Origin: a virus | Strand: one strand, 5' to 3' | Virus record (IMG/VR): IMGVR_UViG_3300038299_000184 | Span: 1-64,000 of that record | DNA length: 64,000 nucleotides | Shown here: positions 1-64,000 of the stretch, piece by piece | Layout of the letters: the number at the start of each line of letters is the position of its first letter | How positions within the stretch are numbered: position 1 is the stretch's first letter | Made by a program: the position numbers and the translations under genes | The notes under the pieces: generated by a model | Database searches by the model: none | Seen by the model: only the letters and a program-made list of their open reading frames with translations | Told to the model about the DNA's origin: nothing

Positions 1-98
1 CATACAATTCAACTCATGTAAGATACCGAGAAGCACTGCATATAGATTCCATAAAATCGTGGTGTGTAGTATAGGTTGTAAGTCTTACAAAAATAAAT

Positions 99-172
99 TG
101 GTGGTTAACTTAATGGTAAAGTAGCGGGTTTTTACCCCGTAAATAGGGGTTCGACTCCCTTACCACCAACCA
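99..172 (+). tRNA. tRNA-Lys(UUU)
   Basis: A full cloverleaf is visible. The 7-bp acceptor TGGTGGT/ACCACCA is followed by discriminator A and an encoded CCA. The anticodon stem GCGGG/CCCGT closes the loop TTTTTAC, giving anticodon TTT. The T-arm is normal. Confidence 0.9.
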
Positions 173-195
173 TATTGAAACATACGTCTCGGATC

Positions 196-291
196 GAAAC
201 AGGAGAATACTAGTAAAATTCCTAAAGTAGTATGGTTAGAGCGGGAGGTTAAAGCCTTTGGTATATAGGTTCGAATCCTATTGTTTCAACC
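196..291 (+). tRNA. aberrant tRNA-like gene with 25-nt insertion
   Basis: The ends pair as an acceptor stem (GAAACAG at 196-202 with TTGTTTC at 281-287), and there is a good T-arm (TTCGAAT loop) and a D-arm-like TAGTATGGTTAGAGC. About 25 extra nucleotides (203-227) lie between the acceptor and position 8. The anticodon arm GGAGG/CCTTT has only a 6-nt loop TTAAAG. The 3' end reads AACC, not CCA. It may be a decayed tRNA, an intron-like insertion or a special tRNA; no amino acid is assigned. Confidence 0.35.
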
Positions 292-299
292 TTTACATC

Positions 300-315
300 G
301 CATCTATATAGATGC
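300..315. repeat. 16-nt perfect palindrome
   Basis: GCATCTATATAGATGC is a perfect inverted repeat after the first two tRNA genes. No T-tract follows, so it is either a processing or operator site or a weak terminator. Confidence 0.4.
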
Positions 316-357
316 GCGAATTATAACGAGTCCTGCCATGCCTTCCTTAATAAAAAT

Positions 358-510
358 ATGAAAGAACTAACACTACATAATTTAATTGACCCCAAGACTG
401 ATAAGCCAGTGGTGGTCGCTCCGAACGATGATGCTAATTTTAAAGTATCCAGAGAATGGGCAAGAGCATATGGGTTGGCGGTGGCTAAAATTATTAAGGG
501 CACTAGGTAG
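358..510 (+). CDS. small unknown protein, 50 aa
   Basis: A short ORF running from ATG to TAG. The protein begins MKELTLHNLIDPKTDKPVVV and is charged, ending in a helical basic tail (AKIIKGTR). I do not recognise it. It is preferred over the overlapping frames because its composition is protein-like and it ends just before the promoter of the next gene (518-546). No Shine-Dalgarno sequence is seen. Confidence 0.5.
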   Translation: MKELTLHNLIDPKTDKPVVVAPNDDANFKVSREWARAYGLAVAKIIKGTR

Positions 511-517
511 ATTTATA

Positions 518-546
518 TTGACATTTTTCCGCATAATGTATATCAT
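518..546 (+). promoter_or_regulatory. early-type promoter
   Basis: TTGACA at 518-523, a 17-nt spacer and TATCAT at 541-546. The start codon of the next gene is only 4-7 nt downstream, so the mRNA would be essentially leaderless. Confidence 0.55.
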
Positions 547-550
547 AGAT

Positions 551-793
551 ATGATGAATAAATATCAAACAATACTAAACAAGTGGATAGATGTAAGCAA
601 CAGAACTATCGAGCCAGATTATGCTGAACGGATGTCTAACCAAGAATCATTCGTTAGTCGTAAAATTACAACAGTTGAGGATTTTGAATCCTTCCTAAAG
701 GAGATTACCAATGACGGTACTAAAAACCTTTTAGTAGGGGGTGGTATTAGGGAATATCCTAATGATTCTTACGGTATTAGAATTATTATTTAA
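551..793 (+). CDS. small unknown protein, 80 aa
   Basis: Begins MMNKYQTILNKWIDVSNRT; ATG 551 or 554 is chosen because a TTGACA/TATCAT promoter sits directly upstream, while earlier in-frame Met codons overlap the preceding gene. The N-terminal half looks helical. The C-terminus has a glycine run (LLVGGGIREYP). There is no recognisable domain. Confidence 0.55.
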   Translation: MMNKYQTILNKWIDVSNRTIEPDYAERMSNQESFVSRKITTVEDFESFLKEITNDGTKNLLVGGGIREYPNDSYGIRIII

Positions 794-809
794 CTATTAC
801 AGTTTCCTG

Positions 810-837
810 TTGACGTTTTCCTCATTCTGTGTAGATT
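810..837 (+). promoter_or_regulatory. early-type promoter
   Basis: TTGACG at 810-815, a 16-nt spacer and TAGATT at 832-837, then exactly 6 nt to ATG 844. This matches the 16/6 geometry seen at many other small genes in the window. Confidence 0.65.
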
Positions 838-843
838 ACTGAC

Positions 844-1164
844 ATGGCAACAAACTACAAAGTAACTCAGACTAAAGTCAATTTACCAGACGGATCTTTC
901 GATAAGAGGATTTTTATTAACGGTGTTAAGATTGCAACACATAGTAAATTCCCAAGACTGTATGGTAAGAACTTTGATAAGACTAAGAAATTCCACGATT
1001 TCAACTGGTGTTCGCACGGACTTGATGAGGTGCTTGGTGATAAAGCACAAGCATTGGTAGATGCAACACCATACGAACACCACGATAACCTCACAGGTGT
1101 AACTGGGGAATTCTACACCATGAAAGAAATCAAAGCAGTACTTGAGTCTGGATATTACGATTAA
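844..1164 (+). CDS. unknown protein, 106 aa
   Basis: Begins MATNYKVTQTKVNLPDGSFD. Mixed alpha/beta composition, no membrane segment, no family recognised. The start is fixed by a TTGACG/TAGATT promoter whose -10 box ends 6 nt upstream. The gene is followed by a 345-nt region with no ORF but much potential RNA structure. Confidence 0.7.
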   Translation: MATNYKVTQTKVNLPDGSFDKRIFINGVKIATHSKFPRLYGKNFDKTKKFHDFNWCSHGLDEVLGDKAQALVDATPYEHHDNLTGVTGEFYTMKEIKAVLESGYYD

Positions 1165-1509
1165 CCAATTTAAACAACTTGCCAGTTGGGGTGACGACCT
1201 ACCGTCTTTAACACTGGCTCTTTACCCTCTGAGTCAACTAGGAGGGTGACGGCAACCTTAGCTGTAGTATCTGTAACCACAACGAAATTAAGGTAAGTGG
1301 TGACTCCTAGGAGAGACTAGGGAAACAACCAACATGGTCTAGTGATGAGCGAAGAGACCCAGAGCAGGTATTCACACCCCAGTAGAACCACCCAGACTGT
1401 TTGTAACGACATGGGTGGTACATGAGGCAGGTGACAGTGTGAGGAAACTATAGATAGTCCCTAAAACCCTAGCGTTCTGAAAGTAGTCACAATGGTTGTT
1501 TTATTTTAT
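1165..1509 (+). ncRNA. structured non-coding region, possible group I-like or novel RNA
   Basis: 345 nt without a convincing ORF between a CDS and tRNA-Leu. Visible helices are CCAGT/ACTGG (near 1181-1215), CCCTC/GAGGG (near 1229-1250), ACCTTA/TAAGGT and a strong ACCACCCA/TGGGTGGT hairpin (near 1386-1420). Segments resemble group I intron R and S elements (GAGACTAGGG and ATAGATAGTCCC, which can pair as a P7), but no interrupted exon is seen. Bacterial RNase P signatures are not clear. It could be an orphan group I-like RNA, a regulatory leader or an undescribed RNA. Confidence 0.35.
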
Positions 1510-1594
1510 GCTGGTGTGGTGGAATGGGTATACACAAGATCTTTAAACGGTCTCGGCTTCGGTCATGCAGGTTCGACCCCTGTCATCAGTACCA
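1510..1594 (+). tRNA. tRNA-Leu(UAA)
   Basis: Acceptor GCTGGTG/CATCAGT (two G-U pairs), discriminator A, encoded CCA. Anticodon stem AGATC/GGTCT with loop TTTAAAC gives TAA. The long variable arm is normal for a class II tRNA. Confidence 0.9.
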
Positions 1595-1650
1595 TTTTAA
1601 GTAAATTGAAATAATTTATGTTTAGGGTTCGATTTATACTAATTAAGTAT

Positions 1651-2364
1651 ATGAGAACTTACAGGGATTATACCGACGATGATGTTATAAATTATGCTAA
1701 AGACGTTAAAAGTATCGCAGGGTTGTTACGAGCTTTAGGTTTAAAGGTGGCGGGTGGTAATTATGATAGTATTAAACGACAACTACATCGCCTTAAAGTT
1801 GATACAGAGCATTGGACAGGGTCTGCATGGAGTAAGGACGAACAAACAAAAGATTGGTCTCAATATAAAAAATGTGTCCCTCTCAAGAAGATATTAATTA
1901 AGGAGAGGGGTTTGGTGTGTGAATCATGTAGTAACACCGAATGGATGGGTAAACCTATCCCTATAGAACTAGAACACATTGACGGGGATCGTACCAATAA
2001 TGCTAAAAATAATTTAAAGTTGTTATGTTGTAATTGCCATGCCCTTACACCCACTTGGCGTGGTAGGAAGTTGAAGGGTGTTAAGAATCCATCGATAACT
2101 AGAGTTGATAAAACATGTAAAGATTGTGGGCGAGGGGTATCGCGTAGATCTATAAGGTGTAGAGGTTGTAATTTAAAAACATATTCAACCACTAGAACAC
2201 TTAAATTCGATCCCACTTATGAAGAATTATATCATAAGGTCGTGGTTGAGCAACTACCCCTTACTAAAATTGGTATCATATTTGGAGTATCCGATAACAC
2301 CGTTAGGAAGAGGTGTAAGAAATTTGGGATAGATCCAAAACACGTAAAAATTAAGCTGACGTAA
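1651..2364 (+). CDS. HNH homing endonuclease
   Basis: 237 aa. The centre carries an HNH nuclease core: CESC zinc ligands, ELEHIDGDRTNN with the catalytic His, and CCNCH further on. Zinc-ribbon Cys pairs (CKDCG and CRGC) follow, then a C-terminal helix-turn-helix (IFGVSDNTVRKRCKKFGID) likely to bind DNA. ATG 1651 is chosen because a TAATTA box lies exactly 5 nt upstream. The protein is paralogous to the HNH gene at 14675, and both sit beside tRNA genes. The last 10 nt overlap tRNA-Thr. It is probably a free-standing homing endonuclease. Confidence 0.85.
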   Translation: MRTYRDYTDDDVINYAKDVKSIAGLLRALGLKVAGGNYDSIKRQLHRLKVDTEHWTGSAWSKDEQTKDWSQYKKCVPLKKILIKERGLVCESCSNTEWMGKPIPIELEHIDGDRTNNAKNNLKLLCCNCHALTPTWRGRKLKGVKNPSITRVDKTCKDCGRGVSRRSIRCRGCNLKTYSTTRTLKFDPTYEELYHKVVVEQLPLTKIGIIFGVSDNTVRKRCKKFGIDPKHVKIKLT

Positions 2365-2430
2365 CTCAATTGGTAGAGTGCCATACTTGTAATATGGGAG
2401 TTGTGAGTTCGAATCTCACCGTTAGCTCCA
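2355..2430 (+). tRNA. tRNA-Thr(UGU)
   Basis: Acceptor GCTGACG/CGTTAGC, discriminator T, encoded CCA. Anticodon stem CCATA/TATGG with loop CTTGTAA gives TGT. The 5' end lies inside the 3' end of the upstream HNH gene, so the two share 10 nt. Confidence 0.9.
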
Positions 2431-2507
2431 TAATTCTATTAAGACACCACTAGTATTAGGATTCGTAATTTATTACGCGAATTAAAACAGACACCATAAT
2501 TAATCTT

Positions 2508-2921
2508 ATGACTAGGGAAGAATTATCTGAGAAAATTAAAGACCATCTTAAAAAGTGGATCGAGGGTGAAAAGGAATTCACTCTGGAATCTGAAGGTGAG
2601 AATAGAATCAACATCTCGTTTAAACTTAAGGATGGTACTAATGGCACCATCGATCTTACCACCACTTATCATTGGCTCAATTTCGAGTTCTTTATGGATG
2701 ACACCACCAATCCTGTAAATACTTTAGAATGGATCATGGAACCTGTAGACTATGAAGAGTTTAGAGTATTTGGGGAACTACTGCCTTATGTAGAGTTCAC
2801 AGCATGGGGTGAAGGTAAAGAGCTAGGTAAGATGGAAACCATCGATGATAAGCCATTGATGCAAGATGAGATGTTTAAAGAGTACCTTAAAGCATTCGAG
2901 TATGTTGATTCAATGTTCTAA
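2508..2921 (+). CDS. unknown protein, 137 aa, late-box gene
   Basis: Begins MTREELSEKIKDHLKKWIEG, an amphipathic helix followed by a beta-rich body containing FTLESEGENRINISFKLKDG. The later pattern EEFRVFGELLPYVEF resembles FDVFEDIIPVV in the next gene and FDVFLESIPELAE in the gene at 20154, so these may be distant paralogues. TAATTA at 2497-2502 lies 5 nt before ATG. Function unknown; the late-type box suggests a virion or late role. Confidence 0.7.
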   Translation: MTREELSEKIKDHLKKWIEGEKEFTLESEGENRINISFKLKDGTNGTIDLTTTYHWLNFEFFMDDTTNPVNTLEWIMEPVDYEEFRVFGELLPYVEFTAWGEGKELGKMETIDDKPLMQDEMFKEYLKAFEYVDSMF

Positions 2922-2936
2922 ACCATAAATAAGTAT

Positions 2937-3326
2937 ATGGACTGGGAGAAAACTTTCGAGTCAGCTATCCTCAAGGGGCTGAACTCATACATGAAGACTA
3001 AGAATATAGAGCACGAAGTTCTAGAATCTGATAATGATCTTATTGTAAACATCTATAAAATGGAGAGTGGTGACATAAATATTGTTAATTCATATGGTGA
3101 TCTATTGGTGGAGTATGCTGACCCAGATGCCACACACAGACGTTCTATATTCTTCAACCCCTCCAAGGCTCGTCTGGGTGACTTCGATGTATTCGAGGAC
3201 ATCATACCAGTAGTTAGGATATCCTCATCAATACCTAGTAAAGGTGGCTGGACAAACGAACAGATAGATGTTGACGATTTTAATACCAGTATTCACAACT
3301 GGTTGGATCAATTGGGTCTTTATTAA
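2937..3326 (+). CDS. unknown protein, 129 aa
   Basis: Begins MDWEKTFESAILKGLNSYMK and shows the same layout as the preceding gene: N-terminal helix, beta-rich body, FDVFEDIIPVV motif. TAAATA followed by 5 nt precedes ATG, a variant of the TAATTA box closer to the T4 late promoter TATAAATA. Its 3' end, coding NWLDQLGLY and stop, lies in a 36-bp sequence repeated after the next gene. Confidence 0.7.
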   Translation: MDWEKTFESAILKGLNSYMKTKNIEHEVLESDNDLIVNIYKMESGDINIVNSYGDLLVEYADPDATHRRSIFFNPSKARLGDFDVFEDIIPVVRISSSIPSKGGWTNEQIDVDDFNTSIHNWLDQLGLY

Positions 3327-3332
3327 TTTGAC
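3297..3332 (+). repeat. 36-bp direct repeat, left copy
   Basis: Matches 4207-4242 with two mismatches. It carries the last codons and stop of the upstream gene plus most of a -35 TTGACA. The two copies exactly bracket the Mom-like gene. Confidence 0.85.
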
Positions 3333-3356
3333 ACCACCCTGTGGTTTGTGTATCAT
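3328..3356 (+). promoter_or_regulatory. early-type promoter of the Mom-like gene
   Basis: TTGACA at 3328-3333, 17 nt, TATCAT at 3351-3356, then 7 nt to ATG 3364. The spacer begins CCACC, as in several other early promoters here. Confidence 0.65.
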
Positions 3357-3363
3357 TGCCCCA

Positions 3364-4200
3364 ATGAGTACATTCAATAAGAAGACAGGTTATAAGATGG
3401 CAACCCGAGAGGTAGGCTATCGTGGGACTAAGTTCTCGCCATACTGCTTCCAAAGACAACTCCGTGATAAAAAGGATGATGGTGTCACCGACACACTAGA
3501 GGAGATGAAAAACTGTGTAGTGAAGCAGATTACATTTAAAGAAGCTCAGAACTTCATCCTAGAATTCGAATGGTTAGGTACTATGGGTACCACAAAATTC
3601 AGCTACGGTGTCTTCACCAATGATAGACTGACCGCTGTGTATTGTTTCGGACTAACCGCTGGCACCGCTGCACTATCCCAAGTATTTGGCGAAGAGAATA
3701 AGAAACGGGGTCTAGTATTAGTACGTGGTGCTTGCGCTCCATGGGCATACAGAAACATGTCTAGCTTTGGTATGGGCAAGGTTTTACCAGCACTACATAA
3801 GGAACGTGACATCGATTATCTAATCGCATACTCCGACCCAGAGGCTGGTGAGATAGGTACAGTATACCAAGCAACCAATTGGAACTTCTATGGTATGACA
3901 GCCCCTGTGAACTATCTAGTTCGCCCAGACGGTAAGCGGTCAGACCCAAAACTGATTTCAAAGTATGCCAAGAAGAAAAACATTACATACGCAGAACAGA
4001 AGCAATTGTTCGTAGACGAAGGTTATACCTTCGAGAGGGGTTCTCCAAAACTTAAATACTTCAAGATCATTGGTAACAAAACCATTCGAAAAGAACTCAC
4101 CAAACAGTTGAAAGTTCCTGTATATAAGTACCTTAAACGTATGGACAACATGGAAGACTTATATGGTGTGTTCAAGGCGCAGATTAAAAATTCAAAATAG
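3364..4200 (+). CDS. Mom-like DNA modification / GNAT-fold protein
   Basis: 278 aa. The central block (YGVFTNDRLTAVYCFG, then LVRGACAP, then IAYSDPEAGEIGTVYQATNW, then FYG) matches what I know of phage Mom-family proteins, whose hallmark is VSYADPxxGHxGxIYxATNF. Mu Mom carries out an acyl-type modification of adenine that protects against restriction enzymes. ATG 3364 is set by a TTGACA/TATCAT promoter 7 nt upstream; the longer ORF would read into the previous gene. The gene is flanked by 36-bp direct repeats, suggesting recent insertion. A different GNAT-like activity cannot be excluded. Confidence 0.6.
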   Translation: MSTFNKKTGYKMATREVGYRGTKFSPYCFQRQLRDKKDDGVTDTLEEMKNCVVKQITFKEAQNFILEFEWLGTMGTTKFSYGVFTNDRLTAVYCFGLTAGTAALSQVFGEENKKRGLVLVRGACAPWAYRNMSSFGMGKVLPALHKERDIDYLIAYSDPEAGEIGTVYQATNWNFYGMTAPVNYLVRPDGKRSDPKLISKYAKKKNITYAEQKQLFVDEGYTFERGSPKLKYFKIIGNKTIRKELTKQLKVPVYKYLKRMDNMEDLYGVFKAQIKNSK

Positions 4201-4206
4201 ATTTGA

Positions 4207-4242
4207 AACTGGTTGGATCAATTAGGTCTTTATTAAGTTGAC
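4207..4242 (+). repeat. 36-bp direct repeat, right copy
   Basis: Second copy of 3297-3332 (34 of 36 identical). It retains the residual codons NWLDQLGLY and stop as non-coding sequence and supplies a TTGACC -35 for the next gene. Confidence 0.85.
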
Positions 4243-4272
4243 CTAATACCATAAAAATGCATAAATGCACAT

Positions 4273-4641
4273 ATGAACAAATTCGATAAACTAGTACAAC
4301 AAATATTAAACGAGAACACTGACAATGGACTCACCCAGCAACAGCACAAGGCGGTGTCCAAGACTGGGGAACTTTTAGGTCTTGAGTTTGATGATGTACA
4401 GCTCGTCGATAATGGCGAAACTGGTTATGTCCTACACTTATTTAAAGACGGTGAAAAATCTGCGCGGTTTGAGTACGACAAGGTAGATAATGAATGGTTT
4501 GTAAGTCAAGCTGGTGGTAGTGAGTTAAAGGTTGGTAAGATATCCTTTAACGGTGAACTGATCGAGGGCACACGTTACATACCCAACCCAAGATCTGGTA
4601 GGAAGCCTGTAGTGGAAATCAAACCACCCCAGAGGTCTTAA
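4273..4641 (+). CDS. unknown protein, 122 aa, possible internal head protein
   Basis: Begins MNKFDKLVQQILNENTDNGL. The N-terminal amphipathic helix ends in LNE, which fits the (L/I)xE cleavage rule of T4-type prohead proteases, so this could be a capsid-targeting peptide. The rest is beta-rich with a basic, proline-rich tail. A TTGACC -35 lies in the direct repeat, with a poor -10 (CATAAA, 4260-4265) 7 nt before ATG. No domain recognised. Confidence 0.65.
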   Translation: MNKFDKLVQQILNENTDNGLTQQQHKAVSKTGELLGLEFDDVQLVDNGETGYVLHLFKDGEKSARFEYDKVDNEWFVSQAGGSELKVGKISFNGELIEGTRYIPNPRSGRKPVVEIKPPQRS

Positions 4642-4677
4642 TATACAAATCTACACCTACTTAGTATAATTAATATT

Positions 4678-5286
4678 ATGAGTAAATTTGGTTATATAAT
4701 AGAGAAAATCAACAGTATGGTGTCAACAGATTCCCGAATCGATGACATAATGGCTTTAGATGGGCAGGATAGGTTGGACTTACTAGGTAAAACCGAATTT
4801 GCTATTATTACATCCGACAGGGCAGATGGTCACAATGCAGCCATTGGGCAGGAAATTAAGGTAGCTAGAGATGGAGGGTCTAAGGAAGAGATGGAGGCTG
4901 TATTGGCTAGAAACAAGGTCGAGGTAGATGAAGGTAATGCTGCTATGAGGCCAAGTCTTGAAGACCGATTAAAATCCAGTGGGTTCAGTTATATGAAGGT
5001 AGTGGGTAAATTCCCCGAAGATATTACTGGTGTTAGTACGACTGAGGTATCATTTCTAGTATTACTAGACGAAGATAATATACAAGGTGGTATTGATACA
5101 TTAAATAAAATTGCACAAGGTTATAAGCAAGACTCTATTTTAGTGGGTAGTGGTACACAGACACCACGCTACAGTTTTGTTTCAGAAACCAAAATTGACC
5201 CTCTGGGTAGTACATTAGTGCCAGCAACATCTAGTGATGCTTACTCCACAATGTTCAAAGATGGGCAGTACTTCACAGTGTCTTAA
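4678..5286 (+). CDS. unknown protein, 202 aa, late-box gene
   Basis: Begins MSKFGYIIEKINSMVSTDSR. No family is recognised with certainty. The block LLGKTEFAIITSDRADGHN followed by a long helix, then VVGKFPEDITGVSTTEVSFLV and a C-terminal sensor-like stretch, resembles phage proteins of unknown function sometimes noted near nucleotide-binding folds. TAATTA at 4667-4672 is exactly 5 nt before ATG. Confidence 0.7.
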   Translation: MSKFGYIIEKINSMVSTDSRIDDIMALDGQDRLDLLGKTEFAIITSDRADGHNAAIGQEIKVARDGGSKEEMEAVLARNKVEVDEGNAAMRPSLEDRLKSSGFSYMKVVGKFPEDITGVSTTEVSFLVLLDEDNIQGGIDTLNKIAQGYKQDSILVGSGTQTPRYSFVSETKIDPLGSTLVPATSSDAYSTMFKDGQYFTVS

Positions 5287-5307
5287 AAAAATATATCACA
5301 AAAAGCT

Positions 5308-5335
5308 TTGACACATTGCCACTATTTTGTATGGT
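5308..5335 (+). promoter_or_regulatory. early-type promoter
   Basis: TTGACA at 5308-5313, 16-nt spacer, TATGGT at 5330-5335, then CACCAC and ATG 5342. The upstream A/T-rich stretch AAAATATATCACAAAAAGCT is repeated almost exactly before the attenuator promoter at 5941 and may be an UP element. Confidence 0.7.
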
Positions 5336-5341
5336 CACCAC

Positions 5342-5923
5342 ATGACACAAACACTATACACCACGGACGACCTAAAAGCAGTAGTAGCAACTCTTAATAA
5401 GAAGGGTGCTGCATATAAGGAACAACCTAAGATCCGACTAATCAAAAGAATTCTAAAATCTTGGGGTAGGAGTATCGGACATAGTTTAAAGTTGGTTAAT
5501 GGTACCGCTAATACAATTTCTGGTAAGGTACAGGTTGAGCTAACCATCAACGGGGAATGCAACCGAAGCGATCTAGCATCCATCACCCTTGAGTGGGTTA
5601 AACGAATTCGCGGCTTCAGATTGGATAACCACCCACCAAAGGTTAATACTCGTCATGCTGCGATTACAGCCCAGAGACAGGCCGATCAATTATTTAACGA
5701 GGAGAAATCTAAGTTCGTTACCGTTGTGTTGGAAGCACTAGGTGGTAGTAATGCCACGACAATTGCAGTAGTAGAGTCCATTAAATTTGGACTAGATACT
5801 AATACGACTCTTGCAATCATCGTTGCAAAAAATCGACATAATCAATTGAGGTTACAATTGAAAACTACTCTTGAAGGTTTGAAGCAGGATTGGCATTCGG
5901 ATAATAAATTAAACAATAACTAA
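5342..5923 (+). CDS. unknown protein, 193 aa
   Basis: Begins MTQTLYTTDDLKAVVATLNK. Basic and mostly helical, with a small beta segment (GKVQVELTINGE) in the first half. No motif recognised. ATG 5342 is chosen because it lies 6 nt after the -10 box of a strong promoter; an upstream in-frame ATG at 5327 overlaps the promoter. Confidence 0.7.
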   Translation: MTQTLYTTDDLKAVVATLNKKGAAYKEQPKIRLIKRILKSWGRSIGHSLKLVNGTANTISGKVQVELTINGECNRSDLASITLEWVKRIRGFRLDNHPPKVNTRHAAITAQRQADQLFNEEKSKFVTVVLEALGGSNATTIAVVESIKFGLDTNTTLAIIVAKNRHNQLRLQLKTTLEGLKQDWHSDNKLNNN

Positions 5924-5940
5924 AATATATCACAAAAAGC

Positions 5941-5968
5941 TTGCAAACTGGCATTAGGTTTGTATAAT
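5941..5968 (+). promoter_or_regulatory. promoter of tRNA attenuator module 1
   Basis: TTGCAA at 5941-5946, 16-nt spacer, TATAAT at 5963-5968 continuing as TATAATTA so that it also contains the late TAATTA box. It is nearly identical to the promoter at 14065-14092, including the upstream A-rich tract and the AGGTTT spacer end. Transcription should start near 5975, leaving a short leader before ATG 5992. Confidence 0.75.
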
Positions 5969-5991
5969 TAAAAACATCAGACAATAACACT

Positions 5992-6084
5992 ATGAACTCC
6001 TTTATCAACATTTCACATTCATCTTTCTCAATCTCGGATTGGGCGGTATGTGTGAGTGCGGATACTAAGAGGTCGTGGTTTTAA
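5992..6084 (+). CDS. leader peptide of tRNA-Trp/Ser/Ser/Cys array, 30 aa
   Basis: The short ORF reads MNSFINISHSSFSISDWAVC, followed by VSADTKRSWF. It has 8 Ser (seven TCN codons), 2 Trp and 1 Cys in 30 residues. The tRNA genes after the terminator are Trp, Ser(UGA), Ser(GGA) and Cys. The segment GGUCGUGGUU (6071-6080) close to the stop codon can pair with AGCUACGACC (6111-6120), which overlaps the base of the terminator. A ribosome at the stop would cover the first arm; one stalled on Ser, Trp or Cys codons would leave it free. This is classical attenuator logic. That the peptide is made is inferred. Confidence 0.65.
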   Translation: MNSFINISHSSFSISDWAVCVSADTKRSWF

Positions 6085-6117
6085 AATTTGAATAACAGAT
6101 AATTAAAATAAGCTACG

Positions 6118-6148
6118 ACCCAATTGGATAACTCCAGTTGGGTTTTTT
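6118..6148 (+). terminator. intrinsic terminator / attenuator
   Basis: An 11-bp stem ACCCAATTGGA/TCCAGTTGGGT with a 4-nt loop TAAC, followed by six T. The first three stem bases (6118-6120) are shared with the competing 10-bp helix 6071-6080/6111-6120. The 96 nt between here and tRNA-Trp hold no other feature I can support. Confidence 0.85.
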
Positions 6149-6244
6149 GTTTATAGGGTTTTTGAGGAGGTTACACCCGAAGTAATCGAACGTCCATAAT
6201 GATGGCTTACCTTTAGGGTAAAAGAGAAACACAAACAAACAAAC

Positions 6245-6316
6245 AGGAGTATCGTATAAAGGTTATTACAGTGGTTTCCAAAACCATTTATCTAGATTCA
6301 AGTTCTAGTGCTCCTG
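6245..6316 (+). tRNA. tRNA-Trp(CCA)
   Basis: Acceptor AGGAGTA/TGCTCCT, discriminator G as usual for Trp. Anticodon stem GTGGT/ACCAT with loop TTCCAAA gives CCA. The gene is followed by CCT, so the terminal A of CCA must be added after transcription. Confidence 0.85.
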
Positions 6317-6323
6317 CCTTATT

Positions 6324-6408
6324 GGAAGATTCCGTCTACGGTGACAAAGTGGTTTTGAACGCCATGGGTACTGAAAGGTACGGGGTTCGAGTCCTCAATT
6401 TTCCGCCA
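6324..6408 (+). tRNA. tRNA-Ser(UGA)
   Basis: Acceptor GGAAGAT/ATTTTCC, discriminator G, encoded CCA. Anticodon stem GTGGT/GCCAT with loop TTTGAAC gives TGA. A long variable arm (GGTACTGAAAGGTAC region) fits a serine tRNA. Confidence 0.85.
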
Positions 6409-6414
6409 TTTAAC

Positions 6415-6501
6415 GGGGTGTTGGCTGAGTGGTTTAAGGTACCGCATTGGAAATGCGGCAGGGTCTAAACGCCCTCACTGGTTCAAATCCAGTACACCCT
6501 T
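6415..6501 (+). tRNA. tRNA-Ser(GGA)
   Basis: Acceptor GGGGTGT/ACACCCT. Anticodon stem CCGCA/TGCGG with loop TTGGAAA gives GGA. Long variable arm. No complete CCA is encoded (TTCA follows). Confidence 0.85.
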
Positions 6502-6509
6502 CATAACAA

Positions 6510-6580
6510 GATGCCGTGGTAGAGCGGTAATACATGGGTTTGCAAAACCCTCAACACTGGTTCGAGTCCAGTCGGCATCT
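6510..6580 (+). tRNA. tRNA-Cys(GCA)
   Basis: Acceptor GATGCCG/CGGCATC, discriminator T as is usual for Cys. The anticodon loop TTGCAAA gives GCA. Only CC of CCA is encoded. Confidence 0.85.
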
Positions 6581-6582
6581 CC

Positions 6583-6852
6583 TTATTCAACCACAATAGT
6601 CAGATCACCTTGATCATGAGAGATTGTCTTAACGGCAACCCCTTCAATGATAACTTGTGGTAATAGAAGATCTGGAATATCTTCTGTGTTGTTGTTAGAT
6701 CTAGTCTTAGCAACTTCCAATTCCTTTTCGGTGAACAGTAGACTAACTACTTCACCGTTTTCATAAACATGAACATGAACGTATTCTGCTGTAGCCGAGT
6801 TATATCTTTTGGTATTCTCAACACGCAGTAGACTCCCTAGTTTAGATTTCAT
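6583..6852 (-). CDS. unknown protein, 89 aa
   Basis: Begins MKSKLGSLLRVENTKRYNSA; beta-rich (YVHVHVYENGEVVSLLF), acidic. On the minus strand a TAATTA box (6858-6863) lies exactly 5 nt before ATG. It runs convergently toward the Trp/Ser/Ser/Cys tRNA array and ends 2 nt from tRNA-Cys. No family recognised. Confidence 0.65.
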   Translation of the reverse strand: MKSKLGSLLRVENTKRYNSATAEYVHVHVYENGEVVSLLFTEKELEVAKTRSNNNTEDIPDLLLPQVIIEGVAVKTISHDQGDLTIVVE

Positions 6853-6874
6853 GTTATTAATTAGTCAATTAAAT

Positions 6875-6951
6875 GCAAGATTAGCTCAGTCGGTAGAGCT
6901 GGGGGTTTACATCCCCTGTAAGCATAGGTTCAAGCCCTATATCTTGTACCA
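6875..6951 (+). tRNA. tRNA-Val(UAC)
   Basis: Acceptor GCAAGAT/ATCTTGT, discriminator A, encoded CCA. Anticodon stem GGGGG/CCCCT with loop TTTACAT gives TAC. Confidence 0.9.
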
Positions 6952-7024
6952 TAGTTCGCTACCAGTGGTAGATGGATGTATAAAGGGCTTCCCGTTGTCC
7001 CAGCATAGCAAAACAACGGTATAT

Positions 7025-7108
7025 GGGGTGCATGGCAACATGGGTGTTGCATTTCCTTTGCAAGGAAGCATTCAAGTTAAAAGAGTTCGATTCTCTTGTG
7101 CTCCACCA
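7025..7108 (+). tRNA. tRNA-Ala(UGC)
   Basis: Acceptor GGGGTGC/GTGCTCC with several G-U pairs, discriminator A, encoded CCA. Anticodon stem TTTCC/GGAAG with loop TTTGCAA gives TGC. The variable region is unusually long (about 11 nt) for a class I tRNA and the D-arm stem GCAAC/GTTGC is long. The 70 nt between it and tRNA-Val hold nothing I can name. Confidence 0.8.
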
Positions 7109-7109
7109 T

Positions 7110-7238
7110 ATGATAGAAGAAAATGAAGTAGAAGAAATAGAAATGTTCCCAGAGCACCAGTTCCCCGATTTTAGGGAGGCTGATTATGATCAGTGGGCTG
7201 CGGAATTTAAACACCACCTTGAAGATTTATTAGAATAG
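7110..7238 (+). CDS. small acidic protein, 42 aa
   Basis: Begins MIEENEVEEIEMFPEHQFPD; strongly acidic with a helical C-terminus (WAAEFKHHLEDLLE). ATG lies 1 nt after the CCA of tRNA-Ala, so it is probably cotranscribed with the tRNA and translated from the processed 5' end. No homologue recognised. Confidence 0.5.
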   Translation: MIEENEVEEIEMFPEHQFPDFREADYDQWAAEFKHHLEDLLE

Positions 7239-7241
7239 TTA

Positions 7242-7269
7242 TTTACAATATCTGCATTTTTGTTATACA
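7242..7269 (+). promoter_or_regulatory. early-type promoter
   Basis: TTTACA at 7242-7247, 16-nt spacer, TATACA at 7264-7269, then 5 nt to ATG 7275. Confidence 0.55.
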
Positions 7270-7274
7270 CATTC

Positions 7275-7559
7275 ATGGTAAGAATTTTTACGACAATCAC
7301 TAATGACTCATTACAGGTAACAGTAACAGACTCATTGAAGAATACTGAAGAGATCCACACTATCAAAGATGTTGAATCTTATAGGAATTTTATCAAGGTA
7401 ATCGAGAGCGGTAAAGTTCCTTGGTTTGATAGGAATACACGAATTTCTAATTCGTCATCAATTAACTGGGCATCTAGTGAAACAGATAACCAGTTCGTGA
7501 TTGATATTGTCGATTATATTTTCCACGATGGAGAACGACCAAAAACTTTAAAGGGTTAG
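7275..7559 (+). CDS. unknown protein, 94 aa
   Basis: Begins MVRIFTTITNDSLQVTVTDS. The -10 box 5 nt upstream supports ATG 7275 rather than an upstream TTG. Beta-rich N-terminus, no domain recognised. Ends 17 nt before the next gene. Confidence 0.6.
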   Translation: MVRIFTTITNDSLQVTVTDSLKNTEEIHTIKDVESYRNFIKVIESGKVPWFDRNTRISNSSSINWASSETDNQFVIDIVDYIFHDGERPKTLKG

Positions 7560-7575
7560 CAACATAATTAGTTAT

Positions 7576-8193
7576 ATGTCTTTTAAGGATTTTTATAGTG
7601 AGTTTGTAATCGAGAGTTACGAAGGTGAGCAAACCTCCGTACACCCAGTCATCAAGGTTGGTGTGGGTCATGAAGATTATATGAAGTGGGCATTTAAGAT
7701 CGATAATAGGTTCGAAGATAATGCAGCCACTATCCATATGAAGAATGTTAGTATGGTACTGAACCATAATGCTATTGATAAAACTATCAGAAACACTGAT
7801 ATGAGTAAAACAAGAGCTGGTTCCAAACAACCCATCATCCTTCTTAAAGGTGAAATTGTTGCAGTAGATTTTGATGAGTCGGAGTTGCGTTTAAAACTCC
7901 AAGAGAGTTCATGGGAACCTGTTACATATAACCCCCACAAGAACCCCGAAGTGGTTTTGTCTAATACATTACCTAGCTGGTGGTGTACAGAGCCTAGGCT
8001 GGGTGATAATAGAGGTAAACCCGATTTCATCAAGAATCGCCTAGATGCTATGGTTGAGTATGGTGAACACCCCGATCAACCAACACAAGTCACACATAAA
8101 GATGGAAGTGGTAGATCAATATTCACAGCTAGGGAGGTACTACTAAAGCAGCACAGAGTGTGTAATGAAGATTATATGTGGATGTTGAAATAA
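7576..8193 (+). CDS. unknown protein, 205 aa, possible internal virion protein
   Basis: Begins MSFKDFYSEFVIESYEGEQT, reminiscent of T4 capsid-targeting peptides (MKTYQEFIxE) with a possible protease site at VIE/S. TAATTA at 7565-7570 is 5 nt before ATG, so it is predicted late. The body contains ILLKGEIVAVDFDESELRLK and a DNGRGKPD-like loop, but I recognise no family. Confidence 0.65.
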   Translation: MSFKDFYSEFVIESYEGEQTSVHPVIKVGVGHEDYMKWAFKIDNRFEDNAATIHMKNVSMVLNHNAIDKTIRNTDMSKTRAGSKQPIILLKGEIVAVDFDESELRLKLQESSWEPVTYNPHKNPEVVLSNTLPSWWCTEPRLGDNRGKPDFIKNRLDAMVEYGEHPDQPTQVTHKDGSGRSIFTAREVLLKQHRVCNEDYMWMLK

Positions 8194-8197
8194 GATG

Positions 8198-8225
8198 TTG
8201 ACACACCACGGTGGTGATGTATAAC
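8198..8225 (+). promoter_or_regulatory. early-type promoter with palindromic spacer
   Basis: TTGACA at 8198-8203, 16-nt spacer, TATAAC at 8220-8225, then CACCAC and ATG 8232. The spacer contains a perfect inverted repeat CACCAC-G-GTGGTG (8204-8216), placed where a repressor would block polymerase. Confidence 0.7.
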
Positions 8226-8231
8226 CACCAC

Positions 8232-8498
8232 ATGAGAGCAATCATTTACGACAACCAAGTTTATAAGTCCGAACAATCTGGCACTGTAGTACTAGCCAAG
8301 GATAGACTATATGAGAGTGGTACGTTTGGTGCCATCGCCCTAAGTGGGGATGATGAGGGTAAATATCTTGAGGGTTGGTTCAGTGGTGATTTCACACCTA
8401 TTACTGACACCGACGAGGAAAGTCATTATGTAGAATGGGCACGGGAAAACAATTTCAGTGAGTACTCAACTCGTGACCCTAAACTCGGAAACAAATAA
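8232..8498 (+). CDS. unknown protein, 88 aa
   Basis: Begins MRAIIYDNQVYKSEQSGTVV. The start is set by the promoter 6 nt upstream; earlier in-frame Met codons overlap the promoter. Acidic, beta-rich; no family recognised. Confidence 0.6.
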   Translation: MRAIIYDNQVYKSEQSGTVVLAKDRLYESGTFGAIALSGDDEGKYLEGWFSGDFTPITDTDEESHYVEWARENNFSEYSTRDPKLGNK

Positions 8499-8514
8499 AC
8501 AAACACAACTTGTT

Positions 8515-9081
8515 ATGAAGAACGCAAAACCAAAAGATCCTTATAAAGTCGTTGAAGCTGCTTTGGATTATATCAGTCTCAATCTTTTAGAACCAACGCT
8601 ATTGAGAAACGTAAGATTAGATCCGAATAGTTTACGTAAACACGCTAAGATTCGTTTCGAAGGATTGCCGTTCCGAGATTATGACGATTTGACATTTCCT
8701 CATGGCGTAGAGGAGTGGTTGGATTATGTGTTCGGGGATGGCATGACTTATTCGGCTTTTTTAGCTGGGGAAGCTGCTAAAAAATCCATTATGGCTAGTG
8801 TTAAGCTACCAAGATGGACGGATATTTACAGACGGATGAAAGTGGAGAAACAGCAAGCTATCTACAACAAACTATCTTTCGGGGAAAGGTTTAAAGTCTC
8901 ATTCTCTCCTAGCAAGATCGAAATTCGTGAGGTAGTTTCAAAAGACGATAGGTCAAAATACATGCTTTGGGGAGCGAAGGAACGAAGGTATCTCGATAAG
9001 CATAACGACCATATAGACAAGTACTGGATCGACGAAGATGGAAATTACAAATACGATTTCGAATGCATACCTTATCTATAA
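8515..9081 (+). CDS. unknown protein, 188 aa
   Basis: Begins MKNAKPKDPYKVVEAALDYI. ATG 8515, 16 nt after the previous stop, is preferred over an upstream GTG that overlaps the preceding gene. Mixed composition, with a basic patch (LRKHAKIRFEGLPFRDYDD) and KERRYLDKHNDHIDKYW near the end. No domain recognised. tRNA-Asp follows within 50 nt. Confidence 0.65.
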   Translation: MKNAKPKDPYKVVEAALDYISLNLLEPTLLRNVRLDPNSLRKHAKIRFEGLPFRDYDDLTFPHGVEEWLDYVFGDGMTYSAFLAGEAAKKSIMASVKLPRWTDIYRRMKVEKQQAIYNKLSFGERFKVSFSPSKIEIREVVSKDDRSKYMLWGAKERRYLDKHNDHIDKYWIDEDGNYKYDFECIPYL

Positions 9082-9130
9082 ACATAAGGAAGCTGCTGAC
9101 GAAGCAGGGTAAACATATTAAATAATTTAC

Positions 9131-9205
9131 GGGACGTTCGTATAACGGCTATTACACGGGATTGTCTATCCTGCTATGAGGTTTCGATTACCTCACGTCT
9201 CGCCA
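9131..9205 (+). tRNA. tRNA-Asp(GUC)
   Basis: Acceptor GGGACGT/ACGTCTC, discriminator G as for Asp, encoded CCA. Anticodon stem CGGGA/TCCTG with loop TTGTCTA gives GTC. Confidence 0.9.
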
Positions 9206-9296
9206 TTTTAAGTATTGTGGAAACACAGAGTATCGGTTGTACCGACTGAACATAGTAATGACTCTAGCACTAGACAGGTGTTACTTAAAACCCTAT

Positions 9297-9371
9297 CGGA
9301 GGGTAGCTGAGACGGATTAGCATAGGTCTGAAAAACCTAAGAGGTGGGATCGTTACCCACACCTCCGACCA
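9297..9371 (+). tRNA. tRNA-Phe(GAA)
   Basis: Acceptor CGGAGGG/ACCTCCG (last pair mismatched), discriminator A, encoded CCA. Anticodon stem TAGGT/ACCTA with loop CTGAAAA gives GAA. The 91 nt between this and tRNA-Asp contain small hairpins (TCGGT/ACCGA) but no gene I can support. Confidence 0.85.
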
Positions 9372-9379
9372 TTTAATAA

Positions 9380-9406
9380 TTGACACCACTGGTTATTTAT
9401 TATACC
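9380..9406 (+). promoter_or_regulatory. early-type promoter
   Basis: TTGACA at 9380-9385 immediately after tRNA-Phe, TATACC at 9401-9406 (15-nt spacer), 9 nt to ATG 9416. The spacer carries ACCA-C-TGGT. Confidence 0.5.
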
Positions 9407-9415
9407 ACTAGGTAT

Positions 9416-9781
9416 ATGAGCAACCACGAAAGAGTCACAGACCTCACAGCTAGGTCTAAAGTAAAGCGAGGTACTACAGTTGATCTGATCAGCTCTAGGA
9501 GACGCAAGCCAGCCACTGATCTAATCGGTGCTAATAAAACACAAGACCGTAAAGATTCTTGTAAGAAACATTTCATGATGAGATACCGAGAACGGTATGG
9601 ATTCATTTGTAAGCATTTCATGTATTCAGAAATTTTGAAACTTGTTAGATCATCTAAACCATATGAACATTGCGTGAAGATGAATCGACACAAGTATGAG
9701 ATCGACCATAGTGGAACGACACTAAATATAGTTTATGATGATAGGTTGAACGTGCTGGTCACACTATTACCACCAAGGTAG
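9416..9781 (+). CDS. unknown basic protein, 121 aa
   Basis: Begins MSNHERVTDLTARSKVKRGT. Very basic N-terminal half (SSRRRRKPATDLIG), then a compact domain (MRYRERYGFICKHFMYSEIL and YEIDHSGTTLNIVYDDRLNVLVTLLP) resembling small toxin-like or RNA-binding folds with a final beta hairpin. No firm identification. Start set by the promoter in front. Confidence 0.6.
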   Translation: MSNHERVTDLTARSKVKRGTTVDLISSRRRKPATDLIGANKTQDRKDSCKKHFMMRYRERYGFICKHFMYSEILKLVRSSKPYEHCVKMNRHKYEIDHSGTTLNIVYDDRLNVLVTLLPPR

Positions 9782-9796
9782 TAGAGATACTAAAAT

Positions 9797-9873
9797 GGTG
9801 TAGGTAGCATAATTGGCAATGCCCTCGGTTGTGATCCGAGAAAATGCGGGATCATACCCCGTCCTATACCCCA
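9797..9873 (+). tRNA. tRNA-His(GUG)
   Basis: An eight-pair acceptor in which encoded G-1 pairs with C73 (GGTGTAGG/CCTATACC), encoded CCA. Anticodon stem CTCGG/CCGAG with loop TTGTGAT gives GTG. Because G-1 is encoded, this tRNA does not need the phage Thg1-like enzyme for its identity nucleotide. Confidence 0.9.
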
Positions 9874-9876
9874 TAT

Positions 9877-9951
9877 TGTTGTGTAGCTCAGAGGAAGAGC
9901 GCAGCTTTGATAAAGCTGAGGTCGGGATTTCAAAATTCCCCACAACAACCA
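9877..9951 (+). tRNA. tRNA-Ile(GAU)
   Basis: Acceptor TGTTGTG/CACAACA, discriminator A, encoded CCA. Anticodon stem CAGCT/AGCTG with loop TTGATAA gives GAT. Lies 3 nt after tRNA-His. Confidence 0.9.
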
Positions 9952-9989
9952 TTTATTGACACCAATGGTATTCATTACTAAGTATACCC

Positions 9990-10235
9990 ATGTCAACACG
10001 AGCAGATAGAATATCTGACCACTACTCTATAGTATTCAAATATGGGTCAAAGTTTAAGACCATTATAACACCAGAGTCTGGTTGTGGGATATGCCCAAGC
10101 GAGGCATGGGTGTTTGGTGGGCCTATGACCAAGTGTGATAAAGAAATTAGTATGTCCTGTGAGCCTGTTATACAGTCACTAGATATACCAGTACACAGAA
10201 TAAAATCAACGGAAGATTTACTAGACAGGGTCTAG
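9990..10235 (+). CDS. unknown protein, 81 aa
   Basis: Begins MSTRADRISDHYSIVFKYGS. Three cysteines in a GCGICPSEAW context and two later (KCDKEISMSC), possibly a metal site. TTGACA (9956-9961) lies just after tRNA-Ile, but the -10 is poor. The last 25 nt overlap the 5' end of tRNA-Ser(GCU), so RNase P processing of the tRNA would cut the mRNA before its stop codon. Confidence 0.55.
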   Translation: MSTRADRISDHYSIVFKYGSKFKTIITPESGCGICPSEAWVFGGPMTKCDKEISMSCEPVIQSLDIPVHRIKSTEDLLDRV

Positions 10236-10298
10236 GCTGGATTGCTAATCCAAGTACACCACTAGTGGTGTGGGGATCGTGCCCTCAATCTTCTGCCA
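10211..10298 (+). tRNA. tRNA-Ser(GCU)
   Basis: Acceptor GGAAGAT/ATCTTCT, discriminator G, encoded CCA. Anticodon loop TTGCTAA gives GCT. The variable arm contains the perfect 16-nt palindrome ACACCACTAGTGGTGT (10256-10271). It overlaps the end of the upstream CDS by 25 nt. Confidence 0.85.
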
Positions 10299-10349
10299 TA
10301 TTGTATGTGTTTCTCTTACACCATTCTATAATTATATAGAACTGTGACT

Positions 10350-11090
10350 ATGGAAATAACATTTTTAACAACGTCAACAATTTCAGATATTCAAGTAACA
10401 CAATCTAGGTGCATTAAAAAATTCTTCCCAGATAGTGAACATGTGATTATTGATGGTAATAAGAGCTTCCCAAAGGTTTGGTACGAATGGCTGGATGTAG
10501 TAAAGGACAGCGAGTCGGATTGGTTTATACACATCGATGAAGATTGTTTCATAACATCCCCAGATGAAATATTAAAGCTGATCGAGGAGATGAAATCTGG
10601 TGGTTATGACATCGCAGGTTCGCCAGATGGTTATAATGAATTTTACCGACATGGTAATCACATGGCTATTAATTCATTTTTTATGGTATTGAATAAATCA
10701 GTAATTGATACATGGCACAATCGAACAGGTAATTGTCCTCAGTTTAAAAAGGATTGGATTGAAGAATATCCGTTTGAAAGGCACGGTGATTCGCATTTTA
10801 TATATAATGTTAAATTATTAGATGGGTACCATACATGGGTACCATATTCAGAACCATACTACGGATTTCTATGGGTGTTGAAGCAGAAGGGTTTGAAATT
10901 TAAATATATAGAACCTGTGTTCAATCCAACCTTCAGTACCACAGATCTGTTAAATGGTACAGTTAAACATATGTGGTTCCAACGCCAACGGAAGAGTGTT
11001 AAAGTAGTATCAGCAGCACATACAATATCTAATAAGGATAGATTTGATGGTATGTTATTATATATAAACCACCTTCTACTAAGTAATTAA
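10350..11090 (+). CDS. glycosyltransferase, GT-A type
   Basis: 246 aa. Begins MEITFLTTSTISDIQVTQSR. A DxD-type motif is present in WFIHIDEDCFITSP near residues 58-70, as in GT-A enzymes that bind nucleotide sugars with a metal. GYDIAGSPDGY and the following aromatic-rich region fit an acceptor side. A TATAATTA box lies upstream; GTG 10344 is an alternative start. It may modify phage DNA, virion proteins or host surface sugars; the substrate cannot be told. Confidence 0.6.
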   Translation: MEITFLTTSTISDIQVTQSRCIKKFFPDSEHVIIDGNKSFPKVWYEWLDVVKDSESDWFIHIDEDCFITSPDEILKLIEEMKSGGYDIAGSPDGYNEFYRHGNHMAINSFFMVLNKSVIDTWHNRTGNCPQFKKDWIEEYPFERHGDSHFIYNVKLLDGYHTWVPYSEPYYGFLWVLKQKGLKFKYIEPVFNPTFSTTDLLNGTVKHMWFQRQRKSVKVVSAAHTISNKDRFDGMLLYINHLLLSN

Positions 11091-11094
11091 ATGT

Positions 11095-11241
11095 ATGAGT
11101 GAAGAAAAGAAAACACCATTCAAGCGAGGAGAAGTTAGGCGACGACAAGATGCCATCAAGTTTGAACCACCACTATACCCTAGACCTTCCAAGGACTGGG
11201 ACTTAAAGAAAGGTCAAAGAAAACTTGACTCTGGTAACTAG
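11095..11241 (+). CDS. small basic protein, 48 aa
   Basis: Begins MSEEKKTPFKRGEVRRRQDA; highly charged, with a proline-rich centre (FEPPLYPRPSKDW). TAATTA (11084-11089) lies 5 nt before ATG, matching the late box. Its 3' end contains the -35 of the tmRNA promoter. No homologue recognised. Confidence 0.6.
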   Translation: MSEEKKTPFKRGEVRRRQDAIKFEPPLYPRPSKDWDLKKGQRKLDSGN

Positions 11242-11265
11242 TGGTGTATTATGAATACATAATTA
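11225..11265 (+). promoter_or_regulatory. tandem early and late promoters of tmRNA
   Basis: TTGACT at 11225-11230, 16-nt spacer, TATTAT at 11247-11252, followed by a TAATTA box at 11260-11265 ending 7 nt before the mature tmRNA 5' end. A TAATTA box before a gene with no start codon at its 5' end supports a promoter role rather than a translation role. Confidence 0.65.
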
Positions 11266-11272
11266 AATTTAT

Positions 11273-11616
11273 GGGGCTGATTTGGTTTCGACTTTAATCA
11301 ATAATTACCCAGTATCAACCAAGGTGGTTCCAAGACCTGCTGATAAGATCAACCAAAATGACGAAAATACAGTCGCTCTAGCTGCCTAGGCAGTGAGCCA
11401 CACAGGACTTCTATCAACCCTGTATGGCTAAGAGTAATAAGATAGTGCATTCGGTGTAAGACATCGACAGCTACCCATACAGGCTGTTAAATACAGGATG
11501 GTGAGTCAGATATCATACACTGACTAGTGTGAACAACGAAATGGTTCAAAAATGGTTGTAGACGTACTGAGATACGATGATTAAAACAAGCAGTTCAACT
11601 CTGCACAGCTCCACCA
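11273..11616 (+). ncRNA. ssrA: tmRNA (transfer-messenger RNA)
   Basis: 344 nt. Starts GGGGCTGATTTGGTTTCGAC and ends GTTCAACTCTGCACAGCTCC plus ACCA; the ends form the alanyl acceptor GGGGCTG/CAGCTCC with the conserved G3-U70 wobble. The tag reading frame ends NDENTVALAA and stop (11387-11389), with INQ codons just before; the exact resume codon is uncertain. tmRNA rescues stalled ribosomes and marks the product for ClpXP. It is one-piece, with downstream pseudoknot-like repeats, and a terminator follows. The phage also encodes ClpX at 62519. Confidence 0.95.
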
Positions 11617-11617
11617 T

Positions 11618-11653
11618 AATAGCCCACCTTGTAATGAGGTGGGCTATTATTTA
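11618..11653 (+). terminator. terminator after tmRNA
   Basis: A 12-bp perfect stem AATAGCCCACCT/AGGTGGGCTATT with a 7-nt loop, then a weak T-rich tail. Confidence 0.7.
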
Positions 11654-11698
11654 ATACAAGGATGCCCTAATTAGTAGTATAACCCCAACTATACTACT

Positions 11699-11944
11699 AT
11701 GAAAACACTACTAGGAAGATTTAAAAACTGGAAGACCACACTACTTGGTGCCCTTGCCGCTGCACTCATTGCTGCTGGTGGTTCACTATCAGAGGGTCAA
11801 GTAGATTACAAGATCATACTTGCTGCCGCTGGTGCTGCCGCGATTGGCTCTGTACTCAAAGACCCTGCTAAGAAAGTAAAACCTGTTAAGGGTATCGCTA
11901 AAGCCATTGTGGTTGATGAGGAAACTGGGGAGGATGTTGGGTAA
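11699..11944 (+). CDS. putative holin
   Basis: 81 aa. A basic N-terminus (MKTLLGRFKNWKTT) is followed by two alanine-rich hydrophobic segments (about 14-27 and 39-52) separated by a short acidic turn, then a charged C-terminal tail. This matches small phage holins that permeabilise the inner membrane. It is directly followed by spanin genes, which supports a lysis role. No endolysin is adjacent. TAA and the next ATG overlap (TAATG). Confidence 0.6.
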   Translation: MKTLLGRFKNWKTTLLGALAAALIAAGGSLSEGQVDYKIILAAAGAAAIGSVLKDPAKKVKPVKGIAKAIVVDEETGEDVG

Positions 11945-12198
11945 TGACCGTATTTGGTGCACTTAAAATATTTGATATAATCAAGTTGGCACTGATGATT
12001 TGGTCTGCCACGAAACTACAAGCCCTACTAAAAAGATCTTATGAAATTGATAACGAAATTGATAATGCTGCCATTGATGCTACTAAGTCTGATATGCTGC
12101 GGATCAAGCGGCTTGCCGACGAAAAAGCAAGAATTGCTAAATACCTCAGCGTTGCTGACTCCGTACTCCGTGAAGTCCCTAAAGGGAAAGGAGTATAA
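11944..12198 (+). CDS. i-spanin (Rz-like)
   Basis: 84 aa. An N-terminal membrane anchor (about residues 8-25, IFDIIKLALMIWSA) is followed by a charged helical domain (LKRSYEIDNEIDNAAIDATK and on) expected to reach across the periplasm. Start overlaps the holin stop. A lipoprotein gene lies embedded in its 3' half in another frame, as for Rz/Rz1. Together they would fuse inner and outer membranes at lysis. Confidence 0.7.
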   Translation: MTVFGALKIFDIIKLALMIWSATKLQALLKRSYEIDNEIDNAAIDATKSDMLRIKRLADEKARIAKYLSVADSVLREVPKGKGV

Positions 12199-12298
12199 GT
12201 TTGAACAAGGTGTCTGGATAGGCACTGGTGAATCACTATACTCACAGGCTGCACTATCTGATGCGGTTTCCTCTGGCAGGGTACGCAACGGTAAATAA
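12041..12298 (+). CDS. o-spanin lipoprotein (Rz1-like), embedded
   Basis: 85 aa. Signal peptide MKLITKLIMLPLMLLSLICC ends in the lipobox LSLIC, so the mature N-terminal Cys would be acylated and sorted to the outer membrane. It starts inside the i-spanin gene in a different frame and continues 100 nt beyond it. This overlap is typical of Rz/Rz1 pairs and implies a Gram-negative host. Confidence 0.75.
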   Translation: MKLITKLIMLPLMLLSLICCGSSGLPTKKQELLNTSALLTPYSVKSLKGKEYKFEQGVWIGTGESLYSQAALSDAVSSGRVRNGK

Positions 12299-12308
12299 TT
12301 TAATCAAG

Positions 12309-12335
12309 GGCTGTACTTAATTGTACAGCCTTTTT
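12309..12335 (+). terminator. terminator of the lysis operon
   Basis: GGCTGTAC/GTACAGCC stem with a 6-nt loop TTAATT and five T, right after the o-spanin gene. Confidence 0.85.
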
Positions 12336-12350
12336 ATTTGAAAACAATAG

Positions 12351-12378
12351 TTGACCTAAATGTTATATCGTGTATGGT
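12351..12378 (+). promoter_or_regulatory. early-type promoter
   Basis: TTGACC at 12351-12356, 16-nt spacer, TATGGT at 12373-12378, then exactly 6 nt to ATG 12385. Confidence 0.65.
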
Positions 12379-12384
12379 CAACCC

Positions 12385-12624
12385 ATGTCAGAGAACATTC
12401 ACTATCGAGGTTATAATATCCAAACCATCACAGAGACCCTTGGGCTTAAAGGCCGAACCATCACACCATACAAATCCTTCGTCGTGAAGGGTGCCAAGGT
12501 TGTAGGCTCAGAGAGTTTCGCACCATTGTACAGAACCACTCGGGGTGGCTACCCTAAGTCGGCAGCACTCCGTGACATCAAGAACGATATCGACTGGTAT
12601 CAGAAACAGGGGTGGATCGCTTAA
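12385..12624 (+). CDS. unknown protein, 79 aa
   Basis: Begins MSENIHYRGYNIQTITETLG. Basic, with a C-terminal helix ending DIDWYQKQGWIA. ATG is chosen by the promoter geometry (an upstream in-frame ATG lies in the promoter). First gene of a three-gene operon with tight spacing. No family recognised. Confidence 0.65.
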   Translation: MSENIHYRGYNIQTITETLGLKGRTITPYKSFVVKGAKVVGSESFAPLYRTTRGGYPKSAALRDIKNDIDWYQKQGWIA

Positions 12625-12625
12625 T

Positions 12626-12859
12626 ATGGATTTATTCTGGAAATCATGGGTGGTTATTGTTGCCCTTTGGGTGGGGTTGTTCCTATTCTCAGACTGTGAC
12701 CCACCACACAAAATTGGGTCACAGACTGAAATGTTGCATGATGCAAGGGGTAAGACTGTAAAGGAATGTAGTGTTGACGGTTTGATTTTCACAATCAAAT
12801 TCACTGATGATACATCACTTAACTCAAGAATGGACAAACACTCACCAAAGGTATACTAA
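12626..12859 (+). CDS. single-pass membrane protein, 77 aa
   Basis: Begins MDLFWKSWVVIVALWVGLFL; residues 7-22 form one transmembrane helix, followed by a soluble tail with two cysteines (SDCDPPHK and KECSVDG). ATG is 1 nt after the previous stop. Its stop overlaps the next start (TAATG). Function unknown. Confidence 0.65.
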   Translation: MDLFWKSWVVIVALWVGLFLFSDCDPPHKIGSQTEMLHDARGKTVKECSVDGLIFTIKFTDDTSLNSRMDKHSPKVY

Positions 12860-13089
12860 TGAAAGAATTTGAAGTATGGTCTGCGGGTTACCTTGCCACA
12901 GGTATGGAAGGTAGACCTATGAAGGCAAGGTGTGAAGGTACATGGGAGGGTAAAGACTTCCCAGAGGCTTGCCAGAACTGGGCAAACTCTTTGAAGCAAC
13001 CAGAGCTTTACACCCCCGAGACTAACCGTTATTGGGGTATTCATTTATTTGATAATGAGGTTGATGCCCGTAAACAATTTGGATATTAA
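12859..13089 (+). CDS. unknown protein, 76 aa
   Basis: Begins MKEFEVWSAGYLATGMEGRP; a compact alpha/beta protein (ARCEGTWEGKDFPEACQNWA and on) that looks like a small fold seen in many phages, but I cannot name it. Translationally coupled to the upstream gene by TAATG; an AAAGG stretch 9 nt upstream may serve as ribosome binding site. Confidence 0.65.
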   Translation: MKEFEVWSAGYLATGMEGRPMKARCEGTWEGKDFPEACQNWANSLKQPELYTPETNRYWGIHLFDNEVDARKQFGY

Positions 13090-13109
13090 ATAAAACTTAC
13101 AGAAAGGTG

Positions 13110-13137
13110 TTGACCTAATTCAGATTTATGGTAGTAT
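13110..13137 (+). promoter_or_regulatory. promoter of the 13.1-13.6 kb RNA region
   Basis: TTGACC at 13110-13115, 16-nt spacer, TAGTAT at 13132-13137. No start codon follows within 10 nt; it points into a region rich in RNA structure. Confidence 0.5.
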
Positions 13138-13575
13138 TTATACATCGGAAGGAACAAAGGGTTTGGCGACCAAGAGTGACTGAAGATAAATCGGGTTTCG
13201 TTGATATCGCCATTGATACGAATCAGTATGTTAGTACAAGTCCAATCAGAAAAGGTCGCAGGTTCGAATCCTGTCTAATCATCCACAGTGGTGTTTAGTA
13301 GCTCAGTTGGTAGAGCAGTTTTGTATAAAGACTAGGAGGGTGCAATTCCTTCCATACATTCCGATGTAAAATAAATAGGATGGATTGATATGACAGACAA
13401 CTTGACGGGGTCGCGACCCCTCGGGAGAGGGGATATCAATTTAGACTAGTGGTGTATATCGTCAGTCTGAAAAAATACTGAACTATCCACTACGAAGAAC
13501 ATAACAGTGGCTGGGTATAGCATTCCACAATGTGCTAGGGGTGCCCCCTAGAGATAACCAACTCAGTCACTGTTG
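13138..13575 (+). ncRNA. structured non-coding region with tRNA-like fragments
   Basis: About 440 nt without a convincing ORF. At 13250-13285 there is a good tRNA 3' half (T-loop TTCGAAT, then CTAATCA, T and CCA) with no matching 5' half. At 13295-13340 there is a 5'-half-like stretch (GTAGCTCAGTTGGTAGAGC and an anticodon-like stem AGTTT/AGACT) with no matching acceptor. Beyond lie GC-rich hairpins (GGGGTCGCGACCCC and CCCCTC/GAGGGG near 13406-13435), an AGACT/AGTCT stem and a 10-bp closing stem ACAGTGGCTG/CAGTCACTGT enclosing two hairpins. It may hold disrupted tRNAs or novel RNAs. Confidence 0.4.
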
Positions 13576-13613
13576 TGGTTCAAAACAAATTTTCCACATA
13601 ATTCAAATAAAAC

Positions 13614-13640
13614 TTGAATACACTAAGTGGTGTGTATAAG
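13614..13640 (+). promoter_or_regulatory. promoter before tRNA-Met
   Basis: TTGAAT at 13614-13619 and TATAAG at 13635-13640 (15-nt spacer), 6 nt before tRNA-Met; a second TATAAT at 13641-13646 directly touches the tRNA. The spacer includes AGTGGTGT. Confidence 0.45.
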
Positions 13641-13646
13641 TATAAT

Positions 13647-13724
13647 TGCGGGGTGGACAAGTCAGGTTAAGTCACTGGTCTCATAAGTCAGTCATCGAAT
13701 GTTCGAATCATTCTCCCGCAACCA
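13647..13724 (+). tRNA. tRNA-Met/Ile2(CAU)
   Basis: Acceptor TGCGGGG/TCCCGCA, discriminator A, encoded CCA. Anticodon stem CTGGT/GTCAG with loop CTCATAA gives CAT. The stem lacks the GGG/CCC pairs of initiator tRNA, so it is elongator Met or a lysidine-modified Ile tRNA. Confidence 0.85.
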
Positions 13725-13730
13725 TATAAT

Positions 13731-14042
13731 ATGAACCTAAACGAACAAATCAAAGCCGACTACGAACAGTTGAAAACAACTAAACGTACTTGGCGGTTGG
13801 ATGAGACCAATTGTAAAGTGACAACCATACTCAATAGTATGGAAACCCACGAGCAAGATGCAGAGTTTGAGGTAGATGCTATGACAGGGGCAATGCTAGA
13901 ATGTAGTATGCACTTTAAAGGAACTCTTGACGAAGTGGTTCGAGATAAATCAATCCTAATTGGGTCATTAGTAGCTGGAACTAAGAAGGCACTAGTATTT
14001 GCCACAGACGATAGCACCACAAACGTGGTCAAAATAAAATAA
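13731..14042 (+). CDS. unknown protein, 103 aa
   Basis: Begins MNLNEQIKADYEQLKTTKRT; a helical start and a beta-rich rest (DAEFEVDAMTGAMLECSMHF). ATG lies 6 nt after tRNA-Met CCA, so the two are likely cotranscribed. No family recognised. Confidence 0.6.
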   Translation: MNLNEQIKADYEQLKTTKRTWRLDETNCKVTTILNSMETHEQDAEFEVDAMTGAMLECSMHFKGTLDEVVRDKSILIGSLVAGTKKALVFATDDSTTNVVKIK

Positions 14043-14064
14043 TTCAAAATATATCAAATAAAAC

Positions 14065-14092
14065 TTGCAAACTGTAATAGGTTTACTATAAT
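14065..14092 (+). promoter_or_regulatory. promoter of tRNA attenuator module 2
   Basis: TTGCAA at 14065-14070, 16-nt spacer, TATAAT at 14087-14092 continuing as TATAATTA. Nearly the same sequence as 5941-5968 including flanks, indicating a dedicated promoter type for the two attenuator modules. Confidence 0.75.
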
Positions 14093-14102
14093 TAAAAGCG
14101 TA

Positions 14103-14177
14103 ATGAAGAACAACACACAACAACAGTATCAACCTCAACCGTATCCTATGGACTCGGGTGGTTCTATTGTTGTCTAG
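14103..14177 (+). CDS. leader peptide of tRNA-Tyr/Pro/Gln array, 24 aa
   Basis: The peptide begins MKNNTQQQYQPQPYPMDSGG and ends SIVV. It has 5 Gln (four CAA, one CAG), 2 Tyr (TAT) and 3 Pro (CCT, CCG, CCT), clustered in ten consecutive codons. After the terminator come tRNA-Tyr(GUA), an odd tRNA, tRNA-Pro(UGG) and tRNA-Gln(UUG). TCGGGT (14154-14159) inside the ORF just after this run is complementary to ACCCGA (14206-14211) in the terminator 5' arm. Ribosome stalling on Gln/Tyr/Pro codons would favour the antiterminator. Expression of the peptide is inferred. Confidence 0.65.
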   Translation: MKNNTQQQYQPQPYPMDSGGSIVV

Positions 14178-14204
14178 TAAGTTACATTACAGAAACAAAT
14201 GTTC

Positions 14205-14237
14205 AACCCGAATCCTTAATTGGTTTCGGGTTTTTTT
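14205..14237 (+). terminator. intrinsic terminator / attenuator
   Basis: AACCCGAA pairs with TTCGGGTT, extended by CC/GG inside, loop TTAATT, followed by a run of T. The 5' arm can alternatively pair with TCGGGT in the leader ORF. Confidence 0.85.
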
Positions 14238-14264
14238 GTGTCCAGTAAAGGTCAAAACAAATAT

Positions 14265-14349
14265 GGGTGTGTTGGGCAATTGGTTGCCTAGCGGATTGTA
14301 ACTCCGTGGGCGAAAGTCGTTGTAGGTTCGAGTCCTACCATACCCACCA
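14265..14349 (+). tRNA. tRNA-Tyr(GUA)
   Basis: Acceptor GGGTGTG/CATACCC, discriminator A, encoded CCA. Anticodon stem GCGGA/TCCGT with loop TTGTAAC gives GTA; a class II variable arm as in bacterial Tyr tRNAs. Confidence 0.9.
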
Positions 14350-14352
14350 TAT

Positions 14353-14426
14353 CGATACATAGCTCAACGGTAGAGTACCACCTAATGGGGGTGGAGATTG
14401 CGGTTCAATTCCGTGTGTATCGACCA
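14353..14426 (+). tRNA. tRNA, anticodon formally AUG (His?), atypical loop
   Basis: A regular 74-nt cloverleaf: acceptor CGATACA/TGTATCG, D-stem GCTC/GAGT, T-arm TGCGG/CCGTG with loop TTCAATT, discriminator A, encoded CCA. Anticodon stem CCACC/GGTGG closes loop TAATGGG, which formally gives ATG but has A at position 33 instead of U. C1-G72 and A73 are not His-like. Amino acid unassigned; it may be non-canonical or mutated. Confidence 0.7.
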
Positions 14427-14465
14427 TATCAAAAATCAAGCTGTAGAGATAAGCAGCAAATATAT

Positions 14466-14543
14466 CAGAGTGTTGGGTAATTGGCTACCCGCCTAGTTTG
14501 GATCTAGGAGATAATGCAGGTTCGAATCCTGTCACTCTGACCA
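14466..14543 (+). tRNA. tRNA-Pro(UGG)
   Basis: Acceptor CAGAGTG/CACTCTG with the C1-G72 typical of Pro, discriminator A, encoded CCA. Anticodon stem CCTAG/CTAGG with loop TTTGGAT gives TGG. Confidence 0.9.
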
Positions 14544-14546
14544 TAT

Positions 14547-14621
14547 AGGGATATAGTGTAATGGTTAGCACCGAAAACTTTGAATTTTCTAGTCTAGGTT
14601 CGAGTCCTAGTGTCCCTTCCA
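14547..14621 (+). tRNA. tRNA-Gln(UUG)
   Basis: Acceptor AGGGATA/TGTCCCT, encoded CCA. Anticodon stem GAAAA/TTTTC with loop CTTTGAA gives TTG. Confidence 0.9.
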
Positions 14622-14674
14622 TATATATTGTTAAGTTTAACTTGAAAACTTGAACCAATCTACTAATTAAGTAT

Positions 14675-15418
14675 ATGAGTAGAAGAAGGCGTAGTGTTGT
14701 GTGGTTGATGCCAGAGGGTGAGTTTAAAGAACTAGTAGCCAATTCATTCTGTTATAGTGATATTGTTAGGGTGTTCAACTTTGGGAAGGTGGGTGGTAAT
14801 ATAAACACCATTAAGAGTCGGATAGCTGATTTGGGATTGGATATATCACATTTTGGAAATCCAGCGGTCATAGCAAATTCATACAGGGTGTTGAGTGAGA
14901 AGGCAGCTATCGATAAATGGTTTATAAAAACACCACATAAAATATTTTGTAACAGGTCTATTAAATGTTATATTAAAAAATTCAATCTTTTAAAATATGA
15001 GTGTTCAACAAATGGATGTGGTGTTAACACCACATGGTTGGGGTCTGAATTGATTCTGCAACTAGACCACATAGATGGTGATCGAAGTAATAACGTTTTA
15101 GGAAATTTGAGATACTTATGCCCCAACTGCCACTCACAAACTCCAACGTATGCGGGTAGGTCACTCAAAATACGACATGAATGTACTTCTTGTGGTGGTG
15201 TTAAACAAACCAAGAACTCTGAAAATTGTGCCAGTTGTGCTGCTATGATAAACTCTAGAATGAAGTTCGACCCAACATTCGACGAGCTACACCGCCAAGT
15301 ATGTATTGATAAAATTCCCTTCACAACTTTAGGTAAAGAGTATGGTGTATCTGATAATGCAGTGAGGAAACGTTGTATCAAACTAGGTATCGATCCAAAG
15401 ACTCGTTCCACTAATTAA
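14675..15418 (+). CDS. HNH homing endonuclease
   Basis: 247 aa. HNH core LQLDHIDGDRSNNVLGNLRY then CPNCHSQTPTYAGR, preceded by a CSTNGCG zinc pair and followed by a zinc ribbon (CTSCGG, CASCAA) and a C-terminal helix-turn-helix (KEYGVSDNAVRKRCIKLGID). Same domain order as the gene at 1651, and also next to tRNA genes. TAATTA is 5 nt before ATG. Likely a free-standing homing endonuclease that moved within the tRNA region. Confidence 0.85.
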   Translation: MSRRRRSVVWLMPEGEFKELVANSFCYSDIVRVFNFGKVGGNINTIKSRIADLGLDISHFGNPAVIANSYRVLSEKAAIDKWFIKTPHKIFCNRSIKCYIKKFNLLKYECSTNGCGVNTTWLGSELILQLDHIDGDRSNNVLGNLRYLCPNCHSQTPTYAGRSLKIRHECTSCGGVKQTKNSENCASCAAMINSRMKFDPTFDELHRQVCIDKIPFTTLGKEYGVSDNAVRKRCIKLGIDPKTRSTN

Positions 15419-15424
15419 CACCAC

Positions 15425-15790
15425 ATGAAAGAATTTTGGAAAACAACTTTGTCAACTATAGCTGGTGTAGTGTTAGCAGCTCTCGTATTAGGTTTCTTTG
15501 GATTGATATATGAGAAGGCTAATAAGTATGATGCGCTCTTGGAGAGAGTAGAAATCGTCGAGGCTGGTCAACAGGAGACTAGAGAGAAGCTTGGTGACAA
15601 GATTGCCAAACTATCCGTAGAGGTCAAGGAGAGGCATGGTGACGAGGATAAGACACCACCTAAGTCAATCCCTTGGAGCATTACACCACCTTCACTATCA
15701 CCATCCCCTAGCCCAGTCCCTCATATAGATAATAATATCGATGCATATATCAAAGAGCAAAATAATATACGCGAGACTTTTAAACGTTAG
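15425..15790 (+). CDS. membrane-anchored coiled-coil protein, 121 aa
   Basis: Begins MKEFWKTTLSTIAGVVLAAL; one transmembrane helix at about 10-30, then a coiled coil (YDALLERVEIVEAGQQETRE and on), then a Pro/Ser-rich linker (SPSPSPVPH). The layout resembles an i-spanin or a membrane tether, but no partner lipoprotein overlaps it. It follows the HNH gene by 6 nt; a TAATTA lies 7 nt before ATG. Confidence 0.6.
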   Translation: MKEFWKTTLSTIAGVVLAALVLGFFGLIYEKANKYDALLERVEIVEAGQQETREKLGDKIAKLSVEVKERHGDEDKTPPKSIPWSITPPSLSPSPSPVPHIDNNIDAYIKEQNNIRETFKR

Positions 15791-15793
15791 GTG

Positions 15794-15821
15794 TTGACAT
15801 ATAACACCAGTGGTGTATATT
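15794..15821 (+). promoter_or_regulatory. early-type promoter with palindromic spacer
   Basis: TTGACA at 15794-15799, 16-nt spacer, TATATT at 15816-15821, 7 nt to ATG 15829. The spacer contains ACACCA-G-TGGTGT (15804-15816), the same palindrome class as at 8204-8216. Confidence 0.7.
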
Positions 15822-15828
15822 GAAGTTC

Positions 15829-16308
15829 ATGAGTAAATCAAACATTGAACTAAAAGAGGGTCAGAAAATTAGAATTTCTCACTACCGCACCGTTGATTAT
15901 GATACGGGAACCACCAAACTTACCAAAAGTCAACCACTACGGGTAAATAAATACGCTGGTAAATCATTCCGCAAATTTGAATTAGATGTACTTGTTAAAG
16001 CTGGTTATACCATTGGTACCAAGGGTGGAAAGACAGTTGCTACACTAGAAGATGTTGATGGTACAATCATCGCAGCAGGTGTATCAATCTGTTCTAGAGA
16101 AGATACATTCTCTCGCAAGCTTGGTAACAAGATTGCTACAGGGCGACTAGCCCAGATGATTAAAGATATTGATGTGTGGTGGTTCCCAGAGGTCGAGGCT
16201 GATATCGTAGCTGAGGCATATACACGGGTTGAAAGACCACACGAGGCTATTTGCCCACCATCTGTACCAGAACCAGTTTATTCGCCTAAAAAGGTACAAT
16301 ACAGATAA
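15829..16308 (+). CDS. unknown protein, 159 aa
   Basis: Begins MSKSNIELKEGQKIRISHYR. Basic and beta-rich in the first half, with a glycine-lysine turn (GYTIGTKGGKTVATLEDVDG). ATG 15829 is set by the promoter. The stop overlaps the next ATG (TAATG). No family recognised. Confidence 0.65.
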   Translation: MSKSNIELKEGQKIRISHYRTVDYDTGTTKLTKSQPLRVNKYAGKSFRKFELDVLVKAGYTIGTKGGKTVATLEDVDGTIIAAGVSICSREDTFSRKLGNKIATGRLAQMIKDIDVWWFPEVEADIVAEAYTRVERPHEAICPPSVPEPVYSPKKVQYR

Positions 16309-16508
16309 TGTTAATTGAAATATTGAATATCGCAACATCGGGATTCTGGCAATTTATAGCTGTCATATGTATACTATGTATACCCTTCAAATTTGTAATT
16401 AAGTTATGGGTTGGGTATATGAAGATGCTCACTGTTAAAAACCACGGGTATCCACCAGCGCACTGTGATGCACTAGGTAATGCCCATGATGAAGATGATG
16501 ACGAGTAG
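16308..16508 (+). CDS. small membrane protein, 66 aa
   Basis: Begins MLIEILNIATSGFWQFIAVI; one long hydrophobic segment (about 12-34) and an acidic tail ending HDEDDDE with nearby His and Cys residues that could bind metal. Translationally coupled to the upstream gene and followed by a terminator. Confidence 0.65.
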   Translation: MLIEILNIATSGFWQFIAVICILCIPFKFVIKLWVGYMKMLTVKNHGYPPAHCDALGNAHDEDDDE

Positions 16509-16526
16509 TAAATAGACCCACAAATC

Positions 16527-16556
16527 AAACCCATACGTTTATTCGTATGGGTTTTT
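16527..16556 (+). terminator. intrinsic terminator
   Basis: 11-bp stem AAACCCATACG/CGTATGGGTTT, loop TTTATT, five T. Confidence 0.85.
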
Positions 16557-16562
16557 GTTATA

Positions 16563-16590
16563 TTGACACCACTGTAATCCGTTCATAAGT
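16563..16590 (+). promoter_or_regulatory. early-type promoter
   Basis: TTGACA at 16563-16568, 16-nt spacer, ATAAGT at 16585-16590, 6 nt to ATG 16597. The spacer starts CCACTG. Confidence 0.5.
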
Positions 16591-16596
16591 AATCAC

Positions 16597-16881
16597 ATGA
16601 GCGAAGTAAAAAAGTTGTACAGGGTAACGATTGGTGACACCACTACAGAATTAGATGAAGAGGCTATGTTGGCACTACAGAAGCAAATTAATGATGCTAT
16701 TGGTGTTAATAAAATACCTCTTGGATTTATTCCCAGAGGGACACCACCCCCAAGAGAGTCACCTATTACACCCCCTTACCAATCACCAGACATTTGGTGT
16801 GGTCTGGCTTCGGGTAGTATTATTAAATCACCTATTGATCAACTAGAAGAGTTCCGTGCCCCGTCAGAGCGAACCCATTGA
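16597..16881 (+). CDS. unknown protein, 94 aa
   Basis: Begins MSEVKKLYRVTIGDTTTELD; an N-terminal beta/alpha unit resembling a phage protein with a short helix (EEAMLALQKQINDAIG), then a proline-rich tail (PRGTPPPRESPITPPYQSP). No family recognised. Ends 38 nt before the terminase start. Confidence 0.65.
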   Translation: MSEVKKLYRVTIGDTTTELDEEAMLALQKQINDAIGVNKIPLGFIPRGTPPPRESPITPPYQSPDIWCGLASGSIIKSPIDQLEEFRAPSERTH

Positions 16882-16919
16882 TTTGTTAGCTTTTATATAC
16901 TGTAGGGGTAATTAAGTAT

Positions 16920-18785
16920 ATGTCCGATGAACAATTTAAAATAGATAACCAAGTATTATGGGGTGATACACAAATACCCGATGCGAGAATTATCACACCC
17001 AATTGGATAGGTGACAACGAACAGCTACCCCAGAAGGGTACCGAGATTGAATTCCTCCCAGAGCACTATGTAGAGTATAAGAAGTGTAAGGATTCGATTC
17101 ATTACTTCGCTGAGAACTATTACACCATCACAGTAGGTGGTAATGAGAAGGAGCTTATGAAGCTCTGGAAGATCCAGAAGGAGGCACTGGATAGTTTTAT
17201 TGAACACAATAGAGTTGTAATGAACTCTTCGCGCCAGACATCGAAAACAACCCTCGTGGTGTTGTTCATTCTATGGAACTTATTGTTTGGTGATGGTCTT
17301 CAGAAGATCGGCTTGTTGGGTAACAAATATGATTTAGCAAAGCTCAACTTGGATAAGGTTAAGGAGGCATACGAACTACTCCCACTATTCCTAAAACCCC
17401 ACATTCTTAGGTGGAACGAAAAGTCAATCCTATTCTCTAATAATAACGAGTGTAAGATTCAAGCCACATCCTCTACATCATTTCGTGGATCTACTCTAAC
17501 CAGTCTTGTTATTGACGAGGCTGCTTTCATTAACGAAGGTGGTGCCAACGATCTTGATAAAGCAATTCTCCAATCATTGTTACCTACACTGGATGCTATG
17601 GGTCTTGGTGATTCCCCCGACAACTCTTTCTGTATATTGGTATCAACACCCTTTGGTATGAATAATGAGTTTGCTAGACTGTATCACCAAGCAAGAGAAT
17701 ATGAAAAGACTGGTGATCCTAAATTAGAAACACCATTCCATGCATTTGAGATGTTGTGGTCTGACCACCCAGAGCGAGATGAAGAATGGTTCCGAAAGAA
17801 GGTTGCAGAGATGGGGTCACTTGAGGCATTCTATGTGGAATTTGGTGGTAGCTTCACCATGGGTGATGACGCCAAGAAAGCTATCGATGTCGATGTCAAT
17901 ATATTCCAAAGTGAAAATAATATTTCTGACCCTATATTGACCCAGACAAAACATCTTGATAATGATAATGATGCCGAGGACGAATCTTTAAAGATATGGG
18001 AACTACCAAAGGCTAATAGAATTTATGGTGCTGGTGTTGATATTGCAGAAGGTGTGGGGGCTTGCTTCTCTACTATACAGATATTTGATTTTACAGACCT
18101 TCAAGATATACGACAAGTTGCAGAATATAGGAACAACACCATTTCTACAACCGAATTTCCATTAGTTTGTCTCCAGATATTTAACGCCTATAATCAGTGC
18201 TATGCAGCAATCGAACAGAACAACAGTGGTCGTGAGGTTATTAGTTCTCTGGTTCATGCTCATGGTTATAAGAAACTTGTTAGATATCACAGTAATGCAG
18301 ATTCTATGAAAAGGATGGTAGCAAATGGGGAGTATGGTGTCGTATCACATGCTAGTTCTAAGAATAAGGCAGTGGCTAATATGAGACACTTCCTAAACGT
18401 GGCACAGGTTGTTAAGATACGTTCCGAGGTATTGCTTAGAGAACTTAACGGGTTTGTACAGGTTATGGGTAAAAGTAATAACTGGACTTGGCAGAAACAA
18501 GGTGGTGCAGATTCTTATGATGATACCGTGGATGGTTTCAATTGGTGTCTGATGATGCTCCATGCACAGTTAGTAGAAACCTACTTCGATGTGGATAAAT
18601 TTGATAAGTATAGTAAACCCACCCACTTAATAGGGGAGATAATTAAATATGATGACCATCGTAAACATAACTTAGGTATGCCACTAAATGACAAGACACC
18701 AGATATACCTATATATACATCTAGCGGTGGTATGGAACAAGATGTTTCTGATATGTTCGATGTGGGCTGGTTACAAAATTTTTAG
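16920..18785 (+). CDS. terminase large subunit (gp17-like)
   Basis: 621 aa, close to T4 gp17 (610 aa). The ATPase domain has a deviant Walker A SRQTSKTT (about 104-111) and Walker B SLVIDEAA (about 195-202); the C-terminal nuclease domain starts near GVDIAEGVG with its first metal-binding Asp near residue 374. It packages DNA into the prohead through the portal. TAATTA is exactly 5 nt before ATG, marking late expression. gp53-like and other virion genes follow closely. Confidence 0.95.
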   Translation: MSDEQFKIDNQVLWGDTQIPDARIITPNWIGDNEQLPQKGTEIEFLPEHYVEYKKCKDSIHYFAENYYTITVGGNEKELMKLWKIQKEALDSFIEHNRVVMNSSRQTSKTTLVVLFILWNLLFGDGLQKIGLLGNKYDLAKLNLDKVKEAYELLPLFLKPHILRWNEKSILFSNNNECKIQATSSTSFRGSTLTSLVIDEAAFINEGGANDLDKAILQSLLPTLDAMGLGDSPDNSFCILVSTPFGMNNEFARLYHQAREYEKTGDPKLETPFHAFEMLWSDHPERDEEWFRKKVAEMGSLEAFYVEFGGSFTMGDDAKKAIDVDVNIFQSENNISDPILTQTKHLDNDNDAEDESLKIWELPKANRIYGAGVDIAEGVGACFSTIQIFDFTDLQDIRQVAEYRNNTISTTEFPLVCLQIFNAYNQCYAAIEQNNSGREVISSLVHAHGYKKLVRYHSNADSMKRMVANGEYGVVSHASSKNKAVANMRHFLNVAQVVKIRSEVLLRELNGFVQVMGKSNNWTWQKQGGADSYDDTVDGFNWCLMMLHAQLVETYFDVDKFDKYSKPTHLIGEIIKYDDHRKHNLGMPLNDKTPDIPIYTSSGGMEQDVSDMFDVGWLQNF

Positions 18786-18787
18786 AT

Positions 18788-19144
18788 ATGGACAAACGTA
18801 GAAAAGATATACAGGAACTATCCAATTTGGATAACAGACACCTTGAGAATATGTTTATTGTCAAGACAGATAGTGATGACAATTATTACTACGACTTAAC
18901 CGATTCGTTGTATATTAACCCAGACACGATGGACCCATTACTATTTGGTAGTTATGATATAAAGGGTGGTGATACCCTCTATAGTATTAGTGATAAATAT
19001 TACGGGACAACAAATCTTTGGTGGGTAGTAGGTACAACAAACCGAATAGATAACCCATTTGATATTGAGAACATGGTGGGTACAACCATCAAAATACCTA
19101 TTAAATCTGTGGTTGGTGAGATATTAGCGGTTATTTCAAACTAG
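18788..19144 (+). CDS. baseplate wedge protein with LysM domain (gp53-like)
   Basis: 118 aa. LysM-type domain in the C-terminal half (YDIKGGDTLYSISDKYYGTT, then NLWWVVGTTN and GTTIKIP). T4 baseplate wedge gp53 has a LysM domain and similar N-terminal region, though it is longer (196 aa). Starts 2 nt after the terminase stop, so it is cotranscribed with it. Confidence 0.7.
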   Translation: MDKRRKDIQELSNLDNRHLENMFIVKTDSDDNYYYDLTDSLYINPDTMDPLLFGSYDIKGGDTLYSISDKYYGTTNLWWVVGTTNRIDNPFDIENMVGTTIKIPIKSVVGEILAVISN

Positions 19145-19161
19145 TTATACTAATTAAGGTT

Positions 19162-20154
19162 ATGGAAAGATTCGGGGAATTCTACAAAAATTTTACCAGT
19201 ACATTAGTAACAGAAGATATAGAGGATATTAAGGATCAATTATCGTCAGAAGGCATCTTCTCATACTTTGGTAAGCAAGCTATAACTGATAGGTTTAAGT
19301 GGTATCAAGACCAAGGTATTGTACCAACCAAAAAGTTTTCGAAGAATGCTTCAGCATTACAGTCTACTCGTGTTAATAGAGGTGATGCCACAGGTAGTAA
19401 GACAGTAACAGTAGATGTTGATAAAAAGGAAGAGGCAGAGATGTTGACGTATGTATTCAAGTTCCTAGATCGCGAAGTTAGGGATCAACTTGAAAAGGCT
19501 TACAAGGACAATCCTAAGAAGGCTAAGAAATTCGCGAAACATTATAGTGATGTCACAATGCGTGATGTTAAAGAGGATGCATCCCAAATCAGTAGTGTAT
19601 TAACCAACTGGTTGACACTACGCCATGATAAGAATTCTAAGGTCCCTAAATCTATCAGACAGAAGATTGATTTCACTAAACTTCAACATAATGTTGATGA
19701 GGCTTATAAGAAAATTACTGGTGCTAAAATTAGTGATGATGCTAAAAGTAGTGTTGATGAGGATATGCCCGAAGGGTTTTCATTCGTCAAAGAGACGGGC
19801 AACTTTAGACTTTATAAATGGTCTGCTCTGGGTGACGTATGTACTACTGATCCTAAAGTTAGACAGAACTGGTTATCAGTGATCATTGATATTGCGGGTG
19901 AAGAGGATAAGAAGTGGTGTGTTGCTGATTCTGGGTTTGCCAAACAATACGGTGAGCCAGATGGTGATGGTACTTTCAAATACCCCTACTATCTATTAAG
20001 GAAGAAGGTTGGTGGTAGTTATGTTCCGTATGTATTGATGCACGGTAATTCACTACAATGTAAGAATGATGCAGATGTAGGTATTACACAAACTATGGCT
20101 GATGAGATCAAGCCAGCTATCGAAGAGCATATCAAAACCATCGTAATGGGGTAA
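19162..20154 (+). CDS. unknown late protein, 330 aa, possible internal head protein
   Basis: Begins MERFGEFYKNFTSTLVTEDI, similar in feel to the N-termini of other late-box genes here, suggesting a prohead-targeting peptide. A helical basic middle (YKDNPKKAKKFAKHYSDVTM) is followed by a domain with two Cys (DVCTTDP, KKWCVADSG). TAATTA is 5 nt before ATG. Stop overlaps the next ATG (TAATG). No family recognised. Confidence 0.7.
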   Translation: MERFGEFYKNFTSTLVTEDIEDIKDQLSSEGIFSYFGKQAITDRFKWYQDQGIVPTKKFSKNASALQSTRVNRGDATGSKTVTVDVDKKEEAEMLTYVFKFLDREVRDQLEKAYKDNPKKAKKFAKHYSDVTMRDVKEDASQISSVLTNWLTLRHDKNSKVPKSIRQKIDFTKLQHNVDEAYKKITGAKISDDAKSSVDEDMPEGFSFVKETGNFRLYKWSALGDVCTTDPKVRQNWLSVIIDIAGEEDKKWCVADSGFAKQYGEPDGDGTFKYPYYLLRKKVGGSYVPYVLMHGNSLQCKNDADVGITQTMADEIKPAIEEHIKTIVMG

Positions 20155-20543
20155 TGTCACTAGATGAGCAAATATATAACCGTATTACCAAGTTCTTTAA
20201 GAAGGAATTTGGAGATATGGGTTTTAAATTATATGACGGTGACCACTTCTATAATGAATATGGTTCACCTAATGTGAAGATGTCAACATTGAAGGATTCT
20301 GATGGTATCAACATCACAGTGTTCAACGAGTTTGACTCATATATTGACGCAAACATTTATGTTGATAGTTTAGAGGAGTTTGATGTGTTCCTAGAATCCA
20401 TACCAGAACTGGCAGAAACTGTTAGTGTTGGTATAACAATTGTGGGTAAGGGAACCGAGTACGTACAATATAACTTCAAACCTAAAGACTCTAAAGTATT
20501 ACAACATATAGTTGATACAGCAAAAGCTAACTTTGACGGATAA
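20154..20543 (+). CDS. unknown protein, 129 aa
   Basis: Begins MSLDEQIYNRITKFFKKEFG; an N-terminal amphipathic helix then a beta-rich domain with FDVFLESIPELAE, similar in layout to the genes at 2508 and 2937. Translationally coupled to the upstream gene. Confidence 0.65.
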   Translation: MSLDEQIYNRITKFFKKEFGDMGFKLYDGDHFYNEYGSPNVKMSTLKDSDGINITVFNEFDSYIDANIYVDSLEEFDVFLESIPELAETVSVGITIVGKGTEYVQYNFKPKDSKVLQHIVDTAKANFDG

Positions 20544-20548
20544 CTATA

Positions 20549-20998
20549 ATGGATCAGTTCATGAAACAACGACTTCGTGATGAAGTAGACGTAGCGACAG
20601 GTGACCGTGTGGTTGACTGGGTACGGTTTGGTGACATAAGACACCTATGGGACGCTGCACTGGCTACAGGCACACCAGAGGTGCCACAAGAGTACATAGA
20701 CAATGCCGATGAGTACTATGCCAAAGTTCGTGAACAAGAACGCCTAGAGGCAATACAGAGGGATAAAGACCTAGTACCCAACTTCATACAAGATATGAAA
20801 CATGCTCTAGGTGTCAATCTACAAGGAAAGGATACCTACAGGGAAATAGACCCATTCGGATTAGACAGGGGTAATCAAGCATATGAATCCGCTGTTAGGG
20901 CTGATATGGTGGCTAATAGAGAGGCTGCTGCATATACAAGAGAGATGAACGACATGGTTAATAAGATGTCTGGGGCTGATCAACTAGGTTCTTGGTAA
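20549..20998 (+). CDS. unknown protein, 149 aa
   Basis: Begins MDQFMKQRLRDEVDVATGDR; mostly helical and acidic, with a basic start. Lies between virion genes in the same direction, 5 nt after the previous gene. No domain recognised; a virion or assembly role is only a guess. Confidence 0.65.
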   Translation: MDQFMKQRLRDEVDVATGDRVVDWVRFGDIRHLWDAALATGTPEVPQEYIDNADEYYAKVREQERLEAIQRDKDLVPNFIQDMKHALGVNLQGKDTYREIDPFGLDRGNQAYESAVRADMVANREAAAYTREMNDMVNKMSGADQLGSW

Positions 20999-21037
20999 AT
21001 ATACTAGCATTAGTGGTACCACGCCATAAATATAAGT

Positions 21038-22579
21038 GTGAGTTTAAGTGCAACATTTCCAGATGACATACCGTTAAGCAGTATTGAGGTTTTCGACCCA
21101 AGCGTGGTTAGAACCTTTTATAGTGAGTTTGTGTTCCCTTGGACACTGGAGGATTTATACCCCCAATATGACTTTTATACTAGTCATAACTTTAACAGTA
21201 TCCTCGATAAGGTTTACGACAACTTGGATTACTTAAAGGGGTTCGCAACGTTATATAATAATGTATTACCTATAGATAGCGTAACATGTGATGTTTATGA
21301 CCAAGTTGATAAAATTGGTATTTATATAGATGACATATATGAGATCACCTTTACACCGACCACATTAATAATATACAAATCTGGTGTAATTGATCAACAA
21401 ATTGATGAAACGGACTTTGGTAAATTTATAAATATTAAAAGTGTTTCAGTTGTGGGTGATTATATATACATTATCGATGGTGATTATGTATTAAAGCTTG
21501 ACATCACTATAACACCAGCACTGTTTGTAACATTCCTTGGGGGTTATGGCGGTGGTACGGCATCATATAAATTCAGATCCCCTACTCGTATTATATTTGA
21601 CGAAACCACACAACGGTTTTACATATGGGATAGGGGTAATAAGGTAGTTAAAATTTACACCAAGGAACTTTCCTTTGAATCTAACTATAGCCTAGGTGAT
21701 GCACTCGGCATGGACGTTGTTGGCGGGGTTATTCATAAAATTACAGATACTGAATATATAGATACTGAGAATGGGATATCTTTCAGACATGGAGTTGAAG
21801 CACCCAAGGGGTTAACTATAGATAGTTACCAAAGTGGGTTTTTATGGATATATAACAACACACAGATATTGAAATATACAATAGGTGGGTTGCATGTGGG
21901 TACATACAATATGACACACATTAGTGATGTATTTAGACACGGTACTAAACTATATGTTATAGATTATAATGGTGCTGAGGAATTAGTAGACCAGCTAGAT
22001 GAAGTAATTGCAAACTTGGACTACTCATACACAAAAACAATAAGTACCAGCAGTGGTCATAAATTCGAATTAAGTGATGTGTATATACACCCCGATGAGT
22101 TGGCAAGTGATTGGGTTATTAATGATACACTGTTTAAGACGTTCGACACATTAGACAAATTCAATGAATCACTAACTGGTGTGTTTATAGCTAATCTGGA
22201 TGCGGGTAGTAATCTGGGGGGTATTTCAACAGAGTCCCGACCAATTTCTGGTGTTGATATAAGTTGTGATTTTTACCAGACACAAGACGAGATAATATCA
22301 TGTAGTTCACTACAGAGACCTATAAAGTCTTTATATGGTTTAATGGACGATACACGGATAAGACTCACAGGTCTTGAAGTTATAGACGGGTTAAGCGGGG
22401 TAGGTGGGGTTACGTCACAAATTTGTTGGAGTTTGGGTGCTCAGAGTTGTGAGGGCATCACACCACAATTATTTAATACCAATTTCACCCCTCTTAGTTT
22501 CGTAGAATTATCTAACCCTATATTTGAATGCGACCCCCTAACAGGTAGTTGTTGCGTATCATCCAGTTTCGTTCAATAA
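21038..22579 (+). CDS. beta-propeller-like protein, probably tail or baseplate
   Basis: 513 aa, GTG start 16 nt after a TATAAATA-like stretch. The middle shows repeated strand-turn units (VVGDYIYIIDGDYVLKLDI, RIIFDETTQRFYIWDRGNKV, GLTIDSYQSGFLWIYNNTQI) as in NHL or propeller folds. The C-terminus has several Cys (DISCDF, EIISCSS, SQICW, CDPLTGSCC), unusual for a cytoplasmic protein. It sits between late virion genes and directly before the gp4-like gene with overlapping stop/start, so a structural or receptor-related role is likely but not shown. Confidence 0.6.
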   Translation: MSLSATFPDDIPLSSIEVFDPSVVRTFYSEFVFPWTLEDLYPQYDFYTSHNFNSILDKVYDNLDYLKGFATLYNNVLPIDSVTCDVYDQVDKIGIYIDDIYEITFTPTTLIIYKSGVIDQQIDETDFGKFINIKSVSVVGDYIYIIDGDYVLKLDITITPALFVTFLGGYGGGTASYKFRSPTRIIFDETTQRFYIWDRGNKVVKIYTKELSFESNYSLGDALGMDVVGGVIHKITDTEYIDTENGISFRHGVEAPKGLTIDSYQSGFLWIYNNTQILKYTIGGLHVGTYNMTHISDVFRHGTKLYVIDYNGAEELVDQLDEVIANLDYSYTKTISTSSGHKFELSDVYIHPDELASDWVINDTLFKTFDTLDKFNESLTGVFIANLDAGSNLGGISTESRPISGVDISCDFYQTQDEIISCSSLQRPIKSLYGLMDDTRIRLTGLEVIDGLSGVGGVTSQICWSLGAQSCEGITPQLFNTNFTPLSFVELSNPIFECDPLTGSCCVSSSFVQ

Positions 22580-23118
22580 TGGCTAGAAAAACCACATACA
22601 GCTCAGAGGTGGACCAAACCTACAAGGTTGATAAAGGCAGGAAAAGACCTAAATATCGACAAGGTTTATACAAACCTATAAACCCCCAGAAGTGTATAAA
22701 TTGCACAGATGGTAAGCCTATAGAATTTAGGTCTAAACTAGAGTTCGAGTATATGCATTTAATGGACAAATCAGACAATGTACTCAGTTGGGGTAGTGAG
22801 ACCGTATGGGTACCATATGTACATCCATTCAAGAATAGAGTTGCACAATACTGGACGGATTTTATAGTAAACACTAGAAACCACGGAATCTTAATAATAG
22901 AAATCAAACCAGCCAAGGAGATAAAGGCTATACATGAGAATGTTAGACCTAAGATGACGGGCAGGAAGAAGAAGTCAACCTTCTTGTACGAAACTAAAAT
23001 GTTTGAGATTAATAAAGCTAAGTGGATAGCTGCACAAGATTTCTGTAAAACCAAGGGTTGGAAGTTTATACAGTTATCAGAGAAGGATCTGAAGGATGGT
23101 AAAATACCATTTTTATAG
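22579..23118 (+). CDS. head completion nuclease (gp4-like)
   Basis: 179 aa. IEFRSKLEFEYMHLMDKSDN, then VLSWGSETVWVPYV, then YWTDFIV and GILIIEIKP form the TnsA/Vsr-like nuclease core seen in T4 gp4 (head completion): E, D and ExK residues in order. T4 gp4 acts with gp2 and gp50 to finish filled heads and protect ends. ATG overlaps the upstream stop. Confidence 0.75.
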   Translation: MARKTTYSSEVDQTYKVDKGRKRPKYRQGLYKPINPQKCINCTDGKPIEFRSKLEFEYMHLMDKSDNVLSWGSETVWVPYVHPFKNRVAQYWTDFIVNTRNHGILIIEIKPAKEIKAIHENVRPKMTGRKKKSTFLYETKMFEINKAKWIAAQDFCKTKGWKFIQLSEKDLKDGKIPFL

Positions 23119-23152
23119 TTGATTTATAGAGGGCTGTACACTAATTCTATAC

Positions 23153-23332
23153 ATGGAACTAAAATTTGCAGAACTGAATACAATACACGGAATGCTTGAC
23201 GTTCAAATTATATCTATTGAAAATACATTGAACCATATAAAATGTGAAGATCAGATGAAGGTGTATAAAGATGAATCAACCAAACTGAAATCTTTGAGAA
23301 CTAAATTCAAAAAGATGCTTAAAGACTATTAA
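23153..23332 (+). CDS. small coiled-coil protein, 59 aa
   Basis: Begins MELKFAELNTIHGMLDVQII; almost entirely helical with heptad spacing and a basic end (LKSLRTKFKKMLKDY). TAATTC followed by 5 nt precedes ATG, a variant late box. Could be a head or tail chaperone; no homologue recognised. Confidence 0.6.
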   Translation: MELKFAELNTIHGMLDVQIISIENTLNHIKCEDQMKVYKDESTKLKSLRTKFKKMLKDY

Positions 23333-23351
23333 CCGTCTCTAATTAATAGAG

Positions 23352-23921
23352 ATGGCAACTTCAAACGACCTACTCTCATTTAAAGAATGGTATGCTAAAA
23401 ATCCTAGCATACCATACACTAACCGTGTTGAAAAATATAACGATTACCTCAAAGGTGTGTTAGTTGATGAAGTTGTTGTGGCTGATGGTATTCAGCGTAA
23501 TGTAGTACGTGATAAATACAAAGCATTTCTTAGCAAATTGGTTAACATATACGATGACGACCCAGAAGTTATATCATTGTTAAATTTAGACCTAGATGAT
23601 CCACATCAACTAGCCTTAGCCATTCCAGTATTTGCCACGAAGATACGCGATATCGCCATATTCTATAGCAAGAAACGAAAAACCCTAGGAGACCTTAAGT
23701 TGGAACTTTCATTGAAGGGTACACCACAGGGTGTCGAGAAGGCTATAACCGATTTGTTCTATAACAAATACTCAACCAATGATGATTATACAGATCCTAC
23801 ATTAGGGGGTGTTGGTTTAATAGAGAACGTCCCACCTAGGGACTTTGTTGTGGATAATTTAGACATAGTTGTTGTAGAGCAGTACAATACAACCTCACAA
23901 CACCCTAACTCTAATAATTAA
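23352..23921 (+). CDS. putative virion protein, 189 aa
   Basis: Begins MATSNDLLSFKEWYAKNPSI. A conserved-looking segment (RDKYKAFLSKLVNIYDDDPE, then IPVFATKIRDIAIFYSKKRK and LGDLKLELSLKGTPQGVEKA) resembles structural proteins found in large myoviruses next to baseplate genes, but I cannot name it. TAATTA lies 6 nt before ATG. Paired with the next gene. Confidence 0.6.
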   Translation: MATSNDLLSFKEWYAKNPSIPYTNRVEKYNDYLKGVLVDEVVVADGIQRNVVRDKYKAFLSKLVNIYDDDPEVISLLNLDLDDPHQLALAIPVFATKIRDIAIFYSKKRKTLGDLKLELSLKGTPQGVEKAITDLFYNKYSTNDDYTDPTLGGVGLIENVPPRDFVVDNLDIVVVEQYNTTSQHPNSNN

Positions 23922-23925
23922 CATT

Positions 23926-25164
23926 GTGATTAATACAGATATAAAGGCAGTTGTGTCACACACAGTTGTAAAACGGTCTCCTGATAGTATTAAAATATTA
24001 CCAACTATGGGGGGTTCTTTAACACCCAGCTTCTGGGACGGTGTAGAGGTTCCTATATTATTACAACCTTATTTTGAGGAAATACCCGTTTATTATACTG
24101 ATACTAAGTCACCAAGTTTAACAGCATTCGGTGTGGACTCCTTTAAATTCGAAGATGTGACCGCTGTATCTGCCAACAACTGGGATTTTGGTGTTAGCTC
24201 ATGTGATGACACAGAAACGGGTTGTCATGTTGGTATACTAACACCATATATTTCGGGTGGTGCCATTGTGGATAAAACCGATGATTGTGGTAAGTTATCT
24301 ACACTAAGTGTAGGTACTTCTAATGACGGTTATATTAATGCATGTATGTCAGTTAGAGATGAATTAGGTACATTTAATATTATTTGCACAACAGCCAGTG
24401 GTTTGAATTTTAACTCTCTGGAAGACCCGTTTGCACTTAAACAACAAAACGCAAACACATCATATTTGGAATATATGTGTAAGTATGATGTGAAGGACGG
24501 ATTTGGTAGAGGTATCGTTTTTGGTAATGAAGAGTCGGAAGTGTCGAAACTGTTGAATATAGTATTTGGCGACGAATTTACCAATACTATAAATGAGAAG
24601 ATTCTCAACTTCGGTTCTAATATTAAAAGCCTTGATAAGGCTGATACGTTAGCCATAGACGATCTTGGTGAGAATTTAGGCGTACCGACCAGTGGTTTAT
24701 CTGAAGGCGTTCCTGTGGAGATACAGACCCTTCTAAAGCTTGCCAGTATAAAATACGAAGATCTGTTTGGTGTGGAGAATGTTGGTGGCGTCTACAACCC
24801 AAAGAATGTTGGGGTATTATTAGAACTAGGTGAAAATATAAGTGCGGGTGAAATACTTTTCACTAAGAAACAGGTTGAACCCGACTCGGAGTACCAGTCT
24901 TACATTGTCAGATCAAAAAACGTTAGCGAACAACTCACTGAAGGGTTTCTAAGTGGTGATGACGTATATCCGTTATCGGCTCTGGAAGATGGTGATTTCA
25001 ATACCACTGAATACTACTTCTGGCGTAATGTATTCGAAGGTGGTGAGATAGTTAATGAAATTATAGATCTCAGTACCATCGAAGAGATCCCTACAAAGGC
25101 AGAATGGGAAGCGATTATCAATAAGAGAATCCAATACTTTCTAGTTGTAAATCTACTTGGCTAG
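23926..25164 (+). CDS. putative virion protein, 412 aa
   Basis: GTG start 4 nt after the previous stop. Begins MINTDIKAVVSHTVVKRSPD; beta-rich with Cys residues (SSCDDTETGCHVG, DDCGKL) in the first half. No family recognised. Cotranscribed with the preceding gene. Its end overlaps the end of the convergent gene by 12 nt. Confidence 0.6.
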   Translation: MINTDIKAVVSHTVVKRSPDSIKILPTMGGSLTPSFWDGVEVPILLQPYFEEIPVYYTDTKSPSLTAFGVDSFKFEDVTAVSANNWDFGVSSCDDTETGCHVGILTPYISGGAIVDKTDDCGKLSTLSVGTSNDGYINACMSVRDELGTFNIICTTASGLNFNSLEDPFALKQQNANTSYLEYMCKYDVKDGFGRGIVFGNEESEVSKLLNIVFGDEFTNTINEKILNFGSNIKSLDKADTLAIDDLGENLGVPTSGLSEGVPVEIQTLLKLASIKYEDLFGVENVGGVYNPKNVGVLLELGENISAGEILFTKKQVEPDSEYQSYIVRSKNVSEQLTEGFLSGDDVYPLSALEDGDFNTTEYYFWRNVFEGGEIVNEIIDLSTIEEIPTKAEWEAIINKRIQYFLVVNLLG

Positions 25165-25566
25165 TTTAGTAATTTTGACCCTGCCATCGGGCAGAATTTG
25201 AGCTTCATAATTAGCGGTCTTACTGTTGAGGGATTTAGGTTTGCCATCAGTTAAATCCATGGTTCTCCCACCAGATGTGTTAAGCATATCGTCAAATTTG
25301 GCTTTATCCATTACAACTACTTGGCTTTGGGATGCATCTTGTAGAGTACTTTTAACTTGACCCTTCTCTTCAGATGCTTCACGATCTCTTTGAGATATCA
25401 TAGATTTAGACGTATTGTCAAATCCTTTGAAATACTTACCAGCAACTTTACCGTTGTTGTTAATGTTTCGCTTACCGCCTTTAGTAAGGTCGGTTGTTAC
25501 TAATTTGGGAAGGTCACCTTGAAATCCTGCCATCAGCTCTTCAATCATCATAGAAAATGTGCTCAT
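25153..25566 (-). CDS. putative internal head protein, 137 aa
   Basis: Begins MSTFSMMIEELMAGFQGDLP; the N-terminus has an IEE that fits the prohead protease rule. The body is basic and low in complexity (TKGGKRNINNNGKVAGKY, MISQRDREASEEKGQVKS), as expected for DNA-associated internal proteins. A TAATTA box lies 12 nt upstream of ATG. Tail-to-tail overlap with the upstream virion gene. Confidence 0.55.
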   Translation of the reverse strand: MSTFSMMIEELMAGFQGDLPKLVTTDLTKGGKRNINNNGKVAGKYFKGFDNTSKSMISQRDREASEEKGQVKSTLQDASQSQVVVMDKAKFDDMLNTSGGRTMDLTDGKPKSLNSKTANYEAQILPDGRVKITKLAK

Positions 25567-25609
25567 AATACTTGACTTTAATTAGGGTATATAGTAGATT
25601 GGAATTTCA

Positions 25610-26662
25610 ATGATCATATTCCCAGAAAGTTACATCGAAGAGAAGTTCTTCAAACATGTTGGTTACCCCCAGAGGCGAGCCAATGGTGATATGGTAGGAT
25701 GCTGCCCTGTATGTATGGAAGGTAAGTCTTGGGGTAAGAAGAGGCGTTTTAATTACTTTGCAGACAAACAGGCGTGGGTGTGCTTCAATTGCAGTGAGAC
25801 ATTCAATACTATTTCGTTCGTTAAAACTATGGAGGGTGTTACATTCGTTGACATGTTGAAGGAACTTGATGAAGATGACTACATCGATATGTCCAATGGG
25901 AGGGAGTACGTCCAACTAAAAGAAGAGAAGCTTGATATTGACAAGCCTGTTGATACAGTGGATTTGTTTGATGAAGGACAACGAGAGTTTTATCATGATA
26001 ACTTCTTTGTTAAGAAGGCATGGATCGAGATCAAGCGTAGAAGATTGGATAGGGCTGTGAACCGAGGCGGTTTATGGTTGTCACCCAAGCATTGGCTTCA
26101 TAAGAACAGAATTATTATACCCTTCTATGATAATGAACATAAATTGATTTTCTACCAGAGTAGAGCACAAACTGATAAACAAGCTGAGATGGGTAAATAT
26201 ATCTCAAGTATGAATGGTAGAAAGATTTTTTATGGGCTTGAGAGAATTGATTATAGTATACCCAACAGTTTCATGTTTGAAGGACCTCTTGACACCTTCT
26301 TTGTTAAGAACTCCTTTGGTGGGGGTGGTATCAAATTGAACACTGATCAAAAGGCAGTTCTAAAGGACTTGGAAATGTTCTCAGATGTTATATACTGCCT
26401 AGATAACGATTTCGATAATGAAGATGTTGTTGACATATACCGAACATATATATCAGAGGGTAGGAAAATGTTTATGTGGGGTGGTGACTTCGAGGAGGTT
26501 AAAGATATCAACCAGTACGCAATCGATAAGGGTGTAGACGAAATTACACATGCCCAATTGCTTGAACATGTGTATTCGGGGGAGGGGGCTGCTGATATGT
26601 TAGAAAGTAAGTTATCTAAAATCAAGAGTAATAGGCCGTTCAACGACCCGTTCGCTATTTAG
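25610..26662 (+). CDS. DNA primase (gp61-like)
   Basis: 350 aa, close to T4 gp61 (342 aa). N-terminal zinc finger CCPVC (31-35) with CFNC (58-61); TOPRIM elements FMFEGPLDTFFV and IYCLDNDFDNE supply the catalytic acidic residues. It makes RNA primers for lagging-strand synthesis with a replicative helicase that lies outside this window. No late box; its 3' end overlaps the convergent next gene by 8 nt. Confidence 0.85.
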   Translation: MIIFPESYIEEKFFKHVGYPQRRANGDMVGCCPVCMEGKSWGKKRRFNYFADKQAWVCFNCSETFNTISFVKTMEGVTFVDMLKELDEDDYIDMSNGREYVQLKEEKLDIDKPVDTVDLFDEGQREFYHDNFFVKKAWIEIKRRRLDRAVNRGGLWLSPKHWLHKNRIIIPFYDNEHKLIFYQSRAQTDKQAEMGKYISSMNGRKIFYGLERIDYSIPNSFMFEGPLDTFFVKNSFGGGGIKLNTDQKAVLKDLEMFSDVIYCLDNDFDNEDVVDIYRTYISEGRKMFMWGGDFEEVKDINQYAIDKGVDEITHAQLLEHVYSGEGAADMLESKLSKIKSNRPFNDPFAI

Positions 26663-27107
26663 ATTTCAGTGAATCAACTCTCTTCTGAAGGGATTCTTCT
26701 GAAGATGCGATCTGGTCAAGAACAATCTTGACTTCCGCAAGTGCAAGTGATGCTTTCTGAATAGGACGTTGTAATTTCTGAATCAATCCATCACCTATAG
26801 AATCTGATCTATCGTGCTTGGAAAGTAGTGATGTAAGGTTACCATCTTTCTTAGGATCAACCAAGTCTTGAATCATGTCTTCGATCTTATCAACCTTGGC
26901 ATAAACCTCTGCGAAGTTGTCCTCAACCACTGCTGCTGGGTCGAAACCTAGGTCATCAGTTTCGAAGTCACTAGCGACACCATCGGTGTCTAGTCCCGCC
27001 TCAAAATCGGTGGCTTCGTTTTCTTCGGGGAAACTTCTATCTCTGAATACGTCTTCCTCTTCGTTGAGTAAGTGTTTTGTGAATAGATCTTTAATAATGT
27101 CACTCAT
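26655..27107 (-). CDS. putative internal head protein, 150 aa
   Basis: ATG 27107 is chosen because a TAATTA box lies exactly 5 nt upstream. Begins MSDIIKDLFTKHLLNEEEDV; LNE after an amphipathic helix fits a capsid-targeting peptide with protease site. Then an acidic linker (DFEAGLDTDGVASDFETDDL) and a C-terminal coiled coil. Layout is like T4 prohead core proteins. Confidence 0.6.
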   Translation of the reverse strand: MSDIIKDLFTKHLLNEEEDVFRDRSFPEENEATDFEAGLDTDGVASDFETDDLGFDPAAVVEDNFAEVYAKVDKIEDMIQDLVDPKKDGNLTSLLSKHDRSDSIGDGLIQKLQRPIQKASLALAEVKIVLDQIASSEESLQKRVDSLKSK

Positions 27108-27164
27108 GTTTTTAATTATGCATTTAACCATTGTAATATATAAAAAAACGAGATAATATAGTGT

Positions 27165-28088
27165 ATGGCAGAAAATACCAACAGTTCCGTAGGGACTGAA
27201 TACAAGACAGTACTTAGAGAGACAGCATTGGAGCTAGTAGATACACTATCCGAGGTTGTTAATGAACGAATTCGTGACGAGGAAGTAGATAGGCTAAAGC
27301 GAGAGGAAGTATTTACAGACATTTTAGGGTCTAAGGTGCTTGACGACAGGTTCAACTTTAAGAAGGTTCTAATTGTTGTGGCGACATTACAGAAGGAAAC
27401 TACATATATGCAGTCTACCGAGTATAAAGCAATTGAGAAGATTGTATTTGATAATACATATACTGACCACAGTGGTGTATGTAGCCGTGTTGAGGTTGAC
27501 ATTATTAGTAATAACACCACGGGTCTACCAGAAGTGTATAATCGTTACGTAACCCCTGCCTATAAAGACTATATAGTTTGCTTCGTCCATGATGATATCA
27601 CAATTTACGATAATCATCTATATGAGAAGCTCACAGAAGCTCACAAAAATTATGGAGTGGTGGGGATTGCAGGTGCTACTAAGGTCAATCTACCCTTCCG
27701 TATCGACCAACCAACTGCTTGGCATATGCTTTCTATTGAGACACACCCAGACGGTGCTATTCGCCACCAATCTGGATTCGTAGCACACGAGTCTAATGGT
27801 AGGAAGTGGTCAACACAATTTGGGGTGGTGCCCCAAGAGGTTAAACTCATTGATGGATTATTCATGTCCTTCGACATTTCGGAATGCCTTAAGAACGGCT
27901 TTACGTTCGACACCGACTTCGATTTCCATCACTATGACATTACAGCATCCCTTAGAGCTAGAGAGGTAGGTATGCAAATTACCACTACCGACATCTTCGT
28001 ATCCCACAAGGGTCTTGGGGTTATGGATGAATCATGGGGTAGAAGTCACAGAAAGTTTGTAGAAAAGTATAAGGATTTCGTGGGTTAG
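27165..28088 (+). CDS. glycosyltransferase (StrF-like, GT2-type)
   Basis: 307 aa. After a helical N-terminus (1-60) the domain reads FKKVLIVVATLQKETTYMQS, EVYNRYVTPAYKDYIVCFVH with VHDDITIYDN as the DxD-like metal site, then GVVGIAGATKV and LIDGLFMSFDI. This fits the StrF-type glycosyltransferase family seen in phages and capsule clusters. Substrate unknown. Confidence 0.7.
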   Translation: MAENTNSSVGTEYKTVLRETALELVDTLSEVVNERIRDEEVDRLKREEVFTDILGSKVLDDRFNFKKVLIVVATLQKETTYMQSTEYKAIEKIVFDNTYTDHSGVCSRVEVDIISNNTTGLPEVYNRYVTPAYKDYIVCFVHDDITIYDNHLYEKLTEAHKNYGVVGIAGATKVNLPFRIDQPTAWHMLSIETHPDGAIRHQSGFVAHESNGRKWSTQFGVVPQEVKLIDGLFMSFDISECLKNGFTFDTDFDFHHYDITASLRAREVGMQITTTDIFVSHKGLGVMDESWGRSHRKFVEKYKDFVG

Positions 28089-28091
28089 TAT

Positions 28092-28119
28092 TTGACATAG
28101 CCAACCAGAGGTGTTAAGG
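28092..28119 (+). promoter_or_regulatory. early-type promoter
   Basis: TTGACA at 28092-28097, 16-nt spacer, TTAAGG at 28114-28119, exactly 6 nt to ATG 28126. Spacer contains ACCAGAGGT. Confidence 0.5.
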
Positions 28120-28125
28120 TCGGTC

Positions 28126-28512
28126 ATGAAGAACTTTTATAAAGCAACATTGGAGCATACACCATTGGTGTCATACAACGAGAATTACCCATTATTCCCT
28201 GTAATGTCGGTTTTGTCGTTTATGTCACCAACACATGCCCAAATTTATAACAACCTTGCGAATCACCAACATTGGTTCTCAAGTGATAATGGTGCCCAGT
28301 TAAGTATTATGCAGGTGTGTACACCAAAGACTAGGTTTAACTATAATACACTATTTAAGAATTATGTTAAGAAGCCCCCCAAGGTGAAGACCCCCGATAC
28401 ATCTAAGCCAGAGAATTGGTTGATGAAGGTGTATGACGTACCTAGAAGAGTTGCCAAGCAATATCTTTTAGTGGATGGTGTAATGGATGAAGTTCGCAGC
28501 CGAATTAAATAA
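28126..28512 (+). CDS. unknown protein, 128 aa
   Basis: Begins MKNFYKATLEHTPLVSYNEN. Neutral N-terminal half and a basic C-terminal half (KKPPKVKTPDTSKPENWLMK). ATG is set by the promoter 6 nt upstream. No family recognised. Confidence 0.65.
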   Translation: MKNFYKATLEHTPLVSYNENYPLFPVMSVLSFMSPTHAQIYNNLANHQHWFSSDNGAQLSIMQVCTPKTRFNYNTLFKNYVKKPPKVKTPDTSKPENWLMKVYDVPRRVAKQYLLVDGVMDEVRSRIK

Positions 28513-28520
28513 TTAGAAGT

Positions 28521-28913
28521 ATGGCTATATTCAGAAGTACCTTTCACAACATAATGCAGAACAATGTGGTTGAGTTCAAATGGATTAGGCGCATACCTAA
28601 AACTGGGGCAGCTATAACACGAAGGGCATTAGGTACAAATAGTCATACATTACTCAACTCCGAATTTGGGTTTAAAGTTTTAAATTTCAGACCCCCAACC
28701 CAACCCAACCCAATAGATCAAGTGTCCTATAACTTGGTTACATACTGGGACATATTTAGACAGGAATATAGAAACTCGTCGTGTGAATCTCTACACATGG
28801 TCAACATAATACCTGTGACAAACCCTACTGAAATTAATAAGTGGTGGATATACTTTAGGGACACCATTAGGGATATGACACCAGATCAAAAAATCCAATT
28901 CATGGATAAATAG
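28521..28913 (+). CDS. unknown protein, 130 aa, late-box gene
   Basis: Begins MAIFRSTFHNIMQNNVVEFK. Rich in aromatic residues, with an RRIPKTGAAITRRALG basic patch. TAATTA (28510-28515) is exactly 5 nt before ATG and overlaps the end of the preceding gene. Could be a tail completion or head-tail protein by size; not recognised. Confidence 0.65.
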   Translation: MAIFRSTFHNIMQNNVVEFKWIRRIPKTGAAITRRALGTNSHTLLNSEFGFKVLNFRPPTQPNPIDQVSYNLVTYWDIFRQEYRNSSCESLHMVNIIPVTNPTEINKWWIYFRDTIRDMTPDQKIQFMDK

Positions 28914-28948
28914 GTTGACTATGGTAAACAGAGCCTGTATAAATAGGT

Positions 28949-29233
28949 ATGAAGTTTAGAAAGTTTCCTATAAAGACCAAGCTTGAACTCGGACAGACCG
29001 TTTATATAAAACGCAGCTACAACCGAATTGATGAATTTAAATTCATCCAAACAACTCGAAAGGGGTTTAATTTTCTATCTATGTCAACCCACAAGTGCCT
29101 GTCTAGAAATCACTTCTATGATACGAGGTATTCTAATAAGAAATTACCAAACCAGTCTTATTATATTGTTGGGGTACCTGTAGATATACATCAACAGATA
29201 TATCACTACACAAAAAAAGACCACCTAAAATAG
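28949..29233 (+). CDS. unknown basic protein, 94 aa
   Basis: Begins MKFRKFPIKTKLELGQTVYI; SH3-like beta-barrel feel (LGQTVYIKRSYNRIDEFKFI). TTGACT at 28915 and TATAAA at 28938-28943 (17-nt spacer) lie 5 nt before ATG. Its last codons run through a terminator hairpin. Confidence 0.6.
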   Translation: MKFRKFPIKTKLELGQTVYIKRSYNRIDEFKFIQTTRKGFNFLSMSTHKCLSRNHFYDTRYSNKKLPNQSYYIVGVPVDIHQQIYHYTKKDHLK

Positions 29234-29244
29234 ATGGTCTTTCA
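29212..29244. terminator. bidirectional terminator
   Basis: AAAGACCA/TGGTCTTT stem with flanking A-tract and T-rich end, between convergent genes. The stop codon of the plus-strand gene lies in its loop. Confidence 0.6.
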
Positions 29245-29262
29245 ATATGGATTGAATTAAAA

Positions 29263-29880
29263 TTACTTAACAACTGGTTGGTCATTAACTGCAAGCTTGT
29301 TAGCCTGTTTTGAAGAACCTTTAGCAACATAACAAGCAAGAAGATTCTTAAGGAAAGAAACTTTACCTGTACGAGCTTCGTTCTTGTCAGTAGCTTGTCC
29401 AGTTTTAGATGCGGAAGTACCTGTTTTGTTAGACTGTTTTGGAGAACCTGTATTAGTGGTGTTACTCATCTGGTTCTTAGCGACAGTAAAATCAGCACCT
29501 TCCATAGGAAGTTCGTATTCCGAAGTATCTTCATCACCCATGGTGTCTTCCATGTATGCAAGGAGTTCTTTAAGAATTGCTTCTGGAACTGAAACCATCT
29601 TACCCTCATCATAACCGCCTTCACCTTCAACATTAACATCACCTTCAACACTAACATCGAGTTCGGCTTCTTCAGCAATGATTGAATTGAAAACTGCATC
29701 AAACTTGGCTCCTGCTAATGAATTGGACTGGGTAACTGGTGCCTCATCTTCAATAACAACTGTCTTTGGCGCTTCTGTACTCTCTTCAACCACTGTCTTT
29801 GGTGCTGACCGTGTAGTCATTGCACCGAATACGTCTGAAAGTTTGCCCTGTGTAGATTTCTCAAATATGCTCTCGCTCAT
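29263..29880 (-). CDS. putative prohead core/internal protein, 205 aa
   Basis: Begins MSESIFEKSTQGKLSDVFGA; the first 22 residues match the neighbouring gene at 29939-30280 (pattern MSE.IF..S.Q.KLS..F..MTT) although the rest differs. The middle is acidic (SVEGDVNVEGEGGYDEG), the end basic. FNSIIAEEAEL gives a possible IAE cleavage site. TAATTA is exactly 5 nt before ATG. The shared N-terminus suggests a targeting peptide removed by the gp21-like protease. Confidence 0.6.
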   Translation of the reverse strand: MSESIFEKSTQGKLSDVFGAMTTRSAPKTVVEESTEAPKTVVIEDEAPVTQSNSLAGAKFDAVFNSIIAEEAELDVSVEGDVNVEGEGGYDEGKMVSVPEAILKELLAYMEDTMGDEDTSEYELPMEGADFTVAKNQMSNTTNTGSPKQSNKTGTSASKTGQATDKNEARTGKVSFLKNLLACYVAKGSSKQANKLAVNDQPVVK

Positions 29881-29938
29881 ACTATTAATTAGTCAATTGG
29901 TAAAGTTTTTTAATATAAATCGAATAAAACTTTAAATA

Positions 29939-30280
29939 TTAAAGTTTATTGTCTTCGAGGAATTGACGAGCTTCGGCAGTTGCTTTAGCATGAGCGGTGT
30001 TGAAATCACCTTTCACATAGTGCTCCTCACCTTTCCAGTTACCGTAACTAGCTACGATTCTTGCGGAATCATTAATACCCTTGACTATTAATATCACAGG
30101 GAAAATGTCACCACGAGACCATGACTGGACACCCGCTTGACCAGCCTGTCTACGTTCAGTACGATCAGTGAGTTCAGTACGATCCTCATTAATACTCTTA
30201 GATGGTGTAGGTGTAGTCATTTCACAAAAAATACTGGAAAGTTTCTCTTGTGCCGATAGGCTGAATATATCTTCGCTCAT
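29939..30280 (-). CDS. putative internal protein, 113 aa
   Basis: Begins MSEDIFSLSAQEKLSSIFCE, sharing its N-terminal peptide with the downstream gene. After a Ser/Thr/Arg-rich linker comes a small domain (GDIFPVILIVKGINDSARIV, then ARQFLEDNKL). TAATTA is exactly 5 nt before ATG 30280. Probably packaged in the head. Confidence 0.6.
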   Translation of the reverse strand: MSEDIFSLSAQEKLSSIFCEMTTPTPSKSINEDRTELTDRTERRQAGQAGVQSWSRGDIFPVILIVKGINDSARIVASYGNWKGEEHYVKGDFNTAHAKATAEARQFLEDNKL

Positions 30281-30359
30281 ATTAGTAATTATCAAACAGC
30301 GGTAAAATTTAATAGAAAACTCTTGAAATTACCATAAAAACATATATGATAGATACCAC

Positions 30360-31880
30360 ATGAGTAATATCTTAGACGAAATAATAGATAATGGGGGTAA
30401 GGTTAAAACCAAAGGTAGTCTACGACACCCTAAGAAACAATCAACAGATACCCTAATAGGTGGTCAAGTAGAGGCTTATAACAATCTGATCAGATTTACA
30501 TTATCTGGGCACAACATGTATTGTTTTGAGGGTGTGGCGGGTGCTGGTAAATCTTTTTGTATTAACATGTTTCTTGAGGAGATGATACACTCCCACTGTT
30601 CTATGATTTGTGCTTGTGCCCCCACTCATAAGGCTAAAGTTGTACTACAACAGATGGCAGAGTTTGAATCCGAGAACCTAGACTACAACACAATCCATAG
30701 CTTACTCGGTCTTAAACCTATTGTAACCGTTAAGGGCGAAGAGAAGTTCGTCAAGGATGCAACAAACAAGAACAAGGTTGGTGATTACGATTACATCATA
30801 ATTGACGAATCATCGATGCTTGATGATACCCTATTTGCATATCTTATAGAAGAACTGGACAACCACCCACACCTTAAAATTATTTTTGTGGGTGACCATA
30901 AACAACTACCACCAGTAAACCACGTTTCGTCAGCCCCTATGGATGCAGATCGACGAGAGAAACACGAGATCGGTCATTCATACCTTACCGAGATCGTTCG
31001 ACAGAAGGGTACAAATCCTATTATTACGTTATCAAAGGAAATTCGTGAAGGTAGGTTTGAACCTAAAAACGATATCAATGATGAAGGTTGTGGCATTGTA
31101 CTAGTACAGTCTAAGGATTATAAAAAAGTGTTGAAGAAGCTTTTCACTTCTGGGAAGTATGAAGATAACCCCAATTATTGCCGAGTAGTTGCATGGACTA
31201 ATGCATGTGTAACCGAGTTCAACCAAAATATTCGTAAGATGATTTACCAAGGTAAGATCAGGGATGATGTACTGAATCTTAGAAAACAAGGCAAGACGGA
31301 TGATGAAATTGCGAATGTTTTGATGGAGGTATACCCATTTTACAGAGATGGTAAAATGAATCTGCCTAAGTATGTTATAGGTGACAAACTAATCGCAGAC
31401 AAACCAATATTCCACCCCGAATGTGAGAAGACAATCGTGTTCCAAACCAATGAAGAATTGATCATCACAGACATTGTACTTGATTCACGCCTATCTCTAG
31501 GCCAGATGTACAAGTGTTATGTAGCCACTGTTAAGAACCTATACACAGGTAAGTACGAAGAAATCGAAATGATCCACGAGGAAAGCCAAATCGAGTTCGA
31601 GCGTGATCTGGATAAACTTAGAAAAAAGGCTCTTGGTGTTGATGCCAAGAATGGCAAGGAACGTGTAAGACGCTGGAGAATCTACTACACCCTAGAGAAG
31701 CGATTCGCTAGACTTAAGTACGCACCATGCCTCACAACCTACAAATCACAGGGTAGCACATATGAGAACATTATCATCATCGCCCCAGACATCTTAAAGA
31801 ACCGTAAGAATCGCGAGATGCTTCAACACCTATATGTTGGACTCACACGCGCATCCAAAAGAGCATTTATATTCATTTAG
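30360..31880 (+). CDS. Dda-like SF1B DNA helicase
   Basis: 506 aa (T4 Dda is 439 aa). Walker A GVAGAGKS (58-65), motif II IIIDESSML, motif III GDHKQLPPV, motif V/VI region LTTYKSQGSTYENIII and HLYVGLTRASKRAFIF. A 5'-3' helicase used in replication start and fork progress. Promoter TTGAAA/TATGAT (30323-30350) is upstream. No late box, so early or middle expression is likely. Confidence 0.9.
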   Translation: MSNILDEIIDNGGKVKTKGSLRHPKKQSTDTLIGGQVEAYNNLIRFTLSGHNMYCFEGVAGAGKSFCINMFLEEMIHSHCSMICACAPTHKAKVVLQQMAEFESENLDYNTIHSLLGLKPIVTVKGEEKFVKDATNKNKVGDYDYIIIDESSMLDDTLFAYLIEELDNHPHLKIIFVGDHKQLPPVNHVSSAPMDADRREKHEIGHSYLTEIVRQKGTNPIITLSKEIREGRFEPKNDINDEGCGIVLVQSKDYKKVLKKLFTSGKYEDNPNYCRVVAWTNACVTEFNQNIRKMIYQGKIRDDVLNLRKQGKTDDEIANVLMEVYPFYRDGKMNLPKYVIGDKLIADKPIFHPECEKTIVFQTNEELIITDIVLDSRLSLGQMYKCYVATVKNLYTGKYEEIEMIHEESQIEFERDLDKLRKKALGVDAKNGKERVRRWRIYYTLEKRFARLKYAPCLTTYKSQGSTYENIIIIAPDILKNRKNREMLQHLYVGLTRASKRAFIFI

Positions 31881-31891
31881 GTTTGATATCT

Positions 31892-31984
31892 ATGACGTGG
31901 ACGATGAATAACATTTACATTAATTTTCTTGACGATGGGTGGATATCTGATATTGTTCTTGAACAAGAAGACACAAACAACTAA
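31892..31984 (+). CDS. possible small protein, 30 aa
   Basis: A short ORF (MTWTMNNIYINFLDDGWISD then IVLEQEDTNN) filling the 124-nt gap between the helicase and the PspA-like gene. Acidic and coherent, but too short to be sure. Confidence 0.3.
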   Translation: MTWTMNNIYINFLDDGWISDIVLEQEDTNN

Positions 31985-32004
31985 TCTTCTAACAAACACA
32001 TAAT

Positions 32005-32808
32005 ATGTTCAAACGACTAATTACAATCATCAAAGGTCTATTACTAGGTCTCCTCGGTAAAGCTGAAGCGATAAACCCTAAAGCACTTCTAGAAGTGGAG
32101 GAGGAGAAACTTCGTGACACCATCCAAAAATTCAACGATCAAATCGCCTCCCATAAGGGTAAGGTCATTCAAGCTGAAGGTAAATTGGATACACTCAAGA
32201 AGAGTGCTGCGGGTCTTGATAGTAAAATCAAGACATTCATAAAGATGAAAAAGATGGATCTTGCGGGTGGGTGTGTTTCGAAACTTAAAATCGTCAATAA
32301 ATCCATTGTGGATCTTGAGGAGTTTATCGAAACCGCTGATGATATCTATGAAAATCTTCTAGCCGAACGTAAATTTGGTGTGGAGACAGCAAGGACTAAC
32401 CTCTATGAAATCGGTAAGAGCATTGATGAAGCAGAACTCCATGAGAGTATGGCCGAGATCAAAGAGATGTCAGCAGGTTTCACTGATCAGTTGAGTAACT
32501 CTGGATTAAGTCGCCTCAAGGAACAAGTTGAAGAAACGGCTGCATTGGCTAAAGGACGAGTGGAGGTAGCCACTGACTTGGCTGAATCCGAAGACCTTAC
32601 AACTTCTAGGGAATTCTGTGAAGCACAGGCTAGTAACGATCTAGCAGCCTACATGGCTGAACAGGGTATTGAAGCACCTACTCCAGTAACAACCCCTGTA
32701 GAAACTCTGGTAGAATCACTAACAGTACCTACAGCCCCTGTTAGTACGATGGGTCCTGATACATCATCCGATTCCAGTTACTCCCGTAGTGATACATCAA
32801 CTGACTAA
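32005..32808 (+). CDS. PspA/IM30-like protein
   Basis: 267 aa. MFKRLITIIKGLLLGLLGKA is an amphipathic membrane-binding helix as in PspA helix 0; long coiled-coil helices follow (ALLEVEEEKLRDTIQKFNDQ, then KKSAAGLDSKIKTFIKMKKM). PspA/IM30 proteins are ESCRT-III relatives that bind and stabilise the inner membrane. The C-terminal tail (about 220-267) is Pro/Thr/Ser rich and unlike PspA. The host-derived role in a phage is unknown; delaying lysis or protecting the membrane are possibilities. A terminator follows. Confidence 0.6.
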   Translation: MFKRLITIIKGLLLGLLGKAEAINPKALLEVEEEKLRDTIQKFNDQIASHKGKVIQAEGKLDTLKKSAAGLDSKIKTFIKMKKMDLAGGCVSKLKIVNKSIVDLEEFIETADDIYENLLAERKFGVETARTNLYEIGKSIDEAELHESMAEIKEMSAGFTDQLSNSGLSRLKEQVEETAALAKGRVEVATDLAESEDLTTSREFCEAQASNDLAAYMAEQGIEAPTPVTTPVETLVESLTVPTAPVSTMGPDTSSDSSYSRSDTSTD

Positions 32809-32821
32809 TAGTCTTAATTTT

Positions 32822-32855
32822 AAAAGGGTGTCGTAGAAATACGACACCCTTTTTG
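32822..32855 (+). terminator. intrinsic terminator
   Basis: 11-bp stem AAGGGTGTCGT/ACGACACCCTT, loop AGAAAT, T-run. Confidence 0.9.
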
Positions 32856-32856
32856 T

Positions 32857-32884
32857 TTGACAAATTCCATAAGTGGTCTAGAAT
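32857..32884 (+). promoter_or_regulatory. early-type promoter
   Basis: TTGACA at 32857-32862 immediately after the terminator, 16-nt spacer, TAGAAT at 32879-32884, 7 nt to ATG 32892. Confidence 0.65.
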
Positions 32885-32891
32885 ATGGGTC

Positions 32892-33863
32892 ATGATAGAT
32901 ATACAATCAATCCGTGGGTTAGTACCACCAAATAAGAAGATCCGTTTTGTGGGTCTAGGCTGTGGTATGTACATTCCTCAGCTACTAATGGGGGCAGGTA
33001 GTTCAAGATGGCTACACTCTATCACCATCCCATACGCCAAGGAAGCCACTGAGGAACTATGCACCAAGAACGACTCTAAATTTGTATCTAAAGATCGCCT
33101 AGAGGATCTTATGGATAGCTTACCAGTGGTGGGTCACGATATCATAACAATCGCTGTAACTGCAAGTCTAGCCTTTGAAGGACAGCGCGAGGGTAGGATT
33201 AATAAATTCCTTATGCTTATTGAACATAATGGTGAAAGATTTTTTAAGGATATTGAGTTCTCTGGTATAAGGAGATTTACCAACACCAGAAAATTACAGG
33301 AGAAATCAATATGTCAATCAATCACAACATACTTTAGAGATAAGAGATCTGTCATTTATGCAGGAAGCTTCAACCCTATGCATGACGGACATGTTGAAAT
33401 ATGTCAACACATAAGAGACGCTAACATTACCTCACACCCTTTTGTGGTTCAACTAAGTTCAACACACCCAGAAAAGGGTACCACCCCACAAGAAGAACTG
33501 GATATTAGGGTTGCTGATGTTAGATCAAATTTTTATCGTGTATGTCTTGATTATTACGATATTGAAATTGTTGAAGCCCCTTACTATGCAAGCAAGTATG
33601 CATTATGGAAAGAGAGTTCATCACCAACAGAGTTTCTAACACTAGTGGTCGGGCATGATGTATGGGATCGTTATAAAAAGGGGTTCATTAAAAAACTTGG
33701 GGATAAGGATGATGTAGAATTTCTAGTAGTTGATCGTGGGAATAAAACACCATTTAATGATTCAGATCTTCTTGACATTATGAACCCACTGTCATACGCT
33801 CATGAAATGAAGAACGCGCACTTGAGTTCTACACAAATCAGAAACCAAACTAAATCAGAATGA
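32892..33863 (+). CDS. CinA-like domain fused to NMN adenylyltransferase
   Basis: 323 aa. Residues 1-145 (MGAGSSRWLHSITIPYAKEA, then DIITIAVTASLAFEG) resemble the CinA C-terminal (NMN amidohydrolase-like) fold. From about 153 a nucleotidyltransferase domain starts: VIYAGSFNPMHDGHVEI has the (H/T)xGH motif and LSSTQIR near the end is the ISSTxxR motif of NMNAT/NadD enzymes. It would adenylate NMN to NAD+, fitting the NAMPT at 46438. It overlaps the Nudix gene by 4 nt (ATGA). The CinA part may be inactive. Confidence 0.7.
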   Translation: MIDIQSIRGLVPPNKKIRFVGLGCGMYIPQLLMGAGSSRWLHSITIPYAKEATEELCTKNDSKFVSKDRLEDLMDSLPVVGHDIITIAVTASLAFEGQREGRINKFLMLIEHNGERFFKDIEFSGIRRFTNTRKLQEKSICQSITTYFRDKRSVIYAGSFNPMHDGHVEICQHIRDANITSHPFVVQLSSTHPEKGTTPQEELDIRVADVRSNFYRVCLDYYDIEIVEAPYYASKYALWKESSSPTEFLTLVVGHDVWDRYKKGFIKKLGDKDDVEFLVVDRGNKTPFNDSDLLDIMNPLSYAHEMKNAHLSSTQIRNQTKSE

Positions 33864-34411
33864 GCGATATTGAAAACTACCCAGCAGAGGTAACCCAAGG
33901 ACCTACATTTAACAACGTACCAAATAAATCATACCAAACCACTTGTGGTAAGACCATCTGGGCATCACGTTCAGTATGTGTGTGTATCAAAGTAGTTCTT
34001 CGGGATGATGTTGGTACACCATACGTTCTTATCACAAAACGTGGTAAAGCTGTTTCCAATGAAGGTAGGTGGTGTCTCCCTTGTGGTTACATCGATTTTA
34101 ATGAAACTATCATTGAAGCGGCACAGCGCGAACTCTATGAGGAGACTGGTATCTATGTACCAACCTCGGAACTCAAAGAGTATGAAGTAATGGATACCCC
34201 TTCAAGGGATTCCCTACAGAATGTCACACACCACTTCTTGTTAGATCTCACAGTACCCGACCCAGAAGGTGTACTCCGTGGTGTTAATAAATTCATCGAA
34301 GAGGGTAAGACTAACGATGAGTCCACAGAGGCAGCTTTAGTTACTAAGCTTAATTATAAAGATTATGTTTATGCCTTCAACCACTCACAACGAGTTACCC
34401 CTACAGATTAA
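33860..34411 (+). CDS. Nudix hydrolase
   Basis: 183 aa. A full Nudix box G(5)E(7)REL(1)EETG is seen in GYIDFNETIIEAAQRELYEE, followed by TGI. The N-terminal TCGKTIWASRSVCVCIKVVL forms the first strands. Coupled to the CinA-NMNAT gene by an ATGA overlap, so a role in NAD, ADP-ribose or nucleotide housekeeping is likely; T4-like NudE homologues act on ADP-ribose and Ap4A. Confidence 0.85.
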   Translation: MSDIENYPAEVTQGPTFNNVPNKSYQTTCGKTIWASRSVCVCIKVVLRDDVGTPYVLITKRGKAVSNEGRWCLPCGYIDFNETIIEAAQRELYEETGIYVPTSELKEYEVMDTPSRDSLQNVTHHFLLDLTVPDPEGVLRGVNKFIEEGKTNDESTEAALVTKLNYKDYVYAFNHSQRVTPTD

Positions 34412-34424
34412 AGTGTAAGTTTAT

Positions 34425-34458
34425 AAAAAAGGGACACCACAGTGGTGTCCCTTTTTTT
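34425..34458. terminator. bidirectional terminator
   Basis: A perfect GGGACACCAC/GTGGTGTCCC hairpin flanked by A6 and T7, between the convergent Nudix and portal genes. It contains the ACCAC/GTGGT palindrome also seen in promoters. Confidence 0.9.
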
Positions 34459-34470
34459 GTGTAATTATTT

Positions 34471-36537
34471 CTAAGCCGTTGGTTCTCCCTCTTCGGGTTC
34501 CTCGACAGGTGCTTCACCTTCTGGTACTTCCTCAGCACCTTCTGGTGCTTCGTCCACAGGGGCTTCCTCAGCACCTTCAAGATCATCCAAGCCTTCATCA
34601 CCACCGAATTCTGGGGTGCCGCCTTCTAGACCATCTCCCATGTCCCCACCAAGTGCTGAACCACCACCCATATCACCACCGACACCAGCTTCAGCAGCCG
34701 CATCAGCTCTGAACTCTGGACCATTTTCAAGAACTTGTGTAATTTCCCAAGTTTTCTTAGCTTCCATCTTTCTCCATGCAAGGTGTTTCTTGATATCGTC
34801 ATCGGACATACCGAGATGTTCCTTGGCTAATAGATACACTGAGAAGAACTGGCTTGAAGCCATGCTGTTAAAGTTGTTCCATTTAAGGTCAAACTGTTGC
34901 TGCTCTCTTAGTGCTAGGAAAGTTGTTGGTAGGCTGAATAATATTTCAATATCAAATTCTCTAATCTCATACTGATCCCAGTAACTTAAACCCAATTCAT
35001 GAAGTAACTTCTCGCGCTCCTCGGGTTTGCACGATGGACGTAGGTTGTTCTTATAATAATCGAGTTCAACCAATTGTAAGTGTTGTTCAAAAATGGTTAC
35101 ATTAGATGGTTTAAGTTGTGTACCATTCTTAGTGTTCTCTGTTACCAGACGCGATTTACAACTTTCATTGTGTAATTTAATACCTTTCAACTTCAAGTGT
35201 GTAATAACACATTTCTTAAGAGCAGATGCAAATCTCTTTTGTACTGCAATAACACGTTCAGCGAACGCAAGCTCTTGCATAGTGATAGTCTGGCCATCAG
35301 ATTGTGCAGAGTCTGGGTTGAGTCGTGTAATAGGCACATGCATATCTTCATACACTTTCTGGTGGAAGTAATCTAACATACCATTAAATCCGCTACCGAA
35401 AGCTTGACTACCTGCAACTCTGGTAACACTAGCACCCTTACCGTCTTTATCGATAGGCACATAAAAATCTTCAGTGATTGAGATAGGGTCGAACTTGTCA
35501 AGTATATTACCTTTACCATCTGTACCTTTTTTCTTCTTAATACCATTAATGAAGTTTCTCATATAGTTACCCTTATCAGAATTAGACATATCACCAGTAG
35601 GTATCTGCCATAATAACCTTTCGGGACCGTTAGCAACCGCATTCATAACAATAGCCTCCTCAATAAGTGATAACTTCTTCTGGGCATCTTGACCCTTAAC
35701 GATGTATGGTATAACGACTTGATGATTACCTAAAGCCTCGTAGTCACCACTATTACAATATGTAACTTGGGAACTAGCCATCGGGATAGCATCATAAGTA
35801 GCAGTAGATTGTTGCATACGGTTAGAACGCTCGGTATATTTATTAAAGTTGGAGTTACTAGGTTTACGAAGTACGAAAGCCTCAATTTCTTCGTTGAAGT
35901 GGTTTCTATAAATTGGTTCGATAGTCTCTGGTGGTATAGACTTAACCCCTAATATACCTAGCTCTGGTTGCAGTATGGAGAACACATTCTCGAATGCAAG
36001 CTCACCAGTGGTGAGAAATTCTTTAAAGTAGTTTTGCCCACGGTCATCAAACTTGAAATAGTCTAGTACTTTAGCGATCTCTTTGTTTACGATCTCTTTA
36101 ATCTCTTCGTCGTAGTCACCCTTCAGTTTACCCACAACAGGCTCTTGCTTATCATGTGAAGCCATACATGAGATAGCTAGTTCGTGAATACATGACTCAA
36201 GTTTCTCCTGTTTGGCTAAATCTCTATAGTCATTGGTTCTGGTGAATTTGTTATCAGCCAAGCTGAATTGTAGTTGTTCACGGAATGATGGACTAGCCCA
36301 GTGTCCTAAAATGCCACCCCCGCCGTTCTTATCAGTTATCCAATCTGGTTTGATTGTAGATACTGATAACCTATCAGTTTCGCGCTCTCTAGTGTCACCA
36401 ACCCTATTCATTACACTAGCTCGGTGTATAGCTTTGTTAAGCTCCAGCTCTTGCTCTGCTTTAAGATTTTGTGTGTCTAATTGGTTGTTAGGTTCCTCAC
36501 CTCTAAGCCAATTCATTGGATTTAACATATTTCCCAT
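34471..36537 (-). CDS. portal protein (gp20-like)
   Basis: 688 aa. Central region has the T4 portal features: YFKEFLTTGELAFENVFSIL, then LGVKSIPPETIEPIYR, IPYIVKGQDAQKKLSLIEEA, WQIPTGDMSN, GKGNILDKFDPISITEDFYV and LNPDSAQSDGQTITMQELAF. The C-terminal tail (about 620-688) is Gly/Glu/Pro rich and very acidic, longer than in T4 gp20 (524 aa). ATG 36537 is chosen because TAATTA lies exactly 5 nt upstream. It forms the dodecameric DNA gate of the head. Confidence 0.9.
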   Translation of the reverse strand: MGNMLNPMNWLRGEEPNNQLDTQNLKAEQELELNKAIHRASVMNRVGDTRERETDRLSVSTIKPDWITDKNGGGGILGHWASPSFREQLQFSLADNKFTRTNDYRDLAKQEKLESCIHELAISCMASHDKQEPVVGKLKGDYDEEIKEIVNKEIAKVLDYFKFDDRGQNYFKEFLTTGELAFENVFSILQPELGILGVKSIPPETIEPIYRNHFNEEIEAFVLRKPSNSNFNKYTERSNRMQQSTATYDAIPMASSQVTYCNSGDYEALGNHQVVIPYIVKGQDAQKKLSLIEEAIVMNAVANGPERLLWQIPTGDMSNSDKGNYMRNFINGIKKKKGTDGKGNILDKFDPISITEDFYVPIDKDGKGASVTRVAGSQAFGSGFNGMLDYFHQKVYEDMHVPITRLNPDSAQSDGQTITMQELAFAERVIAVQKRFASALKKCVITHLKLKGIKLHNESCKSRLVTENTKNGTQLKPSNVTIFEQHLQLVELDYYKNNLRPSCKPEEREKLLHELGLSYWDQYEIREFDIEILFSLPTTFLALREQQQFDLKWNNFNSMASSQFFSVYLLAKEHLGMSDDDIKKHLAWRKMEAKKTWEITQVLENGPEFRADAAAEAGVGGDMGGGSALGGDMGDGLEGGTPEFGGDEGLDDLEGAEEAPVDEAPEGAEEVPEGEAPVEEPEEGEPTA

Positions 36538-36591
36538 ATGCATAATTAGACTAAAGTGCGTAAAAGACAAGAACATTGCATAATTAAATAC

Positions 36592-37290
36592 ATGTCCAAC
36601 AAATACAAACTTCTTTACGGTAACGCAACTGAAGAAACATATAAGTCACTAGATGTCGTAACTGAGCAGTCTAACAAAGACCAACCCAAGGCAATGTACC
36701 TAGAAGGTGTGTATGGAGAGGCAGGGAAGCTCAACAAGAATGGTCGTGTTTATGACTTCGATGATGCTCTTAAGGATATCGATAGATATAACAACGAGAT
36801 TATCAAATCAAATCGTGCATATAACGAACTAAATCACCCATCTACGCCAGATATCGATCTAGAGAGAGCATGTGATAGAACTGTATCACTTAGAATGGAG
36901 AGTGATGGTACAATTATTGGTCGTTCTCTTGTTATGGATACACCAATGGGTAGAATCCAAAAGGCATTAATAGAGTCTGGTGGTTCTGTTGGTAAATCAT
37001 CCCGTGCTATGGGACAGATTGCTGAGAAGAACCATAGAGGTGACGCATGTAACTATGTTAATGGTGTTCACTACGTTTGTTTTGACTCTGTACAAGACCC
37101 TTCAGTGGGTCGTGCCCTGCCAGACGCCCTACTTGAACAACGAGAGTGGATCATTGGTGAAAACGGTGGATTCCTAGCACAACCACTCGACGATTTCCGT
37201 TCATCACTCGATAATATACCTAAAGTTAAAAGAGATATGTATATCGCTGAACAGTATATCAAGTTCATTAATGCTATTGGTAGAGTTTAA
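36592..37290 (+). CDS. prohead core protease (gp21-like)
   Basis: 232 aa. Catalytic His in AYNELNHP (about residue 82) and catalytic Ser in GKSSRAM (about 136-137), as in the S77 family. It cuts scaffold, capsid and internal proteins after (L/I)xE during head maturation. TAATTA is exactly 5 nt before ATG 36592. Divergent from the portal gene; its 3' end overlaps the convergent gp15-like gene by 4 nt. Confidence 0.9.
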   Translation: MSNKYKLLYGNATEETYKSLDVVTEQSNKDQPKAMYLEGVYGEAGKLNKNGRVYDFDDALKDIDRYNNEIIKSNRAYNELNHPSTPDIDLERACDRTVSLRMESDGTIIGRSLVMDTPMGRIQKALIESGGSVGKSSRAMGQIAEKNHRGDACNYVNGVHYVCFDSVQDPSVGRALPDALLEQREWIIGENGGFLAQPLDDFRSSLDNIPKVKRDMYIAEQYIKFINAIGRV

Positions 37291-38378
37291 ATAATTTCTA
37301 AACAACTAAGACTGGTAGGTGTGCATCCTTCGAGCACATCACCAGTCTTAAATATACCACAATGGCGATTGACGACACCAATCTCTACATTAGCAGCACT
37401 TAATTCGTCAGGTATAGTTATAATCATCTGGGTGTCATCGATAACCTGCCAATCTTCGAGTACATAAGCTTGGAATTCTGGGAATTCTGCACTCAATGTT
37501 TCACTCAAACAGAACGGGTTCCATGCTGATGTAGGTATTGAATAACCATCACATGGTGTTAGGAATACCCCATCTAAATCTTCGAATATACTACCATCCA
37601 CAATAACACTCTTACCACCACTAACACAAGGTGGTTTAAATCCTTTGATTGTTGGTAGTCCATTAATTGTGTATGTGTCGGCAACAACCATTTCAGACGA
37701 ATCATCATCAAAGTGGCAATTCAAATCTTGATCTATACCGATATTGTATACTATCTTCTTGATGACACCATCTCTATTAGGTTGCTCTCTGAATATCCAA
37801 CTTTCAACAGTCATACCCATATCAGCGATATAACGAATTTTATCCTCTGAACTAGTGTCTTGGGGATATGTCGTGCTGAAGTTACCATCCCAAGTGACCT
37901 TAGATCTGATCTCTTTACCTGTGTATGGCTCTTTCCATGAGATGTATATATATGGATTGAATACACTAAGGTAGTGTGCAATTATCTCCTCCATATCACT
38001 ACCTTTAGTAGTAACAATCTTTATATTGAAATTTACATCAATTGGTGTTGGTTTGTAATACTTTATCAAACCATCCTCACCAGTGTATTGCTCACTATAC
38101 ATAGTCTCGCGCTTTCCTTCGTTACGATTCACGTTGAGGGACATGCCCGACATAGTGACTGATATGACAGGGAGTTGTATTTGTCCATTGATTTGTATAG
38201 CCTCATGGATCTGACGAGTTTTGTGGCCATACTTAAGAGGGACTGCAATAGTTTGTGCAATAGTATCACGTTTACCTTTATCAGTATAGTTGTACCTATT
38301 TATCTTAACGCCATTAAGTGCTGATAGGAGGTGGAGCTTAACATGGGTTATTTCTCCATTACTGGGTTGGTGATTCAT
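37287..38378 (-). CDS. tail sheath stabiliser / connector (gp15-like) with extra C-terminal domain
   Basis: 363 aa (T4 gp15 is 272 aa). The segment DTIAQTIAVPLKYGHKTRQI, LPVISVTMSGMSLNVNRNEG, YYKPTPIDVNFNIKIVTTKG and DMEEIIAHYLSVFNPYIYIS follows T4 gp15 closely in order and spacing. The C-terminal third (LPTIKGFKPPCVSGGKSVIV and on) looks like an IPT/TIG-type beta domain added to the core. TAATTA is exactly 5 nt before ATG 38378. Confidence 0.75.
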   Translation of the reverse strand: MNHQPSNGEITHVKLHLLSALNGVKINRYNYTDKGKRDTIAQTIAVPLKYGHKTRQIHEAIQINGQIQLPVISVTMSGMSLNVNRNEGKRETMYSEQYTGEDGLIKYYKPTPIDVNFNIKIVTTKGSDMEEIIAHYLSVFNPYIYISWKEPYTGKEIRSKVTWDGNFSTTYPQDTSSEDKIRYIADMGMTVESWIFREQPNRDGVIKKIVYNIGIDQDLNCHFDDDSSEMVVADTYTINGLPTIKGFKPPCVSGGKSVIVDGSIFEDLDGVFLTPCDGYSIPTSAWNPFCLSETLSAEFPEFQAYVLEDWQVIDDTQMIITIPDELSAANVEIGVVNRHCGIFKTGDVLEGCTPTSLSCLEII

Positions 38379-38410
38379 ACTTTTAATTATCTCGTCACTA
38401 ATTAATAACG

Positions 38411-39184
38411 ATGGCAACTCCTCAAACATTTAACCCACTAGATAGCAACTCCTCAACTCTTGGTAATAGTTTTGACCCATTAAAGGGGGTAGGTGGTAAT
38501 ACGAATGCGGTTCAAGCATTATTAGGTTGTGATCAAACCGTTGGGACTAGGGCTTTAATGGAGGGGTTAGCAAATGAGGCAAACGAACTTTATGGCTTGG
38601 ATCTATATTACTATCGCCAAGATTACAACCCTAAGCTTGCACACCCATTATACGGTGACCAAACAGCCCCATTCCTCGGACCTTATCTAATAAAGGCTTA
38701 TGTGAACGTGAACAGTGATACTAGTCTATTATCACAGTTTGGTATTGAAAGTACTAACGATATAGACTTACAGATATCATACGAAGAGTGGAATAGTGTA
38801 TTTGGTGTTGTATCACCACAGGCTGGTGACAAGTTCGAAATCAAAGATTTGCTATGTAATAGACCAAGTGGATTTGTTAGAGCAATCTTCCAAGTGGTGT
38901 CACAGGGTGACTCTGACTTGTTCGAAGCTTCCAAGCGTTGGTTTATATCTGGACAGAGAAGCGACTTTACATGGTTGCCTAATGAGCCTAAAGAAGAGGG
39001 TGGTCAAATGGTACACAGTGATAGTATTGCTGGTATGCTTGATACACTAACACAACTGGGTGAAGAGGGTAACAGTGATAAGAACGCTCTGGATAGAAGC
39101 GTTGATGATGTCGCAGCATCGGATCTGAAAAATCCTAATGATGATGTATACGGTGGATTCTATATCGATGAAAATGATTTATAA
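38411..39184 (+). CDS. neck protein (gp14-like)
   Basis: 257 aa, same size as T4 gp14 (256 aa). ELYGLDLYYYRQDYN, then LAHPLYGDQTAPFLGPYLIK, VNSDTSLLSQFGIESTNDID and GDKFEIKDLL match the gp14 pattern. gp13/gp14 form the neck that joins head to tail. TAATTA lies 6 nt before ATG, in a divergent pair with the gp15-like gene. A convergent gene follows without a gap. Confidence 0.75.
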   Translation: MATPQTFNPLDSNSSTLGNSFDPLKGVGGNTNAVQALLGCDQTVGTRALMEGLANEANELYGLDLYYYRQDYNPKLAHPLYGDQTAPFLGPYLIKAYVNVNSDTSLLSQFGIESTNDIDLQISYEEWNSVFGVVSPQAGDKFEIKDLLCNRPSGFVRAIFQVVSQGDSDLFEASKRWFISGQRSDFTWLPNEPKEEGGQMVHSDSIAGMLDTLTQLGEEGNSDKNALDRSVDDVAASDLKNPNDDVYGGFYIDENDL

Positions 39185-39592
39185 TCAATCCAAGGGCGAG
39201 GTTTTCATTATATGGGCTAAGGGCTTCCTAGAGGATTCTATAAACCCACCATCCATAGAACATATATCATCTATAACCCGTGGTGTATCGGGCGAGAAGT
39301 GGTCTACATAGTTAGGCTGTTTGACTAGGGCACTCCATATGATATTAGCCGCACTAGGCGTAGCTAAACGTTTCTCGTGCCACAGGTGCCACTTGATGTC
39401 TCTACAAATGAGGTGTCGCTTCCACTTGGGTAACACCATTTTAATAGTGGTCTTGACCATATCATTATACTCGGTGTTACTACACCCCAACTCTGGGTGG
39501 TCTTCATTCTGAATCAAATTTTCATCACAGAATTGGATCATGCTCTCCACAATCTCATCTATTATCTTTGATTTACACACCGTCTTAACCAC
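39185..39592 (-). CDS. unknown protein, 135 aa
   Basis: GTG start. Begins MVKTVCKSKIIDEIVESMIQ; a helical N-terminus, a basic centre (KMVLPKWKRHLICRDIKWHL) and a short tail. GTG is supported by a minus-strand promoter TTGACT (39620-39625), 16 nt, TAAGAT (39598-39603), 5 nt before the start. No domain recognised. It directly abuts the gp14-like gene. Confidence 0.6.
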   Translation of the reverse strand: MVKTVCKSKIIDEIVESMIQFCDENLIQNEDHPELGCSNTEYNDMVKTTIKMVLPKWKRHLICRDIKWHLWHEKRLATPSAANIIWSALVKQPNYVDHFSPDTPRVIDDICSMDGGFIESSRKPLAHIMKTSPLD

Positions 39593-39597
39593 ACACT

Positions 39598-39625
39598 ATC
39601 TTACATTAAAGGTTGTAAAAGTCAA
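39598..39625 (-). promoter_or_regulatory. early-type promoter, minus strand
   Basis: TTGACT at 39620-39625 and TAAGAT at 39598-39603 with a 16-nt spacer; 5 nt to the GTG start at 39592. Confidence 0.6.
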
Positions 39626-39645
39626 TACTATAAATAAATATTACC

Positions 39646-40080
39646 ATGGACGATTTAGGACACTGGACTACCGAGCTTGACATACCCGATTATTTCTTTG
39701 GATTTCTTTATAGGATTACTAACACCACTAATGGCAGGATGTATCTGGGCAAGAAGCAAGCCAAGACCATGAAGAAGTTTCCACCACTTAAGGGTAAGAA
39801 ACGTGCTAGGCGTATTGAGAAGGATACTGACTGGAAGAAATATACGGGTTCTAGTAACTACCTCAATGAGGACATTGAAAAGTTTGGTAAGGACAAGTTC
39901 TCATTTGAGATCGTTAGATTTGGTGATTCCAAATCTGAGTTAGCATATCTTGAGACATACTATATCATGGTACTACATGCAGTTATCAAAGAAGAATACT
40001 ACAATGGTATTGTGAACATTAGAATAGGTGGCAATTGTAAACTCAATATCGACGATATTGACAATCTACCGACAATCTGA
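39646..40080 (+). CDS. GIY-YIG family homing endonuclease
   Basis: 144 aa. FGFLYRITNTTNGRMYLGKK is a GIY-YIG variant; YTGSSNYLNEDIEKFGKDKF and ELAYLETYYIM supply the conserved Arg/Glu region. It resembles T4 Seg-type free-standing enzymes but lacks a large DNA-binding tail. It abuts the convergent next gene. Confidence 0.75.
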   Translation: MDDLGHWTTELDIPDYFFGFLYRITNTTNGRMYLGKKQAKTMKKFPPLKGKKRARRIEKDTDWKKYTGSSNYLNEDIEKFGKDKFSFEIVRFGDSKSELAYLETYYIMVLHAVIKEEYYNGIVNIRIGGNCKLNIDDIDNLPTI

Positions 40081-40266
40081 TCATTTGCGTTGTTTCTTAC
40101 GCTTAGACCGTTTTTTCTTTTTGAACATAGGTTTAACTCTCCTAGCATCACCCCTTGCATATGAGTCATCGTTAGTACGACCATCTTCAATACGAGGACT
40201 ATTTTGACCACCTAATATAGCGGTGTCCATAATCTCATTAATCACCTTCTGAAATTTACTTTCCAT
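40081..40266 (-). CDS. small basic protein, 61 aa, probable internal protein
   Basis: Begins MESKFQKVINEIMDTAILGG; INE fits a protease site. The C-terminus is extremely basic (MFKKKKRSKRKKQRK), as for DNA-condensing internal proteins. TAATTA is exactly 5 nt before ATG. Convergent to the GIY-YIG gene with no gap. Confidence 0.6.
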   Translation of the reverse strand: MESKFQKVINEIMDTAILGGQNSPRIEDGRTNDDSYARGDARRVKPMFKKKKRSKRKKQRK

Positions 40267-40301
40267 GTGATTAATTAGTCCCTCGAAGTATAATTAAGTA
40301 C

Positions 40302-40625
40302 ATGTCTCAAGAACAGCCTCAAAGTACCAGACCAGAGCTAAATTGGTGGAGTAGGATTATACAAAACCAGTTGGCTACTATAATCGCACTTATATTCATG
40401 TGTGGTGGTCTATATGTTAAGATAGGTGTCATGGAGGAAAACCTTCATGAGATGAAGGAGGAGCTTAAACTTGTTAGACAGTTAGATAAAGCAAATGAAT
40501 TGTTAAAGATTCGGGTTAATAATCTGGAAGAGTTTAAAAGATCGGTTGAACAATGGAAAAGGGATGAGGCTATGAGGAAACTTGACGAGGCCCTTAGGGA
40601 AAATGGTGGGTCTAAAAACGAGTAG
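40302..40625 (+). CDS. membrane-anchored coiled-coil protein, 107 aa
   Basis: Begins MSQEQPQSTRPELNWWSRII; a transmembrane helix (about 24-42) followed by a long coiled coil. TAATTA is exactly 5 nt before ATG, in a divergent pair with the basic protein. It precedes the scaffold gene; a role as membrane attachment of the prohead initiator is possible but unproven. Confidence 0.6.
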   Translation: MSQEQPQSTRPELNWWSRIIQNQLATIIALIFMCGGLYVKIGVMEENLHEMKEELKLVRQLDKANELLKIRVNNLEEFKRSVEQWKRDEAMRKLDEALRENGGSKNE

Positions 40626-40682
40626 TTTTACTTATTTTACACATTTTATCATTTTTACACAACAACAGACCTAATTAAAAAC

Positions 40683-41561
40683 ATGGAAGATAAATTCTTT
40701 AAAGATGTATTTGGAGACCAAGAGGGTGTTCTAAGTGAAAGTGCTCAAGGATTGGTTCTTGAAGCATTCAATAAGAAGGTGGACGAATTAACAACTGAGC
40801 GAGTTGATTTAGCACTTGAAGCTCAAGATATCGAACATAAGGATATGCTTCAAATCATTGTTGAAAAATACCAGAACAAAATTGACACTGAGAAGGCACA
40901 ACTTACAGAACAGATCGATGAAGATCATGCTAAGGTGGTAGAGGAAACTTTCGCCAAGTTGGAGGCAGACCGTGTTAATAAAATGGTACAGGTTAAAGAC
41001 CACTACGAAACACAATTGAACGAAGGAGTTTCGACACATGTTTCCACTCTAGTAGAGGGTGTTGACGCTTACCTCAACTCATTCCTTGATAAACACATCC
41101 CAGCAGACATGATCAAAGAGTCTGCTAAGAAGGATTATAGCAAGGATCTTCTTAAGAAAATTTCAAAGATTGTTACCATCGACGAATCAGTATCCACGGA
41201 CATCCGTGAGGGTATGATCGATGCCAATAAAACAATCACAGAACAGAAGCAGGAAATCGAAGGTCTCAAACGTGAGAAACTTCTTTCCGAAAAACTTACC
41301 AACCTCCCGATCCTTGAACAACAGTTCATCCGTGAGAGCTTTAAAGGTAAAACTGTAGACCATATCGGAAGGAATTTCGATTTTGTTCGCACATTATTCT
41401 CTGAGGGCGTTGCTGCACAGCAGACTTCGTCCCAAAATGTTGATCGTCCAATTGAGGTAGTCCTAGAGTCTACTAAGGTTAGCGAAGAAGGAGAGGTCAC
41501 TATCAACCCTGCGATGGCGGGATGGGTAGATTCAGTCGCAAACACAGGAATTTACGACTAA
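40683..41561 (+). CDS. prohead scaffold protein (gp22-like)
   Basis: 292 aa, close to T4 gp22 (269 aa). Highly helical and acidic with many E/K/Q (EKAQLTEQIDEDHAKVVEET and on); LSE and LxE sites for the protease occur near the N-terminus. Directly precedes the major capsid gene as in T4. TAATTA is exactly 5 nt before ATG. Confidence 0.8.
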   Translation: MEDKFFKDVFGDQEGVLSESAQGLVLEAFNKKVDELTTERVDLALEAQDIEHKDMLQIIVEKYQNKIDTEKAQLTEQIDEDHAKVVEETFAKLEADRVNKMVQVKDHYETQLNEGVSTHVSTLVEGVDAYLNSFLDKHIPADMIKESAKKDYSKDLLKKISKIVTIDESVSTDIREGMIDANKTITEQKQEIEGLKREKLLSEKLTNLPILEQQFIRESFKGKTVDHIGRNFDFVRTLFSEGVAAQQTSSQNVDRPIEVVLESTKVSEEGEVTINPAMAGWVDSVANTGIYD

Positions 41562-41596
41562 GTTAGATAATTACTAACAACTATAATATATTTATT

Positions 41597-43096
41597 ATGA
41601 AACACGAAACACAATACATCGAAGAAGGTCGCCAAGCGTCACTTCTCCAGCGTTGGAAGCCTCTCTTGGAAGCTAAGGATGGGCAACTTGCCCCACTTAA
41701 AACTAAGGCGAAAGCTACAATGACCGCTATACTGTTAGAAAACCAGTATAACTACATGAAGCAGAACCCAGAGGTTTACGGACGAGTTCCAGAACTTGCT
41801 ACCGAATCCCTTTCCACCCAAGGTGGTACATTCACTGGTTACGGTGACGGTACTACAATTTCACCTGTTAACGGTGATCTAGGTAATTCTGTAAACCCTA
41901 CTAACAACGACTTTTACGCTAAAGGTGACTCACGTCTCCCTAACGTAATCATGCCGATGATCCGTAGAACATTCCCAGAACTACTTGCAAACGAAATCGT
42001 TGGTGTTCAGCCAATGAGCGGTCCAGTAGGTATGGCTTTTGCTCTTCGTTTCAAGTATGACGGAGAAAACCTTGCTGACTTCACCCCAGACGGTGGTAAC
42101 ACTGCAAACGGCGCAGCACCAGCTACTCGTTCATTCGGACAAGAAGCAGGTTATAACTACCTTAACACACAACACACAGGTGTTTCAAGTGCTAATCTTG
42201 GTGGTGACCAGAACCCAGTTCTTAGTGCCGCAGCACCATTTGCAATCCCAGCGATTGACCAAGGTGTTGCTAACCTACTCAAGAACCTTGAGTGTTCTAC
42301 AGCTCTTCCACAAATGTCCATGGGCATTGAGAAGACAGCAGTTGAAGCTGGTTCACGTAAACTTGCTCTTAAGTACTCACTTGAGCTTGAGCAAGACCTT
42401 AAGAATATGCACGGTATCTCTGTGGATGACGAAATGACATCTATGATGTCTTACGAGATCCAAGCTGAAATTGACCGTGAGATTCTTATCCGTATGCTTA
42501 ACATCGCCCTAAACGGTGGTGCTGGTCGCGGTTGGTCTACATGGACACCTGCTAACGCAGATGGTCGTTGGAGCGCAGAGCGTGCGGTTAACCTCTGGCA
42601 GCACATCCGTGTGCAAGCTCGTTTAGTATCACTTCGTAACAGACGTGGTGCAGCTAACTTCGCAGTAGTTACTCCATATGCAGCAGCTATCCTCGAAACA
42701 CTCCCGAACTTCAAGAGTTTCACAGTTGACGGAAACGTTGATCAGCAGGTTGGTAACAGCCGTGCAGGTACTCTTGGAAACATCAAGGTGTTTGTTGATA
42801 CTCGTTCAGAGTCACAATACCAGTCTGGACATCGTGCAGACCGTGTTGACTACATTCTCCTTGGTTACAAAGGAACTGAAGCATGGGATTCTGGCCTAAT
42901 TTACCTACCATACATCCCAGTTATGGTGCAGCGTACAATGGGTCCAAACGACTTCTCACCACGTATTGGCCTTGCAACTCGTTATGCGATTGCAGCTAAC
43001 CTTCACGGTGCTGAGAACTACTACCACGTAATCATCCTTAAGGATCTTACGACTGAGTTCGACGTTGCTGCTTCTGATAAGAAGTTCATGTGGTAA
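41597..43096 (+). CDS. major capsid protein (gp23-like)
   Basis: 499 aa (T4 gp23 is 521). The N-terminal pro-region contains ILLEN (about 45-49), a good prohead protease site. The shell domain has NDFYAKGDSRLPNVIMPMIR, RTFPELLANEIVGVQPMSGP and VGMAFALRFKYDG, typical of gp23. Codon use is richer in C-ending codons than in neighbouring genes, as is common for highly expressed genes. A strong TTCG-capped terminator follows. Confidence 0.95.
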   Translation: MKHETQYIEEGRQASLLQRWKPLLEAKDGQLAPLKTKAKATMTAILLENQYNYMKQNPEVYGRVPELATESLSTQGGTFTGYGDGTTISPVNGDLGNSVNPTNNDFYAKGDSRLPNVIMPMIRRTFPELLANEIVGVQPMSGPVGMAFALRFKYDGENLADFTPDGGNTANGAAPATRSFGQEAGYNYLNTQHTGVSSANLGGDQNPVLSAAAPFAIPAIDQGVANLLKNLECSTALPQMSMGIEKTAVEAGSRKLALKYSLELEQDLKNMHGISVDDEMTSMMSYEIQAEIDREILIRMLNIALNGGAGRGWSTWTPANADGRWSAERAVNLWQHIRVQARLVSLRNRRGAANFAVVTPYAAAILETLPNFKSFTVDGNVDQQVGNSRAGTLGNIKVFVDTRSESQYQSGHRADRVDYILLGYKGTEAWDSGLIYLPYIPVMVQRTMGPNDFSPRIGLATRYAIAANLHGAENYYHVIILKDLTTEFDVAASDKKFMW

Positions 43097-43141
43097 GTTG
43101 ATAGACACCCAAGTGGTGTCACCAACAACACATAAAAATTT

Positions 43142-43172
43142 AAAGGCTAACACTTCGGTGTTAGCCTTTTTT
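43142..43172 (+). terminator. strong terminator after capsid gene
   Basis: AAGGCTAACAC/GTGTTAGCCTT stem capped by a TTCG tetraloop and followed by six T. Confidence 0.95.
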
Positions 43173-43173
43173 A

Positions 43174-43201
43174 TTGACTTATAAGGTATAAAATGTATAA
43201 T
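43174..43201 (+). promoter_or_regulatory. early-type promoter
   Basis: TTGACT at 43174-43179, 16-nt spacer, TATAAT at 43196-43201, 7 nt to ATG 43209. Confidence 0.65.
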
Positions 43202-43208
43202 TATGATT

Positions 43209-44672
43209 ATGGCTCAACGAACATTAACAACAGAGGAATTTAATAGAAGGGTAATTAGTAAACATGGTGATAAATTTGATTTATCTAAAGTGACCTACAC
43301 AGGTATGAGAGAGTGTGTGGAGGTAACCTGTAATGGTTGTAAACATAATTATAATACTAAGGCTAGGGTGTTACTAGATTCTAATTGCCCACAGTGCGCT
43401 CGAAATAGCCTAAAGAGTAGAGGGGGTTTAGAACATTTTATAGATCGTTCCAAAACACAACATGGTGATAAATATGGTTATGGAAAAGTGGTGTATAAAA
43501 ATAACGCCACACCAGTGCTTATCACATGCCCACACCACGGTGATTTTACACAATTACCTACTGTGCATTACAGATCTGGGTGCCCTACCTGTGGTAGGGA
43601 TAAGAACTTTTATGGTAAGAAGAAATTTAGTGTTATAGCAACCGATTTACATAAAGGTAAATACACATATGATAATGTCGATTACATAGGGTCTACTACT
43701 AAGATCGATATAACCTGTGATAAGCACGGTGATTTCAAACAAATGCCCTGTAGACACCTACAGGGGGAGGGGTGTCCAAAGTGTGCTTGTAGTAATACTT
43801 CATCCAAAGGTCAATTAGAGATATTTGATTATATTAAATCTATTACAGATACACCAATAGAATTAAACGTGTCCAACCTAATAGGTAGGAAACATTTGGA
43901 TATTTATTTACCAGAACTGAAAATAGCAATCGAATACAATGGTATTTATTGGCACTCAGAAAATGGTGGGGCATCTAAAACTATGAACTATCATCTAGAT
44001 AAATATAAAGCGTGTGAAAAATTAGGTATTAGGTTGATACAGATTACAGATGCTGAGTGGGTTCAGAAATCTGATAAGTTGAAAGGTTTGATAAACACCA
44101 TGTTACGATTAAACACGGTAAATGTCTTTGCACGAAAAACAAAGGTTGTTGAATTAGATGCAGTGGTGTCCAAGAACTTCCAGAATAAATATCACCTACA
44201 AGGCTCCCATGGTGCAAGATATCATTACGGGTTGGAATTAGATGGTGAGGTTGTATGTGTCATGACATTTTCCAAATGTAGGTTTGGAAATAAGTATGAT
44301 TGGGAATTAGTTAGGTACGTGGTTAAGGACGGATACAGTGTGGTGGGTGGTGCTAGTAAATTATTTAAACACTTTATAAGATCGTATGAAGGAACCGTGG
44401 TGTCATATTCTGATAATAGGTTTTTCACTGGCGGTATGTATAGTAAGTTAGGGTTTGAATATTCGCATGAGTCGAAACCAAACTATCACTATTTTATGGG
44501 TTATAATTTACCTAAAGTAAAAATGGAATCCAGAAACAAATACCAGAAACATAAACTATCAAAAGTGTTAGAAACTTTTGACCCACAGCTATCAGAGAAG
44601 GTTAACATGTTTAATAACGGGTTTGATAGAATTTGGGATTGTGGTAATAAGGTATGGGTTTATACACCTTAA
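43209..44672 (+). CDS. Vsr/EDxHD-like homing endonuclease with zinc repeats
   Basis: 487 aa. N-terminal repeats (FIDRSKTQHGDKYGYGKVVY with CxxC pairs such as CPQCARN, CPTCGRD, CPKCACS) are DUF723-like DNA-binding zinc modules. The middle (HLDIYLPELKIAIEYNGIYW, then HSEN and LIQITDAEWVQK) matches the Vsr/EDxHD nuclease core. The C-terminal domain (FQNKYHLQGSHGARYHYGLE and SYSDNRFFTGGMYSKLGFEY) resembles the GNAT-like fold of the Mom-like protein at 3364. ATG 43209 is set by the promoter. Confidence 0.75.
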   Translation: MAQRTLTTEEFNRRVISKHGDKFDLSKVTYTGMRECVEVTCNGCKHNYNTKARVLLDSNCPQCARNSLKSRGGLEHFIDRSKTQHGDKYGYGKVVYKNNATPVLITCPHHGDFTQLPTVHYRSGCPTCGRDKNFYGKKKFSVIATDLHKGKYTYDNVDYIGSTTKIDITCDKHGDFKQMPCRHLQGEGCPKCACSNTSSKGQLEIFDYIKSITDTPIELNVSNLIGRKHLDIYLPELKIAIEYNGIYWHSENGGASKTMNYHLDKYKACEKLGIRLIQITDAEWVQKSDKLKGLINTMLRLNTVNVFARKTKVVELDAVVSKNFQNKYHLQGSHGARYHYGLELDGEVVCVMTFSKCRFGNKYDWELVRYVVKDGYSVVGGASKLFKHFIRSYEGTVVSYSDNRFFTGGMYSKLGFEYSHESKPNYHYFMGYNLPKVKMESRNKYQKHKLSKVLETFDPQLSEKVNMFNNGFDRIWDCGNKVWVYTP

Positions 44673-44711
44673 ATTATATTGCCTTTTTTAAAGGTGTGTA
44701 TAATTACATTT

Positions 44712-45158
44712 GTGAGATATAAAGAGTTTCAAACAAATTTAGTTAATGAATGTGATATAAGTGTATTCTCCTTTATGGGGGACACTATGACATTAGAGGA
44801 ATCACGAACATCGTGTATTGATATGTTGAACTCGCCTTATGTATTAGATCTTGTGGAAACCATTGACTTTGTTATAAAACCTTCTGAAACTATATCAGTA
44901 GTAACAGGTGATAAACGTAGAAAGAATGTAGGATCTACTAGCGAATGTATAATATTACCCAAAGGATATAGAAACAGTGCTATGCTGTGTCATGAGGTCG
45001 CCCACACACTAACTCTGGACAGCATGGAACGACCACCTGTCGCATTCCATGGACAGGAATTTTGTTATATTTACATAAACCTATTGAGAAGGTTTATGGG
45101 TGATGACTTTGCACAAACGCTTATTGACGAGTACGTGTTTCAAGGTGTAGAGTTTTAA
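44712..45158 (+). CDS. putative zinc metallopeptidase, 148 aa
   Basis: GTG start 7 nt after a TATAAT (44699-44704). HEVAHTLTLDSMERPPVAFH gives HExxH plus a third His 11 residues on (HExxH-x11-H), a zinc-peptidase signature. The small size suggests a minigluzincin or SprT-like enzyme. No signal peptide. Its 3' end overlaps the convergent gene by 4 nt. Target unknown. Confidence 0.65.
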   Translation: MRYKEFQTNLVNECDISVFSFMGDTMTLEESRTSCIDMLNSPYVLDLVETIDFVIKPSETISVVTGDKRRKNVGSTSECIILPKGYRNSAMLCHEVAHTLTLDSMERPPVAFHGQEFCYIYINLLRRFMGDDFAQTLIDEYVFQGVEF

Positions 45159-45685
45159 TCCTTAACTGCCTCATCAACAATATCGACCACATTACCTGCT
45201 TCGATATCCTTCATTCGTTTAATAAATTCATCGGGACTACCCACGAAGGTGTTATTATTCTGGGTAAGGTTTTTAACATTTGATAAAGCCTTACCTTCAT
45301 TCTTCTTATCCTCAATGGCTAGTCGGTGCTCTTGTTGAGTAGCCATCTTACGTTGATCAATTTCTTCCTTAAGTTTTAGGTTACGTCTAGTTTCAATAAA
45401 CTTAAGTGCTTTAATGGTGTTGTCAGTAGACTGTGCGAAACCCATCATAGTTCCCTCATAGTTATCACCAGACTTAATACGTGTGCTCAATTCATGAGCA
45501 ACCTCACCACAACTCTCTAGGAGCATAGCAACACCAGCCATTAGGCGGTTTTCAAAATCCTCTTCAGCAATCGGCGCTAGTTGTACAATGTCTTCTTTGG
45601 CTTTGGTGCCAAAATTAACATCACAACTTTCCTCTAGTTCGTCCATGAACCCCTTCAAATCATCCTCTCCATCTTCTCTTGACAT
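45155..45685 (-). CDS. coiled-coil protein, 176 aa (small terminase candidate)
   Basis: Begins MSREDGEDDLKGFMDELEES. Largely helical with a central coiled coil (IKALKFIETRRNLKLKEEID and on). Size and layout are like T4 gp16 (164 aa), but no diagnostic motif is seen and it lies far from the large terminase gene. A TAATTA is present 17 nt before ATG. Confidence 0.5.
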   Translation of the reverse strand: MSREDGEDDLKGFMDELEESCDVNFGTKAKEDIVQLAPIAEEDFENRLMAGVAMLLESCGEVAHELSTRIKSGDNYEGTMMGFAQSTDNTIKALKFIETRRNLKLKEEIDQRKMATQQEHRLAIEDKKNEGKALSNVKNLTQNNNTFVGSPDEFIKRMKDIEAGNVVDIVDEAVKD

Positions 45686-45717
45686 AATCGTTTATTTGAA
45701 TATAATTATACACCAAC

Positions 45718-46158
45718 ATGGCTAATCACAAGAAAAACATCATATTCCTAGATTTCGATGGGGTTATTAGGGTACAAATGAAAGAGGGTCACCAGATTGA
45801 CAAGTTTGAGTTCTGTCCAGATCGTGTAAATACACTAGCAGCTATATGTAAAATGTTCGATGCTAAGATCGTATTGAGTACCGACTGGCGACAACACCCG
45901 AAAGTATTCGATTTTATACCTAGATTAATACCCTATATACATGAAGATTCTAAAACATTGGTTAAGGGTCATAGGTGGGAAGAGGTGTTTGATTGGTTAT
46001 CGTCCCATCCAGACACCGACAACTATGCGATTCTAGAGGATTTGGATGTACACTTCGAGGATGCACCCCAGATGATGAAGGATAGGATTGTGTGGTGTGA
46101 TTCCGTGACGGGTATTGATAAGGAAGGTTTTGCCAAATTGACTGACCTGCTAATCTAG
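45718..46158 (+). CDS. HAD-superfamily phosphatase, RNA-repair associated type
   Basis: 146 aa. FLDFDGV (motif I DxD), VLSTDWRQ (motif II Thr/Ser context) and YAILEDLDVHFED (motif IV acidic). The S(S/T)xWR signature and following RWEEVFDWL fit the HAD domain of Swiss-army-knife RNA repair proteins. It could remove 3' phosphates before RNA ligation. A TAATTA (45703-45708) lies 9 nt before ATG. Confidence 0.7.
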   Translation: MANHKKNIIFLDFDGVIRVQMKEGHQIDKFEFCPDRVNTLAAICKMFDAKIVLSTDWRQHPKVFDFIPRLIPYIHEDSKTLVKGHRWEEVFDWLSSHPDTDNYAILEDLDVHFEDAPQMMKDRIVWCDSVTGIDKEGFAKLTDLLI

Positions 46159-46160
46159 TA

Positions 46161-46188
46161 TTGACCACATCGGAATTTATAGTAAGGT
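46161..46188 (+). promoter_or_regulatory. early-type promoter
   Basis: TTGACC at 46161-46166, 16-nt spacer, TAAGGT at 46183-46188, exactly 6 nt to ATG 46195. Confidence 0.5.
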
Positions 46189-46194
46189 ACACAC

Positions 46195-46347
46195 ATGGCT
46201 AAATTAACTATCGACGAAACTGAAAAGAAGTTGACCGAATTGGGTTCAGAGTGTGTAGGCGAACCCAATAACAAAGTTGCTAGGGCGCGACTCATGAAAA
46301 ATATCAATACCTTACTCGATGAGTGGAAAATACAAAAGGGTGCCTAG
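46195..46347 (+). CDS. small unknown protein, 50 aa
   Basis: Begins MAKLTIDETEKKLTELGSEC; helical, with ARARLMKNINTLLDEWKIQK near the end. Supported by the promoter 6 nt upstream. No homologue recognised. It lies just before the NAMPT gene. Confidence 0.55.
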   Translation: MAKLTIDETEKKLTELGSECVGEPNNKVARARLMKNINTLLDEWKIQKGA

Positions 46348-46388
46348 GCAAACAATAATAAGAATTCTGAAATATTATAAACCCTATC

Positions 46389-46416
46389 TTGACAAACCAT
46401 AGTAAACCTCTACAAT
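46389..46416 (+). promoter_or_regulatory. promoter of NAMPT gene
   Basis: TTGACA at 46389-46394, 16-nt spacer, TACAAT at 46411-46416; here a leader of about 14 nt remains before ATG 46438, unlike most other promoters. Confidence 0.6.
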
Positions 46417-46437
46417 AGCGACACCACTAAATAAATT

Positions 46438-47910
46438 ATGAAATTTATATTACCACTCCAGACAGACCAGTACAAGATGAATGGTCACTTCCGCATGTTA
46501 CCAGATGACGTTGAAACTGTTTATTCATACATGGAAGCCCGTAATGGTGCTGCATATGATGCAACTACATTCTTCGGTCTCCAGTACTACATCAAACGTT
46601 ATCTCCTTCCAGTTATTACTAAGGAAGATTTAGACTTCGCTGAGAAGTTCGCTAAACAGACGAACTTCCACGACAAACCTTTCAACCGCGAAGGTTGGGA
46701 TTACATCGTGAACGAACTTGGTGGTAAGCTACCTATTCGTATCAAAGCAGTTAAAGAAGGCACCACAGTTCCTACGGGTAATGTTTTGATGACCATCGAG
46801 AACACTGATGATAAGTGTGCATGGTTGACTAACTATATCGAAACACTGCTCATGAAGTTGTGGTACCCGCTCACAGTGGCATACCGTAGTAATCAGACAT
46901 CTGAATATCTTATGCAGGGGTTTGATGAATCATCTGACATGCCACGAGAGGTTGCTAAACACCTATACATAGATTTTGGATATCGTGGCGTGACTTCTGA
47001 AGAGCAAGCCGCTATCGGTGGCGCTGCACACATTCTATCTAACTATGGTAGTGATACAAATGCAGGCACACTTCTTCTACACGAATATTACAACAACAAT
47101 GTTTGGGGTGATGTTGGAGAACTTAACTATGGCGTTCCAGCGAGTGAACACAGCATTGGTACAGCCAAGGGTGTTGATGGTGAGTTTGAATATTACCTCA
47201 AAATGCTTCAAGAATTCCCAGACGGACTACTTTCAATTGTTGCGGATTCTTACAACGTGGAACGCTTCGTTACAGAATATACCAAAGAAATGAAACCAGT
47301 TATTCTAGAGCGTTGGATGATGGGTAAGGGAGAGTTGAATAGAACAATTCTCCGTCCAGATAGTGATCGATTTGAGGGTGATACACCCTCTAAACAGATT
47401 ATATGGTTCCATGAAGAACTCGACAAGATTTTTGGACACACTGTGAACAGTAAGGGTAAGAAAGTTCTACATCCCGCAATTGGTGTGATATATTCAGACG
47501 GTATCAGCGACACTGATATTAAAAATATTATTACCGATCTAATCGATGCGGGTTGGTCTGTTGAGAACTTGGCACTTGGTCAAGGTGGTGGGTTGCTTAA
47601 TGCAGGTGATAATAATACTCGTGACACAAATCGTTTTGCTATCAAGTGTTCTGCACAGAAACAAGGTGGTAAGTGGGTTGATATTCAGAAAGATCCATTG
47701 GATAAAACCAAAAAGTCTAAGTCTGGTCGCTTGATGCTATTCAAAGACAGTAAAGGTAATTACACCACATTAAAACATGATGCACTCCCAAGTTCTATTT
47801 ATGTTGGTGTGGATAAAATGTTGAAAGACGAACTAGTAACAGTATTCGAGAATGGTGAATTGTTAGTCGAATACACTGTACAAGATGTACGAGATCAGTT
47901 AGCATTATAG
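46438..47910 (+). CDS. nadV: nicotinamide phosphoribosyltransferase (NAMPT)
   Basis: 490 aa, the usual NAMPT length (about 490). YSYMEARNGAAYDATTFFGL, then DFGYRGVTSEEQAAIGGAAH, LLSIVADSYNVERFV, HPAIGVIYSDGISDTDIKNI and LALGQGGGLL fit the family, including the catalytic His region and PRPP site. It makes NMN from nicotinamide and PRPP. With the NMNAT domain at 32892 it gives a two-step NAD+ salvage route. It is followed within 1 nt by surface-sugar genes. Confidence 0.9.
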   Translation: MKFILPLQTDQYKMNGHFRMLPDDVETVYSYMEARNGAAYDATTFFGLQYYIKRYLLPVITKEDLDFAEKFAKQTNFHDKPFNREGWDYIVNELGGKLPIRIKAVKEGTTVPTGNVLMTIENTDDKCAWLTNYIETLLMKLWYPLTVAYRSNQTSEYLMQGFDESSDMPREVAKHLYIDFGYRGVTSEEQAAIGGAAHILSNYGSDTNAGTLLLHEYYNNNVWGDVGELNYGVPASEHSIGTAKGVDGEFEYYLKMLQEFPDGLLSIVADSYNVERFVTEYTKEMKPVILERWMMGKGELNRTILRPDSDRFEGDTPSKQIIWFHEELDKIFGHTVNSKGKKVLHPAIGVIYSDGISDTDIKNIITDLIDAGWSVENLALGQGGGLLNAGDNNTRDTNRFAIKCSAQKQGGKWVDIQKDPLDKTKKSKSGRLMLFKDSKGNYTTLKHDALPSSIYVGVDKMLKDELVTVFENGELLVEYTVQDVRDQLAL

Positions 47911-47911
47911 A

Positions 47912-48754
47912 ATGAAAATTTGTCTGATAAACGACACCACCAGTTGTCATGCTGGTAGCAGTAAGGTAATGGATAACATTAGAAGTTACCTTACTGCTCA
48001 TGAGATCATATATACCGTCCCAGTGATTGATCGTAAATTTATCGACGAATGTGATTTAGTTGTGGTGAATGCTGAAGGTAGTATCCACCACAACTCCCCG
48101 TGGGGTATCACAATTCTTCGCGTGTTAGCATACGCACAACTTAAAGGCAAGAAAACATATCTACTCAATGCACTCTATGAGAAGATGGATAGTAGATTTA
48201 ATCACATTATTGCTGGTTGTGATGTTGTTATGGCTAGGGAGTTATACAGTGCTCAAGTACTAACACAACTAAACCCCAACACCGAATTATTTCCCGACTT
48301 CTGTGTACTCAACCCAGTAGTTGTGGATGGTATTAGGGGTATTAATGGTGGTATTTATAAAACCCAAACACACCATGCAGCAGTGTATAGGAATTGCTTC
48401 CAAACTCTAAATTATGACAACTGTTCTATAGGTAAGAAATACTCATTCGATCAGTATGTTGCCACATATAAGAACATCGATATCCTTCTAACAGGTCAAC
48501 ACCACGCAGTATATGCTGCTATGTTAGCTGGCACACCATTCATTCCAACATTCGGTAATTCACATAATATAGAATCATTCCTTGACTGGATGGAAATTCC
48601 TGTTATGATGTGTGCTACACCAAAACAAGTTAAAGATGAAATTGTCATGATTGAAGGAGGGTTTTATAAAAACCGTTTTGAAAAGGCACAATCGAAACTA
48701 ATGTCATTGACAAACAAACTCGACATAAGACTAAAGGAAATATTTGATGTTTAA
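47912..48754 (+). CDS. polysaccharide pyruvyl transferase-like protein
   Basis: 280 aa. DLVVVNAEGSIHHNSPWG, KKTYLLNALYEKMDSRFNHI, DVVMARELYSAQVL and ILLTGQHHAVYAAMLAGTPF follow the pyruvyl transferase family pattern (GxGS-like loop, R-E-x-Y-S and a GT-B-like second half). Starts 1 nt after the NAMPT stop and overlaps the next gene by 8 nt. It may modify surface glycans or virion sugars. Confidence 0.65.
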   Translation: MKICLINDTTSCHAGSSKVMDNIRSYLTAHEIIYTVPVIDRKFIDECDLVVVNAEGSIHHNSPWGITILRVLAYAQLKGKKTYLLNALYEKMDSRFNHIIAGCDVVMARELYSAQVLTQLNPNTELFPDFCVLNPVVVDGIRGINGGIYKTQTHHAAVYRNCFQTLNYDNCSIGKKYSFDQYVATYKNIDILLTGQHHAVYAAMLAGTPFIPTFGNSHNIESFLDWMEIPVMMCATPKQVKDEIVMIEGGFYKNRFEKAQSKLMSLTNKLDIRLKEIFDV

Positions 48755-49301
48755 AGAAAACTATTGTGTTGTGGGTAACGCACCCTCAGAGGTTGGTAAA
48801 GGAAATGGAGAAATTATTGATGCTTGTGAGCAAATATTTCGTTTTAACAATTTCGTTACCTCTGATGACTACCAAAACGATTATGGATTATCCACAACAC
48901 ACTGGGTCACGACATTTGCAAGAGATATTAAACCTAAACTACAACCATACCAAGTGGTGTGCCCCCTACCACTTCACATACCCAAATATCTAAAACGCTA
49001 TTCATACACAAACGTAGATAAATTAAGAGGTCATCTAGGAACCGCAGAATTTATACCCGTAGAATACTTCGAAGAATTACTAACAATCGTTCCAAACCCT
49101 AGTACAGGCATTTCACTCTTGTTCTGGATGTGGAAGGAGTTGGGTACATTGGACGAAGACCGAGTCAAGGGGTTCACATTCTTTGACAAGTCCCAGAAGC
49201 ACCACTATTTTGACGAGCATAAAGCTTGTATGCATAAAGGTGATCTGGAGAAGGCACTATACCTCAAAATGATCAATGGAGATACCACAAAAATATTATG
49301 A
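48747..49301 (+). CDS. GT29-like glycosyltransferase
   Basis: 184 aa. NYCVVGNAPSEVGKGNGEII and QIFRFNNFVT match the first sialyl motif-like block of GT29 family proteins (VVGNSPSxxGxGxGxxID, RFN). A clear AAAGGA ribosome-binding site lies 8 nt before ATG, unlike most genes here. It overlaps genes on both sides, forming an operon with the pyruvyl transferase-like gene. Confidence 0.65.
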   Translation: MFKENYCVVGNAPSEVGKGNGEIIDACEQIFRFNNFVTSDDYQNDYGLSTTHWVTTFARDIKPKLQPYQVVCPLPLHIPKYLKRYSYTNVDKLRGHLGTAEFIPVEYFEELLTIVPNPSTGISLLFWMWKELGTLDEDRVKGFTFFDKSQKHHYFDEHKACMHKGDLEKALYLKMINGDTTKIL

Positions 49302-49503
49302 CCCTAAAACCTTCGAACCACTACTATGTCCGTGGTGTGAGTGTGATAATCTAGGGGAGGTTGTTACTGACACTATTGATTATACACCCTGTGAGAAGGA
49401 TATTATCTGCACAAATTGTGAAAGGGTTGTTAGTGCGTGGGCTTATGGTCATTACGACATAGAAGCATTTATAAACGTAGACAAAGGTAAAAAATATGAT
49501 TAA
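49276..49503 (+). CDS. zinc-ribbon protein, 75 aa
   Basis: Begins MEIPQKYYDPKTFEPLLCPW; CPWC and CTNC with two further Cys form a zinc ribbon. Starts inside the previous gene and overlaps the next by 8 nt. Function unknown; such ribbons appear in small phage regulators. Confidence 0.6.
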   Translation: MEIPQKYYDPKTFEPLLCPWCECDNLGEVVTDTIDYTPCEKDIICTNCERVVSAWAYGHYDIEAFINVDKGKKYD

Positions 49504-49681
49504 TACAATAATAAAGCTAGTATGTGTACTAACGGTGTGTATGTTATACACATCTTGTAAGGATAATATAGATACACTACAAACCCTTCATTATGAGGGA
49601 CACTTATTCATATTATATGATGGTGGTTCATATGCTGGTGGTATTATCCACCACCCCAACTGTTGTAAGGACAACGAATAA
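49496..49681 (+). CDS. small lipoprotein, 61 aa
   Basis: Signal peptide MINTIIKLVCVLTVCMLYTS followed by Cys (lipobox LYTSC), then a short mature part ending IIHHPNCCKDNE. Predicted outer-membrane or periplasmic lipoprotein. It may act in superinfection exclusion, as several phage lipoproteins do, but there is no direct evidence. Confidence 0.6.
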   Translation: MINTIIKLVCVLTVCMLYTSCKDNIDTLQTLHYEGHLFILYDGGSYAGGIIHHPNCCKDNE

Positions 49682-49684
49682 ACG

Positions 49685-50161
49685 ATGAAACATGAAATTA
49701 CAGTTACAGGCACTATCCGTGAAGACGCAACGGGTGTTCGTATTGTGTTTTCTGAAGATCTACACAAGCTACTAAACTGGCACCTACTAAAGGCTACTGG
49801 TAAGGTTATGATCACACCACTTTATGGTTCTAAGATCAGCCTATACAACCCTAACGCACATTCTATTGAGCCAGACAGAAGGGCTATGAGGAGATTGAAT
49901 GGAAAACGTGTGAACGTAGTCCTAGATATATCTAAAGCTCGCCTACGGCAGTCTGTGAAGGGTTACTGGGTATATTTCCTACAGGTAGATTGCCCAGTCG
50001 TTAACGATATCATCGAACAACTTGGTGTCGGGGATAACTTCTATGGTATGCACCAACCACACACTTCTATTGCTAATGGTAAGTACTTTACACAAGGTAT
50101 GCGCTACACTGTAGAGGACGGCTTCAAGCCTGTTGGAAAAATAAAGAAGAAAGGTCGTTGA
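49685..50161 (+). CDS. unknown protein, 158 aa
   Basis: Begins MKHEITVTGTIREDATGVRI; strongly basic with ALRRLNGKRVNVVLDISKA-type content in the middle and HQPHTSIANGKYF near the end, which slightly recalls a 2H phosphoesterase HxT motif, but only one copy is seen. No firm family. Located upstream of the phosphoesterase and RNA ligase genes. Confidence 0.55.
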   Translation: MKHEITVTGTIREDATGVRIVFSEDLHKLLNWHLLKATGKVMITPLYGSKISLYNPNAHSIEPDRRAMRRLNGKRVNVVLDISKARLRQSVKGYWVYFLQVDCPVVNDIIEQLGVGDNFYGMHQPHTSIANGKYFTQGMRYTVEDGFKPVGKIKKKGR

Positions 50162-50194
50162 CTTTATTCTGCGGTTGTGTATGTTTCTAGGCAC

Positions 50195-50890
50195 ATGAAT
50201 AAATTACTTAAATTCCCAAAAGCACAGTTCCCAAAACTTGTGTTCCTCTCTGATATGCACTACACACATGACCGTGAATTCCTTTGGGGTGATCGAGGTT
50301 TTTCTAGTGTTGAAGAGCACGATGCATTTCTAATCGAAAACTGGCATAAGCACATCGATGAAGACACAGTTGTTTTCAATCTTGGTGACGTTGTATTTCG
50401 TGATCCAGATGCAAAGAAGTTCGAGTTCATCTCCAATCTTCCATGCAAGTCTCACTACATGCTTTTTGGGAACCATAATTCGGGATCTAAAGAGGTGTAC
50501 AAGGCTAAGGTAAAATCAATCCTTGGTGACCAGATGGGTGAAGATTTCGAACTGTACCCAGTGCCTCACAACAACGTGATTTTCTGCGGCGAAGATCTAG
50601 TTATTCGTGTTGGTAAGAAGGAGATTCATATGAGCCACTTCCCTAAACGTATATGGGATCACATGGCGGGGTATGGTAAAAGCATACACCTCAGTGGTCA
50701 TAGCCACGGCAGCGATGAGGAGCGCAATGTTGCATCCACTAAGGGTAGATGTCTTGATGTAGGTGTCGAGAATGCATTGAAACATTCTGGCAACATCTTC
50801 TTCACCTATGATGAAATTATTGATATCATGGAGACAAAGGTTGTTCAACAACTTGACCACCACGATGAAAATACCGCACCATCTAGGTAA
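50195..50890 (+). CDS. calcineurin-like metallophosphoesterase
   Basis: 231 aa. FLSDMHYTHDRE (DxH), VVFNLGDVVFRD (GDxx), LFGNHNSG (GNH), IHMSHFPKR and LSGHSHG (GHxH) give the full metallophosphoesterase motif series. Promoter TTGACT (50158-50163) with TATGTT (50180-50185) supports ATG 50195. Substrate unknown; RNA 2',3'-cyclic phosphate or nucleotide substrates are plausible in this RNA-repair neighbourhood. Confidence 0.8.
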   Translation: MNKLLKFPKAQFPKLVFLSDMHYTHDREFLWGDRGFSSVEEHDAFLIENWHKHIDEDTVVFNLGDVVFRDPDAKKFEFISNLPCKSHYMLFGNHNSGSKEVYKAKVKSILGDQMGEDFELYPVPHNNVIFCGEDLVIRVGKKEIHMSHFPKRIWDHMAGYGKSIHLSGHSHGSDEERNVASTKGRCLDVGVENALKHSGNIFFTYDEIIDIMETKVVQQLDHHDENTAPSR

Positions 50891-52001
50891 CGCATATTAA
50901 CGATTTCTCAAACTTTCTAGGTAAGTAGTTTGAGAAATCGTCGGTGTATACATATTCTTGTATAAGTCGTAGATTATTCAATCCTGTAACTCTAATGATA
51001 GAGTGTCTGTGATTTCCTTGTACCCTATTGATTACACTATATTTGATATCCAATTTATCGAACATACTACATATTGGAGACCAGTCATATTCATAAGCCG
51101 CACATATAGAGAATTGTCTTGTAGTATACTTTTGATTCCAGTACCAGCACCCATCAGCATCTATAAGCCCCAGTAAGAACGTATTATACATATTTGGTGG
51201 TATATTATTAAGTATACCACCACACCCAACGCTACTTTTTAATTGGTAATCATTATCACACAGAAATTTATTGAAACTAAAATCGGTTATAGTTATACAT
51301 ACCTGCCGTTTCCTATTAGACCTTTGGCGTTCATAACTGCTATAAGACAAACCCTCTAAATCTAATATATTAAATAAGTGGGGGGCATCAGCCGCAACAA
51401 TTTCAATTTTCGAGTATGTACAAGAACGAGCGTTTTTATGTTCATACATATACCCGTCACCCCAAATAAATCCTAATAAATAACATATATTAGAGTTCAA
51501 TAATGGTGGTGTATATACAGGGTGTGTGTAATTATCAACCCTCTTACACTTTTTAAATTCTTTAGACATTTTAACCCCGAGTTTACCAGCCTTTGCCGAT
51601 ATCTGGCCAATTGTAAACCCGTTCAATTTATCAACACAACCCTCAGCACCTATTTGAGGGTAATGTTCCTTTATGATAGTTACATCAGATTTAGAAAAGG
51701 ATGCAAATCCTCTAGTTAGCCCCAAACTGTTAGCCTTCTTTCCTATCTGTGAAACACTATGTAGGGGTAGTAGCTGTGAACAACCTTGAGAACCTAGTGT
51801 TTGGTAAAACTCCTGTAAAATGTTAATATCGCCATCTGAAAACACCTCCTCTGTATCCCTGTATAACCCCATCTTAACAACCTTCTTTCTAATTTGTGAT
51901 AATGACAAATGTGGTAGTAGCTCCACACACCCACCAGCACCCATTGTTGGGTAGTTTTTGGTTAGAGTATCTTTATCATGTTGGGTATAGGTATATCTCA
52001 T
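50883..52001 (-). CDS. LAGLIDADG homing endonuclease
   Basis: 372 aa. Three N-terminal repeats of the type NYPTMGAGGCVELLPHLSLS.QI.KKA (about 1-125) are HTH DNA-binding modules. The nuclease half has YLLGFIWGDGYM and FLLGLIDADGCW, the two LAGLIDADG helices. ATG 52001 is chosen because TAATTA lies exactly 5 nt upstream. Free-standing; it may promote its own spread. Convergent with the phosphoesterase, 8-nt overlap. Confidence 0.85.
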   Translation of the reverse strand: MRYTYTQHDKDTLTKNYPTMGAGGCVELLPHLSLSQIRKKVVKMGLYRDTEEVFSDGDINILQEFYQTLGSQGCSQLLPLHSVSQIGKKANSLGLTRGFASFSKSDVTIIKEHYPQIGAEGCVDKLNGFTIGQISAKAGKLGVKMSKEFKKCKRVDNYTHPVYTPPLLNSNICYLLGFIWGDGYMYEHKNARSCTYSKIEIVAADAPHLFNILDLEGLSYSSYERQRSNRKRQVCITITDFSFNKFLCDNDYQLKSSVGCGGILNNIPPNMYNTFLLGLIDADGCWYWNQKYTTRQFSICAAYEYDWSPICSMFDKLDIKYSVINRVQGNHRHSIIRVTGLNNLRLIQEYVYTDDFSNYLPRKFEKSLICVT

Positions 52002-52072
52002 AAGAGTAATTAGTAACTTTGTGGCACTATACAAGAAATAACGTAAAATAGTTATTTACATTATTTCAGTTT

Positions 52073-52375
52073 ATGGCATGGTTACAACAACATACAGAAC
52101 AACTTCAATCTCACGATAATATGAATACAGATACTAAGTCACAAATCAACAACACCCTAAAGCAGCTAGACTACCAAGTATACCGCTTGATGGGTGATCG
52201 ACATAAGCAATACAGGCAGGACTTTATGACTTTAATCACGGGTAATAAACTACCTAAAGCCAAGTGCGGTATTAATGCACTAGAATATGCTCTTATCGAA
52301 CTAGCTGGTATTGATGTACTCGCGATTAGTAAGTTCGAGATCCCAGAGAAATTAAAGAACCACTTCAACCAATAA
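52073..52375 (+). CDS. unknown protein, 100 aa
   Basis: Begins MAWLQQHTEQLQSHDNMNTD; helical, with a compact C-terminal half (AKCGINALEYALIELAGIDV). Ends 4 nt before the RNA ligase start, so it is probably in its operon. No family recognised. Confidence 0.6.
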   Translation: MAWLQQHTEQLQSHDNMNTDTKSQINNTLKQLDYQVYRLMGDRHKQYRQDFMTLITGNKLPKAKCGINALEYALIELAGIDVLAISKFEIPEKLKNHFNQ

Positions 52376-52379
52376 ATTT

Positions 52380-53540
52380 ATGTACCATTCAATCACCAAG
52401 TTTAATACTACTGAGGGTAATCTAGACTTTGACAGACTCGTCAAAGAACTACAGGACAACGTAGATCTAGGATTCATCAATATGAAGACTAAGGGCGACC
52501 TAACTCTTTATGATTATTCCAAGAGCTGTACATATGAGCGAGCATGGAACGATGCTACTCGTATCGCTCGTGGTCTGGTTCTGGACATCCCTAACAAAGA
52601 AGTTGTGGCTCTTCCTTTCGAGAAGTTCTACAACCAAGGGGATGAACACGAACTCAATGGTCTCGAACTTGGTGATTTTTGTAAAGGAGGTTTCTTCGAA
52701 AAGATGGATGGATCTTGTGTCATCATTTACTTCTATAATGGGGAGTGGTGTGTTAACACCCGTGGCTCATTCGACTCTGATCAAGCTATCAAGGGTAAGG
52801 AATTACTTGACTCACAAATCGATACACAGCTCCTTATGAAGGGTGTAACATACATTTGTGAAGTAATTTATAAAGATAACAAAATTGTTGTAAATTACGG
52901 TGATCGCGAAGGTCTGGTACTCACTGGTAAATATTACTCTAAAGGTGATAGTGATATCTTCCACTTTGGTGAGGAATGTCTAACTGACCCACAATGTGTT
53001 AAAATTTTCTGTGAACTATTAGGGTTTCAACAACCACAAGTTCACTACTTCGGAAGTATTGAACAAGCGAAAGCTGCAACTGATTCGTTCACCAAGGATG
53101 AAGAAGGTTTTGTATACCGCTCTGGTAACGGAGTCCGTGTTAAGATCAAGGGTGATGAGTACTGTCGAGTTCATGGTTTGATCTCATATCATACACCACT
53201 GTTTCTATGGCGTGAATTCGTAGAGGGGGGTCACCAAGGTTGTCAAGAACGTAAGAAGGATATCCCAGAGGAATTATGGGATGAATTAGAAGAATGGCTT
53301 GACATCTTCGAGAAAAACCACCAGTATGTAGTTGAACAGGTTAAGGAACAGGCTAAAATCTTCGCACATCTGAGCAACAAAGAATTAGGTCTTGAAATGT
53401 CTGATATTAAACAGACTCACAAAGGTCTATTCTTCTCGCTCCGAAATGACAAACAATTCGGTACAATCAACTCCACGTCACACAGAACAATCTGTAACAT
53501 GTTCGAACCAACCAACAACACCATTAAGGAGTTATACTAA
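52380..53540 (+). CDS. T4 Rnl1-type RNA ligase
   Basis: 386 aa (T4 Rnl1 is 374). Adenylation motif I EKMDGS with Lys near 108, upstream IARGLVLD and downstream VNTRGSFDSD and EGFVYRSGNGVRVKIKGDEY (motifs IV and V). T4 Rnl1 reseals tRNA cut in the anticodon loop by host PrrC. The phage also carries a kinase and a HAD phosphatase that could prepare ends. Confidence 0.9.
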   Translation: MYHSITKFNTTEGNLDFDRLVKELQDNVDLGFINMKTKGDLTLYDYSKSCTYERAWNDATRIARGLVLDIPNKEVVALPFEKFYNQGDEHELNGLELGDFCKGGFFEKMDGSCVIIYFYNGEWCVNTRGSFDSDQAIKGKELLDSQIDTQLLMKGVTYICEVIYKDNKIVVNYGDREGLVLTGKYYSKGDSDIFHFGEECLTDPQCVKIFCELLGFQQPQVHYFGSIEQAKAATDSFTKDEEGFVYRSGNGVRVKIKGDEYCRVHGLISYHTPLFLWREFVEGGHQGCQERKKDIPEELWDELEEWLDIFEKNHQYVVEQVKEQAKIFAHLSNKELGLEMSDIKQTHKGLFFSLRNDKQFGTINSTSHRTICNMFEPTNNTIKELY

Positions 53541-53541
53541 A

Positions 53542-53724
53542 ATGAAAACAAAATCGATAAGACCTAAGAGGTCACTCAAAGCCAAGTTAAAGAATATATG
53601 GGAGACATTCCTTATGTTTTCAATTACCGCAATATTATGTCTGGTATGTGCCACCTTAATAATTTTACCAGTATGCTGGTTTGTGCTCAAGGTATGGGCG
53701 GTATGTAAATACATCTTCAGTTAA
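53542..53724 (+). CDS. small membrane protein, 60 aa
   Basis: Begins MKTKSIRPKRSLKAKLKNIW; a basic N-terminus then one long hydrophobic segment (about 24-50). AAGGAG 10 nt upstream is a real ribosome-binding site, located in the RNA ligase 3' end. Function unknown. Confidence 0.6.
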   Translation: MKTKSIRPKRSLKAKLKNIWETFLMFSITAILCLVCATLIILPVCWFVLKVWAVCKYIFS

Positions 53725-53727
53725 ATC

Positions 53728-54084
53728 ATGGAATATTATATTACACTACTGTTTCTATTGTTCGCAGGACATGCTCTTGCGGATTACCCACTACAAGGTG
53801 ACTTCATTGGCAAGTTCAAGAGTCGTCATGCGCCTAATCCATTTCCAGACGAATGCCACCCGTGGCTGGCACTATTGTGTGCCCACTGTCTGATACATGC
53901 AGGGGTGGTATACCTTCTAACAAAAAACCTATGGCTTGCATTAATTGAGCTAGTTCTACACTTCCTCATCGATCTAGCTAAGAATGAGAAGTTTATCAAC
54001 TTCAATATGGATCAGAGCCTACACTTCTTTTGTAAGTTCTCATACGTAGCGGCATTAGCATACATCGGATTTTTCAACCAATAA
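53728..54084 (+). CDS. DUF3307-type membrane protein
   Basis: 118 aa. GHALADYPLQGDFIGKFKSR, then AHCLIHAGVVYLL, ELVLHFLIDLAKNEK and DQSLHFFCKF match the DUF3307 pattern of His-rich membrane proteins found in phages and bacteria, with about four hydrophobic segments. Role unknown. Confidence 0.75.
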   Translation: MEYYITLLFLLFAGHALADYPLQGDFIGKFKSRHAPNPFPDECHPWLALLCAHCLIHAGVVYLLTKNLWLALIELVLHFLIDLAKNEKFINFNMDQSLHFFCKFSYVAALAYIGFFNQ

Positions 54085-54133
54085 TATTATGAGATTAGGG
54101 TGATAGGATGATTCTACCACCCTAATTATATAC

Positions 54134-54868
54134 ATGAATATATTTTATGTATATGTGTATCTAGACCAGAGGTGTAAAGGGGTGTGGGAATATGGTGATA
54201 TGGTATTTAAACACCAACCATTTTATATTGGTAAAGGATCTGTCGATAGGATGACTAAACACCTAACACCAAGCATCATGAAGCAAAATAGGTTGAAGTA
54301 TAGTAAGATGAAGAGTATTATGAACGAATTGGGTGAATATCCATTACATTACAAAGTTGCAGAGAATTTGACAGAGTGTGAGGCATTCGAAATGGAGATT
54401 GATATGATATCACATTTCGAATGTAAACTAGCGGGTGGTATATTGACAAATTTGGACATGGGCGGTACGGGTGGCTCTAAAAGACAGGATATATATGAAT
54501 ACACTATGGATGGTGTGTTAATTAACAAGTGGTGTTCCCTTACTGAAATACGGCATGAATATAGTGACACTATAGGTGATGGTGTGGGTAATATAAGCAC
54601 TGCTATAAAAAGGGGTGGGTCTGCGTATGATCGTATTTGGTCTTACACCAAATTAGATAATGTAGGTAAAAATATAAAATACCAGATGCCTATAAAATAT
54701 GAAAACATTAAAATGGTTGACATAATAACAAAGGAAGTTATAATGGTTTACGAAAGTGCCCGCCACGCACAAGAGGATTTGGGGTTTGTCAAATCATCAG
54801 TTGGTAAAATTATAGATTGTATAAATGAAAAAACAAAAACAGCGTATGGGTACAAATGGGAGTTATGA
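54134..54868 (+). CDS. GIY-YIG homing endonuclease with NUMOD-like repeats
   Basis: 244 aa. FYVYVYLDQR and PFYIGKG are the GIY and YIG strands; EAFEMEIDMISHFE has the conserved Glu region. C-terminal modules (YEYTMDGVLINKWCSLTEIR, then NISTAIKRGGSAYDRIWSY) are NUMOD-type DNA-binding repeats. TAATTA is exactly 5 nt before ATG. Its last 44 nt overlap the Thg1-like gene, indicating insertion right at that gene's start. Confidence 0.8.
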   Translation: MNIFYVYVYLDQRCKGVWEYGDMVFKHQPFYIGKGSVDRMTKHLTPSIMKQNRLKYSKMKSIMNELGEYPLHYKVAENLTECEAFEMEIDMISHFECKLAGGILTNLDMGGTGGSKRQDIYEYTMDGVLINKWCSLTEIRHEYSDTIGDGVGNISTAIKRGGSAYDRIWSYTKLDNVGKNIKYQMPIKYENIKMVDIITKEVIMVYESARHAQEDLGFVKSSVGKIIDCINEKTKTAYGYKWEL

Positions 54869-55658
54869 CGATTTTAGTGTGAGGATGAAATGGTTCGAAA
54901 AGAATAACATTAACAACGTTTTTCCGAATGGAGTTCCTATCATTGCACGGATCGACGGTAGATCATTTTCTAAGTTCACCAAGGGGCTTAGGCGACCTTA
55001 TGACGAGGATATGTCTAAGTGTATGCAAGAAACCACAAGACACCTTGTGGAGCACACAGGGGCATGTCTTGGCTACACCCAGTCGGATGAAATCTCGCTA
55101 GTTTGGTACAACACCAATTATAAGTCCGAGATCTGGTTCGGTGGTAAGATGCAGAAGATGGTTTCACAACTAGCGGCTCAAGCCACACTAGCATTCTATC
55201 GACAAGCTGTTGACCGTCTACCAGAGGGTTATGCAGAGAAGTTACCAACATTCGATGCACGAGTGTGGTGGGTTCCATCATTGGGTGAAGCTTGTAATGC
55301 TGTACTATGGCGTGTTCGTGATGCGGTTAAGAATTCTGTTGCTATGGCTGCACACGACAACTTCAGTACCAAACAACTTCACAAGAAGAATGGTAATGAG
55401 ATGCAGGAAATGTTATTCTCTGAGAAAGGTATCAACTGGAACGATTACCCAGCATTCTTTAAACGTGGTGTGTTCTATCGACGAATCAAAACCCAGAAGG
55501 CATTGACCGATCTGGAGTTGGAAGAACTACCGCCATTACACCACGCCCGACTAAACCCAGAACTGTTAGTGGAGAGGTCTTCAGTGGTTTATGACGATAC
55601 AGACTTCTCTAAGGTTGAGGATAAAGTTAAATTTCTTTTAGGTGTTGACAATGATTAG
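54825..55658 (+). CDS. Thg1-like 3'-5' RNA polymerase
   Basis: 277 aa. IARIDGRSFSKFTKGL (first metal Asp) and GYTQSDEISLVWYN (second metal acidic residues) are the Thg1 catalytic core. Thg1 adds G-1 to tRNA-His; bacterial and phage Thg1-like proteins repair 5'-truncated tRNAs. The phage tRNA-His encodes G-1, so 5'-end repair is the likelier role. ATG 54825 lies inside the GIY-YIG gene; ATG 54846 or 54885 are alternatives. Confidence 0.85.
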   Translation: MKKQKQRMGTNGSYDDFSVRMKWFEKNNINNVFPNGVPIIARIDGRSFSKFTKGLRRPYDEDMSKCMQETTRHLVEHTGACLGYTQSDEISLVWYNTNYKSEIWFGGKMQKMVSQLAAQATLAFYRQAVDRLPEGYAEKLPTFDARVWWVPSLGEACNAVLWRVRDAVKNSVAMAAHDNFSTKQLHKKNGNEMQEMLFSEKGINWNDYPAFFKRGVFYRRIKTQKALTDLELEELPPLHHARLNPELLVERSSVVYDDTDFSKVEDKVKFLLGVDND

Positions 55659-55682
55659 AAATCTGATTAAGTTACCCATCTA

Positions 55683-56036
55683 ATGGAAAACGAATATACA
55701 GAAACTAAACCGACCCTATACGCAAAGAGGGATTTAGAGGAACTTGGTGGGCATTACCTAAAGCATCTGAATGCTATGACCTCAGAGCAACTACATTCAA
55801 AATCCGATATTGCAGCAGAACTAGCCGCAAGGGATGTCGTGATTGAGGATCTGACCCCCGCCAGCACTACACAAGCAACTACATCCGATGACTACACCGA
55901 GGACGATAAACTATCCAACGATATCGAAATGATTTTGTCGAATTATAGGTATGCACTCGATCTTTATGGTGAACTAGATTGGGACAAACGCGAAGCATTT
56001 GTGAATAAAATTAAAGCACTAATCAAAAAAAAATAA
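55683..56036 (+). CDS. unknown protein, 117 aa
   Basis: Begins MENEYTETKPTLYAKRDLEE; acidic, two helical blocks separated by a Thr/Asp linker (TPASTTQATTSDDYTEDD). Lies between Thg1-like and RNA ligase genes and ends 3 nt before the latter, suggesting a coupled role. No family recognised. Confidence 0.6.
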   Translation: MENEYTETKPTLYAKRDLEELGGHYLKHLNAMTSEQLHSKSDIAAELAARDVVIEDLTPASTTQATTSDDYTEDDKLSNDIEMILSNYRYALDLYGELDWDKREAFVNKIKALIKKK

Positions 56037-56039
56037 ATT

Positions 56040-57101
56040 ATGGAACAAGCAACAATTCAAGAGATCCTAGAGATCAACGAACACCCTAATGCAGATGCAC
56101 TCGAACTGGCAACAATTCTTGGCTGGCAAGTAGTGATCAAAAAGGATCAATTCAAAGTAGGTGATAAAGTGGTGTACGTAGGACTCGATTCTATTCTACC
56201 ACCACACGAAGCATTCGAATTCCTAGCCAAACAGAAGTACCGCATCAAGACGGCTAAACTCCGTGGTGAGATGTCCTATGGTATTGTGTTCAGTATGGGT
56301 ACATTGATTAATGTCGCTATTGAGCAATATCGTAGAGACCATCTCATATCTTTAGATGTACCAGTGGGTCATGATTTCGACCACATCAACATTGGTGATG
56401 ATGTCACCGAGGTTATGGGTGTTAAGAAGTACGAGAAGCCTGTTCCTAAGTGTCAAGATGCTAAAGGTGGTTTCCCTACCACAATTCTTCGCAAGACTGA
56501 TGAGGAGCGTGTACAGAACATTCCACACATCCTTGACGAGATTGGTGACCGTGAGATCTACATCACTGTAAAGGCTGATGGTAGCTCACTAACAGTTCTT
56601 AAGGTGGATGATGAACTGTCAGTATGTTCCCGTAACCTGCTACTGAAGGAGCCAGAAAGTATCCATTCAGCTTCCAACTTCTGGGCTGTTACATATAAGT
56701 ATGGTTTGGATGAAATCCCTAGTGGTTACTATGTACAGGCAGAACTTATCGGACCTAGCATCCAAAGCAACCCACATGGTGTTGATAGTTTGGAGATTCG
56801 TGTATTCAACGTAGGAATCATTCGTAAGGGTAACACACAGTTGCCATTGGATTATGATGACATGGTCACTTTCTGTAACTACCACAACCTTCCTATGACT
56901 GAACTTGTATATCGTGGTAAGAAGAACTTCGAGACTATTGATGACCTTGAGGAGATTGCCAATGCTGTTAGATACGAGAACGGTAAGATCGGTGAAGGCG
57001 TTGTTATCCGCTACACTGAATCCGAAGATGATTTCAAGATGCAAAAACCCTTAAGTTTCAAGATGATTAGCCCTAAGTATGCATTGAAGCATGGTGAATA
57101 A
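56040..57101 (+). CDS. RNA ligase, DraRnl (Rnl5) type
   Basis: 353 aa (Deinococcus DraRnl is 342). An N-terminal OB-like domain typical of this family (EINEHPNADALELATILGWQ, then GDKVVYVGLDSILPP) precedes the adenylation domain, with motif I TVKADGSS (Lys near 178), SVCSRN and EGVVIRY as later motifs. DraRnl seals nicks with 3'-OH RNA on duplexes. A second RNA ligase beside the Rnl1-type one widens repair options. The next gene overlaps by 11 nt. Confidence 0.9.
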   Translation: MEQATIQEILEINEHPNADALELATILGWQVVIKKDQFKVGDKVVYVGLDSILPPHEAFEFLAKQKYRIKTAKLRGEMSYGIVFSMGTLINVAIEQYRRDHLISLDVPVGHDFDHINIGDDVTEVMGVKKYEKPVPKCQDAKGGFPTTILRKTDEERVQNIPHILDEIGDREIYITVKADGSSLTVLKVDDELSVCSRNLLLKEPESIHSASNFWAVTYKYGLDEIPSGYYVQAELIGPSIQSNPHGVDSLEIRVFNVGIIRKGNTQLPLDYDDMVTFCNYHNLPMTELVYRGKKNFETIDDLEEIANAVRYENGKIGEGVVIRYTESEDDFKMQKPLSFKMISPKYALKHGE

Positions 57102-57375
57102 TATATTAACAATTTACTTAATTGGGTGTGGTGCAGCATTTCTGGTGTATCTCATTGGGACTATTTTTGATGACAGAAAATATTGGAATATCACAATCGG
57201 TAAACTATTAGGGGAGATATTACCATCACTCGTGGCATCATTATTCAGTTGGGTATTTTTTATACTTTACTTCGCTTATATTATAGCTGAACATATAAAA
57301 CCTTTAATTAAAAAACTACAGAAGTTAAAATGTCTCGATATTGTTATATTTAAACAGAAGAAATCCGATGAATGA
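57091..57375 (+). CDS. membrane protein, 94 aa
   Basis: Begins MVNNILTIYLIGCGAAFLVY; two to three hydrophobic segments (about 4-23 and 44-68) and a basic C-terminus. Overlaps the RNA ligase by 11 nt and the next gene by 4 nt. Function unknown. Confidence 0.65.
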   Translation: MVNNILTIYLIGCGAAFLVYLIGTIFDDRKYWNITIGKLLGEILPSLVASLFSWVFFILYFAYIIAEHIKPLIKKLQKLKCLDIVIFKQKKSDE

Positions 57376-57641
57376 AAGACCCGAACCACGAGCGTAATTT
57401 AGTTGACAAGAAGTTCTTAGAGGACTATCTTGATGCATACGAGCGCGGCTTCACACTACAAGTGAGAAGCAGTGGTTTGTGGTTTGATCTAGAAACACGA
57501 GGGTATATTTACGTCAGCTATGTGGCTGACATTTTCAACGGGAATAGTAAAGAGTGGTGCCTAATGACACCAATTGGTAAATTCTTCAGAAACAATATTC
57601 GAATCAAATTTGACGAGGTTGATATCCTCAATGAAATATAA
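57372..57641 (+). CDS. unknown protein, 89 aa
   Basis: Begins MKDPNHERNLVDKKFLEDYL; a helical N-terminus and a beta-rich centre (FTLQVRSSGLWFDLETRGYI). Overlaps both neighbours (ATGA upstream, TAATG downstream), so clearly part of the operon. No family recognised. Confidence 0.6.
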   Translation: MKDPNHERNLVDKKFLEDYLDAYERGFTLQVRSSGLWFDLETRGYIYVSYVADIFNGNSKEWCLMTPIGKFFRNNIRIKFDEVDILNEI

Positions 57642-58048
57642 TGCATAAATTACTACAAGAGTTGTTCCCTAAAGGGTTCACCAGCGAAACGCCAGACCCA
57701 GATTGGAATAATGGTGACTGTAACTTTCAAACTTACTACTATGATAGGTTCTCAAAGGGTAAGGCATTAGTGGTATGTGTTACTGAGGAATTTGGTGTGT
57801 ACCAAGTTAGTGTAGATAACCTAGATGTATACAACAAATCGTCACAATGTCCTATCCATTTTATACTCACAGAGGAGCAGACTGTGCTTAAGAACGCTAT
57901 CCGTAAAGTTCTACCAAAGGCTATTAAATACCTAGGAACTAAAGAAGGTGCTAGACATAGTAACACAGATTGGTATAATGCAAATTACTTCGACGAGGTA
58001 CTTAGTTCCGACTATATGCACCACCAGAGAAATAAATTATTTAAATAA
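57641..58048 (+). CDS. unknown protein, 135 aa
   Basis: Begins MHKLLQELFPKGFTSETPDP; alpha/beta with several aromatic residues. Overlaps the preceding stop and ends 3 nt before the nucleotidyltransferase. No family recognised. Confidence 0.6.
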   Translation: MHKLLQELFPKGFTSETPDPDWNNGDCNFQTYYYDRFSKGKALVVCVTEEFGVYQVSVDNLDVYNKSSQCPIHFILTEEQTVLKNAIRKVLPKAIKYLGTKEGARHSNTDWYNANYFDEVLSSDYMHHQRNKLFK

Positions 58049-58051
58049 ATT

Positions 58052-58774
58052 ATGAAATTTTTAATGAAATATGTAGGGGGTTCACAGCTCTATGGTTTAA
58101 ATACCCCAGAATCGGATGTAGACTGGCGTGGTGTTTATCTCAACACCGACCCAGAAAAGATCCTACGGTTTACTGTAGATGAATCTATCAGTACCACTGG
58201 TGGTGATGACGGTAAGGATGACGAGGTCTACTTCGAGCTGTGGCGTTACTTCGATATCCTTCGTAAGACTAACACACAAGCTGTCGAATCACTATTCGTA
58301 AGCCGTGACAAGTTTACAGTGCTTGACCCTATCATGGATCAAATCATCGACAACCCTAGCCAGTTTATCAACTCGGCAAAGCTTGTCGCATCCACCAAGG
58401 GGTATTCATACGGTGAATATCGACTTGCTATGGGTGAAAGAACTGGTAGACTCGGTGGATCACGTAAGGCACAACTTGACAAGTATGGTTTCAGTCCTAA
58501 GAACGTCTGTCAGATGATCCGTCTGTCAAGAGGTCTCCAGTTCTTCCAAGATACTGGAGTATTCCCTCTAGACCTTAAAGACCATCTACCAGAAGTGTGG
58601 GAGCTTGCATATGAAGTAAAGACACAACCTTCGAACTTTACAGTTGACCAAATCGATAAAATCTGCCTAGAATGCTTAGACCAAGTAAATAAAGTTGAAG
58701 ATCAACTAGGATGGACATTTGATACTAACACCGCTGTTGATATCATGAGGTCTGTATATAAAGAATATTTATAA
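58052..58774 (+). CDS. predicted nucleotidyltransferase (YcgL/COG3541-like)
   Basis: 240 aa. GGSQLYGLNTPESDVDWRGV is the GS-x(n)-DxD pol-beta type nucleotidyltransferase motif; RTGRLGGSRKAQLDKYGFSP and CQMIRL follow as in this family. Such enzymes transfer nucleotides to RNA, protein or small molecules; a role in RNA end repair or tRNA handling is possible here. Confidence 0.75.
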   Translation: MKFLMKYVGGSQLYGLNTPESDVDWRGVYLNTDPEKILRFTVDESISTTGGDDGKDDEVYFELWRYFDILRKTNTQAVESLFVSRDKFTVLDPIMDQIIDNPSQFINSAKLVASTKGYSYGEYRLAMGERTGRLGGSRKAQLDKYGFSPKNVCQMIRLSRGLQFFQDTGVFPLDLKDHLPEVWELAYEVKTQPSNFTVDQIDKICLECLDQVNKVEDQLGWTFDTNTAVDIMRSVYKEYL

Positions 58775-58775
58775 T

Positions 58776-59552
58776 ATGAAAATAGAACAACATAAGGGAC
58801 TGGATTTACCCGAATATAAAGAGAGCTTTTTCGAAAGGGTCTCTAGTAGTATCAGTAAGAAGTTTATAGTGACCGCTAAACGTGGTAGTAACTTTAAAGA
58901 TTATGAACAATTGTCACCCAATGACAGGGAGTTCCTAGGGTTATATAAAACCCCTTATGCATATGAATTCGATTCAGGTGATGAATCTTTATTCACAGGC
59001 AGGAGTCCATATAAAGATTTCTGGAAACATAATTATCCTGTTCAGTATTTCTTCCGTGATAATGTTAGATATTTCTTCCTTCATATTAAGTGGTCTATCG
59101 AGCGTAAGTATCGCAAACTTAAAAAGGTTTTCAAGAATGAGAATCATCGACACAACAACCTAATACCAAGAGAGTATGAGGATGATACATCCCTGTACGC
59201 CACTGTAATCTTTAAGATGTTTAAGAACTTTGAGAAAGAGTTCGAGCAGGGTCATGTTGACTGGGATTCCATGGAACACACTAGTGACTTCAAGAAGTGG
59301 TACAAGAAGACTAAGTGGCGTATTGAAGTGGTTCTACCTTATATACAAAAGCGAGATGGTGCAACATTTGAACCAATTCGCAACACTAAGAAGGCTGACT
59401 GGGCTGAGATACCCGAAGGTAAGGAAGGTATTTATCGTACCAAATTCCACTACCATTATAGATTCTCTCACTACTGGGAGGCTGTAGAGCTGAACATGGA
59501 GACTAAGATTCTAAAAGAAATCATCGAAAAGCGACAAATGTTCTGGACATAA
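58776..59552 (+). CDS. unknown protein, 258 aa
   Basis: Begins MKIEQHKGLDLPEYKESFFE. Rich in aromatic and basic residues; contains a helical stretch FFLHIKWSIERKYRKLKKVF and a later KKWYKKTKWRIEVVLPY. Starts 1 nt after the nucleotidyltransferase stop. No family recognised. Confidence 0.65.
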   Translation: MKIEQHKGLDLPEYKESFFERVSSSISKKFIVTAKRGSNFKDYEQLSPNDREFLGLYKTPYAYEFDSGDESLFTGRSPYKDFWKHNYPVQYFFRDNVRYFFLHIKWSIERKYRKLKKVFKNENHRHNNLIPREYEDDTSLYATVIFKMFKNFEKEFEQGHVDWDSMEHTSDFKKWYKKTKWRIEVVLPYIQKRDGATFEPIRNTKKADWAEIPEGKEGIYRTKFHYHYRFSHYWEAVELNMETKILKEIIEKRQMFWT

Positions 59553-59579
59553 CCCAGAAGTGGTGTACACATATAAATC

Positions 59580-60002
59580 ATGACAGGTAAAACAGTAACA
59601 ATCATTCGCGGAGTCTCTGGCTCTGGTAAATCAACTTTCGCAACATTCCTCAAGATGTTGGCGTGTAACGAAACCCGCATCTGCTGTGCTGATGATTATT
59701 TCATCAACGACGAAACAGGTGTGTATGAATTCGACGTAACCAAACTGGGTGCCGCTCACGGTGCGTGTCGATTCAAGTTCAGCAACCTTATCACTGATGG
59801 CGTACCTCACATCATCGTAAACAACACCTCGACTAAGGTTAAGGAGTTCAAGGACTACGCCAAGGAAGCCGAAGATAACGGCTACAGGGTTCACGTAATT
59901 TGCATGGAGAACTTCCATGGTGGTGAGAACGTCCATGGAGTACCAGACGAAGTTCTGTTCAACCAGACCAAAAACCTTAAGAATAGCTTCAAACCTCTCT
60001 AA
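59580..60002 (+). CDS. P-loop kinase, N4BP2-like polynucleotide kinase
   Basis: 140 aa. Walker A RGVSGSGKST (10-19), then CADDYFINDETGVYEFDVTK, LGAAHGACRFKF and IIVNNTSTKVKEFKDYAKEA, matching the AAA_33/N4BP2-like family of 5' polynucleotide kinases. It would phosphorylate RNA 5'-OH ends made by anticodon nucleases before ligation. It lacks the phosphatase domain of T4 Pnkp; the HAD protein at 45718 may supply that. The promoter region includes AGTGGTGTACAC. Confidence 0.8.
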   Translation: MTGKTVTIIRGVSGSGKSTFATFLKMLACNETRICCADDYFINDETGVYEFDVTKLGAAHGACRFKFSNLITDGVPHIIVNNTSTKVKEFKDYAKEAEDNGYRVHVICMENFHGGENVHGVPDEVLFNQTKNLKNSFKPL

Positions 60003-60006
60003 CATA

Positions 60007-60306
60007 ATGAAAAAACTATTATTAGTAGTAATGTGTCTATCACTAGTTTCCTGCAATTACTTCGTCTTCTGGAAGGAAGAGATGGAGGTTATCGAAGAGA
60101 TGGATATGAAGCATGTCGGGTTTATAGGTGAGGATAGAATTGTTATAGACCACAAGGGTGAATATTATACGTACAGGCACATTATGGATAATGGTAATGG
60201 TGTATACAAGTTTTTAGTTCATGTTAGTGAAAGGGAACCAGCATATAATGTTTATTCACATAGGCCCACTCCTGCTCCAGCTCTGACGAAATTAATCAAC
60301 GAGTGA
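60007..60306 (+). CDS. lipoprotein, 99 aa
   Basis: Signal peptide MKKLLLVVMCLSLVSC with lipobox LVSC, followed by a soluble domain (VGFIGEDRIVIDHKGEYYTY). Predicted lipid-anchored protein in the envelope, with unknown role. The 124 nt after it hold no ORF; a few short hairpins only. Confidence 0.65.
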   Translation: MKKLLLVVMCLSLVSCNYFVFWKEEMEVIEEMDMKHVGFIGEDRIVIDHKGEYYTYRHIMDNGNGVYKFLVHVSEREPAYNVYSHRPTPAPALTKLINE

Positions 60307-60430
60307 AATACATCTGATCCATAGGAAGCGGTTGTTGGAATATGGAAATAGTTCGGTGGCTACCAATACCCAGTAAAACTGAAATTACTCAAACCCGACA
60401 AGGGGGTGGAAAGCCCTGTAATATACAACA

Positions 60431-60772
60431 CTAAAAGTGACAATCCAGATCCACGATGACGGTCTTTAAATCATCATCTTTCACAGATCTCCTAAATAAC
60501 CTCTTTAGGAATTTAGGGGATTTGTCGTATACATACAGACCCAACCGAAGGCGATGAACCAATCTACAGGGAACTTTCTTAGAGTGGAGGTCATGGTGGA
60601 ATAAAGCCCTTGCACCATCTATATCCAAATGTAGGCATTGCATACGAGCATCGTGCCTATACCCACACCAGTCAATATCATCCATTACGGACTGACCATA
60701 TTTTTTGATTATGCGTTTCCTCTCGAAAGATGGCAAGCTTGCACCATCGGATTTTATTTTATACATACCCAT
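60431..60772 (-). CDS. unknown protein, 113 aa (DUF1353-like?)
   Basis: Begins MGMYKIKSDGASLPSFERKR; the SDGASLP and RHDARMQ segments recall DUF1353 phage proteins (DxASxP and HD motifs). A palindromic TAATTA (60779-60784) lies 6 nt before ATG 60772; ATG 60775 and 60766 are alternatives. The same box serves the divergent gene at 60790. Confidence 0.55.
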   Translation of the reverse strand: MGMYKIKSDGASLPSFERKRIIKKYGQSVMDDIDWCGYRHDARMQCLHLDIDGARALFHHDLHSKKVPCRLVHRLRLGLYVYDKSPKFLKRLFRRSVKDDDLKTVIVDLDCHF

Positions 60773-60778
60773 CATTGA

Positions 60779-60784
60779 TAATTA
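60779..60784. promoter_or_regulatory. bidirectional TAATTA late box
   Basis: One palindromic TAATTA sits 5 nt before the plus-strand ATG at 60790 and 6 nt before the minus-strand ATG at 60772. Because the box is its own reverse complement, it could fire both ways. Confidence 0.6.
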
Positions 60785-60789
60785 TATCT

Positions 60790-61281
60790 ATGGGTAAGTT
60801 CGATGATGCAGTTGGTGAGATTTTGTTTCTTTGTGAGAAGAAGCGTAAGCGCAAGACCACAACTAAGAGTAAGGTCGATAAGAAGTCACAAACTAATAGG
60901 AAGACCCGTGCCAAGAATGTTGAGATTTCTGGACACAAGTCTAAGATTATTTCATCAAGTGGTGTTTCTCGCCACACCGCTGAAGCCTCTAGTAAGGAGA
61001 AGTCCGAATCTAAAATTCATAAGTGTAGGGTTGACATCGTTAAAACCACTGGTAAGATAGATGACGCATCGTGTTCATGTAGTGATTACCAATCCCGATT
61101 CAGATACTACCGTAATAAGGAAGGTGTCGGGGCATGGGATACCATTACACCAATCAAGAGCATCTTCGACCCACACACTAAAGAGAAGCCAGAGATTATG
61201 AACCCTGATGGTGCTGGCTACATGTGTAAGCACTTAATAGCGTTCATAACTTATATAGATAATGTCAACAAAGGAACATAA
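60790..61281 (+). CDS. basic SWIM zinc-finger protein, probable virion protein
   Basis: 163 aa. Begins MGKFDDAVGEILFLCEKKRK; LCE fits a protease site, then a highly basic low-complexity stretch (RKRKTTTKSKVDKKSQTNRK). The C-terminal half has CSCSDYQSRF with CKHLIAF, the CxC-x(n)-CxH SWIM-type zinc finger. It could be a DNA- or RNA-binding protein carried in the head. TAATTA is exactly 5 nt before ATG. Confidence 0.65.
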   Translation: MGKFDDAVGEILFLCEKKRKRKTTTKSKVDKKSQTNRKTRAKNVEISGHKSKIISSSGVSRHTAEASSKEKSESKIHKCRVDIVKTTGKIDDASCSCSDYQSRFRYYRNKEGVGAWDTITPIKSIFDPHTKEKPEIMNPDGAGYMCKHLIAFITYIDNVNKGT

Positions 61282-61603
61282 ATGGGTACGTGGTATCGAT
61301 TTCGACAGGCACAATAGAAGCACATTCTATTGTACAGAATGTGCTGCATTATGTCTTACCAGTGAACAGGAATATAAGTCTCTTTTAGACCAGAAAGGTT
61401 GTACAAAAGCTAATAGTGATTTTGACGAGTTGTATTTTATAAAATCTAATGTAGAGAGGGGTAAGTGGGTTATGCTTTCCACTTGTATGACTATAACTGG
61501 GTCATGGGATCTAGCATCCACATATACAAGGAAGGGATACCCCGATGTATCAGTGTTTGATAGTTCAGATATAGAGGTTGACTTTACACCATATATTCAG
61601 TAA
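61262..61603 (+). CDS. unknown protein, 113 aa
   Basis: Begins MSTKEHKWVRGIDFDRHNRS; contains CTECAALCL, a possible zinc site. Overlaps the SWIM gene by 20 nt and precedes the gp26-like gene by 5 nt. No family recognised. Confidence 0.6.
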   Translation: MSTKEHKWVRGIDFDRHNRSTFYCTECAALCLTSEQEYKSLLDQKGCTKANSDFDELYFIKSNVERGKWVMLSTCMTITGSWDLASTYTRKGYPDVSVFDSSDIEVDFTPYIQ

Positions 61604-61608
61604 TTTAA

Positions 61609-62517
61609 ATGGTGAGCAGATTCCTTAACACTCGTCTATTATATGTACCTTCACTCAAGCGGTGTGTTAGGTTTAATGAGTTCCGTAACGAACACCTACT
61701 AGCCCTTTACAGAACTACTGATTCCCTGCCAGACTCTATATGTGCCCAGTGGGATATTATTGAGAATTGTATTGTGGATACCGATATAAATGTGGCTGAT
61801 TTAACACTGATTGATGTCTTATTCATATTCCTTGCATGGCGAGTGAATTGTGTTGGCGAGGAATTGGTGTATGGTAATGGTATCGATGATGTTATAGATG
61901 TCACTGAGTGGTTTGGTATATTGGAGGGTGTGGCTAATACAACATTCAAACACACCATGATTTTAGAGGTGAGTGGACTCACTCTGAATTTAGATCTACC
62001 GACATTGAAGGATGATATGGAGATGCAGCGAGTTTTCATGATGGGTGGTAAAGGTTACGATAATCGTGTCAGAGAAAATGCTGCAAGACATACTATTTGC
62101 TCATTAAGATCTGTGAATGACACACCCCTTGAGAGTTACTACGACAAGGAGAGGCTGTTCAACAGCCTACCACCCAAAGACGGTGCGGCCATTTTAAAGC
62201 ACACTACTGAGCAGTTGTATGATGTAATGGACGGTGTTGATATTAACCTAGGGTTGGATAATACAAATGTCAAGTTTGCTTTGGATCTAATACCAGTTCT
62301 CGTGAAGTTTATTTTCTCTGGTAACCCAGAGAGTATTTTACAGGAAAGTCTCTATATATCAAAGAAGTGTAACATAGGTTATGACGATTTTATGAAAATG
62401 TCTCCAATGGATAGTAAACATTTTATTGACTATATGGAGAAAGCGGGTAATGATAATGGCGAACAAGGTAGTGAAGGTGTGGAAGACCTAACCGACGACT
62501 ACTTTAAACAAGTTTAA
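61609..62517 (+). CDS. baseplate hub/assembly protein (gp26-like)
   Basis: 302 aa. RCVRFNEFRNEHLLALYRTT, then IIENCIVDTDINVADLTLID with VLFIFLAWRVNCVGEEL matches the layout of T4-type baseplate proteins of the gp26 group (conserved LTxxDxxFLxxxxR). Longer than T4 gp26 (208 aa); C-terminal extra 90 residues are helical. It lies directly before clpX in the same operon. Confidence 0.5.
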   Translation: MVSRFLNTRLLYVPSLKRCVRFNEFRNEHLLALYRTTDSLPDSICAQWDIIENCIVDTDINVADLTLIDVLFIFLAWRVNCVGEELVYGNGIDDVIDVTEWFGILEGVANTTFKHTMILEVSGLTLNLDLPTLKDDMEMQRVFMMGGKGYDNRVRENAARHTICSLRSVNDTPLESYYDKERLFNSLPPKDGAAILKHTTEQLYDVMDGVDINLGLDNTNVKFALDLIPVLVKFIFSGNPESILQESLYISKKCNIGYDDFMKMSPMDSKHFIDYMEKAGNDNGEQGSEGVEDLTDDYFKQV

Positions 62518-62518
62518 T

Positions 62519-63793
62519 ATGGGAGATAATAAAAATAAGAAATGTGATCTTTGTAATGAAGATGATTCAAGCGTCAATATCGCACAAGTTTCAACAGACC
62601 CCAGTGTCGTAATTTGTGAGGTGTGTGCAAGGAAAATTAACAATTACTTTATCGAGAAGCGTATCAAAGAGAAGGGTGGTATAATCAGCGATCTACCAGA
62701 TACTGAGGATCTATTCCCCTACGAAATTTCTGAAAAGTTGAGTAACTACATCATTGGCCAAGAAATTGCTAAAGAGAAACTATCAGTTGCGGTGTACAAC
62801 CACTACCTTCGTATTCAAGATGTCGAGGACGGTGAGGAAATGGATAAATCCAACATCCTAGCATTTGGACCTACAGGAACTGGTAAGACACTACTTGCTA
62901 AGACACTTGCTAAGATTCTAGACGTACCGTTTGTGGTCGCAGATGCCACCACAGTGACCGAGGCAGGTTATGTAGGTGAAGATGTCGAGAATATCGTACT
63001 AAAGCTCCTACGGGAGGCTGACGGTGATGTTGAGAAGGCTGAACGTGGCATCATCTATATTGACGAGATCGATAAGATTGGTTCAAAGAATGGTAGTACT
63101 TCAATTACTCGTGACGTATCGGGTGAAGGTGTTCAACAGGCTTTGCTTAAGATTATCGAAGGTACTGAATGTAATGTACCCGAAGGAGGTGGTCGTAAGC
63201 ATCCAAATCAGAATTACATCACAATCGATACATCCAAAATTCTTTTCATCTGTGGCGGTGCATTCGTAGGTCTTGATAAGATCATCGAGAAACGTCTCAC
63301 AGACAAATGTGAAACAGCCAACACCCGATTAGGGTTTGGTGCCGAAATGACCAGAGCGGGTTCTGTTGATCCCCTTAAAGGAATTGATAATATTTATGAA
63401 TATGCAGAACCAGCAGACATGTATAAGTTCGGACTCATTCCAGAATTCATCGGGCGACTCCCCGTATTCTGCCCTTTGAAAGAACTCACTCGTGATGATC
63501 TTATACGTATCATCACAGAGCCGTCCAATAACATCCTCACACAGTTCGAGAAGATCTTCACCAAGAGTAATATTGACATGAAGATTTCACCATCTGCCAT
63601 GGAAGCAATTGCTGATGAAGCCATCTTGAAGAAGACAGGGGCACGAGGGTTGCGTAGTATCTTTGAGCGTGTTTTCCACAACATCATTTACAACATTCAT
63701 GAGTACGTCAATGCTGATTCCATTACCATCACTAAGAACACCGTTATGAAGGGCGCAAAGCCTCGTATTAAATACCCTAAAAAGGTAGGTTAG
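62519..63793 (+). CDS. clpX: ClpX ATP-dependent unfoldase
   Basis: 424 aa, equal to E. coli ClpX (424 aa). Zinc-binding domain Cys 9, 12, 33, 36; Walker A GPTGTGKT (117-124); pore-1 loop GYVG (150-153); Walker B IIYIDEID (178-185); RKH loop (226-228); ClpP-docking loop LGF (271-273, IGF in E. coli). All parts needed for ssrA-tag recognition and ClpP docking are present. It is unusual in a phage and complements the phage tmRNA. Starts 1 nt after the gp26-like gene stop. Confidence 0.95.
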   Translation: MGDNKNKKCDLCNEDDSSVNIAQVSTDPSVVICEVCARKINNYFIEKRIKEKGGIISDLPDTEDLFPYEISEKLSNYIIGQEIAKEKLSVAVYNHYLRIQDVEDGEEMDKSNILAFGPTGTGKTLLAKTLAKILDVPFVVADATTVTEAGYVGEDVENIVLKLLREADGDVEKAERGIIYIDEIDKIGSKNGSTSITRDVSGEGVQQALLKIIEGTECNVPEGGGRKHPNQNYITIDTSKILFICGGAFVGLDKIIEKRLTDKCETANTRLGFGAEMTRAGSVDPLKGIDNIYEYAEPADMYKFGLIPEFIGRLPVFCPLKELTRDDLIRIITEPSNNILTQFEKIFTKSNIDMKISPSAMEAIADEAILKKTGARGLRSIFERVFHNIIYNIHEYVNADSITITKNTVMKGAKPRIKYPKKVG

Positions 63794-63796
63794 TGT

Positions 63797-63824
63797 TTGA
63801 CACACCACGTTAGTCATGTTATCG
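63797..63824 (+). promoter_or_regulatory. early-type promoter
   Basis: TTGACA at 63797-63802, 16-nt spacer, TTATCG at 63819-63824, exactly 6 nt to ATG 63831. Spacer starts CACCACGT. Confidence 0.55.
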
Positions 63825-63830
63825 TCTTGT

Positions 63831-64000
63831 ATGAATTTATTACTAGGTGATATACATGGCAACGTCAAAGTTCTCTTGAAGTATATACACAGGGAATATG
63901 CCAAAGGCGGTACGATATACCAGATAGGGGATTTCGGTGTGTTTGATCTGGATGATCCGTATACCGAGGCAATCACTGAGGAGGATTTGGATGACATCAA
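63831..64000 (+). CDS. calcineurin-like phosphoesterase, N-terminal part
   Basis: Cut by the window end after 56 codons. MNLLLGDIHGNVKVLLKYIH has the GDxHGN metal motif, and IYQIGDFGVFD the GDxG motif. It is distinct from the phosphoesterase at 50195. ATG is set by the promoter 6 nt upstream. Confidence 0.75.
   Translation, partial: MNLLLGDIHGNVKVLLKYIHREYAKGGTIYQIGDFGVFDLDDPYTEAITEEDLDDI

Follow-up and report, generated by a model that had tools for sequence, protein, structure and literature searches.

Putative leader-peptide attenuators upstream of two tRNA operons in a distant relative of phage T4

Ribosome-mediated attenuators have been described in biosynthetic operons and in the aminoacyl-tRNA synthetase genes pheST, trpS, and leuS, the last two in Streptomyces (PMC1262725). 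The reason phages have tRNA genes has been disputed for more than 50 years, and hosts have been proposed to deplete tRNAs during infection (PMC10264068). Here, we describe two tRNA operons in one phage genome, each preceded by a promoter, a short leader ORF, and an intrinsic terminator. Judging from the sequence, we consider it very probable that both operons are controlled by trp-type ribosome-mediated transcription attenuation, which would sense the charged tRNAs that the operon itself supplies. We found no report of attenuation of tRNA genes, or of attenuation in phages, in the open-access literature; a report elsewhere is not excluded. As far as we could find, this classic bacterial switch is apparently new on tRNA genes and in a virus.

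The phage and its two tRNA modules

The window analyzed here is the first 64 kb of the 127,787-base viral record IMGVR_UViG_3300038299_000184. The record belongs to a myovirus that is a distant relative of T4: it encodes a gp17-type terminase, a gp20-type portal, and a gp23-type capsid protein. Its genome also contains a tmRNA and the gene for an RNA ligase of the T4 RnlA type. The closest protein matches in cultured phages are ~33% (capsid) and ~30% (terminase) identical. The host of the phage is unidentified, and both independent modules and the ortholog described below are known from metagenomic contigs only, without expression data.

Window 11273-11616: phage-encoded tmRNA (53 bits)
Window 52380-53540: T4-RnlA-type RNA ligase

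An earlier note on this DNA had proposed that the first tRNA operon is preceded by an attenuator, with a promoter at 5941-5968, a 30-codon ORF at 5992-6084, a terminator at 6118-6148, and a 10-bp helix (6071-6080 with 6111-6120) that competes with the base of the terminator. Each of these leader elements was found again, as follows.

5941-5968, forward strand: leader 1 promoter, TTGCAA-16-TATAAT
5992-6084, forward strand: leader peptide 1, 30-codon ORF MNSFINISHSSFSISDWAVCVSADTKRSWF
6071-6080, forward strand: 5' arm of the leader 1 antiterminator, within the final ORF codons
6111-6120, forward strand: 3' arm of the leader 1 antiterminator, reaching into the terminator stem at its base
About 6117-6149, forward strand: intrinsic terminator 1 with U-tract
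6245-6318, forward strand: tRNA-Trp(CCA), ARAGORN
About 6324-6408, forward strand: tRNA-Ser(UGA), hand-made cloverleaf only
6415-6502, forward strand: tRNA-Ser(GGA), ARAGORN
6510-6582, forward strand: tRNA-Cys(GCA), ARAGORN

Leader 1 contains eight Ser codons (seven of them TCN), two Trp codons, and one Cys codon, as the note had counted. Terminator 1 is the strongest in the region, with 12 paired positions and a predicted energy of -15.9 to -17.7 kcal/mol. The 10-bp helix (-14.2 kcal/mol) has bases 6118-6120 in common with the terminator stem. The tRNA array was confirmed by ARAGORN for Trp, Ser(GGA), and Cys; the claimed tRNA-Ser(UGA) was called by neither ARAGORN nor Rfam and stands on a cloverleaf drawn by eye (acceptor GGAAGAT/ATTTTCC, anticodon loop UUUGAAC).

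Several features adjoin this module. An exact 21-base repeat occurs at window 5288-5308, ahead of the promoter that serves the gene at 5342, and at 5922-5942, ahead of the leader 1 promoter, which suggests a common promoter class for that gene and leader 1. S-adenosylmethionine lyase-like and Mom-like genes (window 4678-5286 and 3268-4200) lie next to leader 1; an anti-restriction role for them is plausible. Beyond an opposing gene after array 1, there are a tRNA-Val(UAC) and a tRNA-Ala(UGC)-like gene (window 6875-6951 and 7026-7107). Codons 17-23 of leader 1 read Trp-Ala-Val-Cys-Val-Ser-Ala; given these Ala and Val codons, the operon, and with it the set of control codons, may reach beyond array 1, although we have no significance figure for this.

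In a genome search with the leader 1 region, the promoter block at 5915-5973 recurred at 14038-14097 with 84% identity over 60 bp. Through this promoter similarity a second module, absent from the earlier note, was found at 14065-14238. Because it was not used in forming the hypothesis, module 2 is an independent test.

14065-14092, forward strand: leader 2 promoter, TTGCAA-16-TATAAT
14103-14177, forward strand: leader peptide 2, 24-codon ORF MKNNTQQQYQPQPYPMDSGGSIVV with a near-leaderless start
14118-14147, forward strand: control-codon block, codons 6-15, corresponding to attenuator region 1
14150-14161, forward strand: 5' arm of the leader 2 antiterminator, corresponding to attenuator region 2
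14204-14238, forward strand: antiterminator 3' arm and terminator 2 with U-tract, corresponding to attenuator regions 3 and 4
14265-14349, forward strand: tRNA-Tyr(GUA), ARAGORN
14353-14426, forward strand: tRNA of uncertain identity (ARAGORN: His, AUG)
14466-14543, forward strand: tRNA-Pro(UGG), ARAGORN
14547-14621, forward strand: tRNA-Gln(UUG), ARAGORN

Codons 6-15 of leader 2 are ten consecutive codons, every one of them for Gln, Tyr, or Pro. The tRNA at 14353 has the anticodon loop UAAUGGG, without U33, and this His-like tRNA has no matching codons in leader 2. An attenuator should have a short leader ORF that follows the promoter and precedes both the terminator and the regulated genes, and this criterion is fulfilled. 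The rest of the window genome yielded no further tRNAs. Window 175-292, 10213-10300, and 13201-13370 contain tRNA-like 3' halves and tRNA genes that are degenerate or interrupted, which ARAGORN did not call; the one near 13292 scores 22 bits, and the one at 175-292 has ~45 extra bases between acceptor and D-arm.

An ortholog of module 2 is carried by contig IMGVR_UViG_3300009130_000031 (L004), whose terminase is 84% identical to that of the phage.

L004, 6008-6079: leader ORF MKTYTQQYQYQSYLMDAGSAVVV

The same terminator as in module 2 follows, then a Tyr(GUA)-like tRNA at ~6163 and a tRNA-Gln at 6258. The Tyr-like tRNA lacks a normal D-arm and was called by neither ARAGORN nor Rfam. The array thus read comprises Tyr and Gln, with no tRNA-Pro. 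The leader keeps its Tyr and Gln codons, and the three Pro codons of leader 2 are replaced by Tyr, Ser, or Leu codons, so that no Pro codon is left. The earlier note had suggested comparing relatives for covariation of leader codons and array, and had held that unrelated leader codons ahead of the same array would refute its reading; the opposite was found, with the leader of the relative tracking its reduced array. In the alignment of the two ORFs there is one 3-base indel, and 7, 3, and 9 differences fall on codon positions 1, 2, and 3, respectively; five changes are synonymous, the stop codon among them. This pattern looks like that of a translated frame. Leader 1 and array 1 are missing from L004 where the neighboring gene (window 6583-6852) is conserved. 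The L004 leader is not independent of leader 2; the evidence consists of two independent modules and one ortholog.

Codon content of the leaders

Codon matches were evaluated relative to codon usage in the phage itself (13,794 codons). Ten of the 29 codons of leader 1 are read by the tRNAs of array 1 (2.0 expected, P = 1.4e-5), and 10 of 23 codons in leader 2 match array 2 (2.5 expected, P = 7e-5); for the L004 leader and its array the count is 8 of 22 (1.65 expected, P = 1.2e-4). Windows of equal length from the phage's real genes reached these counts in 0 of 12,534, 5 of 12,804, and 0 of 12,849 cases, respectively. Among amino-acid sets of the same size, Cys-Ser-Trp ranks 2nd of 1140 for leader 1, Pro-Gln-Tyr ranks 1st of 1140 triples for leader 2, and Gln-Tyr ranks 1st of 190 for the L004 leader. 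When each leader is compared to the array of the other module, leader 1 contains zero Gln, Tyr, or Pro codons, and leader 2 contains 2 codons for array 1 (1.6 expected). The match that the earlier note had seen in leader 1 recurs in an unrelated leader of the same genome, which fits its own Tyr/Pro/Gln array, and the criterion that an attenuator leader be enriched for codons cognate to the function of its operon is met.

The leader ORFs could also be ordinary small genes with their own terminators, the match to the arrays being coincidental and the tRNAs being transcribed from separate promoters or through constitutive partial read-through. The genome does contain many small ORFs, and a weak promoter-like site (9/12, 19-nt spacer, 6170-6200) is present between terminator 1 and tRNA-Trp. 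However, two unrelated leaders match their arrays, and the L004 leader has altered along with its array. The gap from the terminator to the first tRNA measures only 25-26 nt in module 2 and L004, with no promoter-like site in it and no room for another sigma70 promoter; the tRNAs of these two modules are thus probably transcribed through the terminator. We also surveyed 94 tRNA clusters (221 tRNAs) from this phage, from its relatives, and from 11 phages in culture, among them T4, KVP40, and Felix O1. Nine of these clusters have a terminator-like hairpin at most 420 bases upstream, and array-matched leader ORFs precede only three clusters, those of leader 1, leader 2, and L004; the other six with a hairpin show no codon match (ORF P values from 0.17 to 1, or no ORF). 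We regard coincidence with ordinary genes as quite unlikely. The survey indicates that this leader arrangement is a specific device, known so far only in this small lineage.

Searches for further copies had the same outcome. No match was obtained in cultured phages, neither in nucleotide searches that used the leader region or 1-20 kb as query nor in a tblastn search with leader peptide 2. Viral contigs scanned with TerL, the major capsid protein, the array-neighbor genes, and the terminator pattern contained the module in L004 only, and a scan of genome contigs found no relative. Six distant relatives have tRNA clusters without an upstream terminator.

A Shine-Dalgarno sequence is absent from the leaders, and likewise from 34 of the 35 phage genes checked. 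Genes of this type are normal in this phage, so a start codon only a few bases after the promoter is no argument against translation of the leaders. As a separate observation, TAATTAA occurs within 30 nt upstream of 26 of the 175 ORFs of at least 100 aa (1.0 expected; whole record, both strands), and in 20 of those 26 it lies exactly 11 nt before the ATG. It is probably a late-promoter element from which short or leaderless mRNAs arise; the leader promoters also contain it (TATAATTAAAA). A palindrome of the type CACCAC(N)GTGGTG is found in the spacer of several sigma70-like promoters just upstream of the ATG (window 8198, 15794, and 63797; record 114596, 115505, 124179, and others), and resembles an operator for one regulator.

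Alternative helices and ribosome position

In all three leaders, an antiterminator (2:3) duplex can form that excludes the terminator (3:4) helix, as an attenuator requires; this is met in the sequence and in modeling. The 2:3 duplexes have predicted energies of -14.2 (leader 1), -13.9 (leader 2), and -13.5 kcal/mol (L004), and the 3:4 helices -15.9, -14.4, and -14.5 kcal/mol, respectively. Among 2000 shuffles of each leader, 16 (leader 1), 39 (leader 2), and 4 (L004) equaled or exceeded the observed leader-terminator duplex. A protector 1:2 hairpin, formed between the control-codon region and the arm of the antiterminator, is present in leader 2 (-19.2 kcal/mol) and L004 (-19.7 kcal/mol) and is not evident in leader 1.

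The position of the ribosome was modeled in a thermodynamic calculation, with the RNA truncated before the 3' arm of the terminator and only the RNA downstream of the ribosome free to pair. The modeled probability of the antiterminator in leader 1 is at least 0.86 with the ribosome on codons 1-22 and 0 from codon 25. In leader 2, it is 0.54-0.80 on codons 1-13 and 0 from codon 16, and in L004 it is 0.63-0.72 on codons 1-11 and 0 from codon 14. The modeled switch points fall at codons 23-24, 13-16, and 12-14, and 8 of 10, 8 of 10, and 7 of 8 matching codons (leader 1, leader 2, and L004, respectively) are reached before the probability drops below 0.5. Codons 28-29 of leader 1 (Ser, Trp) are past the switch point and would not be useful stall sites. 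The earlier proposal that a ribosome at the stop codon masks the antiterminator arm and a stalled one frees it was reproduced in this modeling for all three leaders; the corresponding criterion, an antiterminator that is free with the ribosome on the control codons and not at the stop, is met by modeling only. Without a ribosome, the modeled antiterminator probability is 0.02 in leader 2 and 0.01 in L004, where the 1:2 hairpin would keep the switch off, as in trp. For leader 1 the value is 0.94, and, in the model, this leader seems to leave its antiterminator open without a ribosome, unlike leader 2.

Codon sensing might instead have a different output, if the stalled ribosome altered RNA processing, Rho access, or the coupling of polymerase and ribosome, and no antiterminator helix were involved. 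The overlap of only three bases between antiterminator and terminator stem in leader 1 would allow this, as would the full-length minimum free energy folds, most of which retain the terminator, usually even with a stalled ribosome. The retained terminator implies for the attenuation reading that the switch depends on the order of co-transcriptional folding, as in trp. An antiterminator of similar strength is correctly placed in all three leaders and is rare in shuffled sequences, and we consider a different output very unlikely.

Direct sensing of uncharged tRNA by a T-box-type riboswitch, with the ORF merely incidental, was also considered, as the genes under control encode tRNAs and each leader finishes with a terminator for which an alternative helix exists. 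However, cmscan reported no T-box match at gathering or relaxed thresholds, and the ORF, with its several types of control codon, stays open across a 3-nt indel; a T-box is scarcely credible here. The Rfam amino-acid leader families (Trp, His, Phe, and others) likewise had no match at the window loci. A Phe_leader match in L055 scored 27 bits against a cut-off of 55 and was rejected as a terminator after a long gene. The other strong leader-terminator duplexes that a genome-wide control brought up, near 16717, 103136, 108529, and 125775, showed, by eye, no arrangement of leader and tRNAs.

Proposed mechanism and comparison with known systems

Under trp-type attenuation, RNA polymerase would initiate at the leader promoter, followed by a ribosome that translates the short leader ORF. 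With charged tRNAs for the control codons plentiful, the ribosome would reach the region of the stop codon and mask the 5' arm of the antiterminator or let it refold; the terminator would form, leaving the tRNA genes untranscribed. Should any of these charged tRNAs be scarce, the ribosome would stall on the control codons and the antiterminator would pair with the 5' arm of the terminator. Polymerase would then read through, and tRNAs reading exactly those codons would be made. The net effect would be negative feedback on tRNA supply.

The attenuation reading of the earlier note gains support from the codon match in module 2 and the covariation in L004; how ribosome, polymerase, and tRNAs behave remains inference. 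The anatomy, the codon match in two independent modules, the covariation in one relative, and the alternative helices can be read from the nucleotides themselves; translation of the ORFs, stalling, read-through, and the natural trigger are inferred. With two unrelated leaders each fitting its own array, and the leader of a relative covarying, this case rests on firmer evidence than most predicted attenuators do.

We infer that the natural trigger would be loss of host tRNAs, by degradation or through a host nuclease, rather than amino-acid starvation; tRNA shortage is the more sensible trigger because making tRNA is no help against a lack of amino acids. By inference, the RNA ligase and the wide tRNA set would suit a phage able to cope with damage to tRNAs. 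The operons may thereby form a self-correcting tRNA supply that probes its own tRNAs: the phage would detect which host tRNAs were destroyed, by its own takeover or by an anticodon-nuclease defense, and replace just that group. We see the case for this wider role as evenly balanced. An operon that reveals its own responsive codons would indicate at what times each tRNA is needed by the phage, and the tRNA-depletion hypothesis becomes directly testable by reporter. Leader-peptide attenuation would be extended to tRNA genes and to viruses.

Like the phage tRNAs discussed as a counter-defense against host tRNA nucleases (PMC10264068), these operons supply tRNAs possibly depleted in infection; that paper concerns nuclease-resistant sequences and contains nothing on attenuation or a leader. 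T-box riboswitches also control a terminator and antiterminator by the charging status of tRNA; unlike them, the phage modules are proposed to sense through a translated ORF. The attenuators of the aminoacyl-tRNA synthetase genes (pheST; trpS and leuS in Streptomyces; PMC1262725) apply the same logic to a component of tRNA charging. However, they are bacterial, respond to a single amino acid, and their product charges the tRNA, whereas the phage modules yield the very tRNAs by which the control codons are read. With the trp- and his-type attenuators the phage modules have in common the promoter, the short leader ORF with control codons, the terminator with a U-tract, the position of the ribosome as sensor, and the mutually exclusive 1:2, 2:3, and 3:4 helices (except for 1:2 in leader 1). 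In contrast to these attenuators, they are located in a phage, start near-leaderless without a Shine-Dalgarno sequence, and regulate tRNA genes rather than biosynthetic enzymes, with several amino acids sensed together.

Follow-up and report, generated by a model that had tools for sequence, protein, structure and literature searches.

When a phage genome holds both a tmRNA and a ClpX, do the two form a line of their own, in which the phage marks proteins and then destroys them, or do they serve separate ends within the same genome? This question is raised by the DNA analysed here, a window of 64,000 bases (bases 1-64000 of a linear virus record of 127,787 bases) that comes from a T4-like phage, as indicated by its portal, tail-sheath stabiliser, large terminase and major head protein. 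A preliminary description, made on the window, had reported a complete 344-nt tmRNA with a tag ending NDENTVALAA and had implied a functional pairing with a phage ClpX. The features found around the tmRNA are the following:

11095-11241, plus strand: small conserved ORF that bounds the 457-bp tmRNA cassette on its left (homologue in the relative described below, L128 15567-15707)
11225-11252, plus strand: sigma70-like candidate promoter, TTGACT-16-TATTAT (10 of 12 consensus matches; the number of such sites is not clearly above that of shuffles)
11273-11616, plus strand: one-piece tmRNA gene (ssrA), 344 nt, CCA encoded (Rfam RF00023 and pairings)
11322-11354, plus strand: pseudoknot 1 (PK1), 4+4 bp, immediately ahead of the tag (A50-U66 to U53-A63 and G54-C82 to U57-A79, tmRNA numbering)
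11357-11389, plus strand: tag frame NDENTVALAA-stop, from translation; its start is perhaps 11360 (DENTVALAA) or 11375 (ALAA)
11616-11650, plus strand: 15-bp hairpin, likely terminator, the stem being followed by no more than three T (-23 kcal/mol, z -7.7)
11699-11944, plus strand: holin-like small ORF, right border of the tmRNA cassette (homologue starting at L128 15542)

The identification of the tmRNA rests on a covariance model, on its ends, on its long-range helices and on its tag. The Rfam model RF00023 matches 11273-11616 on the plus strand over its full length (model positions 1-374) with 53.3 bits, i.e., 6 bits above the gathering score of 47, and with E-values of 3.8e-18 (Rfam, whole window) and 4.2e-20 (Rfam, local). 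ARAGORN, in a scan of the window, calls no tmRNA at this place. The expected long-range pairings can all be written with standard pairs. The acceptor, formed by the 5' end GGGGCTGATTTGGTTTCGAC and the 3' end ...CAGCTCCACCA, has 7 bp including G3-U338, the equivalent of the G3-U70 alanine identity pair, and ends in the encoded CCA; such a G3-U pair is a mark of alanine RNAs. The P2 helix comprises 7+5+5 bp, with strands lying about 240-290 nt apart, the T-stem (GCAG/CTGC) has 4 bp in place of 5, and the H5 hairpin (CTGC-CTAG-GCAG) encloses the stop codon of the tag. Candidate pseudoknots PK1 to PK4 occur in the correct order, and we regard PK2-PK4 only as compatible with a tmRNA because, in a generic and non-discriminating pseudoknot scan, their region does not exceed dinucleotide shuffles. 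The complete tmRNA of the preliminary description is thus confirmed: its coordinates are exact, the model matches from end to end, the acceptor is of the alanine type, and the tag frame is found.

The open tag frame reads ...AAC CAA AAT GAC GAA AAT ACA GTC GCT CTA GCT GCC TAG, i.e., ...NQNDENTVALAA-TAG. In the E. coli tmRNA, about 11 nt separate PK1 from the resume codon, and an A is required four bases before this codon. Here, PK1 ends at nt 82 of the tmRNA, within the CAA codon of the tag frame. The A at -4 suits either GAC at nt 88 (DENTVALAA) or GCT at nt 103 (ALAA), the latter having before it the very AGTC that is found in E. coli, and a distance of about 11 nt points to nt 94. If the entire NDEN part were translated, the distance between PK1 and the tag would be shorter than that of E. 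coli. With more than one candidate resume codon, translation of the NDEN part is uncertain; the ALAA end is retained under each of these candidates. The change in SspB use that was first suggested would hinge on the part of the tag ahead of ALAA.

The 15-bp hairpin begins at the last A of the encoded CCA. It has no long T run, and we consider it a probable, not a certain, terminator; the terminator scan does not flag it. Between the tmRNA and clpX there are 51 kb, and the tmRNA is probably carried on a transcription unit of its own.

The second half of the question concerns the protease, for which three genes have to be considered:

62519-63793, plus strand: clpX, 424 aa, with zinc-binding domain, pore loops, RKH loop and LGF loop intact (alignments)
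71978-72538 of the record, outside the window: clpP (PF00574, 229 bits)
36556-37290, plus strand: T4-type head maturation protease (phrog_207, E 4.8e-41)

The phage ClpX can be aligned over its whole length with that of E. coli (PDB 8e91, E 1.8e-119), in agreement with the full-length protein with intact pore loops and LGF loop that had been described at 62519-63793. In its N-terminal C4 zinc-binding domain, C9, C12, C33 and C36 are invariant in the alignment; the Pfam zinc-finger model is absent from the Pfam matches of the protein. It also possesses the Walker A and B motifs, the pore-1 loop GYVG, the pore-2 loop SITRDVSGEG and the RKH loop GGRKHP. In E. coli ClpX, cryo-EM located the residues by which the ssrA tail is read, i.e., Tyr153, Val154, Thr199, Val202, Arg228 and His230, which bind the Ala-Ala tail (PMC7652416). 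The motifs that hold these six residues (the two pore loops and the RKH loop) are identical in the phage and E. coli proteins. The earlier proposal that the end of the tag suits ClpX therefore holds, the ALAA end being present and the ssrA-reading motifs being all kept.

The preliminary description had also considered that the phage might redirect the ClpP of its host, and had suggested looking for a phage clpP elsewhere in the genome. Such a gene is found in the same record, 8.2 kb beyond clpX, and its catalytic triad (S94/H119/D168) is intact. As the phage encodes its own ClpP, that of the host need not be redirected; as a main idea, redirection was set aside once clpP had been found and is no longer the natural reading. 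Compared with bacterial ClpP, and with the E. coli system in particular, the phage ClpP has an N-terminal axial loop that is 3 residues shorter and lacks the C-terminal tail. The best PHROG match of this protein is the head-maturation family phrog_94, which would make it a head maturation protease unrelated to ClpX. We find this hardly tenable: the protein matches PDB entries of true ClpP along its full length and with a higher score (204 bits, against 163), and clpP travels with clpX in a related phage. Moreover, a separate T4-type head protease adjoins the portal gene, so that head maturation can do without ClpP, and on the strength of this protease and of the closeness to true ClpP the assignment was rejected.

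Searches for SmpB, SspB and ClpS in the 127.8 kb of linear sequence of the record found none of them, and PF01668 (SmpB) gives zero matches in this record, which is possibly incomplete and whose missing part could carry SmpB. Since SmpB is not found in the record, rescue would have to use the SmpB of the host.

Among the relatives found, the nearest is IMGVR_UViG_3300009130_000031, a record of 61,757 bases that is collinear with this phage and bears on whether tmRNA and ClpXP form a unit. The two small genes that border the tmRNA cassette are 457 bp apart here, with the tmRNA, and 24 bp apart in the relative, without it; no tmRNA above the Rfam cut-off is present anywhere in the 61,757 bases of the relative's record. 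On the other hand, the relative keeps ClpX (76%) and ClpP (74%), the ClpP-docking loop of the IGF type reading LGF in this phage and IGF in the relative, and the shortened axial loop and absent C-terminal tail of ClpP being common to both phages. Because the differences from the relative lie mainly at third codon positions (57% third-position and 12% second-position codon differences for ClpX, 53% and 10% for ClpP), both proteins are under purifying selection, i.e., selected to work. The interval between clpX and clpP measures 8.2 kb here (record 63793-71978) and 1.9 kb in the relative (L006 11254-13149); the extra DNA includes a homing endonuclease (record 65668-66468). Since a syntenic relative has ClpXP but no tmRNA, the latter is a cassette whose gain here, or loss from the relative, took place independently of ClpXP. 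The two phages constitute a natural pair for asking whether a phage needs the tag or the release of ribosomes.

We also surveyed the co-occurrence of these genes more widely, excluding from the tallies "phage" ClpX records that resemble host contamination (tig-clpP-clpX). Among 45 other ClpX-bearing IMG/VR records, many of which are fragments, a tmRNA exceeds the Rfam cut-off in two and a ClpP-family match exceeds its cut-off in 23. In large phage records with ClpX and ClpP, a tmRNA is present in 5/9 (Bacillus phage G, Lak-A1, Lak-B2, LR756504 and LR756511), none being found over the cut-off in Phosso, Atu_ph07, phi30-3 and SCTP-2; in large phage records without a ClpX-level match, two identical-length records being counted once, it is present in 2/9 (LR756500 and LR756508). 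An association of tmRNA with ClpX in large phages can be neither claimed nor excluded from these counts, because both sets are small and unmatched, the nine ClpX records were picked for matching ClpX, and the search filters were stricter. Of the functional pairing implied at the outset, the co-occurrence of an intact tmRNA and an intact ClpX stands; the pairing itself is weakened by the relative and several phages that have ClpXP without tmRNA, and by some that have tmRNA without ClpX, and we regard it as possible, not demonstrated.

ARAGORN detects two of the eight other phage tmRNAs above the Rfam cut-off (L088-L090 and L143-L147). As it overlooks several of these in addition to the present one, surveys based on ARAGORN probably undercount phage tmRNAs. 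Searches for close counterparts of the tmRNA gave little: the tag pattern NDENTVAL(A) occurs in zero viral contigs and at five genome loci, in none of which ARAGORN calls a tmRNA; a combined pattern of 5' end and tag found nothing; and blastn of the tmRNA against phages returned nothing meaningful. Two phage tmRNAs in ClpX-bearing records (L088 and L090) have near-identical tags, ALTGEVSYAMAA and ALTGKNSYAMAA.

How might these genes act together during infection? Once expressed, the one-piece phage tmRNA would be charged by the host alanyl-tRNA synthetase and brought to stalled ribosomes by host SmpB and EF-Tu. It would append a tag ending in ALAA and release the ribosomes trapped on broken mRNA, and the tagged fragments would be degraded by ClpXP, be it an assembly of phage ClpX and ClpP, that of the host, or both. 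Stranded ribosomes could plausibly arise from infection, from host RNA decay, or from defences that cut mRNA or tRNA. Because it is gained or lost independently of ClpXP, the tmRNA is best seen as one item of a set for the upkeep of translation; the record also carries at least 15 tRNAs, a CCA-adding enzyme and two RNA ligases. We thus think it probable, with real room for doubt, that this is a working phage tmRNA within such a set, that its tag is readable by both phage and host ClpXP, and that ClpXP is a general phage protease able to clear tagged proteins as well. Against this reading count the T-stem of 4 bp, the short stretch between PK1 and the tag should all of NDEN be translated, the PK2-PK4 scan that does not exceed shuffles, a promoter that is no more than a consensus match, and the linear form of the record, whose missing part could carry SmpB.

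Three other readings have to be weighed against this one. The tmRNA may serve for the release of ribosomes only, tag degradation being incidental and left to host proteases, and phage ClpXP having another task such as the removal of host or phage regulators. Indeed, phages commonly have ClpXP but no tmRNA, the relative retains ClpXP in just this state, and the lambda O protein is known to be removed by ClpXP (cited in PMC6102473), which counts in the same direction. The tag, however, has a perfect ALAA end and the ClpX motifs that read it are all kept, so that degradation by phage ClpX would be hard to avoid if the two are co-expressed; we hold a release-only role to be possible but doubtful. 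That tmRNA and ClpXP are kept together as a dedicated module, with a phage tag meant for the phage protease and running after host shut-off, seems to us unlikely. It would agree with the presence of tmRNA, clpX and clpP in a single genome, with the recurrence of this trio in the five unrelated large phages named above (with a more distant ClpP-like protein in LR756511), and with the Ala-Ala end of every tag read, that of phage G excepted. The arguments to the contrary are the 51 kb and the probably separate transcription unit of the tmRNA, the syntenic relative with ClpXP and no tmRNA, the scarcity of tmRNA in the other ClpX-bearing IMG/VR records (just 2/45, many being fragments), the large-phage counts (5/9 with ClpX, 2/9 without), too few for an association, and the tag of phage G, which ends QVA.

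Less probable still is the wider form of this idea, in which some large phages run a tag-and-degrade line of their own, the phage tmRNA marking proteins and a phage ClpXP insulated from host adaptors destroying them after host shut-off. If this were true, the TV-ALAA, MAA and VAA tags and the short axial loop of ClpP would reflect the adaptation of tag and protease, the one to the other. Finally, the tmRNA might be a copy in decay, or a decoy, in competition with the host tmRNA for SmpB, for which the tag-less tmRNA of mycobacteriophage DS6A offers a precedent (PMC4131195; PMC11915505). A score that exceeds the Rfam cut-off by only 6 bits, together with the failure of ARAGORN to call the gene, would fit such a copy. 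On the contrary, the acceptor, the G-U identity pair, the CCA, the tag frame, the H5 stop and the downstream hairpin are all intact, and a miss by ARAGORN says little, other phage tmRNAs being missed too; a decoy is, in our opinion, very improbable.

Our reading of a working tmRNA in a translation-upkeep set can be placed among the systems already known. Phage tmRNAs were listed in Bacillus phage G and mycobacteriophages by Hudson et al. 2014 (PMC4131195), and Al-Shayeb et al. 2020 described huge phages that carry tmRNA and SmpB, for which they stated a role in rescue and degradation (PMC7162821). A 2022 survey places them in about 2% of phage genomes, with 402 tmRNA-bearing phages, and proposes the upkeep of translation or the recycling of host proteins as their role (PMC9004378). 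The Sinorhizobium jumbo phage AP-J-162 is reported to carry a tmRNA, clpX and further Clp proteins (PMC11242549), and Atu_ph07 to have seven Clp proteins while lacking a tmRNA (PMC6102473). In the literature searched, of partial coverage, there is no account of tmRNA, ClpX and ClpP as a phage system. The trio is not new, Bacillus phage G, the Prevotella Lak phages and two other huge phages having it. Reports of phage tmRNAs and of the combination of tmRNA with ClpX already exist (PMC4131195, PMC7162821, PMC11242549); this phage provides a new example and no new mechanism.

Compared with the E. coli SsrA-SmpB-ClpXP system, the plan of the tmRNA, the ALAA end of the tag and the reading motifs of ClpX are alike, but the phage tag has TV instead of Y before ALAA, and SmpB would have to be supplied by the host. 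Bacillus phage G (JN638751) similarly combines a tmRNA (67.6 bits; PMC4131195) with ClpP (gp257) and ClpX (gp258); it is an unrelated large phage, its tag AKLNITNNELQVA lacks the Ala-Ala end, and its ClpP and ClpX genes are adjacent, whereas they are 8 kb apart here. The Prevotella Lak phages A1 and B2 and the huge phages LR756504 and LR756511 each have a tmRNA above the Rfam cut-off with ClpX and ClpP matches, the latter distant in LR756511 (76 bits), but their genomes measure 540-636 kb and their tags end in MAA or VAA, in place of LAA. The tmRNA candidates of the Lak phages (L146 and L147) score 54.0 and 47.3 bits, with tags ...INLNDDEI(D/E)FRMAA, and the Lak paper PMC6784885 says nothing of a tmRNA in its text. 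AP-J-162 differs by its size (471 kb), and in the passages of its description considered here the tmRNA and the Clp proteins are reported separately, with no link proposed. The Methylophilales phage Melnitz is, like this phage, T4-like with a tmRNA, and has a portal that ranks among the closest matches to the present one; unlike here, its tmRNA is in two pieces under a glutamine riboswitch, and PMC9004378 does not mention a Clp protease.

Several other features of this genome deserve mention. More than 10 paralogous proteins, with starts like MSTEYIWFKKGKESKRTADPEGK, are encoded on both strands at 81016-106601 of the record, outside the window (L003, L004); the one copy searched had no PHROG match. 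Beside many phage tRNAs lies a tRNA repair set, made of a T4 Rnl1-like ligase (52380-53540), a second RNA ligase (56040-57101) and a CCA-adding tRNA nucleotidyltransferase (record 75535-76710). A tRNA called His with anticodon ATG (14353-14426) accompanies tRNA-His(gtg) (9798-9873); it is unusual and possibly of another identity, or a miscall. A Mom-family DNA modification protein and an S-adenosylmethionine lyase family protein are encoded close by each other (3268-4200 and 4678-5286) and likely act in counter-defence. Lastly, the phage encodes a nicotinamide phosphoribosyltransferase at 46438-47910 (phrog_448, E 5.8e-125).
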